Both the position numbers and the translations under genes were made by a program. A stretch of DNA of 27,490 bases from a virus, in the IMG/VR virus record IMGVR_UViG_3300009636_000029, positions 1 through 27,490 of that record. One strand, given 5' to 3'. Under the pieces are notes generated by a model, which was given only the letters and a program-made list of their open reading frames with translations, was not told the origin of the DNA and ran no database searches. Positions 1 through 27,490 of this stretch are shown here, in pieces; position 1 is the first letter of the stretch, and every line of letters begins with the position of its first letter.

Positions 1-50
1 AACCCGCGCGAGCATCGCGGTGAGAGTTCAAAAAACGGGAGTGCGTTTTC

Positions 51-521
51 GTGACATTTCAACCAGGACAAGGCCCGCTCGCCAAGGTGATCGAACGAAA
101 ATTGCGGGAACGCGCCACTGCGGCAGCAGCCGCGCTCAGCGCGAAGCCACCTTATGCCGACGGCCCTATTTATGACGCGCCGCTGAATATCCCGCGATTT
201 CATGCCAATCGATCCATTCCGACGATCTCTGAAATCCGCGAGGCGGCTCAACGCCAGTTCGGCGTCTCGCGCATGGATATGATTGGAGAGCGTCGCAATC
301 GCGGCTTAATAGTCGCTCGGCACGCGGCGATGGCGGTGACGAAAGAGCTTACGCCGTATTCTCTATTGCAAATCGCCAGAGGATTCGGACGAGGCAACCA
401 CGCCACGGTCATCAATGCGCTCGCGAGTAATAAGGCTCGCGTCGATTCTGGAGAACTTTACAACGGCGTTCCACTGGAGAATCATATCAGTGCGATTAAG
501 GCAGCGGTCGCGCGCGAATAA
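51..521 (+). CDS. DnaA domain IV-like DNA-binding protein
   Basis: A 156-residue protein whose C-terminal two thirds (about residues 58-128) resembles DnaA domain IV, the helix-turn-helix region that binds DnaA boxes. Visible are IREAAQRQFGVSRMDMIG, a run of Arg and Ala (RRNRGLIVARHAAM) and FGRGNHATVINAL, which matches the DnaA signature region (usually FGxRDHxTVxxA). The AAA+ ATPase and N-terminal domains of full DnaA (about 450 residues) are absent; the first 55 residues are a low-complexity Ala/Pro-rich leader. The start is GTG at 51 with GGGAG about 9 bases upstream. Such stand-alone domains are known in alphaproteobacterial phages and could bind DnaA boxes at a phage origin or compete with host DnaA; which applies here is inference. 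It is followed 13 bases later by another rightward gene. Confidence 0.8.
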   Translation: MTFQPGQGPLAKVIERKLRERATAAAAALSAKPPYADGPIYDAPLNIPRFHANRSIPTISEIREAAQRQFGVSRMDMIGERRNRGLIVARHAAMAVTKELTPYSLLQIARGFGRGNHATVINALASNKARVDSGELYNGVPLENHISAIKAAVARE

Positions 522-534
522 GTAGGTCTACGAA

Positions 535-780
535 ATGAAGAAACGCGATCTTGAAGAGCTCTTGGTCATCGCCAACCAGCACGCGCGAGAGCGGACGGCG
601 AGAGCCGAGGAACTTTTGAAAAGCAATTCGAATCTGCTCGAACGCGCGCGCGCTGCGGAAACGGATCGCCGGATCGCGATTGAATTGCTGCTACTTGCTA
701 GAAAAATCATGGTCCCTGGGTCTGGATTAATCGCCGATAAGATCAGCGACTTTTTGATGGCGAGGGGGTTATTGGATTAA
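535..780 (+). CDS. small helical protein, unknown function
   Basis: An 81-residue product, strongly helical and charged (many Glu, Arg and Leu), with coiled-coil-like spacing over about residues 5-55 (EELLVIANQHARERTARAEE). No motif gives a function. It starts 13 bases after the DnaA-like gene, so the two are probably co-transcribed, and it is the last rightward gene before the terminator at 928-958. The ribosome-binding site is weak (AGGT about 10 bases upstream of ATG). An antisense frame is open over part of the gene but lacks the coding look of this one. Confidence 0.6.
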   Translation: MKKRDLEELLVIANQHARERTARAEELLKSNSNLLERARAAETDRRIAIELLLLARKIMVPGSGLIADKISDFLMARGLLD

Positions 781-927
781 AAACGACCGACGCCGGATAG
801 ACGGCACCGGAGGACGGCGCTATATCTCGCTTGTCCGGTGTAACCGAGGAACCGCTGCGCTCCGAGATCAATGGTCCCGCACCCGCACTGTTCTTCCGAT
901 TATTATCCGTGGCAAGAACCGGACGTA

Positions 928-958
928 AAAGGCCGCCTGGAGCAATCCGGCGGCCTTT
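928..958. terminator. bidirectional intrinsic terminator between converging units
   Basis: A perfect 10-bp stem, AAAGGCCGCC at 928-937 paired with GGCGGCCTTT at 949-958, encloses an 11-base loop. It lies between the rightward pair ending at 780 and the leftward operon ending at 1000. The T-run is better for leftward transcripts (TTTTACG) than for rightward ones (TTTGG). The rest of 781-999 shows no gene. Confidence 0.8.
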
Positions 959-999
959 GGCGTTTCAGAGCGTTTTGTTATTAGAACCAAATTCTCGCT

Positions 1000-1650
1000 T
1001 TATATGCCATGTGCAGTTAGCTCTGCCTCCTTGGCGACGTCAGCCTTATCGGCCTCGGCCAGAAGTTTCGCGATATGACCGTCTAGCCCCGCGCGCTCGG
1101 CCTCGGTTAGTCCGTGTCGGAACCAAGCATTGAAAACCTGCCTGCCTTCGGCGGCGTTAGCGTGGGCCACGGCGAGCACTACGCTGGGCTTGTTCGGCGC
1201 GTGGACGGGGGCGGCCGCAGCGGTTTCCGTCGTGGACTTATTGTCCTGTCCCGGTTCGACTGCAAACGTGTCATTTACGCTTGCGCCAATGAGAACTTCT
1301 CCCGCGACCTGCGGCGAAGGAGTTGCGTCCGCTTCGCCGGTTCCTGTGTTCTTCGGGCGCCGCTTTAAGTCGCCCGCATCACGCCGCGCCCGCGCTATGT
1401 GCGTCCCGGCCGTCTCGAACGCCTCGGACAATGCCGAATCCTTACGGGCGAGTGCCGCCTCGATTTGCTCGACCGTTAGGTCAGCGAGGCGCTGGGCAAG
1501 CGATCGTGGCTCGTGCGAAATAATCTCGGTTCCAAGGATGCTGATTTCCTCATTGTCGAGACCGATATAAATCAAGCCATTTTCAAGCGATGTCACACGC
1601 GCGCGGATCGTCACTTCGTCGCCAATGCTGATTTTTGTCACGTCAACCAT
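1000..1650 (-). CDS. phage protein of unknown function, last gene of leftward operon
   Basis: A 216-residue product. Residues 1-45 (ISIGDEVTIRARVTSLENG, then alternating hydrophobic strands) look like a small beta-barrel or OB-type fold. Residues 75-160 are low-complexity and Ala/Thr/Pro-rich. The tail (about 165-210, AAEGRQVFNAWFRHGLTEAE and following) resembles the short helical module often found at the C-terminus of phage recombination or accessory proteins. The start ATG abuts the stop of the upstream gene at 1651. No enzymatic motif is visible. Several overlapping + strand frames are open because the DNA is GC-rich, but only this frame has the gene-to-gene spacing and composition of its neighbours. 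Confidence 0.7.
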   Translation of the reverse strand: MVDVTKISIGDEVTIRARVTSLENGLIYIGLDNEEISILGTEIISHEPRSLAQRLADLTVEQIEAALARKDSALSEAFETAGTHIARARRDAGDLKRRPKNTGTGEADATPSPQVAGEVLIGASVNDTFAVEPGQDNKSTTETAAAAPVHAPNKPSVVLAVAHANAAEGRQVFNAWFRHGLTEAERAGLDGHIAKLLAEADKADVAKEAELTAHGI

Positions 1651-1839
1651 TTACTTTCCCCTCTCTGCAGCCTTCGCGGCCGCGGCGAATCGCAGCCGGC
1701 TTTCCAATTCCCGGCGCGCCAGCGTGCGCGTGACGGAATCTGTCCATGCGCCAGATATGATCTCGCGCAGTTCAGGGACTGTCGCATCCCGCAGGCGGAT
1801 TTGCAGCGCCTCGGTGCCGTCATCTGTGATCTCGGTCAT
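1651..1839 (-). CDS. small phage protein, unknown
   Basis: A 62-residue helical product with LRDATVPELREIISGAW in the middle and an Ala/Arg-rich end. It sits in the leftward operon: its stop directly abuts the ATG of the 216-residue gene, and its start is one base from the stop of the gene upstream. Function not recognised. Confidence 0.6.
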   Translation of the reverse strand: MTEITDDGTEALQIRLRDATVPELREIISGAWTDSVTRTLARRELESRLRFAAAAKAAERGK

Positions 1840-1840
1840 T

Positions 1841-2068
1841 TCACCACCTTTGATCCTTCACGCGCTTGCCGATGGCCCATCCGACAATCGATGACCAATG
1901 GCCTTCGAAATATCCCTTCGGATCATCGCCAAGGGCTTCCACAGCAGCCGGTGGGATGACGCTTTGCGGCAATTGCTGTTCGCGCTTGCGGCTCTTATCG
2001 TAAATTAGCCAAGGAATTGTTGGATCATTCGTCCTGAGTGGGCGTTGAACTTTAATGATCTCGGTCAT
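1841..2068 (-). CDS. small phage protein, unknown
   Basis: A 75-residue product beginning MTEIIKVQRPLRTNDPTIPW, with several Trp and aromatic residues (GYFEGHWSSIVGWAIGKRVK) in the second half. Its ATG overlaps the upstream stop in an ATGA (2065-2068), typical of translational coupling in this operon. The general style (basic, short, Trp-rich end) is that of small early phage proteins; no family is recognised with confidence. Confidence 0.65.
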   Translation of the reverse strand: MTEIIKVQRPLRTNDPTIPWLIYDKSRKREQQLPQSVIPPAAVEALGDDPKGYFEGHWSSIVGWAIGKRVKDQRW

Positions 2069-2412
2069 GCCATCCTCTCGTCTCTTCGTCGGTCGTATTC
2101 TCGATCCGGATCGGCTTCCTCGGCTTGGAGCTTATCCATGTCCACAGCCTCGATAAGCAGCCGCTCAAGCCATTTCGGGCAATCGAGGAAGAATGTGACC
2201 TCTCCGCTGCCACGCTCGCCTGGATACCGTTTGCGCGTCGTGTAGGGCCGCGCGCGGATGATCTCAATCTCTGGCCCGTCCGCTGGCTGCTCCCATGTCT
2301 GTGGCGAGCCCGGTGTGACATAAAAGTCGACCTCGACGAAAAATGCCGCATCATCGTTCTCGTTTAGGGTGATGACTTGGGTGTCGCTGTGCTTCGTGCG
2401 GTAGCGGCTCAT
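2065..2412 (-). CDS. phage protein, unknown, beta-rich
   Basis: A 115-residue product with mixed strands: a central beta-rich part (about residues 12-80, including AFFVEVDFYVTP and GSGEVTFFLDCPKWLERLL) and a highly charged tail (ADPDREYDRRRDERM). It is coupled to both neighbours by ATGA overlaps at 2065-2068 and 2409-2412. No catalytic motif is visible. It is clearly coding, given its composition and packing, but of unknown function. Confidence 0.65.
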   Translation of the reverse strand: MSRYRTKHSDTQVITLNENDDAAFFVEVDFYVTPGSPQTWEQPADGPEIEIIRARPYTTRKRYPGERGSGEVTFFLDCPKWLERLLIEAVDMDKLQAEEADPDREYDRRRDERMA

Positions 2413-2612
2413 ATCGCCTTCCCCTCGATCTCGACCAAATCCAAGTCACCCTCGACATTGAGCGACGCGACAACGGAATCGCCGTCGATCATTCCAAGAT
2501 GGGCCTCGTGCTCGGCGAACATTGCGCGGACCTTCGCGGCGGCGCTCGCCAGATCGTTCGCATTGACGCGGATCGTCGTCGTCAGTGTGCAATCGAATAG
2601 GTAATTCTTCAT
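2409..2612 (-). CDS. small phage protein, unknown
   Basis: A 67-residue product beginning MKNYLFDCTLTTTIRVNAND, with a helix rich in Ala and Lys and an acidic end; it resembles small ferredoxin-like or DUF-type phage proteins. The start at 2612 is chosen because GGGAGG lies 6 bases upstream. A longer version starting at 2678 is also possible, because that ATG overlaps the upstream stop in an ATGA; it would add 22 residues. The stop overlaps the next start at 2409-2412. Confidence 0.6.
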   Translation of the reverse strand: MKNYLFDCTLTTTIRVNANDLASAAAKVRAMFAEHEAHLGMIDGDSVVASLNVEGDLDLVEIEGKAI

Positions 2613-2674
2613 CGTGCCTCCCTGCGCTTGCTCCGCCCGAATCGTGTCAAGAAATGCACTTATGCCCAAGCCGA

Positions 2675-2929
2675 TCATGGCGCAGTCCTCTCGCGCTGGC
2701 GCTGCGCTCGCATGGCAAGCTCGCCATCGATTATCCCCAAATCCCAAGCCGAGAAACGTGACGGGGACTCGCCCTTACCCTTCTCGGCCCATGCGGCGAC
2801 AGCTTGTTCGAGGCGCTCTACGCGTTTGCGCTCGCGGTCAATGTCATCCAAAGCCATCTTTGGATCGACGACCGCCGCGAGATGGGCGTCGAGATTCTGA
2901 AAATAGGCGGTGACGTCTTTGGCGCTCAT
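2675..2929 (-). CDS. helical phage protein, unknown
   Basis: An 84-residue helical product (MSAKDVTAYFQNLDAHLAAV, then a charged coiled-coil-like stretch around residues 25-50). GGAGG lies 6 bases upstream of the ATG. It is probably the first gene of a transcription sub-unit, because the DNA immediately upstream (2948-2973) carries an element repeated before another leftward gene at 20120-20144. Function not recognised. Confidence 0.65.
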   Translation of the reverse strand: MSAKDVTAYFQNLDAHLAAVVDPKMALDDIDRERKRVERLEQAVAAWAEKGKGESPSRFSAWDLGIIDGELAMRAQRQRERTAP

Positions 2930-2947
2930 TTCATCCTCCGTGGCAGG

Positions 2948-2974
2948 TGTTTCTCACTAAATTAAATCTAACAT
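2948..2974 (-). promoter_or_regulatory. repeated upstream element (copy 1)
   Basis: Read leftward this is ATGTTAGATTTAATTTA followed by GTGAGAAAC. It is almost identical to 20120-20144 (CTGTTAGATTTAATTTA then CGTGAAAC). Both copies lie upstream of a leftward gene, AT-rich in a GC-rich genome, with a GAAAC end like the dyads at 5234 and 13019. TAGATT could be a -10 box with TTGCTA 16 bases further upstream. Likely a promoter plus operator; the exact role is inference. Confidence 0.5.
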
Positions 2975-2992
2975 ACCGCGTGAAATTAGCAA

Positions 2993-3118
2993 CTAATATT
3001 TCCGCCGTGAAACAATAACCGCCGGCGCCTTGAGATGCTGCCGCGCCTTGTCGAAAAGCGCCATGACGCCCGCTAGGTCGCCGATAGCGGTCTTCGTGCG
3101 CTCTGAAAATACGCTCAT
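2993..3118 (-). CDS. very small phage protein, unknown
   Basis: A 41-residue product, MSVFSERTKTAIGDLAGVMA and following, ending in VSRRKY. The start at 3118 is preferred over upstream starts because it falls just 2 bases after the stop of the neighbouring gene (3121) and the extended N-terminus looks non-coding. GGGG lies about 8 bases upstream. It is a probable coding gene of this tightly packed operon, but short; function unknown. Confidence 0.5.
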   Translation of the reverse strand: MSVFSERTKTAIGDLAGVMALFDKARQHLKAPAVIVSRRKY

Positions 3119-3120
3119 TG

Positions 3121-3342
3121 TTAATGCCCCGTGATGAGCGACACGTGTCCGCCAAGAGTCTCGATGACGTATTCTCCCGCGATGTTCGCAAGGGCAGCGC
3201 ATGCCATTTGCAGATTGCATCGCTCGGACGCTGGCAATCTCCTCTGCTCTCGCATGAATGCGGCAAAGCGTTTTGCAAGTTCCTCGCCGTCGAAATCTAT
3301 TATGGTTCCGGCCGCAAGTTTAACTTCTGATTCATCGCTCAT
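3121..3342 (-). CDS. small phage protein, unknown
   Basis: A 73-residue product (MSDESEVKLAAGTIIDFDGE, then a helical basic middle and a hydrophobic end containing ALANIAGEYVIETLGGH). It is coupled to the upstream gene by an ATGA overlap at 3339-3342. Function not recognised; no membrane segment. Confidence 0.6.
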   Translation of the reverse strand: MSDESEVKLAAGTIIDFDGEELAKRFAAFMREQRRLPASERCNLQMACAALANIAGEYVIETLGGHVSLITGH

Positions 3343-3653
3343 TTGGTGGTCTCCTTAACGATCCGAATCACCTTGGCGGTCGATGGCATCTCGATCCACG
3401 CGAGCCACTTATCGAGATCAGCCCGCGTAGCGAAGATGCGGAACTGCTTGTTACCGCATGGAAGCGTTCCAACCAAGTCGCATAAGTCGTAAATTCGCAT
3501 AGGGACGACGGGTTGACCGCTGGCATTCATATCATCCGGCTGAACCAGATAAGCCTCTTCACTGAGGCGGCGGATGAATCGCCCCGTGATGTAAGTCTCG
3601 CCGCTATCGGATAGGAACCACATTCCGGTGAGATCGGACGCGGGTTTGGTCAT
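3339..3653 (-). CDS. phage protein, unknown
   Basis: A 104-residue product. It has a beta-rich N-terminal half (TGMWFLSDSGETYITGRF, GQPVVPMRIYDLCD) and a C-terminal helix with DLDKWLAWIEMP. It overlaps the downstream gene by ATGA and has AGGAGGA about 7 bases upstream of its ATG. No catalytic motif can be named. Confidence 0.65.
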   Translation of the reverse strand: MTKPASDLTGMWFLSDSGETYITGRFIRRLSEEAYLVQPDDMNASGQPVVPMRIYDLCDLVGTLPCGNKQFRIFATRADLDKWLAWIEMPSTAKVIRIVKETTK

Positions 3654-3665
3654 GGATAAATCCTC

Positions 3666-3911
3666 CTAGCGCGATTTAAGCGCGTATGCGGCATTAAGTG
3701 TTTTGACCATCATCGTCGTGAAACGATCCTTCGCATATGGCTTGCCGAAGCCATCACATTTCACTTTGGCTCGCACGCCGTTCGGTAAAACTTCGATGAT
3801 CTCGATTTCCTTTTTGCTTCGCCCGTCATCGTCAGGTTCGATGCCGGTGTAATACGGACCGACTCTGACCTCTCCCCAAATCTGTCCGACTTGCGGCATA
3901 CGCTTTGGCAT
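3666..3911 (-). CDS. small phage protein, SH3-like beta fold suspected
   Basis: An 81-residue product starting MPKRMPQVGQIWGEV; the GQIW-strand-turn pattern (VGQIWGEVRVGPYY, then IEIIEVLPNGVRAKVKCDG) resembles small SH3-like barrel phage proteins. The start at 3911 has GAGG 8 bases upstream; an ATG at 3929 would add 6 residues. It is separated from the next leftward gene upstream by the gene-less RNA-like stretch 3962-4551. Confidence 0.65.
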   Translation of the reverse strand: MPKRMPQVGQIWGEVRVGPYYTGIEPDDDGRSKKEIEIIEVLPNGVRAKVKCDGFGKPYAKDRFTTMMVKTLNAAYALKSR

Positions 3912-3961
3912 CTCAGTATCCTCTATCATGACCTTTGGTGAGTGGGTTGGTGGTTTGACTG

Positions 3962-4551
3962 CGCACAGACACAGTTCCGCTTTCCGCTAAGGACCGGCCC
4001 CCCTTACAACGGGAACCTGTGCGGTTAGTGCTGGCCCTGTGAGTTTGGACCGGAACAGGTCGATTGGCGCTGCTCCAGCTTAACGCGACTCCTACTTCCG
4101 ATTTCCCAAGCTGATTTTGGTTTGGCGGACCCTTTACCGCCCCGACCGCTTTGAGCCGTATGCTATGGCTTGGATATGGGTTCGGCCTCACAAGCCTCGC
4201 CCGGTGTGGAAAGTCCCGTTGCGTATGGAATGATGGCGTAAGCCGTAACCATATCGGCGGGAGAAAGAGCACCTCGAAAGATTTTGCCACGCCTATCCGT
4301 AGGCTTTGTCCGTCAGGCTCGATCAGCCGCATGGGCTGGGCCGCGCGTTGGTAACGGCACGCGCTGGTTATGACCCCGTTTACAACGGAGTTTTTCATGG
4401 AGGGCGGAGAAAGGGATTGTGCGCGGAGGCGCGCTGCGGTATTAAACGCGAGTTCGTAGCGGCTCCTTTCCGCTTTGACACGTTCACAGCGATGGCCTCG
4501 ATAGCCGTTGTGGACATTGGCGGGTCGAGACGTTGGTCGCGTCTCCCCGCC
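3962..4551 (+). ncRNA. candidate large structured non-coding RNA
   Basis: About 590 bases lack a credible gene: the only long frame here (leftward, 3913-4611) has the scrambled composition of a chance frame. The stretch is dense in perfect local helices. Examples: CGCACAG 3962-3968 with CTGTGCG 4017-4023, stacked next to GTTCC/GGAAC and TAAGG/CCTTA; CAGCTT 4076 with AAGCTG 4108; GGCGG 4124 with CCGCC 4137; AGCCGTA 4154 with TATGGCT 4164; GCCTA-TCCG-TAGGC 4291-4304; GCGCGT 4343 with ACGCGC 4359; CCGTT 4376 with AACGG 4384; AGCGG 4458 with CCGCT 4470; and a 12-bp bulged stem 4519-4551. The + strand is favoured as the RNA, because there a UNCG loop (TCCG), a GNRA loop (GTAA at 4238-4241) and G-U wobbles form; on the other strand they are lost. 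Class unknown; phage giant RNAs of the GOLLD or ROOL kind are a possibility only. Confidence 0.5.
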
Positions 4552-4561
4552 GCCCTCTTTC

Positions 4562-4885
4562 CTAAATCTTTGCTGGCGCATTGTCAACCTTTTGTAATTC
4601 AGCTTTATCAATGCGTTTTTGTGCGAGCCCTTTGACGGCAGGTTCGGTATGCTTCCGTCGATCCTCGGGCGTCATCGCATCCCATCTGGCCCGCGCGGAC
4701 TCGGCCCGCGTTGGCTTCACCCAAGCGGCGATACCCGCCTCAAGAGCCGCACGAGCGCTTTCATGCGCGATCTTGATTTCCCCCGGCATCAATTCATCAT
4801 AGCCTCGCCCTTCGGGGAAATGCGACCCGAGCACGGCCCCATAGGCTCGCGCTGCCGCTTCGACCATTGCATCTGTGACTTTCAT
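4562..4885 (-). CDS. phage protein, unknown
   Basis: A 107-residue product beginning MKVTDAMVEAAARAYGAVLG, a helical N-terminus of a style common in small phage proteins, followed by a charged Ala/Arg-rich helix around residues 40-85. The start at 4885 is preferred because GGTGAAG lies upstream; an in-frame ATG at 4894 would add 3 residues. It is the second gene of the leftward operon, and its stop lies next to the 3' end of the RNA-like stretch. Confidence 0.65.
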   Translation of the reverse strand: MKVTDAMVEAAARAYGAVLGSHFPEGRGYDELMPGEIKIAHESARAALEAGIAAWVKPTRAESARARWDAMTPEDRRKHTEPAVKGLAQKRIDKAELQKVDNAPAKI

Positions 4886-4887
4886 CT

Positions 4888-5103
4888 TCACCATCCTATG
4901 TGTTTGGAGATTTCCGGCGTGAAGCCGCCTACTTCCTTGAAGCGCTCCGCGATACGATCCATAACGGCGACCTCTTGCTCCATTACGGCTTCAAAATTGT
5001 CTCGGCCGATAGCCCACGCGCCGGGTGAGTTTAGGTGTCGCCACCAGCGACAAAGCTGCACTCGGTCGGCCCGCTCAACTTGTTCCAGCGTTGGGTATTG
5101 CAT
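4888..5103 (-). CDS. conserved small phage protein, unknown
   Basis: A 71-residue product, MQYPTLEQVERADRVQLCRW and following, ending in FTPEISKHIGW. It looks like a widespread small alphaproteobacterial phage protein with the pattern YPTLEQVE, RWW, SPG, IGR and a GGFTPEISKxIGW end; this family recognition is from memory. The start at 5103 is chosen because GGAG lies 6 bases upstream; ATG at 5106 and TTG at 5115 are alternatives. It is the first clear gene of the leftward operon. Confidence 0.7.
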   Translation of the reverse strand: MQYPTLEQVERADRVQLCRWWRHLNSPGAWAIGRDNFEAVMEQEVAVMDRIAERFKEVGGFTPEISKHIGW

Positions 5104-5115
5104 CATTTTCTCCAA

Positions 5116-5229
5116 TTATCTCGCGTGATCCGCGTCGAGTGATTTGTTACAGCTCACGATAGATAGCTTGCACCATCTCAACATGGCCGCGACCTCCGGC
5201 CCTCGTGATTTGGCCTCGCGCCAAACCAT
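5116..5229 (-). CDS. possible 37-codon leader gene
   Basis: A short frame, MVWREAKSRGPEVAAMLRWC and following, ends one base before the next leftward frame. It starts beside the operator-like dyad at 5234. The ribosome-binding site is weak (GGAA). It could be a leader peptide or a chance frame; the same DNA also holds a candidate rightward promoter, which lowers its likelihood. Confidence 0.25.
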   Translation of the reverse strand: MVWREAKSRGPEVAAMLRWCKLSIVSCNKSLDADHAR

Positions 5230-5257
5230 TTAATGTTTCCAATGTGAAACAAAACGC
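5209..5257 (+). promoter_or_regulatory. operator-like dyad with candidate rightward promoter
   Basis: TGTTTC 5234-5239 and GAAACA 5246-5251 form a perfect 6-bp inverted repeat with a 6-base spacer. Read on the opposite strand it starts GTTTCACATTGGAAACA, which differs by one base from GTTTCACAATGGAAACA at 13019-13035. TAATGT (5231-5236) with TTTGGC 16 bases upstream could be a promoter for the terminase and head genes. The rest of 5104-5450 holds no clear gene; an A-rich hairpin (GCGTTG 5413-5418 with CAACGC 5430-5435) lies just before the small terminase start. Confidence 0.5.
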
Positions 5258-5450
5258 GGGAAATAGCAAGACATAAATGAGGGATTGCGACAAGACGCGG
5301 AAAGCCGCATATTCATTGCCGGGACAGTGCCGACAGACACGCGCGCGACAAAATGCGAAAATTTAGTCGCAACAATGATATAAAAAGATGTTGCGCTTGC
5401 GGAAATCAAATGGCGTTGAAAAATAAAATCAACGCAATCGGAAAAAATCA

Positions 5451-5822
5451 ATGGCGGGCACAGGTGGAAAGCGTCCAGGAGCTGGAAGACCAAGAGGGGC
5501 GAAGAGCGCACGCCCAAAATCGGCTGTGGCGAGAGAAGTAGCAAAGAAGGCATTGCGCGCCGATGTGACGCCATTGGACGTCATGCTCCGCGCGATGCAC
5601 GCTGCTTTGAAAAAAGATAATCTAAAAGAAGCTCATAATTACGCAAAAGACGCTGCGCCATATATTCATCCCAAACTGGCGGCGATGACACATTCAGGTC
5701 CGAACGGCGGACCGATCGAATACCGCAACCTGGAAAAGCTGACGGATGACGAACTGCGAGCAGCCATCGCGATCCAGCGTAAACTTGCCGCCTCTGACGA
5801 TCCTGCTGGCGGAACTAGCTAG
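5451..5822 (+). CDS. terminase small subunit-like protein
   Basis: A 123-residue product directly upstream of and overlapping the large terminase. The N-terminus is basic and Gly/Pro-rich (GTGGKRPGAGRPRGAKS), of the AT-hook-like kind seen in many phage small terminases. A helical middle (PLDVMLRAMHAALKKDNLKE, then AHNYAKDAAPYIHPKLAAM) and a C-terminal ELRAAIAIQRKLA helix follow. The role would be recognition of the phage packaging site and delivery of DNA to the large subunit. The call rests on position, size and this domain layout, which match small terminases of related phages. The ribosome-binding site is weak (GGA about 8 bases before ATG). Confidence 0.75.
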   Translation: MAGTGGKRPGAGRPRGAKSARPKSAVAREVAKKALRADVTPLDVMLRAMHAALKKDNLKEAHNYAKDAAPYIHPKLAAMTHSGPNGGPIEYRNLEKLTDDELRAAIAIQRKLAASDDPAGGTS

Positions 5823-7875
5823 GCGGGATAGGGAGCGCGACCGGCTAAACGTCGCCGCGCATGCCGATGCGATTCGCGCCCGTTGTCAAAACTTTGCCGG
5901 GTTCGTTCGCGAGGCGTGGCATATCCTCGAGCCAAATGCGACTTATGTCCATTCCTGGCACGTTGACGCGATTTGCGAGCATCTCGAGGCCGTGACTTAT
6001 GGCCAGATCACGCGTCTGCTCATCAATGTCCCGCCTGGGAGTATAAAAAGTCTTTTGGTTTCAGTTCTTTGGCAGGCTTGGGAATGGGGTCCGAAGGGGC
6101 TGCGCTCGCATCGATTCCTGACCACGGCATTTAGCGAGGGACCAGTCAAGCGCGATACTCGAAAATGCCGAGACCTCATCATGTCGGAATGGTATCAATC
6201 GCTCTGGCCAGAGGTCGAACTTACGCGAACGGGCGAAATGTCCTTCGCCAATAGCTCGACCGGCACGCGCGAGGGTGTTCCTTTTGGATCGCTAACTTCT
6301 CAGCGCGGCGACCGGCTGATTGTCGATGATCCTCACTCGACCGAAACGGCGGAATCCGAAACCGAGCGTACGACGACAACTCGCAAGTTCCGCGAGGGTG
6401 CCGTAAATCGCCTTAATGACCAGACGCGATCCGCCATCGTCGTCATCATGCAGCGCCTCCATGCCGATGATATTTCTGGCGTTATTAAAAAATACGGCAT
6501 GGAATTCATTCATCTTTGCCTGCCGATGGAATTCGAGGTTGAAACGGCATGCTCGACAGAAATAGGCTTTAGCGATCCGCGTGAGCATGATGGCGATTTG
6601 CTCGACCCGATCCGATTCCCGCGAGAGGCAATCGAAAAATTAAAGCGAGACATGGGATCCTACGCATGGGCAGCTCAATATCAGCAAAGGCCATCACCGC
6701 GCGAAGGAGGCATGTTCAAGCGGCACTGGTTCAAGATCATTGACGCCTCGCCAGCGGAAGCCGCCAAGCGCCAATGCCGTAGTTGGGATTTGGCCGGAAG
6801 CATCCCGAAGCCTGGGCGAGATCCGGATTGGACGATTGGTCTCAAAATGTCGGAATTGGAAGGAAAATTCTACATCGAGCATGTCCTTCGCATGCGCGAC
6901 ATAGGATTCGTAGTCCGACAGGCGATCAAGAATTGCGCTTCGCAAGACGGTATTCGCTGTAAGATCAGGATTCCCCAAGACGCGGCTCAAGCAGGGAAAG
7001 ACCAGGCAACCAGCATCATCGCCGAGAACGCCGGCTATGTGATCTCAGCGGATCGCGAAACTGGGGAAAAGGCCGTTCGTGCCGAGCCATTCGCCGCACA
7101 ATGCGAAGCAGGAAATGTTTATTTGGTCAAAGGCGATTGGAACGATGCCTTCATAGACGAACTTTGCGGGTTTCCTTCCGTGGCGCATGACGATCAGCTC
7201 GACGCCGCCGCTGGCGCATTTAGACGGCTGGTTACTGATTTCACGGGAGATTCGATTATTCAACGGGAATCATTGCTTTTCGACGGCCAACCCGTACTCG
7301 ACCCTATGTCCTGCAAAACCGTCTTCGCGACCATCGCGACCTCGTTCCAGAACGGAAAAACGGAAGATGCGATCGCCGTCGTTTTTTGGTCATTCGATCA
7401 GACCGAGCCAATCCCGCTCCATGTGCTTGATTGGGAAATCACGCAAATCACCGGCGATTGGTCGGGTCCGTGGCTCGCTAGCGTCTACGAGCGGTTGGTT
7501 GCTTTCGCCAAAAAGCACCTCGCGCATAATGGACCGTCCGGGGTTTGGATCGAGAACCGCGGCTCCGCGAGCGTGCTGCTTGAAGCGGCCAAGAGCCGGC
7601 GCTGGATGGCATACGCGATCGACAATAAGCTCGTAACCATGGGCACGGTCGAAAAGGCGGTGTCGGCATCGGGCTATGTCGCTTCGCACAAGGTGAAACT
7701 CACGCGCGGCGCCTATGAGCGGACTTGCTTGTATCGAGGCGTTGACCGCAATCACCTTGTGGGTCAGATTATTTCGTGCAGGATTGGCGCGAAGCAGGCG
7801 CAGCCCGAGGAAGAGTTGCTCAAGGCGTTTTTGGACGGCACGATGATCACTCTCGGGAATAGGGACGGATACTGA
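5746..7875 (+). CDS. terL: terminase large subunit with extra C-terminal nuclease-like domain
   Basis: The DNA-packaging motor. The ATPase domain has a deviant Walker A loop, NVPPGSIKS (residues 94-102), and a Walker B strand, RLIVDDP (190-196). The RNase H-like headful nuclease shows RSWDLAG (Asp348), PQDAAQAGK and HDDQLDAAAGAF (481-492). At 709 residues it is about 200 longer than the usual 450-550. The extra part (about 519-709) looks like a second RNase H-like terminase nuclease domain: a first strand before GKTEDAIAVVFW, IENRGSA in the middle and EEELLKAFLDGTMITLGN at the end. Usual acidic residues seem replaced (no Asp in the first strand, LLK where an Asp is expected), so it is probably inactive. 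The start is uncertain: ATG 5746 overlaps the small terminase by 77 bases; TTG 5785 would also fit. The TGA overlaps the portal ATG by one base. Confidence 0.92.
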   Translation: MTNCEQPSRSSVNLPPLTILLAELARRDRERDRLNVAAHADAIRARCQNFAGFVREAWHILEPNATYVHSWHVDAICEHLEAVTYGQITRLLINVPPGSIKSLLVSVLWQAWEWGPKGLRSHRFLTTAFSEGPVKRDTRKCRDLIMSEWYQSLWPEVELTRTGEMSFANSSTGTREGVPFGSLTSQRGDRLIVDDPHSTETAESETERTTTTRKFREGAVNRLNDQTRSAIVVIMQRLHADDISGVIKKYGMEFIHLCLPMEFEVETACSTEIGFSDPREHDGDLLDPIRFPREAIEKLKRDMGSYAWAAQYQQRPSPREGGMFKRHWFKIIDASPAEAAKRQCRSWDLAGSIPKPGRDPDWTIGLKMSELEGKFYIEHVLRMRDIGFVVRQAIKNCASQDGIRCKIRIPQDAAQAGKDQATSIIAENAGYVISADRETGEKAVRAEPFAAQCEAGNVYLVKGDWNDAFIDELCGFPSVAHDDQLDAAAGAFRRLVTDFTGDSIIQRESLLFDGQPVLDPMSCKTVFATIATSFQNGKTEDAIAVVFWSFDQTEPIPLHVLDWEITQITGDWSGPWLASVYERLVAFAKKHLAHNGPSGVWIENRGSASVLLEAAKSRRWMAYAIDNKLVTMGTVEKAVSASGYVASHKVKLTRGAYERTCLYRGVDRNHLVGQIISCRIGAKQAQPEEELLKAFLDGTMITLGNRDGY

Positions 7876-9434
7876 TGGGCAGCTCTCTGATCGTATCCTC
7901 GGGCATCGGCTCGCCGCTACAGCAGCTCCTCGAGGCGGACTGCATCCAGCCGGGAACGGAAAGCGGCTACGAATTATGTAAAACCATATGGGCCTATCAC
8001 ATTTTGGGACGCAAAATCGTTGAGAAACCGGTCAAAATGGCGCAGTCGCAACCGCGCGACATCGCCGTGGGGGCGGAGCCGGCCGACGAGCTGAAGCAGC
8101 GATTCATCGAAACATGGGACCGGATCGAAGCCACGCGCTATGCCCGCCTGACCATGTGCATGTCGCGGGTATATGGAATTTCGTCACTGGTCATCAAAAA
8201 GCAGGGCGAAGATCCAAAAGAGCCGCTCGACTTATGGGCGCTCAAAACAGACGATGTGGTGTTTTCCGTATTCGATCCATTGAATACCAGCGGATCACTC
8301 GTGCTCAATCAGCGTCCAAACGACATCGACTTTCAGCGCCCGCTCAGCATTCGCGTCCAAAATCAAGAATATGATATGACGCGGACGCATGTTCAGATGC
8401 ACGGAGACCCTATTTATCTGTCATATACACCGTCAGCGTTCGGCTACACCGGCAAGTCTATCTTCCTACCGATCCTTTATCCGCTCAAGTCTTTCATCGT
8501 GACGATGCGCACCGACGACTTGGTGGCGCGCAAAGCCGGCGTCTTGATCGCCAAGCTCACACAGGCGGCGTCCGGCCTTTGGGACCATACGATGCGGTTC
8601 ATTGCTGGCTTTAAGCGCAACATCATCAAAGAGGCCGAGGTCGACAATGTGATCTCGATCGATGTTCTGGAGGATATTGAGAGCCTCAATCTTCAGAATC
8701 TCGACGGCGCCCATAAAATGGCGCGCGAGCACATTCTCAGCAATATCGCGCTCGGTTCCGACGTTCACGCCAAAATTCTGGCGGACGAGGCGTTCGTCTT
8801 GGGATTCGGCGAAGGCACCGAGGACGCTCGCAACATCGCGCAGTGCATAGATAGCGTGCGCGACGATATGAAGCCGGTCTATCGATTCCTAGACGAAATC
8901 TGCATGCACTGCGCCTGGGACGAGGATTTCTACAAGACGATCCAGACGCGCCACCCCGCCGAATATGGCGACGTCGAATATCGTGACGCGTTCTATCAAT
9001 GGAAAAACTCATTCACCGCACCATGGCCAGACTTGCTCAAGGAGCCCGACTCCGAGGAGATCAAGGTCAAGGAGGTCAAATTCCGCGCCGCGGCGGCCGT
9101 GCTCCAAACGCTCGCGCCAAGCCTCGATCCAGAAAACGAAGCGACAGCCATCGCGTGGTTGGTCGACTGCATCAATCAGGAAAAGCTGCTATTCCCGGCT
9201 CCGCTCGATCTCGATATGGAAGCGCTCGAGAATTGGCTGGTCGAACGGCGCGAGCAAGAGGCCACGATGCGCGAGAGCGCGACGGAAGACGACGCGGCGC
9301 CTCTCGACAAGGAGCCGAAGCCGCCCAAGCCATTCGCCGATGCCGCGCGCCAGGACGCGCTGGTCAGCCTAAAGGATGCCATCGCGCGGCTCCCAGACCG
9401 AAAAGGCAGGCGCAGTGGCGAATCGCGCACATAA
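7875..9434 (+). CDS. portal protein (DUF1073 type)
   Basis: A 519-residue protein that, by position right after the large terminase and by sequence style, is the head portal: the dodecameric ring through which DNA is packaged. The body (about residues 15-420) has the features of the DUF1073 phage portal family: an N-terminal GYELCKTIWAYHILGRKIVE, a middle strand-rich DLWALKTDDVVFSVFDP, and a helical stem with MAREHILSNIALGSDVHAK and GFGEGTEDARN. The C-terminal 100 residues are charged and probably disordered (PLDKEPKPPKPFADAARQDA). It overlaps the terminase by one base and the following MuF gene by 20 bases if that starts at 9415. Confidence 0.85.
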   Translation: MGSSLIVSSGIGSPLQQLLEADCIQPGTESGYELCKTIWAYHILGRKIVEKPVKMAQSQPRDIAVGAEPADELKQRFIETWDRIEATRYARLTMCMSRVYGISSLVIKKQGEDPKEPLDLWALKTDDVVFSVFDPLNTSGSLVLNQRPNDIDFQRPLSIRVQNQEYDMTRTHVQMHGDPIYLSYTPSAFGYTGKSIFLPILYPLKSFIVTMRTDDLVARKAGVLIAKLTQAASGLWDHTMRFIAGFKRNIIKEAEVDNVISIDVLEDIESLNLQNLDGAHKMAREHILSNIALGSDVHAKILADEAFVLGFGEGTEDARNIAQCIDSVRDDMKPVYRFLDEICMHCAWDEDFYKTIQTRHPAEYGDVEYRDAFYQWKNSFTAPWPDLLKEPDSEEIKVKEVKFRAAAAVLQTLAPSLDPENEATAIAWLVDCINQEKLLFPAPLDLDMEALENWLVERREQEATMRESATEDDAAPLDKEPKPPKPFADAARQDALVSLKDAIARLPDRKGRRSGESRT

Positions 9435-11178
9435 CTTCACGGCGACGCTCAACGCGGCGATCAATGAAATCTGCCGGCGTGGCTTCGACCCGTCGCTTGC
9501 GGCATATTTCGCCGCGCAGATCGAGCGCGCCGCGCGCGCCCGGGTGAAGCCGCTGGTCGACATCAAAGCGAAGATGAAACGCTCGCTGATGGCGATCTAC
9601 CGGCGCGCGGTCCCGGACAATCGCGTGCCAAAGCACCACGAAGGCCTATCGCTAATCACCATGAAGCGGATCGAGCCACAGCTCAGAACCATCATGCACA
9701 ACAGAATTTTCGAGATTGACCGGCTCGTCAAAAAAAACCAGGATCAGTCAATCGAGAAAATCGAGAACAGCTTCCTTGGATGGGCGAATTCAGTCCCTCC
9801 GCAGGGCGCGGAGCCCGCCACCGCGCGCGAGACAAAGGCGGCTATCGCCAAGCAGTTCCAAAGTCTGCGCTTCGCGGAAAACCGCGTCTACGTTGATCAA
9901 TCGCATAAGTTGCGATCGAATATCGACGACGCTCTAGCGATCGAAGGTGGCGCGATCGCGCAGCAATTTCATTCGAATTGGCGTCAGGCCGGCTATAATT
10001 ACAGGCCAGACCACAAAGAACGAGACGGAAAAGTTTACCTGATCCGAGACTCTTGGGCGCTCAAGACTGGTCTAATCAAACCGGACCCACGATTGCCGGG
10101 CGGGCAGCAATACGGTGATCAGATCACGAGGCCAGGAGAGGAGGTTTTTTGTTTTCCGAAGTCAACCGAGGTCAAGCTCTTCGATCCAGTTGAGCGTGCC
10201 TATAGGCGCTTCTATTCCGGGGAACTTGTGACCATTCGAACTGCGTCCGGCGCCATTCTTGAAGCGACACCTAATCATCCAATTCTTACGGCGAATGGAT
10301 GGATCGCGATAGGCCAATTGAAGAAAGGAGATTATATAATCGAGGCTGGCGATCAGCGCGTCGATCCGCCGAAATTGGACGACAACGATGCAATCGTGAC
10401 TATCGAGAAGATATTTGGCTCGCTCTCGCTGTCCAGGCGCTTTGGCCAAGAAAGTCATCGCGGAACCATTGACGACTTCCACGGCGATGGAGCCGATGGA
10501 GATGTCGATATTATATCGTCCGCAAGCCTTTTGCGGGACAAATTTGATCCCCGCTTTGGTCAATGCCGCGCAAAGCTCGCTCTCCCCTTCGCCGACCTCG
10601 GAAAGCGTTTGTTGGCGGAGTTGAGCGCGAGCTATCGCCACTTCATCGCGCTCAACTCCATTGCGGCGCGCAGTCTGAGCCTTACTGGTTGCCGCAGCTC
10701 GATTGCGCTCAATCGCGGAAGGACAAGAATCGCGAACAATATCCATGATGATGGGAGGGGAAGCGCCAAAGGACGTGGCGATCTGACGACTGGTCTCTCC
10801 GGCCTCGTAACGCCGAATGATCTCGGCATGGTTGAGTTGCCCCGTGACAGGCTTGAGCCTTCCACCAAGGTCGATCCATCCCTTCGCGTGCCAGTTCCAA
10901 ATGGTCATAATGGAGACGCCGCAGTTCTTCGCAATGTCTTTGATAGGCGCGCCCTCTGCGCGCATTTTGTGAACGTGATCAACATCGATCGCCGACCTTG
11001 GTCTGGGCATGTTTACAACCTCCAAACGTCATCTGGATATTATGTAGCACATAGAATTATCGTTTCAAACTGCCGCTGTTGGGTCACAAGCCTGTATTCG
11101 TTGCGCGACCTAGAGCCATTCGACATGCTCACCCAAAAGGGCGTCGATGCGTTAAAGCGGACAACGGCAGGCAGTTAA
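9415..11178 (+). CDS. MuF-like minor head protein interrupted by an intein
   Basis: A minor head protein of the phage Mu gpF/SPP1 gp7 type, which sits with the portal. The N-extein (9415-10149, 245 residues) ends in RPDHKERDGKVY, WALKTGLIKPDPRLPGGQQYG and RPGEEVF. The intein occupies 10150-11070. The C-extein (11071-11175, 35 residues) starts CRCWVTSLYSLRDLEP. Joining the two gives GEEVF-CRCW, the expected conserved MuF end motif, so the mature protein would be about 280 residues. The start is placed at GTG 9415 (AGGCAGG upstream; NRAHNFTATLNAAINEICRR follows); ATG 9376 would add 13 residues inside the portal gene. Splicing would be needed for function because the intein splits the conserved Cys-rich end. 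Confidence 0.88.
   Translation: MANRAHNFTATLNAAINEICRRGFDPSLAAYFAAQIERAARARVKPLVDIKAKMKRSLMAIYRRAVPDNRVPKHHEGLSLITMKRIEPQLRTIMHNRIFEIDRLVKKNQDQSIEKIENSFLGWANSVPPQGAEPATARETKAAIAKQFQSLRFAENRVYVDQSHKLRSNIDDALAIEGGAIAQQFHSNWRQAGYNYRPDHKERDGKVYLIRDSWALKTGLIKPDPRLPGGQQYGDQITRPGEEVFCFPKSTEVKLFDPVERAYRRFYSGELVTIRTASGAILEATPNHPILTANGWIAIGQLKKGDYIIEAGDQRVDPPKLDDNDAIVTIEKIFGSLSLSRRFGQESHRGTIDDFHGDGADGDVDIISSASLLRDKFDPRFGQCRAKLALPFADLGKRLLAELSASYRHFIALNSIAARSLSLTGCRSSIALNRGRTRIANNIHDDGRGSAKGRGDLTTGLSGLVTPNDLGMVELPRDRLEPSTKVDPSLRVPVPNGHNGDAAVLRNVFDRRALCAHFVNVINIDRRPWSGHVYNLQTSSGYYVAHRIIVSNCRCWVTSLYSLRDLEPFDMLTQKGVDALKRTTAGS
10162..11010 (-). CDS. putative homing endonuclease encoded antisense within the intein
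   Basis: A 282-residue protein lying wholly inside the intein on the other strand. Residues 8-45 (DVDHVHKMRAEGAPIKDIAK, then CGVSIMTIWNWHAKGW) and 60-95 (HAEIIRRYEAGETSRQIATS and following) are two helix-turn-helix segments. Residues 138-260 look like a PD-(D/E)XK nuclease of the Vsr/EDxHD homing kind: Glu143/Glu145 (GEGESEL), GRYNIDISIG with Asp169, then SIAVEVVNGS with Glu178, then a helix and DCIVVVQF strand. GGAGG lies 8 bases before ATG 11010, and a candidate promoter lies at 11039-11068. Homing endonucleases cut intein-less alleles and let the intein spread; here the gene is on the wrong strand to be part of the intein polypeptide. That it is real and acts so is inference. Confidence 0.72.
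   Translation of the reverse strand: MPRPRSAIDVDHVHKMRAEGAPIKDIAKNCGVSIMTIWNWHAKGWIDLGGRLKPVTGQLNHAEIIRRYEAGETSRQIATSFGASPPIIMDIVRDSCPSAIERNRAAATSKAQTARRNGVERDEVAIARAQLRQQTLSEVGEGESELCAALTKAGIKFVPQKACGRYNIDISIGSIAVEVVNGSAMTFLAKAPGQRERAKYLLDSHDCIVVVQFRRIDALIASLDYIISFLQLAYRDPSIRRKNWMIRCRFKNGAGRSSNGHKFPGIEAPIGTLNWIEELDLG
11039..11068 (-). promoter_or_regulatory. candidate promoter of the antisense endonuclease gene
   Basis: Read leftward: TTGAAA (11068-11063), 18 bases, CATAAT (11044-11039), then about 20 bases to GGAGG and ATG 11010. Five of six bases match the -10 consensus and four of six the -35. The promoter sits in the codons of the intein C-terminus. Predicted only. Confidence 0.4.
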
Positions 11179-11588
11179 GCCTGCCGCGCCATGCCTTGCC
11201 TGGCCCTGCCTGTCCTCCCCATGTCTAGCCACGCCTGCCTCGCCCTTCCCCGCCATGCCACGCCTAGCCGATCCCAGCATTACCGATCCTGCCTTGCCTT
11301 TCCTATCCGAGCCAAGCCCATCCCAGCCTTGCCACGCCTGCCTTTCTCTTCCGCTCCCGGCCCGGCATCGCCCTTCCGAGCCCTGCCATGCCTGCTTTGC
11401 CGCCCCTTGCGTTGCCCTACCTCGCCAAGCCCATCCCGGCCGCTCCTCGCCTGCCATGCCTCGACGATCCAGGCCGTGCCGGGCCGCTCCGAGCCCTGCC
11501 ATGCCTGCCGCGCCTTGCCAAGCCGAGCCCTGCCTGCGTTGCCTTGCCGATCCAAGCCACGCCGATCCGTCACGCGCCTAGCCTTGCC
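11179..11588. repeat. degenerate GCCNN pentamer array 1
   Basis: About 410 bases built of GCC recurring every 5 bases or multiples (gccat gcctt gcctg gccct and so on), with few purines on the + strand. It starts directly after the MuF stop codon and ends 9 bases before the stop of the converging gene. All frames on both strands are open because 5 and 3 are coprime and stops are rare in the motif; none of these frames is credible as a gene. A second array lies at 12117-12202. Confidence 0.8.
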
Positions 11589-11597
11589 AATTATCAA

Positions 11598-12098
11598 CTA
11601 CACCTCTGGCCTATGTTCAGTCTCATCAATGCGTCTCTTTATTATACGCATCGCTTCGGCTATCGGCTTGAAAAGTTCTCTCAGGACTTTGTAACGCTCA
11701 TAGAATGCCTTGAGATCGCGCTCGGCTGCCTTTAACAGCGCCAGTTGCAGCGATGCCGAGTTCAAAACCGCATCGACTGGTCGATAGCATTGGCCGGCGT
11801 CGTCTTTGATGCTGAAAAAGGCCCGCGTGGGTTCTTCGTCAACATCAACACGAACGATCCGGATTAAGCCGCGCGCTTGATCTAGGCGAAACGCTTCCGC
11901 CGCGATCTTATCATTCCACTCAAAAAAGCCGTGCAGCGGATGCGTGGGCAATCGAGCGGCGTTCACAACATCCTTGGGTCGCAACTCGCCCCCATGCGCG
12001 ACCGCGATTTGTGTCAACGCATCTCCGATGACAGTTGGGTCAGCAGACCGAGCGTTTTTGAGTCTGATCGGTTCGCCGTGTGGAAAGCTGAACTGCAT
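11598..12098 (-). CDS. phage protein of unknown function between two arrays
   Basis: A 166-residue product. It has LRPKDVVNAARLPTHPLHGF, FEWNDKIAAEAFRLDQARGL and a strand with IRIVRVDVDEEPTRAFFSI, then a helical C-terminus (LLKAAERDLKAFYERYKVLR). This layout recalls a widespread small family of phage proteins without known function; that recollection is not checked. AGGAGG lies about 5 bases before ATG. It is bracketed by GCCNN arrays, array 1 ending 9 bases past its stop and array 2 beginning 19 bases before its start. It therefore has almost no upstream room except the array for its own promoter. Confidence 0.75.
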   Translation of the reverse strand: MQFSFPHGEPIRLKNARSADPTVIGDALTQIAVAHGGELRPKDVVNAARLPTHPLHGFFEWNDKIAAEAFRLDQARGLIRIVRVDVDEEPTRAFFSIKDDAGQCYRPVDAVLNSASLQLALLKAAERDLKAFYERYKVLRELFKPIAEAMRIIKRRIDETEHRPEV

Positions 12099-12116
12099 TT
12101 TTACCTCCTATTTTTA

Positions 12117-12202
12117 GCCAGCCATGCCCAGCCCAGCCGTGCCAGGCCGATCCGTGCCCTGCCTGCCTTGCCATGCCCTGCTACGCCGCGCCTTGCCGCG
12201 CC
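12117..12202. repeat. degenerate GCCNN pentamer array 2
   Basis: About 85 bases of the same GCCNN pattern as array 1 (gccat gccca gccca gccgt gccag and so on), located between the terminator of the 254-residue gene and the ribosome-binding site of the 166-residue gene. The repeat continues in the same register with a few substitutions; no gene. Confidence 0.75.
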
Positions 12203-12227
12203 AAATAAAGGCGGCTATTCAGCCGCC
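12203..12227 (-). terminator. intrinsic terminator overlapping a stop codon
   Basis: Read leftward: GGCGGCT, loop GAAT, AGCCGCC, then TTTATTT. A perfect 7-bp stem (12210-12216 with 12221-12227); the TAG stop of the 254-residue gene lies inside the hairpin. Confidence 0.8.
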
Positions 12228-12979
12228 ATCGCTAGTCCGTTCGCGGGGAGCGGACCCTTATTTAGAGAGAACGCTTCCCACGCTTGCGTCTCTTTGGCAT
12301 TGGCCATATGAAACGCGCCGAAAACGCCCTTTCGCTCGTTTCGCCATTCGCCGAGGCCGCAGGCGATGCCGGCTTCCATGACCAGAAAACTGAGCATTTC
12401 TTCGTTTAGAACCGTGCTGTTGAACTTTCCGCAGAGCTTCATCGCCCAAGTCGTGAATTGGCCGCGATAAGCAAGATTTGCTGTTTTGTTCAATCCAGCG
12501 CCAATTTTCACCATGTCTTCGCGCATTTCCGGCGGGGAGCCAAAAATTTTCAACAGCGGCATATCGCAGATAGCGCCAGCCATCGCCGCTCGCGTTCGCA
12601 TGATTGGAGCTTGGATGAAAAGAGCGCCCATGATTGTGCTGCGAGGAACGCCTTTGTCTTTGTGGCTAACCGACAAAATTGCATTTTTGATGCCCATTGC
12701 CGGAAAGCCATAAGTCCCGTCGCCGAGGTCATAAAGCGACGAGCGAAAATCGCCTTTCGGATCGCGCGCGGCTTTGCCGGGCTGGGGCGCTTGGACCTGC
12801 TTTCCGAGCATCTCGCGCCGCGCCTTTTCGCTCCAGGCATGAACAATCAGCGGCGTGTCGCCTACGAGCCAAATCTCGAAGTGCTTATAATCGGGACGTT
12901 TTGCGAGGAACTTCGCCATATTGACAGATTCGGTCGTAGCGGAATCGTCAACAACCGCTTGCGCGGGTTTCTTAGCCAT
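12215..12979 (-). CDS. conserved phage protein of unknown function
   Basis: A 254-residue product. It has an N-terminal strand FEIWLVGDTPLIVHAW, a central DFRSSLYDLGDGTYGFPAMG and IKNAILSVSHKDKGVPRSTI, and a C-terminal AGIACGLGEWRNERKGVFGAF. The pattern of strands with YGFPAxGIKNA and GxGEWRxxxxGxFGxF is familiar from phages of many hosts, and its folds have been compared with RAMP-like (ferredoxin-like) proteins; neither point is checked here. GGAG lies 8 bases upstream of ATG. A promoter with a consensus -35 box overlaps an operator dyad upstream (13019-13060). It is a single-gene leftward unit ended by the hairpin at 12203-12227. Confidence 0.75.
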   Translation of the reverse strand: MAKKPAQAVVDDSATTESVNMAKFLAKRPDYKHFEIWLVGDTPLIVHAWSEKARREMLGKQVQAPQPGKAARDPKGDFRSSLYDLGDGTYGFPAMGIKNAILSVSHKDKGVPRSTIMGALFIQAPIMRTRAAMAGAICDMPLLKIFGSPPEMREDMVKIGAGLNKTANLAYRGQFTTWAMKLCGKFNSTVLNEEMLSFLVMEAGIACGLGEWRNERKGVFGAFHMANAKETQAWEAFSLNKGPLPANGLAMAAE

Positions 12980-12998
12980 CTTGCATCTCCAGTTCGGG

Positions 12999-13060
12999 GC
13001 GGAATGCCGCCCGTCTGCGTTTCACAATGGAAACAATAAACACGCCCCGAGATATGTCAA
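12999..13060 (-). promoter_or_regulatory. promoter and operator dyad of leftward gene
   Basis: Read leftward: TTGACA (13060-13055), 16 bases, TATTGT (13038-13033), then the dyad GTTTC 13019-13023 / GAAAC 13030-13034 overlapping the -10 box by two bases. The leader then carries GGGCGG/CCGCCC, a 6-bp hairpin (12999-13014), before the ribosome-binding site. The dyad is nearly identical to the one at 5234, so one repressor could control both. Confidence 0.6.
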
Positions 13061-13172
13061 TTGTTTTTATCCAACACAATGCTTTCTCGCGCGCACGCGG
13101 GCCTAAGCGTATCGCTTGTCGATTCACGCGCATTCAGATAATCTCTCGCCACGATCAACGTGGAGCGGTCAC

Positions 13173-13943
13173 ATGCGCATTAAAATAGCGGCGGCACTCG
13201 CCATCGTTGGATTGCTTTTCGCGTTGCCTTTTGCCCCGCTGTCACTTGGCCCATTGCCTTCGATGGCGCAATCGCCGCCCGCGACGGTGACTCTGCCGAC
13301 AACTTATTGGGTGAATGCCGGCAGTGGCACGGTCACAATCACCTCAACATCCAATGTTTTGATCAATTATTATGCGTCCAACACATCCCCGACAAATTCG
13401 ACGGGGGGGACCACGATCAGTTTATCGGCGAACACGCCGTATTATCTGACCTCCGCGGTTCTCGTCTGGCTTCAAGGCAATTCGCCAAACACGCAAGTCA
13501 CGGTTTCGGCGACGAATCCAGGCGGTTTAGTCCCGAATTACAGCCCGCCAAGCCCGTATGGTCAATCTGGAACCGGTATATCTCAGCCGACTGGCGGTAG
13601 CGGCATCCTCGGCTGGTTGAGCGGGATCTATCAGACACTAACTGGAACGGCCACTGCTCCGCTGTCAGTGGCTAACTCCAATCCGGCGACGATCTACAGC
13701 TTCCAGCAGACAGTGACGCTCTCGGCTGTCGCTCTGCCATCGCAAGTCCTAGTCAACGGCATCGTCTTGACAGCTAAGGCGGCGAACACCGGCACGATTT
13801 ATATAGGCCCAAGCGGCGTCACGACAGGCAATGGCTACCCGCTCACAGCGGGGCAGTCCATATCCTACGCCGTCACCAATCTTTCCGCGATTTACATGAT
13901 CGGTTCGAATACGACCGACGTGCTCGCCTTCACGGGTAACTAA
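13173..13943 (+). CDS. secreted protein A of paralogous pair
   Basis: A 256-residue product starting at the ATG at 13173 (GGAG 8 bases upstream); a longer frame to 13116 adds 19 residues without signal character. It has a signal peptide (MRIKIAAALAIVGLLFALPF, cleavage probably after SMA). The mature N-terminal domain (about residues 30-125) is nearly the same as that of the gene at 15387: PATVTLPTTYWVNAGSGTVT, the Ser/Thr-rich strands that follow, and the shared VSATNPGGL. The C-terminal domain is different and Gly/Ser-rich with beta-strands. The domain looks like a small beta-sandwich; function not known. It is 3 bases from the next gene, so probably one operon. Confidence 0.7.
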   Translation: MRIKIAAALAIVGLLFALPFAPLSLGPLPSMAQSPPATVTLPTTYWVNAGSGTVTITSTSNVLINYYASNTSPTNSTGGTTISLSANTPYYLTSAVLVWLQGNSPNTQVTVSATNPGGLVPNYSPPSPYGQSGTGISQPTGGSGILGWLSGIYQTLTGTATAPLSVANSNPATIYSFQQTVTLSAVALPSQVLVNGIVLTAKAANTGTIYIGPSGVTTGNGYPLTAGQSISYAVTNLSAIYMIGSNTTDVLAFTGN

Positions 13944-13946
13944 GTC

Positions 13947-15164
13947 ATGAAGAAACTTCTCACGACCCTCGCGCTCGCCCTGTTTCCAGCATCCGCCTTC
14001 GCCAATCCGCCCGCTATTCCACCAAGTGCGCCTGTAACATCATCAGGTGTTAGATCGTTCGGGTATCAAATTGGCGCGGCGATTGGCGACAGCCTAATTG
14101 ATGGGGCCGCGAACGGAGCATCCCCTTACAATTTTTCGCTAGTTGACGCATTCGCCTTCCGCTCGCTGGGAGATTTTTCTGTCGCGGGGACGCGCACCGA
14201 TCAAATTCTCACTCAAGTGCCTTCGGCTTGCGCCGTTCGTCCAAATTTCATTCTCGCGGACGGGGGTGTAAACGATATTGGACAGAGCGTTTCGGAATCG
14301 ACTATCGAAGCCAATCAAATCGCGATTTGGAGCGCCATATCTGGTTGCGGCGCGCAGCCGATCGATTTGGGCTCGCCGCCAACTAATAATTCCGGCAACG
14401 TCGCGGGATACGTGCTAAATGAAACGTGGAGAAGACTATATACATGGAAACACGGAATTAAACACGTGGACGGCTATCGCTCACTAGCAAATAACACTGG
14501 TGCCTACCAAAGTGGCGTGAATGATGACGCCATTCATTGGAACACTGTCGGCGCGAATATTATAGGAGCTAATATAACAAGCGCTCTCCGAACGACTGCG
14601 CCTTATGCTCCACCGCTACTTGCTATGACGGATACAAGCTCGCAACAGATTGGCTTTATCGACAATGCTATTTCCTTCGGTGGCGCCGGTGGCACGTCAC
14701 TGCCGAGTGGATGGACGACCATAGGCGGCGGATGCGCTTCTTATTATGTGACAGCCGCCGCACCAAGTGACATTGGCACGGGCGGTCTCGGAAATTGGCT
14801 CCGATGCACGCTATCGGCGGCGGGCTCGAACGTTGGTTTCCACTATGCCTTGGGCTATTTACCAAGTCCGTTTGCCGTTGGGCATAGCATCGCGGTCGGT
14901 TTTTGTATTCGCTGGGTGGATGCATCGCAGTCACTCACAATCACCGCTGGTATAACCAAATTTGGAGGATTCACCACGATGTATCAGCAAAAAGGTGGGG
15001 CGACCGGAGAGAGCCAGTGCTGGTATGGACAGGGTGTTATTCCTTCTGGCGCGACACAGATAGACTTCGCGTTCGAGGCGACCGGAACGGGATATTTCGA
15101 GGTCGCCGCGCCTACAATGGTCGATCTCACCGTGCTTGGGCAATACCACTCGCTGTTGCCGTAG
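13947..15164 (+). CDS. secreted SGNH-type hydrolase
   Basis: A 405-residue protein with a signal peptide (MKKLLTTLALALFPASAFA, cleavage before NPP). The SGNH/GDSL hydrolase blocks can be placed: block I IGDSLIDG with Ser49; block II VAGTRTDQIL (Gly81); block III ADGGVNDIG with Asn109; block V DDAIHWN with Asp194 and His197. All four catalytic positions are present. The hydrolase part ends near residue 215. The remaining about 180 residues, Gly-rich and full of strands (GWTTIGGG, FGGFTTMYQQKGG, YFEVAAPTMVDL), look like a beta-sandwich or carbohydrate-binding module. It may deacetylate or cleave esters of an envelope polysaccharide; substrate is inference. It lies between two related secreted proteins. 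Confidence 0.85.
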   Translation: MKKLLTTLALALFPASAFANPPAIPPSAPVTSSGVRSFGYQIGAAIGDSLIDGAANGASPYNFSLVDAFAFRSLGDFSVAGTRTDQILTQVPSACAVRPNFILADGGVNDIGQSVSESTIEANQIAIWSAISGCGAQPIDLGSPPTNNSGNVAGYVLNETWRRLYTWKHGIKHVDGYRSLANNTGAYQSGVNDDAIHWNTVGANIIGANITSALRTTAPYAPPLLAMTDTSSQQIGFIDNAISFGGAGGTSLPSGWTTIGGGCASYYVTAAAPSDIGTGGLGNWLRCTLSAAGSNVGFHYALGYLPSPFAVGHSIAVGFCIRWVDASQSLTITAGITKFGGFTTMYQQKGGATGESQCWYGQGVIPSGATQIDFAFEATGTGYFEVAAPTMVDLTVLGQYHSLLP

Positions 15165-15386
15165 GCCGCTGCCGCGTAATCAGTGGGCGTTTTAGCGCGC
15201 GCTCTCCGGATTATGACCAATGCGAGCGCCGCTTTCTTACGAGTGGCGTTCGTCTTTCTGTGATTATCATCATGCTCGGATGATTCCGGAGAAGCGAATA
15301 TGACTTCTCACCGCGTTTTTGTCTGTGTCACTCTCCAGAGCGTCGTGATAATTTGCGCGTGATGGTTTTCCAATTCCCGGAGACGA

Positions 15387-16163
15387 ATGATGCTCAAGCA
15401 GTTAAAAATGGTAGCCCTGGCGCTCGCCGTGGCTTTCGCGTTCATCGTGGTGCCGGTCGCTTCGATGGCACAGCAGCAGCCCGTCTTCGTGACTTTGCCG
15501 ACCACCTACTGGCTTCTCGCCGGTAGCGGGACGATAACGATCACCTCGACAGCCAACATCACCTTGGAATACGTCGCGTCCAACACGCCGCCGGTGCCAG
15601 GAACCGCCAATACATCGGTCAGCCTGACAGCCAATGTCCCCTTCAATCTCACATCAGCGACGCTTATCTGGATTCAGGGCGCCGTGGCGAATACGCAGGT
15701 GTCGGTCTCGGCGACCAATCCCGGCGGACTGACGCCGAGCCAGACTTTCAACGGTATCGCCATAACAGCGGCGCAAGGCGCTCCCGGCGCGGCAAACTCG
15801 CCGTGGCCAGTGGCTACAAGCGCTTACCCCGTCGCTGCGACACCGATCACCGGCAATTCTTCTGGAACCACGGGCGCGGTCGTCGGAACCCTCGCGGGCG
15901 CCGCCGCTAAAACCACGTATATTTGCGGCTTTGACGTGTCCGCCATCGGTGGCACGGCCGCAATCGGCCCGATAACGGTCGCCGGGACGGTTGGCGGATC
16001 GCTGGTGTATCAGATGTCGTCCAGCGCGGCGGGTCTCACGCTATCGCGTTCATTCAATCCGTGCGTGCCGGCGAGCGCGGTTGCGACGGCGATCACGATC
16101 ACGACCACCGCCGATGGCACCGCATCGGCTGTCGATGTGAATAGCTGGGGCTACCAACAATAA
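15387..16163 (+). CDS. secreted protein B of paralogous pair
   Basis: A 258-residue product with a signal peptide (MMLKQLKMVALALAVAFAFI, cleavage after SMA). Its N-terminal domain is a close paralogue of the protein from 13173: VTLPTTYWLLAGSGTITITS, VASNTPPVPGT, LTSATLIWIQG and VSATNPGGL. The C-terminal part is different (EST-like run TAAQGAPGAANSPWPVA and GFDVSAIGGTAAIGPI), with a Cys pair. The gene has GGAG about 6 bases upstream and ends before the terminator at 16188. The 222 bases between it and the SGNH gene hold no clear gene or promoter. Confidence 0.7.
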   Translation: MMLKQLKMVALALAVAFAFIVVPVASMAQQQPVFVTLPTTYWLLAGSGTITITSTANITLEYVASNTPPVPGTANTSVSLTANVPFNLTSATLIWIQGAVANTQVSVSATNPGGLTPSQTFNGIAITAAQGAPGAANSPWPVATSAYPVAATPITGNSSGTTGAVVGTLAGAAAKTTYICGFDVSAIGGTAAIGPITVAGTVGGSLVYQMSSSAAGLTLSRSFNPCVPASAVATAITITTTADGTASAVDVNSWGYQQ

Positions 16164-16187
16164 GCATCGATCTCAGCTTGAGAATTT

Positions 16188-16221
16188 GCCCGCGCGCTGG
16201 AAATGGCGCGCGGGCTTTTTT
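16188..16221 (+). terminator. intrinsic terminator of secreted-protein operon
   Basis: GCCCGCGCGC (16188-16197), loop TGGAAATG, GCGCGCGGGC (16206-16215), then six T. A perfect 10-bp stem. Confidence 0.92.
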
Positions 16222-16226
16222 GGCAG

Positions 16227-16266
16227 GCGCAATAAGTTTGCTCGCCGTAACTTATTGCGCTATAAA
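16227..16266 (+). promoter_or_regulatory. promoter with 12-bp perfect inverted repeat
   Basis: GCGCAATAAGTT 16227-16238 and AACTTATTGCGC 16249-16260 are perfect inverted arms around 10 bases. TTGCTC 16238-16243, 17 bases, TATAAA 16261-16266 form a strong -35/-10 pair whose spacer contains the right arm. The predicted start of transcription is near 16273, the ATG itself, so the mRNA may be leaderless. A repressor dyad is likely. Confidence 0.65.
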
Positions 16267-16272
16267 CTGGTC

Positions 16273-16539
16273 ATGGCAAAACGATCTCACGAAGATTCCA
16301 AAGAAAAACCCTCAGGCAAGGCGTTCCTGCCGCCTCGGCAATTGTTTGTGAACATCGATACTCCGGTGTCAGCGCCGGTTAAGGCGCTGGTCATGTCCGC
16401 GAAAGTTGAAAAAGCCAAGACTGTTTTGGCGAAGGCCAAAATCAAGCGCGGGCCAAAAAAGGGAACTGGCGGACGGCCGCCAAAAGACGGCCCTGTGGCC
16501 AAAAGGACTCAGCAATGGCGCAAAAAGAAGGATTCTTAA
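16273..16539 (+). CDS. small Lys-rich protein with GRPxK tail
   Basis: An 88-residue basic product beginning MAKRSHEDSKEKPSGKAFLP; a Pro/Lys-rich end with GRPPKDGPVAKRTQQWRKK. The same tail, GRPxKxGPVxKRTxxxR, closes the next gene, which suggests a DNA- or RNA-binding module. The start is set by the strong promoter immediately upstream; a longer frame reading through the terminator is ruled out. Confidence 0.65.
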   Translation: MAKRSHEDSKEKPSGKAFLPPRQLFVNIDTPVSAPVKALVMSAKVEKAKTVLAKAKIKRGPKKGTGGRPPKDGPVAKRTQQWRKKKDS

Positions 16540-16540
16540 A

Positions 16541-16984
16541 ATGGGAATTGTTTATTTTGTAACGGACATCGATGATCTTTTGCCGATAAAAATAGGATTT
16601 ACAACTGGCACGGCAGATGAAAGGCTGTCTTCTTTGCAAACCGGTTCGCCGGTAAAGCTGAAATGCGTGGCAGAAGTTGAAGTGTTTGGCTACGCCTCTG
16701 AATTGCATATTCATCGAGTCCTATCCAATCATCGCTTGCATGGCGAATGGTTCGCCCGCGCGGATCGCGTGTTGGAAATGCTCGCGGCCGCTCAGTCTGG
16801 AAAATTAAAAGAAGCGTTTGATTTGATTGGATTGAATAATCCGTGGGACGTTGGCGATTCATCCAACATCGTTGAATTTGATATTGCGAGAAGCCGTCGA
16901 GGTCGCCCGAAGAAGGCCGGCCCAGTTTCAAAGCGGACGGAATTCCGGCGAAGGGAGAAGGGCAAACGTAATGGCGATCAGTGA
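16541..16984 (+). CDS. T5orf172/MUG113-like GIY-YIG nuclease domain with GRPKK tail
   Basis: A 147-residue product. Residues 1-72 resemble the GIY-YIG-type T5orf172/MUG113 domain: GIVYFV, then LPIKIGFTTGTADERLSSLQ, VAEVEVFGYASELHIHRVLS and HGEWF. The family is present in phage nucleases and bacterial defence or accessory proteins. The end GRPKKAGPVSKRTEFRR is shared with the preceding gene. The start ATG lies one base after the upstream stop, and its last 14 bases overlap the next gene's start. Function and target unknown. Confidence 0.75.
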   Translation: MGIVYFVTDIDDLLPIKIGFTTGTADERLSSLQTGSPVKLKCVAEVEVFGYASELHIHRVLSNHRLHGEWFARADRVLEMLAAAQSGKLKEAFDLIGLNNPWDVGDSSNIVEFDIARSRRGRPKKAGPVSKRTEFRRREKGKRNGDQ

Positions 16985-17249
16985 AAAAGTGAATCAAGTG
17001 ACCGATGCCATCCTTCCAGCGTTCGATCATATCAAAGACGCGGAATATCGGCGCACGATCGCCGGCTGCTGGGCTAGAGCGGCCATCAAGGCGATGCTCG
17101 ATCCGACCAAGGACATGATGCGAGCCGGATTCGAGTTCCATCCCGACAAGCATTTGCGTATGTTTGAAGGTGACGCGCCGTTATCGGACGCGGATCGGGC
17201 TGTCATGCGGACCATATGGAATGCAATGGTCGAGGAGATGTTGAAATGA
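16971..17249 (+). CDS. small helical phage protein, unknown
   Basis: A 92-residue helical product, MAISEKVNQVTDAILPAFDH and so on, ending in RAVMRTIWNAMVEEMLK. GGGAGAAGGG lies upstream of the ATG inside the preceding gene; the stop overlaps the next ATG (ATGA). No recognised motif. Confidence 0.65.
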   Translation: MAISEKVNQVTDAILPAFDHIKDAEYRRTIAGCWARAAIKAMLDPTKDMMRAGFEFHPDKHLRMFEGDAPLSDADRAVMRTIWNAMVEEMLK

Positions 17250-17443
17250 CCGAGACAACAGTTAATTTTGGCTATGGCCCGCGGCGCATTATCACCCATG
17301 ATGGTCGTCCGGTTATCGCCTTCGACTTCAAAGCAGGACAGACGATCCGCGTATCGGAAAACAACGATGGAGATTTCATGCTGGAGCCTATTGAGAACCG
17401 TGCGATGCGCCGCGCGCGGGCAAAAAAGGAAAGAAAATGTTGA
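17246..17443 (+). CDS. small phage protein, unknown
   Basis: A 65-residue product, MTETTVNFGYGPRRIITHDG and following, with a strand-rich middle (VIAFDFKAGQTIRVSE) and a basic end (NRAMRRARAKKERKC). It starts in an ATGA overlap and its stop overlaps the next start by 7 bases. Function unknown. Confidence 0.6.
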   Translation: MTETTVNFGYGPRRIITHDGRPVIAFDFKAGQTIRVSENNDGDFMLEPIENRAMRRARAKKERKC

Positions 17444-17913
17444 AAATCATCGTTTATATCATCGCTACGTTGTTCGCTCTCGCCGGATCTGCCATGGCGA
17501 ATCCAATTAAGCTCACCACCATGCAGGCATATTCAGTCCTAAGCGGCATAAACCAAATCAATGGTGGATATGATGAGTCAGTGACGAAAGATGGCAAAGA
17601 GGTCGCGCTCCATCGTTCGTTCGTGTTCGCGCCGAACGTTCGTATCGCACTGGCAGTGAATGCTTCGAAGCTCACCGACGCCATCGCGCCGGCGCAAAAA
17701 GCCGTTAAGGCCGCCAATCAGATAGTCGCGGCGAAGGACGGGAAGATCGATCCGGAGGCGCGCAAGGCGCTGGACGCGGAAATTGAGAAAATCAGCAACG
17801 AGATCATCGAAGTCGATCTGACGCCGATCTCAGAAAGCGATCTGGCGCTTGATAAAAACATGCAAATAAACGCCGCGACAATTCAATTGCTACTGCCGAT
17901 CCTCAATCATTGA
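17437..17913 (+). CDS. secreted protein, unknown
   Basis: A 158-residue product with a signal peptide (MLKIIVYIIATLFALAGSAM, cleavage after AMA). The mature part is acidic-to-neutral and helical (ALDAEIEKISNEIIEVDL), ending in DLALDKNMQINAATIQLLLP. It is the last gene of the 16273-17913 operon and precedes the terminator at 18023. A third envelope-targeted product of the island. Function not recognised. Confidence 0.7.
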   Translation: MLKIIVYIIATLFALAGSAMANPIKLTTMQAYSVLSGINQINGGYDESVTKDGKEVALHRSFVFAPNVRIALAVNASKLTDAIAPAQKAVKAANQIVAAKDGKIDPEARKALDAEIEKISNEIIEVDLTPISESDLALDKNMQINAATIQLLLPILNH

Positions 17914-18022
17914 ACGGCCGCATCGGTTGACGCCGATCCGAGTTCGTGAAAGGATAGGTCTTCGCAGCGAGATTGCTCTTGCTTCGTAGCCCTCCTTGGG
18001 CGTTCCTCCCAGAACCGACTTG

Positions 18023-18056
18023 ACCCGTGGCCAGAAATGGCGCACGGGTTTCTTTT
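18023..18056 (+). terminator. intrinsic terminator just before next gene
   Basis: ACCCGTGGCCA (18023-18033), loop GAAA, TGGC-G-CACGGGT, then TTCTTTT. An 11-bp stem with one bulge and a GNRA loop. Its sequence recalls the terminator at 16188 (GAAATGGCGC shared). Only 13 bases separate its T-run from the ATG at 18070. Confidence 0.85.
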
Positions 18057-18069
18057 GGGGAGAAACGCT

Positions 18070-18381
18070 ATGCCTTACGCTGATCCGATTATTGACCGTC
18101 AAAAGACGATGGAGCGTCTCCGCCGTTTGCGCGCTGAAAATCCAGGTTACTCAAGCGCAAAAAATGCAGCATGGAAGGCGAAGAACCGACCAAAATATCT
18201 CGCTCATAAGCGCGTTGAGAATGCCATAAAAACCGGGAAGCTCCAGCGCCGACCATGCGAAGTTTGCGGCGCTGAGCGGGCGCACGCACATCACGACGAT
18301 TATTCTAAGCCTCTCGATGTAAACTGGCTCTGTGCCGCCCATCATCGCGAGCGGCACAGGCTTATGTGCCTGCCTGATTAG
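18070..18381 (+). CDS. HNH-like or zinc-ribbon phage protein
   Basis: A 103-residue product. The N-terminal half is basic (LRRLRAENPGYSSAKNAAWK). The C-terminal half has a Cys-x2-Cys pair, PCEVCGAE, followed by HAHHDDYSKPLDVNWLCAAH and HRERHRLM. This pattern is common in phages as a small HNH-type or zinc-binding protein. It starts at the ATG at 18070 with GGGGAG about 8 bases upstream, directly after the terminator, so its transcription may be set by read-through. Confidence 0.75.
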   Translation: MPYADPIIDRQKTMERLRRLRAENPGYSSAKNAAWKAKNRPKYLAHKRVENAIKTGKLQRRPCEVCGAERAHAHHDDYSKPLDVNWLCAAHHRERHRLMCLPD

Positions 18382-18403
18382 GCGTCAAAGCGATTTCGCC
18401 AGA

Positions 18404-18637
18404 TTACGCATGGCCCTTGGACTTGGGCTCTGGAGCAGTAGCCGATCGCTCAAGCTCATCGACGCGAGCGGTCATTTTGGCAACGCGCTCACTTATTTCT
18501 TTGACAACGCCGAGAGTGGTGTCGTGGTGCATGTCAATATCCTCGCGAAATTTTTCCATCTCCGCTTTGTGCGGGTGATCCTTCGCCTCAAGCGTCTGCA
18601 CGCGCCTAACGAGTTCATTATGCGTCACCATGATCAT
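18404..18637 (-). CDS. small coiled-coil protein, unknown
   Basis: A 77-residue product rich in Glu and Lys with heptad-like spacing (RRVQTLEAKDHPHKAEMEKF, then VKEISERVAKMTARVDELER). Coupled to the upstream gene by an ATGA (18634-18637); an inner Met at 18631 is an alternative start. No recognised function. Confidence 0.6.
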   Translation of the reverse strand: MIMVTHNELVRRVQTLEAKDHPHKAEMEKFREDIDMHHDTTLGVVKEISERVAKMTARVDELERSATAPEPKSKGHA

Positions 18638-19002
18638 TCTCCAGTTTGGCGGCGGCTCGCCGCTCGATCAACTCGCGAAGCGTTAAATTTACGCCCCTTC
18701 GATTTCTTGAATTGCTCCGGTGTCAGTACCGTGAGAAGAACACCATCCGAAAATATGAAAACGCCTTCGCTGCTTTTCAGATGCGTCGCCCCGGCGTCGG
18801 CCGCTTCGGCGCACCTCGCCTCGATTTCCCATCTCGTCAAATTGACTATGCCGGGCGTGGTGTCGTCAAGCCATTGCAGGAATAGCCCATCGTTTTTTGA
18901 GTCGCGCGGGAATTCTTTGCTGTAACGTGCGCGGATGGCATTGACGTCGATTCCTTTGACACGCTCCAAATAACGAAGGATGGCGTGCGCCGTCAGTCTC
19001 AT
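18634..19002 (-). CDS. phage protein, unknown (DUF4258-like)
   Basis: A 122-residue product with AHAILRYLERVKGIDV at the start, a basic middle, and VFIFSDGVLLTVLTPEQF near the end. The order of a His-containing helix and a terminal V-x-TVL strand recalls DUF4258-type small proteins, which include toxin-like relatives; this is tentative. Next to a J-domain gene in the leftward cluster. Confidence 0.6.
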   Translation of the reverse strand: MRLTAHAILRYLERVKGIDVNAIRARYSKEFPRDSKNDGLFLQWLDDTTPGIVNLTRWEIEARCAEAADAGATHLKSSEGVFIFSDGVLLTVLTPEQFKKSKGRKFNASRVDRAASRRQTGE

Positions 19003-19015
19003 TGAGCACGCCTTT

Positions 19016-19642
19016 CTACGTAGAAGTAGAATAGTAGAAAACTACCGGCGAGATAGTTTGAGGCGGCTCATAGTCGAATCCGTGCTCATTGGCGATTTCG
19101 ATAGCGCGATCTAGCACAGAGAGATCCTTTGACGATCTTTCAATCAAGTCGGCTAGTTTATGATTCTCAGCCTCGATCATCGCACCCAGACGATTCGGCT
19201 TGTCGTCAACGCCGTGGAATAGCTGGACAAGGGTCTCCTTTTTTTTGAGTATCGATTTTATGTCTTCGATTTTTTTCAGCGCGGCCTGACGCTGCCCCCG
19301 CAATGATGCCTTGACGCCGCCCAATAGATCGACGCTCGCATATGGCAAGCCTCTGGCATCGACCTGGGCGAGCTGCTGCGCCAGCGCGGCGAAGACGGCG
19401 GACATGGCTCTCATGTCAATTTGATCGCCTTGCAAATCTTCGATCCGGCCGGTGCGGTCATAGCGCTCTCGCCGCTCGCGATCATGCAGCGTGTCGTACG
19501 CCTGTTTCACGAGCGCAAATGATTGCGTTGTCCCGCCGTGATCGGGATGCGCGCCATTCTTGGCTTTCGCTCGATAGGCGGATTTCACCTCTTCCGGTGA
19601 TGCGTCGCGTGGAACACCGAGGATTTCGTAAAGATCGGTCAT
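19016..19642 (-). CDS. J-domain (DnaJ-like) protein
   Basis: A 208-residue product. Residues 1-70 form a J domain with YEILGVPRDASPEEVKSAYR, HPD at 32-34 (AHPDHGG) and ALVKQAYDTLHDRERRERYD. The J domain binds Hsp70 (DnaK) and stimulates its ATPase. The rest (about 75-208) is a helical extension with no zinc finger or Gly/Phe region, so it is not a full DnaJ. Such single-J proteins occur in some phages and may direct host DnaK to a phage client; here the client is unknown. Start overlaps the upstream gene's stop. Confidence 0.85.
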   Translation of the reverse strand: MTDLYEILGVPRDASPEEVKSAYRAKAKNGAHPDHGGTTQSFALVKQAYDTLHDRERRERYDRTGRIEDLQGDQIDMRAMSAVFAALAQQLAQVDARGLPYASVDLLGGVKASLRGQRQAALKKIEDIKSILKKKETLVQLFHGVDDKPNRLGAMIEAENHKLADLIERSSKDLSVLDRAIEIANEHGFDYEPPQTISPVVFYYSTST

Positions 19643-19896
19643 TTTTCCTCCGTGGCGGATTTGAATGAGATTCTTTCAAATTGCGTGCGTTCCGCAAACC
19701 ACAGTTTGTCATCGACAGTTCTGACTAATCGCCACCCGGCGATTTTTGCCCTAGTTATCTCCTCATCCCTGATGCAAATCTTGCCGAAAGCAACGGGATG
19801 GCCGGATATGCTAATTATGTTGCCATTGGCATCTACCGTTCCAGCGTCATCGGATATTTGCGGAACTCTACCGTTCCATATTTTGGTGTCCATCAT
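19639..19896 (-). CDS. small phage protein, unknown
   Basis: An 85-residue product, beta-rich in the middle (SISGHPVAFGKICIRDEE and following), ending in SATEEK. Its 3' end carries the Shine-Dalgarno of the J-domain gene. An inner Met at 19893 is an alternative start; the ATGA overlap with the upstream gene suggests 19896. Confidence 0.55.
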   Translation of the reverse strand: MMDTKIWNGRVPQISDDAGTVDANGNIISISGHPVAFGKICIRDEEITRAKIAGWRLVRTVDDKLWFAERTQFERISFKSATEEK

Positions 19897-20069
19897 TTTT
19901 CCTCCGTGGCAGTTTTAGCTTGCTCGCGCTTCTTGCGCTGCTCGCGCCAGTAATAAGTGGAGCGCGGAACTCCTGCGTCGTCCCAAGGCATTGTCGTCGT
20001 GAACTTTTTTGGGCGCCCGACCGGACGCTTCTTGGGTGCGATCTGAGGTTTCTTTGGCACCTTGGTCAT
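19893..20069 (-). CDS. small basic protein with GRPKK motif
   Basis: A 58-residue basic product, MTKVPKKPQIAPKKRPVGRP and on, with GVPRSTYYWREQRKKREQA. Start at ATG 20069, with GAGGG 6 bases upstream; a GTG at 20126 adds 19 less likely residues that overlap the regulatory element. The GRPKK stretch followed by a short helix-turn-helix-like SxSTYYWR recalls a DNA-binding leader peptide. It ends KTATEEK, as does the next gene. Confidence 0.5.
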   Translation of the reverse strand: MTKVPKKPQIAPKKRPVGRPKKFTTTMPWDDAGVPRSTYYWREQRKKREQAKTATEEK

Positions 20070-20119
20070 GCTGTCCCTCGCAATGTCGTCGGCACTCCCA
20101 TGCTCACACCTCGACCCTA

Positions 20120-20144
20120 GTTTCACGTAAATTAAATCTAACAG
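20120..20144 (-). promoter_or_regulatory. repeated upstream element (copy 2)
   Basis: Read leftward: CTGTTAGATTTAATTTA then CGTGAAAC, 24 of 25 positions readable as the same element as 2948-2974 with a one-base shift. It precedes the leftward cluster 18404-20069. It is likely a shared promoter/operator. Confidence 0.5.
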
Positions 20145-20268
20145 TCGACAGGTCTAATTGCTAGGGGTTTTTATCCAAATCTTAGCCGTCTTTGTTTTTA
20201 TAGCGAAAACCTGTATGTTTGCGCGGTTCCCTTGCGTCATCGTCTCTCTTGCTCGTAATAATGGGCCA

Positions 20269-21351
20269 ATGGCCGATCTCATTCACGCATCCGGTATCCT
20301 CTTTGTGACGCCAGCAAATCTGGCGCTATTTCTGTTGCGCGCGCCGGGTGGAGATTATTCGAATTGCTGGGCATGGCCTGGCGGCAAGATCGAGGATGGC
20401 GAGACGCCGGAACAAGCGGCCGTGCGCGAGACGCTCGAAGAGGCTGGCCAGTGCCCTGATGGCGAACGATTGCTGCTCGACCGGTGGATATTCCAAGCCG
20501 AAGGCGGCGAAATGGTCGAGTTCTCGACCTTCATCCAGCGCGTTCTGGAGCCGTTCACGCCGATGATCTCAATGGAGCATCGCGCCTGGACGTGGGCAAA
20601 GCTAGCGGAACCGCCGCATCCATTGCATCCCGGCGTCGAGCGCGTGATTCGTATGCTCAACATGAACGAGCTGGAGATCGCGCGAGGAATGCGCGCCGGC
20701 GATCTGATTTCGCCGCAGCGGGTCGGCAATCTTTGGCTATTCGCGATGCGCATCACTGGGACCGGACTGGCCTATCGCGCGTCGCGTAAGGAATACGCCT
20801 GGCGCGGCCCGGAGATCTATCTGACCGCCGACTTCTGCGAGCGCTGCCAAGGGCTGCCGATCATCGTCGATCATCCGCAGGGGCGACTGAACACTCAGGA
20901 ATATGCGGCGCGCACGGCCGGGGCGGTATTCCTGCCATATCTCGACATGGAAAAGAAAGAAGTCTGGGCGATTGTCCGCATCCATGACGAAGACGTGGCG
21001 CGCGCGATGCTGCGGGGCGAGTTCTCGACCAGCCCCTATGTGGATTTCAAGACGGCGGCGGACGCCGGTGAGATCGAGCCGATCGGCGACGGTAACATGG
21101 TGCTGATCGAAAACGAACCGCACTACCTTGACCATCTCGCGATTTGCACAAACTCTCCTGGAGTCTGGGATAAGGGCGTAGGGCTTGACGGGATCGCGGT
21201 CGGCGAGGTGGCTCCTGAAGTGACTTTGCCGCCGGTCGCCAACACGCCGGAGCCGGCCTACGCCGATGCGGCGCGCGTGGCGCGCTTAAACAACGCTCTC
21301 TTGCGAGCGAGGGTTTCACTACTGGCGACACGCGCGATAAGGATAGCTTAA
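20269..21351 (+). CDS. NUDIX hydrolase fused to DUF2213-type head protein
   Basis: A 360-residue product. Residues 1-130 form a NUDIX domain; the Nudix box runs from Gly39 to Gln61, with Gly39, Glu45, Arg53, Glu54, Glu57, Glu58 and Gly60 in place. NUDIX enzymes cleave nucleoside diphosphate derivatives. From about residue 165 to 300 it resembles DUF2213, a phage family in the position of the prohead maturation protease: YRASRKEYAWRGPEIYLTA, PIIVDHPQGRLNTQEYAART and MLRGEFSTSPYVDFKT. Location between the portal/MuF genes and the scaffold agrees. Start is at ATG 20269; a frame from 20158 adds an unlikely hydrophobic leader. Whether the NUDIX part is active or just structural is not known. Confidence 0.85.
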   Translation: MADLIHASGILFVTPANLALFLLRAPGGDYSNCWAWPGGKIEDGETPEQAAVRETLEEAGQCPDGERLLLDRWIFQAEGGEMVEFSTFIQRVLEPFTPMISMEHRAWTWAKLAEPPHPLHPGVERVIRMLNMNELEIARGMRAGDLISPQRVGNLWLFAMRITGTGLAYRASRKEYAWRGPEIYLTADFCERCQGLPIIVDHPQGRLNTQEYAARTAGAVFLPYLDMEKKEVWAIVRIHDEDVARAMLRGEFSTSPYVDFKTAADAGEIEPIGDGNMVLIENEPHYLDHLAICTNSPGVWDKGVGLDGIAVGEVAPEVTLPPVANTPEPAYADAARVARLNNALLRARVSLLATRAIRIA

Positions 21352-21353
21352 TC

Positions 21354-21569
21354 ATGCCGCTAACAGCCAAAGGTGAAGAAATAAAATCCGCGCTCGTCAA
21401 GGAATACGGCGAGAAAAAAGGCGAACAAGTCCTCTATGCCGGGAAAAATTCCGGGACTTTTACTGGGATCGACAGCATGAATAGAGATGCGCGGTTTGAT
21501 CTCGCCACGCGCCGAATGGATGCGATTGGTGCTCGGATGGACGCGCTGTGCGCGCGGCGGGACAACTAG
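21354..21569 (+). CDS. small conserved phage protein, unknown
   Basis: A 71-residue product. The first 40 residues (MPLTAKGEEIKSALVKEYGE, VLYAGKNSGTFTGID) recall a widespread short phage module found next to DUF2213 genes. It is 2 bases past the upstream stop. The C-terminal part, RMDAIGARMDALCARRD, resembles the start of the scaffold protein that follows (MDAMCSRMDAF). Function not known. Confidence 0.65.
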   Translation: MPLTAKGEEIKSALVKEYGEKKGEQVLYAGKNSGTFTGIDSMNRDARFDLATRRMDAIGARMDALCARRDN

Positions 21570-21656
21570 GATCGTTAAACATTTCCTCGGGGCCGTCGTC
21601 TGGGCGGTCACGGAAAGGGAAAACTGGACCCGGACGCGACATAAAGGAGCCTAGTC

Positions 21657-22451
21657 ATGGCTGAGAAAACCCCAGAGGAAAAGGCCCGCGAGGACGCCGC
21701 CCGTCGCGACGCGGAAGAGTCCGCTCGTTGGGACAAGATGTTTGGCACGATGGACGCCATGTGCTCGCGCATGGACGCCTTCGAGACCAAGGAAAAAGAG
21801 CGCGAAGACAAGTCGCGCAAGGATGCGGAAGAGGCTGAAGAAAAAGCCAAGGCCGACGCCGCCCGCAAAGACGAGGAAGACAAGGAAAAAGAAGAAAAGG
21901 AAAAGGCGGACAAAGCCCGGAAAGATGCCGAGGAGGCCGAGGAAAAGAAGAAAATGGAAGACGCGGCTCGCGCCGACGCCTCCAGCGCTACCCTTGCGGA
22001 AATCAAGGCGCAGCTCGAAACCTTCCGCACGCATCTCTCGGCCCAGCCCGCCGACATGGCGAGCTATGGCGAGGCGCAGGCCCGCGCCGATGCGGTCTTT
22101 CGTTTGAACGGCAAGCAGGCGCCGCCGCCCATGGTCGGCGAGAAACTGCTCGACTACCGCCGCCGGCTGCTCGGCACGCTTCAGCCATCTTCCAAGGAAT
22201 GGGGCAAGACTGACCTCAAAAGCCTAGCGGATGGCGACGTGTTCGATAATATCGAGCGTCACATCTTCGCCGACGCCGAATCCGCCGCGCGCGATTCCTC
22301 GACGATTCCGGGCGGGACGATGCGCAAGATTGAGAAGCGCGACGCCACCGGCCGAACCATCACCGAATGGCATGGCTCCTGGATGGCCAGCCAACCGGTC
22401 CCGCCGATCTCACTGCGCCGAGTCAATCCGGCTCTGCGCGGCGCCGCCTAA
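21657..22451 (+). CDS. probable scaffold protein
   Basis: A 264-residue product. Residues 1-110 are a highly charged Glu/Lys/Ala/Asp coiled coil (EKEREDKSRKDAEEAEEKAK is typical). The C-terminal part (about 120-264) is more mixed (SYGEAQARADAVFRLNGKQA, KLLDYRRRLLGTLQP). The position, between a putative maturation protein and the capsid genes, and the coiled-coil design fit a head scaffold. The start has AAAGGAG 8 bases upstream. The N-terminal segment is unusually repetitive; the antisense frames there are artefacts of the charge-rich codons. Confidence 0.75.
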   Translation: MAEKTPEEKAREDAARRDAEESARWDKMFGTMDAMCSRMDAFETKEKEREDKSRKDAEEAEEKAKADAARKDEEDKEKEEKEKADKARKDAEEAEEKKKMEDAARADASSATLAEIKAQLETFRTHLSAQPADMASYGEAQARADAVFRLNGKQAPPPMVGEKLLDYRRRLLGTLQPSSKEWGKTDLKSLADGDVFDNIERHIFADAESAARDSSTIPGGTMRKIEKRDATGRTITEWHGSWMASQPVPPISLRRVNPALRGAA

Positions 22452-22514
22452 ACAACCGGGGCGGCGATCTCGCCGCTCTATCATTTCGAGCCAGCGCCAT
22501 AGAAAGGCCTAACG

Positions 22515-23387
22515 ATGTCCGCTCTTCTCCCCTCATTCACCCCGATGCAGACGGGGAACTTCGCCGGCAAGTTCGGCGTCTCTTGGGCTGGCCTCTGGGC
22601 CGGCACGCTCCAGCCTGACCCGGCTACTCAGTTCGAAATCGCGGGCGGCGTGCTCGCTTCGACCGAAACACTCCCGATGTTCGGCGGTATCGGCATTTAT
22701 GAGATGGTTCCGCAGACTGGTGTGAAAAAATCACTTGGTCCGGTTGTCGGCCGCGCCACTGTCCTGACGAACTTCTCGGGATTTTCCGTGTTTGACCAGA
22801 ACCACGCTGGCTTCCAGACGCCGAACTCGCCGGTCCCGGTCGTCGGATCGGGAATGGAAGTCAACTTTATTCGCTTTGGGTCGAACGCCCGCATCGCCCT
22901 AGCGGCGGCGGCCAATCTCAACGTCTTCTCCGGCGGCGTCGCCTCGAATGAACAGGTGTCATGGGATTTCGTCGGCCAGCAGGTCGTTCCCTACGTCGCG
23001 GCCTACGTGGCTCAGGCGCCAACATCGGCATCTTACGTCAGTTCGACAGGTATTCTGACGCTCAACTTCTCGACGTCTCCGGTGGTCGGCGCTGGCAACT
23101 GGCTCGGCGTGAGCGGCTACACTTTGACCGCTGCACAGGTCAATGGTTCGTGGAAGGTGCTGACTTACAGCTCCACCGTCGTCACGCTGCAATTGCCGAC
23201 GGGCCTGACGATCACCTCCGGCGATTTCGCGGTTGGTTCACCCACGACGATCGCGGGCGGTGGCGCGCTGCCGATCAGCGCCATTGTCGATTATGAAGCA
23301 GGTTCGTCGATCATTCCGGTCTATAATGTTATGACCGGCCTGACGAGCTGGAATTACCAGGGCAACGCCATCGTCGCTAGTCTCTAA
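22515..23387 (+). CDS. probable head decoration or minor capsid protein
   Basis: A 290-residue product between scaffold and major capsid genes. A Gly/Ser/Val-rich, strand-rich protein (FTPMQTGNFAGKFGVSWAGL, VVGSGMEVNFIRFGSNARIA) with a second, Ser/Thr-rich beta module at about 175-250 (SSTGILTLNFSTSPVVGAGN). The order scaffold, this protein, then DUF2184 major capsid is consistent with a cement/decoration protein. There is no signal peptide. AAGG lies 7 bases before ATG. The intergenic DNA on either side contains GC-rich hairpins. Confidence 0.7.
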   Translation: MSALLPSFTPMQTGNFAGKFGVSWAGLWAGTLQPDPATQFEIAGGVLASTETLPMFGGIGIYEMVPQTGVKKSLGPVVGRATVLTNFSGFSVFDQNHAGFQTPNSPVPVVGSGMEVNFIRFGSNARIALAAAANLNVFSGGVASNEQVSWDFVGQQVVPYVAAYVAQAPTSASYVSSTGILTLNFSTSPVVGAGNWLGVSGYTLTAAQVNGSWKVLTYSSTVVTLQLPTGLTITSGDFAVGSPTTIAGGGALPISAIVDYEAGSSIIPVYNVMTGLTSWNYQGNAIVASL

Positions 23388-23444
23388 GACAAGAGGCCGA
23401 GCACGGCCGCTTCTCGCTAACACTCGAACACAGGAGTAGCGGCA

Positions 23445-24461
23445 ATGCCCGCACCATCATATGCGATTCTGCATCCCAGCTTTGTCGAGCCGGGTTATGT
23501 GATGCCCTACGCGCAGGCATCGAACGCCTTCGAACTGCTTGGACGCCCCGGCGTTCAAGTCAAACTCGGCGAAGGCGATCTTTACGTCTATATCCGCGGC
23601 CTCGACGTCCGCACGCGTGCCGCCGCCGGACAGGTGGCTTACAACCAACTTCCTGGTCCGCAGGTCACGCCGTCCTGGGCGTCGACCCCGACCTATCTGA
23701 TGCGCGCTCGCGCGGAATGGGATCACCACGACGAATCGGCTTACGCCAAACTCGGCATCAATCTGCCGGAGGCCAATCGTCTGGCCATGCGCCAGGGCCA
23801 TATTCAGCTCGCTCGAAATCTGCTGCTCTATGGCATGAACGCGGCGAACGGCGAGGGCTTGGTCAACGCACAAGGCGGAACGACCATCAATTTGCCTGCA
23901 GATTCCAATGGCCACAGCACCGTTACGACCTATGATCCCGGTCAGATGGCTCAATTCATCTTGCAGACCATCCAGGCGATCAAGACGCGCATGTTCCAGC
24001 TTGGAATGCCGCGCGAGGTGGTGATCATCGGTCCACAGCGTGTTCTCGGCCAGTTTGACTACGCGGTGGTTGAATTGACGTCCTATCAGCGTCCCGGCGC
24101 CGGATCGCAGACTGTCCGCGGCGAGATCGACGACATCCTGAAGACGCAGCGCGACACGTTCCTTTGGGGATATGACGACACGCTGATCGGCAAAGGCAAT
24201 GGCGGCACGGACGCCGTGATCATGATCATTCCAGAGATTCAGCGTCCGAACGGCAATGACCCGTGGAACACCAACATCTTCGCGACACTGCAACCGGGGA
24301 TCGATTTCACCGTGGCGCAGTATGCCGACATGGCGGCGCCGCGCGAGATTCCGACACCGATCGCCGGCGGCAAGATCGACCTGCTGACCGAAATGCGTAT
24401 GACCAGCGGATGGATGATTCGACCCGAGGCGGTGACCGTGGTCTCGATGCCGTTCCCATAA
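23445..24461 (+). CDS. major capsid protein (DUF2184 type)
   Basis: A 338-residue structural protein of the DUF2184 phage major capsid family by size, position and sequence: YAQASNAFELLGRPGVQVKL, DLYVYIRGLDVRTRAAAGQV, NLLLYGMNAANGEGLVNAQG, QTIQAIKTRMFQLGMPREVV and EIDDILKTQRDTFLWGYDDT. It would form the HK97-fold head shell. AGGAG lies 8 bases before ATG. The antisense strand of this gene is open over 445 codons, but that is judged an artefact of codon use. A homing-type endonuclease gene follows 90 bases downstream. Confidence 0.88.
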   Translation: MPAPSYAILHPSFVEPGYVMPYAQASNAFELLGRPGVQVKLGEGDLYVYIRGLDVRTRAAAGQVAYNQLPGPQVTPSWASTPTYLMRARAEWDHHDESAYAKLGINLPEANRLAMRQGHIQLARNLLLYGMNAANGEGLVNAQGGTTINLPADSNGHSTVTTYDPGQMAQFILQTIQAIKTRMFQLGMPREVVIIGPQRVLGQFDYAVVELTSYQRPGAGSQTVRGEIDDILKTQRDTFLWGYDDTLIGKGNGGTDAVIMIIPEIQRPNGNDPWNTNIFATLQPGIDFTVAQYADMAAPREIPTPIAGGKIDLLTEMRMTSGWMIRPEAVTVVSMPFP

Positions 24462-24551
24462 TACAAGAGACAGCGCGGCTAGGGGGCACCCGAAATCCAG
24501 ACTAATCCACTGGTTGCCGCGCTTCATTTCGGATTCTGAGAGGAACTCAGG

Positions 24552-25460
24552 ATGAAGAATGTCTACTATGTCTATGTCTATTTTCGTCTCACAGGAGAAC
24601 CTTGCTACGTTGGCAAGGGAAGTGAAAACAGGTTCATGAAACACCTGACGCGAGAGACAAACGCCCATCTTCGCAGCATCATCAAGCAGGCTGGCGGCGA
24701 TCTGCCTCGCGTGATTATCAGGAATGGTCTTTCGGAACGCGATGCTTTTGCGACAGAAATCGCGTTGATCAAGGCCATTGGACGTGAGGCTCATGGAGGA
24801 CCGCTAGTCAATCTCACGGATGGAGGAGAAGGCCCAAGCGGGATGATATGTTCAGATGAAACTCGGTCTAAAATAAGCACTTCATTGAAGGCAATATGGG
24901 CCGACGAGGATCTTCGACGGCAACAGAGCGCCGCTCAAATTGAAATATGGTCTAACCCTGATGCTCGAGAATCCAGGGAGTCGATCATCAAGAAATGGGC
25001 GGAATTGTTTTGGACGGAAGAAAAACGAGCTGAGCGTTCAGAAAAAACTGCATCCTTGTGGCAAGATGATGGATGGCGTAATTCTGTTATTCAAGCGTCG
25101 CAGACTGCCGCCGACACGGAAGAGTGCAAGCTAAAAAAATACAACGGCGCGAAAAAGCGATGGGATGAATTTCGATCCTTGCCGATAGAACAGCAGGACG
25201 AATATCTGAGAAGTAAGTCAGTCGATGGCGCGAAATGGTGGGTTTCTCTATCCGACGTCGAAAAAGAAAAGTGGCGTCTTGAGCAAATCGCCCGTCAGCG
25301 CCAACCTGGCGTTCAAGATAAAAAATCCAGAGCAGTTAAGGCTTCGTGGAATAATCTGTCGGAAGCCGAAAAACTGGCGCGAAAAGCTCGATATTCCGAA
25401 GGTCAACGAAGACGATGGGCACGAACGAGAAACAAAGAGACTTCAATGCCTTATCCGTGA
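24552..25460 (+). CDS. free-standing GIY-YIG homing endonuclease
   Basis: A 302-residue protein. Residues 1-95 are a GIY-YIG nuclease: YYVYVYF, CYVGKGSENRFMKHL with the catalytic Arg, TEIALIKAIG with the catalytic Glu, and LVNLTDGGEG. Residues about 98-115 (GPSGMICSDETRSKISTSLK) are of the NUMOD3 DNA-binding type. The remainder is helical with repeated Trp-containing segments (KAIWADEDLRRQ, KKWAELFWTEE, ASLWQDDGWRN, KASWNNLSEAE) of related character. It interrupts the run of structural genes just after the capsid gene, and its codon use is more A-rich than theirs. It is likely a selfish gene that cuts the homologous region of competing phages. Confidence 0.9.
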   Translation: MKNVYYVYVYFRLTGEPCYVGKGSENRFMKHLTRETNAHLRSIIKQAGGDLPRVIIRNGLSERDAFATEIALIKAIGREAHGGPLVNLTDGGEGPSGMICSDETRSKISTSLKAIWADEDLRRQQSAAQIEIWSNPDARESRESIIKKWAELFWTEEKRAERSEKTASLWQDDGWRNSVIQASQTAADTEECKLKKYNGAKKRWDEFRSLPIEQQDEYLRSKSVDGAKWWVSLSDVEKEKWRLEQIARQRQPGVQDKKSRAVKASWNNLSEAEKLARKARYSEGQRRRWARTRNKETSMPYP

Positions 25461-25480
25461 GGATTGGGAGCAGGAGGCGA

Positions 25481-25502
25481 CGCGGGCGGTAATCCGCCCG
25501 CG
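25481..25502. other. 9-bp intergenic hairpin
   Basis: CGCGGGCGG, loop TAAT, CCGCCCGCG: a perfect stem without T-run between the GIY-YIG gene and the next head gene. It could protect the mRNA or slow transcription. Similar hairpins lie after other head genes (22462-22477, 23394-23407 and the AGCGCGGC/GCCGCGCT pair around 24471-24520). Confidence 0.6.
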
Positions 25503-25574
25503 CCACGCGCACCCCAGGTTTTGCCGGTCCCTGGCTCCGCGAATTACCGGCGTCCCGGTGCAAAAGGACCAGAA

Positions 25575-26159
25575 ATGTCAATACTTCACATCGCCAACCC
25601 CCGGCCGCAGGATCACGAGTTCTATTTTCCAGTTCCGGGACTTCCGGTTCAACGCTCGATCAAAATCCCAGCGGGCCAGCAAGTTGCTCTTCCGCTTGAT
25701 CTTCGCCCCGAGCACATTGATGTCATCGTGGCGCACAACGCCCTTTTCGGGATGCACGCTGTTGAGGAATTGGACCGCGCGAGAGAATCCGTCTCGCTGA
25801 TTTATTCGATCGATAAGAAAATCCCGATCGACAAGATTTCGCGCACGTTTAAGCGCAACAAAGAATTCCAAAACGCTGTGGGGCAGCAACAGCGCGAGGC
25901 GGCGGCAATTCAATTCGCGGAAGAAATACAGAACGATGCGAACAATATGCGCGCGGGCGCGAAGCTCGAATCGTTCTCGATCGACATAACCGAGGAATCG
26001 GGGCTGCGGCCAAAAAGCTCATTTGATGAGCCTCCCAAGAACGCGCTTGAATCGACAAACATCAAGGTCGTCATGGATGAGCGACGCGCGCGTGAGATGG
26101 CGGAGAGTGGTGCGCGACAGACAGCGCCCGGCCGAGGCCAGAGCCGCAGGAGAGCATAA
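25575..26159 (+). CDS. phage connector-region protein, unknown
   Basis: A 194-residue product beginning MSILHIANPRPQDHEFYFPV; strand-rich N-terminal half (QRSIKIPAGQQVALPLDLRP), then a helical, charged part and a basic disordered end (RGQSRRRA). AAGGA lies 6 bases before ATG 25575; a longer frame from 25464 starts in the hairpin and is not credible. Place between capsid and neck genes suggests head completion. Function not known. Confidence 0.65.
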   Translation: MSILHIANPRPQDHEFYFPVPGLPVQRSIKIPAGQQVALPLDLRPEHIDVIVAHNALFGMHAVEELDRARESVSLIYSIDKKIPIDKISRTFKRNKEFQNAVGQQQREAAAIQFAEEIQNDANNMRAGAKLESFSIDITEESGLRPKSSFDEPPKNALESTNIKVVMDERRAREMAESGARQTAPGRGQSRRRA

Positions 26160-26162
26160 CCT

Positions 26163-26480
26163 ATGCTGACGAACGCTCTTACGCCCGTCTCGCTATCCAT
26201 TTCCGAGACCACTGATCTCGGATACGTGCAATATCCGATGTTGGGCGCGGTCTCGCTCGCGACCGCTGCTGGCGGCTCTATCCCTGCTGGAGCGGGAACC
26301 GTCGTCATTGTCAGCGAGGACGGTCCGTTCCGCTATCGGACGGACGGAACGGCCGCGACGCCGACGTCTGGTATGCCAGTGGCTCCGGGAACATACTTAT
26401 TTTTTAATGGACCGGTGGATTTTCTGTCTCTCGCGCCAGTTGGCCTTCAGGCGACACTCAATATCAACTTCTACGGATAA
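26163..26480 (+). CDS. small structural protein, unknown
   Basis: A 105-residue strand-rich product, MLTNALTPVSLSISETTDLG and so on, with DGPFRYRTDGTAATP and APGTYLFFNGPVDFLSLAP. This resembles small head or neck phage proteins with a beta-barrel shape. AGGAG lies 9 bases upstream. 4 bases separate its stop from the next ATG. Confidence 0.7.
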   Translation: MLTNALTPVSLSISETTDLGYVQYPMLGAVSLATAAGGSIPAGAGTVVIVSEDGPFRYRTDGTAATPTSGMPVAPGTYLFFNGPVDFLSLAPVGLQATLNINFYG

Positions 26481-26484
26481 CGCC

Positions 26485-26961
26485 ATGACTGTCTCGCTTG
26501 CGGGTTTTCAAGGCTTCATGGTTTCGGTCATGGGAATCGCCACGACCGTCGTGGCGCCGACCGACCCGCAAGTGAATTTCGCCTATGATTACGCGATTTA
26601 TGTCGTTCCAGATATTTTGCAGCAAATTCCACCGGGTGGCCAAACGAGCGGCGCGATCTCGAGCCTTTACGACGTCGCGGTCTATAATCTTGCCGGCCAT
26701 GCGCTGATTGAGTTTGGCGTCGACAGTTCATCATCGAGCAATCCGACGTTTTTTCAGACGCTCCAGAATAAATTCGATCTCAATGGCTTCAATGCTGGCA
26801 TGATCGTCGCGGCCTCGGACGAGACGACCTCCGATAGCTTCCAGATGGCGAAATGGGTCGAGAATCTGACGATTGACCAGTTGCAGCTATTAAAGACCCC
26901 GTGGGGCCGTTTGGCCCTATCACTGATCCAGCGTGGCTCGACCGGATGGGGGATATCGTGA
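26485..26961 (+). CDS. head-tail connector region protein, unknown
   Basis: A 158-residue product starting MTVSLAGFQGFMVSVMGIAT. It has strand-helix patterning (FAYDYAIYVVPDILQQIPPG, VAVYNLAGHALIEFG) and a helical C-terminus (WGRLALSLIQRGSTGWGIS). An upstream in-frame ATG at 26308 would lie inside the preceding gene. Stop overlaps the next start (GTGA). It could be a head completion (adaptor) protein; no specific motif. Confidence 0.65.
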   Translation: MTVSLAGFQGFMVSVMGIATTVVAPTDPQVNFAYDYAIYVVPDILQQIPPGGQTSGAISSLYDVAVYNLAGHALIEFGVDSSSSSNPTFFQTLQNKFDLNGFNAGMIVAASDETTSDSFQMAKWVENLTIDQLQLLKTPWGRLALSLIQRGSTGWGIS

Positions 26962-27401
26962 AACTCGTGCTCGGTGTTACCGAAGCCCCTTATCGCTCTG
27001 GCAAAACCACGGGCGCGGTAGCGGAGGCGCTTGAGAAAAAATATCACCTCATGCAGACATTCTCGGAGATTTATGGATCGAACATCGGCTCGATGCTCGA
27101 GGAAGGCATTGCAGGCGCGCTAGAGACCATGTTGCAGGGGGGGGCGGTCAATAAGCATCCATTCGAGGCTGGCTGCGCCAAGATCGAAAATCTGTTTCGG
27201 CAATCGCTGACGATAAAAGCCTATGACGGTCTCATTCCAGGCGTTCCGACCAAGGCGTCGCTTGAGGGCATCTCGAACCGCTTCAAAAATCCGCGCTACA
27301 TCGTGAAACGCGGAAAGAAAATCAAACGGCCATCAAGGCCAGCTTTTGTCGATACCGGAACTCTCCAACGAAATTTCGTGGCCTTCGTGGAGACAGAATG
27401 A
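26958..27401 (+). CDS. tail completion/neck protein-like
   Basis: A 147-residue product. The start GTG at 26958 overlaps the previous stop as GTGA, with GGGGG 5 bases upstream; ATG at 26946 is an alternative. The tail, RPAFVDTGTLQRNFVAFVE, resembles the LVDTGxLxxS end of HK97 gp10-like neck and tail-completion proteins. The middle has a basic cluster (RYIVKRGKKIKRPSRP). The next gene begins in an ATGA at 27398. Confidence 0.65.
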   Translation: MKLVLGVTEAPYRSGKTTGAVAEALEKKYHLMQTFSEIYGSNIGSMLEEGIAGALETMLQGGAVNKHPFEAGCAKIENLFRQSLTIKAYDGLIPGVPTKASLEGISNRFKNPRYIVKRGKKIKRPSRPAFVDTGTLQRNFVAFVETE

Positions 27402-27490
27402 CCACGGTCGCTCAAGCGCTCCTCGGGAAAGACCCGCTCGAAGCCGCTCTCGCCGAGGGCATTGAGTCGATTTCCCAAGATTTCGAACTG
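27398..27490 (+). CDS. start of next neck gene, cut by window end
   Basis: The first 31 codons of a gene (MTTVAQALLGKDPLEAALAE and on) that starts in an ATGA overlap and runs past the end. Too short to identify; by place it is a further neck or tail gene. Confidence 0.6.
   Translation, partial: MTTVAQALLGKDPLEAALAEGIESISQDFEL

Follow-up and report, generated by a model that had tools for sequence, protein, structure and literature searches.

Canonical large inteins such as PI-MtuI and PI-PkoII carry a LAGLIDADG or HNH endonuclease in frame with the Hint splicing domain. The EDxHD (Vsr-like) phage homing endonucleases, exemplified by I-Bth0305I, are located within a group I intron or between two split halves; 'fractured genes', in which they separate the halves of a split intein, have reportedly been found as well. 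E. coli Vsr (1cw0, 1vsr) is a mismatch repair enzyme without helix-turn-helix (HTH) units and is not mobile. Homing genes that run antisense to a self-splicing element, and so need a promoter of their own, are represented by the antisense His-Cys homing endonuclease genes of nuclear rDNA group I introns (PMC9548176).

The locus described here lies in a 27,490-nucleotide stretch of viral DNA from IMG/VR (the window), in which an intein interrupts a MuF-type head morphogenesis gene. In our reading it is very probably a mobile intein with a homing endonuclease gene on the antisense strand that is expressed on its own, the two coding sequences overlapping in codon register. It shares with canonical large inteins the Hint fold and its block motifs, the association of mini-intein and nuclease in one mobile unit, and insertion at a conserved functional site of the host protein; however, the nuclease is here a separate polypeptide encoded on the opposite strand, with a putative promoter, Shine-Dalgarno sequence and ATG of its own, it is predicted to be of the PD-(D/E)XK type rather than LAGLIDADG or HNH, and the sense linker is its mirror, predicted to be disordered. 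The catalytic domain family is that of I-Bth0305I (profile E 6e-5, Z 8.7), but the gene lies antisense within a contiguous intein, and its product carries two N-terminal HTH units. The latter also distinguish it from Vsr, whose fold it shares over residues 137–280 (Z 10.5). As in the rDNA introns, the gene faces a self-splicing element and would need its own promoter; those introns, however, are RNA splicing elements of free sequence, whereas here both strands code for protein in register, the candidate promoter, Shine-Dalgarno sequence and ATG overlap splicing motifs, and the nuclease family differs.

In the literature searchable in full text, largely open-access papers, antisense homing genes were found in group I introns and none in inteins, in line with the original remark that no described class of this kind was known. 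The layout is apparently a widespread, unannotated and undescribed mobile intein design, and it breaks the rule that the endonuclease of an intein lies in frame inside it. We also think it likely that the inteins of tailed phages include a class, widespread and so far undescribed, in which a separate antisense homing endonuclease gene is dual-coded with the splicing domain, with start signals in blocks F and G, a promoter that shapes the penultimate residue, and expression uncoupled from the late host gene.

Anatomy of the intein and of its antisense gene

The positions of the intein and of the 282-codon antisense frame (Table 1), originally read from the letters, were confirmed on the sequence, and the frame indeed ends 12 bases inside the intein edge. 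Precursor residue C259 is the intein Cys1, block B reads TPNHPILTANGW (TPNH, following the T-x-N-H pattern), and blocks F and G read GHVYNLQT...VSN, followed by the +1 Cys; the C-terminal junction is SN|C, and the end residues are thus those of an intein. TIGR01445 matched the sense intein above its cut-off and Intein_splicing (PF14890) just under it (E 1e-7), and intein profile A6 matched solved inteins with an E-value of 3.7e-12. In the AlphaFold2 (AF2) model the two Hint parts (residues 1–70 and 271–307) display the Hint fold with pLDDT values of 87–98, and residues 172–256, with values under 50, are of low confidence and predicted to be disordered. This intein, which would splice itself out of the head protein, has no endonuclease domain of its own, as had been claimed: neither LAGLIDADG nor HNH was detected with Pfam or NCBIfam, and only Intein_splicing and Hint models matched. 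In this respect it departs from canonical inteins, whose endonuclease lies within the intein polypeptide.

Table 1. Features of the intein-bearing locus and its upstream neighbors; coordinates refer to the window
Feature	Coordinates	Strand	Remarks
Terminase large subunit gene	5746-7875		upstream of head gene; Terminase_6C
Portal gene	7875-9434		upstream of head gene
MuF-type phage head morphogenesis gene, intein host	9376..11178	+	600 aa precursor; PHROGs phrog_15127
Intein, 307 aa	10150..11070	+	Cys1 at 10150, Asn 11068-11070, +1 Cys at 11071
Sense intein linker	10381..10962	+	open, without endonuclease domain, neutral opposite HTH part
Antisense gene, predicted 282-aa HTH-HTH-PD-(D/E)XK nuclease	10162..11010	-	ATG 11010, stop 10162-10164
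Two HTH units, residues ~10-43 and 61-95	10725..11010	-	Pfam, AF2 helices
Predicted PD-(D/E)XK/Vsr-EDxHD-like catalytic core, residues 141-213	10371..10590	-	conservation, AF2, structure matches
Antisense ATG	11008..11010	-	opposite sense His codon CAT of GHVYNL
Putative Shine-Dalgarno GGAGG	11019..11023	-	8 nt 5' of ATG, opposite sense AAC CTC C (N-L-Q)
Putative sigma70-like promoter TTGAAA-N18-CATAAT, 10/12	11039..11068	-	wholly within intein, opposite blocks F/G

The two frames are in exact codon register, with antisense codon position 1 facing sense position 3, and a TTG at 11025 offers an alternative start that would give a longer antisense frame. With the sense peptide held fixed, a stop-free frame in the opposite register would arise by chance with a probability of between 3e-6 and 5e-4, according to which codon usage is assumed. 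Openness alone is nevertheless weak evidence, since 2 of 11 unrelated bacterial inteins used as controls likewise have an uninterrupted opposite-strand frame, of 390–447 codons; both of these (L226 and L227) are ribonucleotide reductase-type inteins from GC-rich genomes and gave no nuclease match. What goes beyond chance is the family-wide conservation of the antisense frame, its HTH matches in Pfam, the fold of its product, purifying selection in the antisense frame and the embedded start signals.

Two stretches of the antisense protein matched HTH_23 (E 1.2e-9) and HTH_7 (E 8.6e-9) each, and these units resemble domains of resolvases and transcription factors, with a gamma-delta resolvase-like structural match. 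An AF2 model based on an alignment of 83 window and IMG/VR sequences reached a pLDDT of 89.4 and comprises two HTH units followed by an H-E-E-E-H-E core. Over the core, profile comparisons pointed to I-Bth0305I (3r3p; E 6e-5, and 6.7e-5 with a second profile) and to 3hrl (E 1.4e-6); I-Bth0305I was also the top match in Foldseek, with a probability of 0.99 and a weak E-value of 0.017. Structural superposition with VIA-align gave Z scores of 10.5 for Vsr (1cw0), the closest solved fold over residues 137–280, 8.7 for 3r3p and 8.4 for 3hrl. Among the 83 diverse proteins G71, Y166, D169 and E178 are invariant, and E143, Q160, N167 and R197 nearly so. The core is thus of the alpha-beta-beta-beta-alpha-beta type with conserved E, D and E, homologous to the catalytic domain of I-Bth0305I, and the model is that of a Vsr/EDxHD-like PD-(D/E)XK nuclease extended by two HTH units, in agreement with what had been read from the letters. 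Within the E-D-x-H-D signature the E, D and E are conserved, but the following His is missing in the window protein (VEVVNGSA), some relatives having GG-W-H. The catalytic Lys expected behind the Glu in the canonical motif is absent (V-E-V-V), which is usual for Vsr/EDxHD-like enzymes, but makes nuclease activity uncertain. Several relatives lack the first HTH unit.

Spread of the arrangement and selection on the two strands

In a tblastn search the antisense protein matched 92 phage records with less than 60% identity, and in nearly all of them the match lies opposite a head gene. Escherichia phage Snoke is among the phages with a homologue. The full 11-sequence alignment was too divergent for scanning; two scans of IMG/VR with the subset alignments A2 and A3 instead revealed 156 and 214 stretches encoding relatives. 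With the window protein as a single query, a scan of viral contigs gave no relatives, the patterns being too specific. Genome contigs yielded 2 loci only, and a search of 398 genomes produced two full-length cases (G001, the Aaphi23 prophage, and G220/L189), the rest being mostly short single-domain partials. The relatives are 20–42% identical to the window protein, and 171 of 174 nuclease matches (172 loci) face a stop-free frame in the opposite register; where both intein ends could be placed (157 of 173), all but one are stop-free (156/157). In one copy, L050:1392-2202, the nuclease is intact and the sense linker has one stop, which may reflect an intein that is broken or contains errors, or else a split product. 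Six records matched by the sense protein only (L182–L187) were considered as related inteins devoid of the antisense gene; this was rejected, as all six carry it according to HMM searches (E 1e-53 to 1e-95).

Conservation of the antisense gene among related inteins, on which the original prediction depended, is therefore found across approximately 170 diverged phage and IMG/VR loci, with codon-level selection on the antisense frame. The layout itself proved real, but its spread had been understated, since the window represents a large family rather than a single oddity. In the phage records examined, a freestanding copy in Acinetobacter phage IME285 is the only one annotated as a gene, and the data suggest that many phage head-gene inteins annotated without an endonuclease carry one on the other strand, suppressed by gene callers.

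To identify the strand under selection, we took 15 independent pairs of closely related sequences and recorded, for each single-base codon difference and in both frames, whether it was synonymous; the counts were compared with the expectation from the same codons. In the HTH part the omega-like ratio was 0.27 for the antisense frame versus 1.07 for the sense frame, antisense being favored in 15/15 pairs. The values for the nuclease core were 0.30 and 0.68 (antisense favored in 13/15 pairs), indicating that the sense frame is also somewhat constrained there, and in the C-terminal tail, which faces Hint blocks A and B (Hint-N), they were 0.52 and 0.28, with sense favored in 10 of 15 pairs. Selection thus changes strand along the element, as expected of two overlapping genes, and the sense linker is neutral save for staying open. 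With its many members the family is a natural collection of two-strand coding, and the switch can be measured in it along a single element. The conserved 'FHGD' and 'VDII' motifs of the window linker are the codon mirror of VAVE and YNID in the nuclease; a functional sense motif FHGDG/VDVV was rejected on the same ground, being the mirror of VAVE/YNxD.

Start signals opposite the splicing blocks

Codon choice in blocks F and G is strongly biased at the positions facing the antisense start. The His of GHVYNL is encoded by CAT, which provides the antisense ATG, in 97/107 relatives versus 300/845 extein His codons (OR 17.6, p 3e-29), and the Leu of N-L-Q, opposite the Shine-Dalgarno sequence, by CTC in 93 of 110 relatives versus 857/3991 extein Leu codons (OR 20, p 1.6e-43). 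Exteins of the same loci served as the control, unrelated bacterial inteins being unusable because they lack the HVYNL motif; these p-values ignore the shared ancestry of related, non-independent loci and are optimistic.

The promoter was evaluated against 200 synonymous reshuffles, which hold the peptide fixed but not the phylogeny. Matches of at least 9/12 upstream of the antisense ATG were present in 55/101 loci (null mean 11.5, max 18), an exact TATAAT in 42/101 (null mean 6.7, max 13), and an extended -10 element, TGnTATAAT, in 20 (null 1.3, max 4). Many relatives have TTGACA-N17/18-TATAAT as the candidate promoter, with a constant spacing to the ATG; in 41 of the 53 cases checked the promoter falls entirely within the intein. 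The 10/12 score of the window promoter is a match to the consensus; an exact-pattern search made with that promoter is circular and was excluded as evidence. Judging from these codon statistics, the antisense ATG, Shine-Dalgarno sequence and promoter appear to be kept by synonymous codon choice far beyond chance. The own promoter originally proposed for the nuclease thus gains support from sigma70-like candidates embedded in the C-terminal codons of the intein.

The penultimate residue of the intein covaries with promoter strength: matches of at least 10/12 occur in 28/39 loci with a penultimate Ser versus 3/41 with His (p 1.7e-9, again computed across related loci). This suggests that the consensus -35 box has shaped that residue, Ser taking the place of the usual His.

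Insertion sites, freestanding relatives and alternative explanations

Most copies are inserted at an (N/Q)|CRC site (HPN|CRC type) of MuF proteins. Within Jerseyvirus, head genes 87–90% identical to the query of that comparison occur with and without the element, and TU03 and ER13 differ by exactly 816 bp (272 codons) at HPN|CRS; such presence and absence could also come from ordinary recombination. In Rac-SA53, approximately 40% identical to the window extein, an uninterrupted GEEVYCSC (GEEVY|CSC) corresponds to GEEVF-intein-CRC in the window. The same type of intein is present in phage dCMP deaminases, near the HAE zinc motif in one case (L070) and at the downstream PCxxC motif in another (L011), as well as in a uracil-DNA glycosylase (L141) and a terminase large subunit (L156). 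The latter two indicate that the nuclease family has changed target several times. Insertion is in frame and removal leaves an intact host protein, as seen for TU03 and ER13 and for spliced exteins whose matches to dCMP deaminase, UDG and Terminase_3 extend over the junction.

Homologues outside inteins, which the original prediction had looked to, do exist. The copy in phage IME285 (L010:455-1348) keeps the nuclease motifs although the opposite frame has 12 stops, and adjoins an intein-less head gene ending in MCKCRAK. A second one (L170:3860-4849) has an extra N-terminal Cys/His segment (CTIFPC...GFCKKHY) followed by three HTH-like units, and its neighbor is an intein-less MuF gene ending in HPGCHPRGRC. 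Each is convergent with, and just downstream of, its MuF gene. Since the tree places both among intein-borne copies, they look like escapes or site-adjacent relatives.

Beside the computed features (anatomy, spread, fold, catalytic residues, antisense selection, start signals, empty alleles and freestanding relatives), we infer splicing, antisense transcription, DNA cleavage, homing and early timing as follows. The sense strand would be translated with the late head gene, and the intein would excise by protein splicing and restore the host protein. The antisense strand would act as a complete small gene whose promoter, Shine-Dalgarno sequence and ATG are written in the codons of blocks F and G. 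In MuF genes that lack the intein, its product would bind at the conserved HPN|CRC-type site and cleave there, and repair of the cut allele would copy intein and antisense gene together, so that the whole unit spreads. Since its production would not require that the late head gene be translated, the nuclease could be made early in infection; this could explain how a selfish gene within a late structural gene can act early.

An improbable alternative is that the antisense protein is expressed mainly as a weapon that cuts the genomes of co-infecting phages, or as an HTH regulator, and not as a homing enzyme. Its HTH units do resemble those of resolvases and transcription factors, the two freestanding copies have intein-less sites as neighbors and would move no intein there, and homing-type nucleases can double as competition factors. 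However, the nuclease almost always accompanies one intein family at one main insertion site, HPN|CRC, which fits homing, as do the exact empty alleles, and homing is compatible with competition by cutting. We regard as even less probable, indeed very unlikely, that the nuclease is a passenger, responsible for homing in the past but by now largely inactive, and that the intein persists by vertical descent. A few loci have damaged frames (L050, with one stop in the opposite frame) and loss of the first HTH unit recurs among relatives, but the invariance of Y166, D169 and E178 in 83 diverse proteins and the omega-like values of 0.27–0.30 indicate that its function is maintained across the family. 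That the antisense frame is no gene at all but a GC-rich codon mirror of a conserved sense linker, as the two open control inteins and linker motifs such as FHGD might suggest, has a negligible probability in view of the synonymous excess in the antisense frame, the neutrality of the linker opposite the HTH part, the identity of FHGD as the exact codon mirror of VAVE, the motifs kept by the IME285 copy despite its 12 opposite-frame stops, the start signals apparently selected at synonymous sites and the confident AF2 fold. If the antisense gene is indeed a homing endonuclease, the family supplies new site-specific nucleases that can be tested, as well as inteins with naturally tolerant linkers.

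The interrupted gene product of the window matches head protein phrog_15127 in PHROGs (E 1.8e-54), and its extein, after removal of the intein, gives a weak Phage_Mu_F match. In Salmonella phage UPWr_S5 (L176:837-1487), an extra KilA-N-like gene precedes the intein-bearing head gene. Rfam and tRNA scans gave no matches. Degenerate low-complexity repeats resembling CNTGCC/GCCNTGCC occupy 11180-11585 (~400 bp), directly 3' of the head gene, and 12119-12210 (~90 bp); they contain no clear gene, and show a GC content of up to 0.70 with a strong GC skew.
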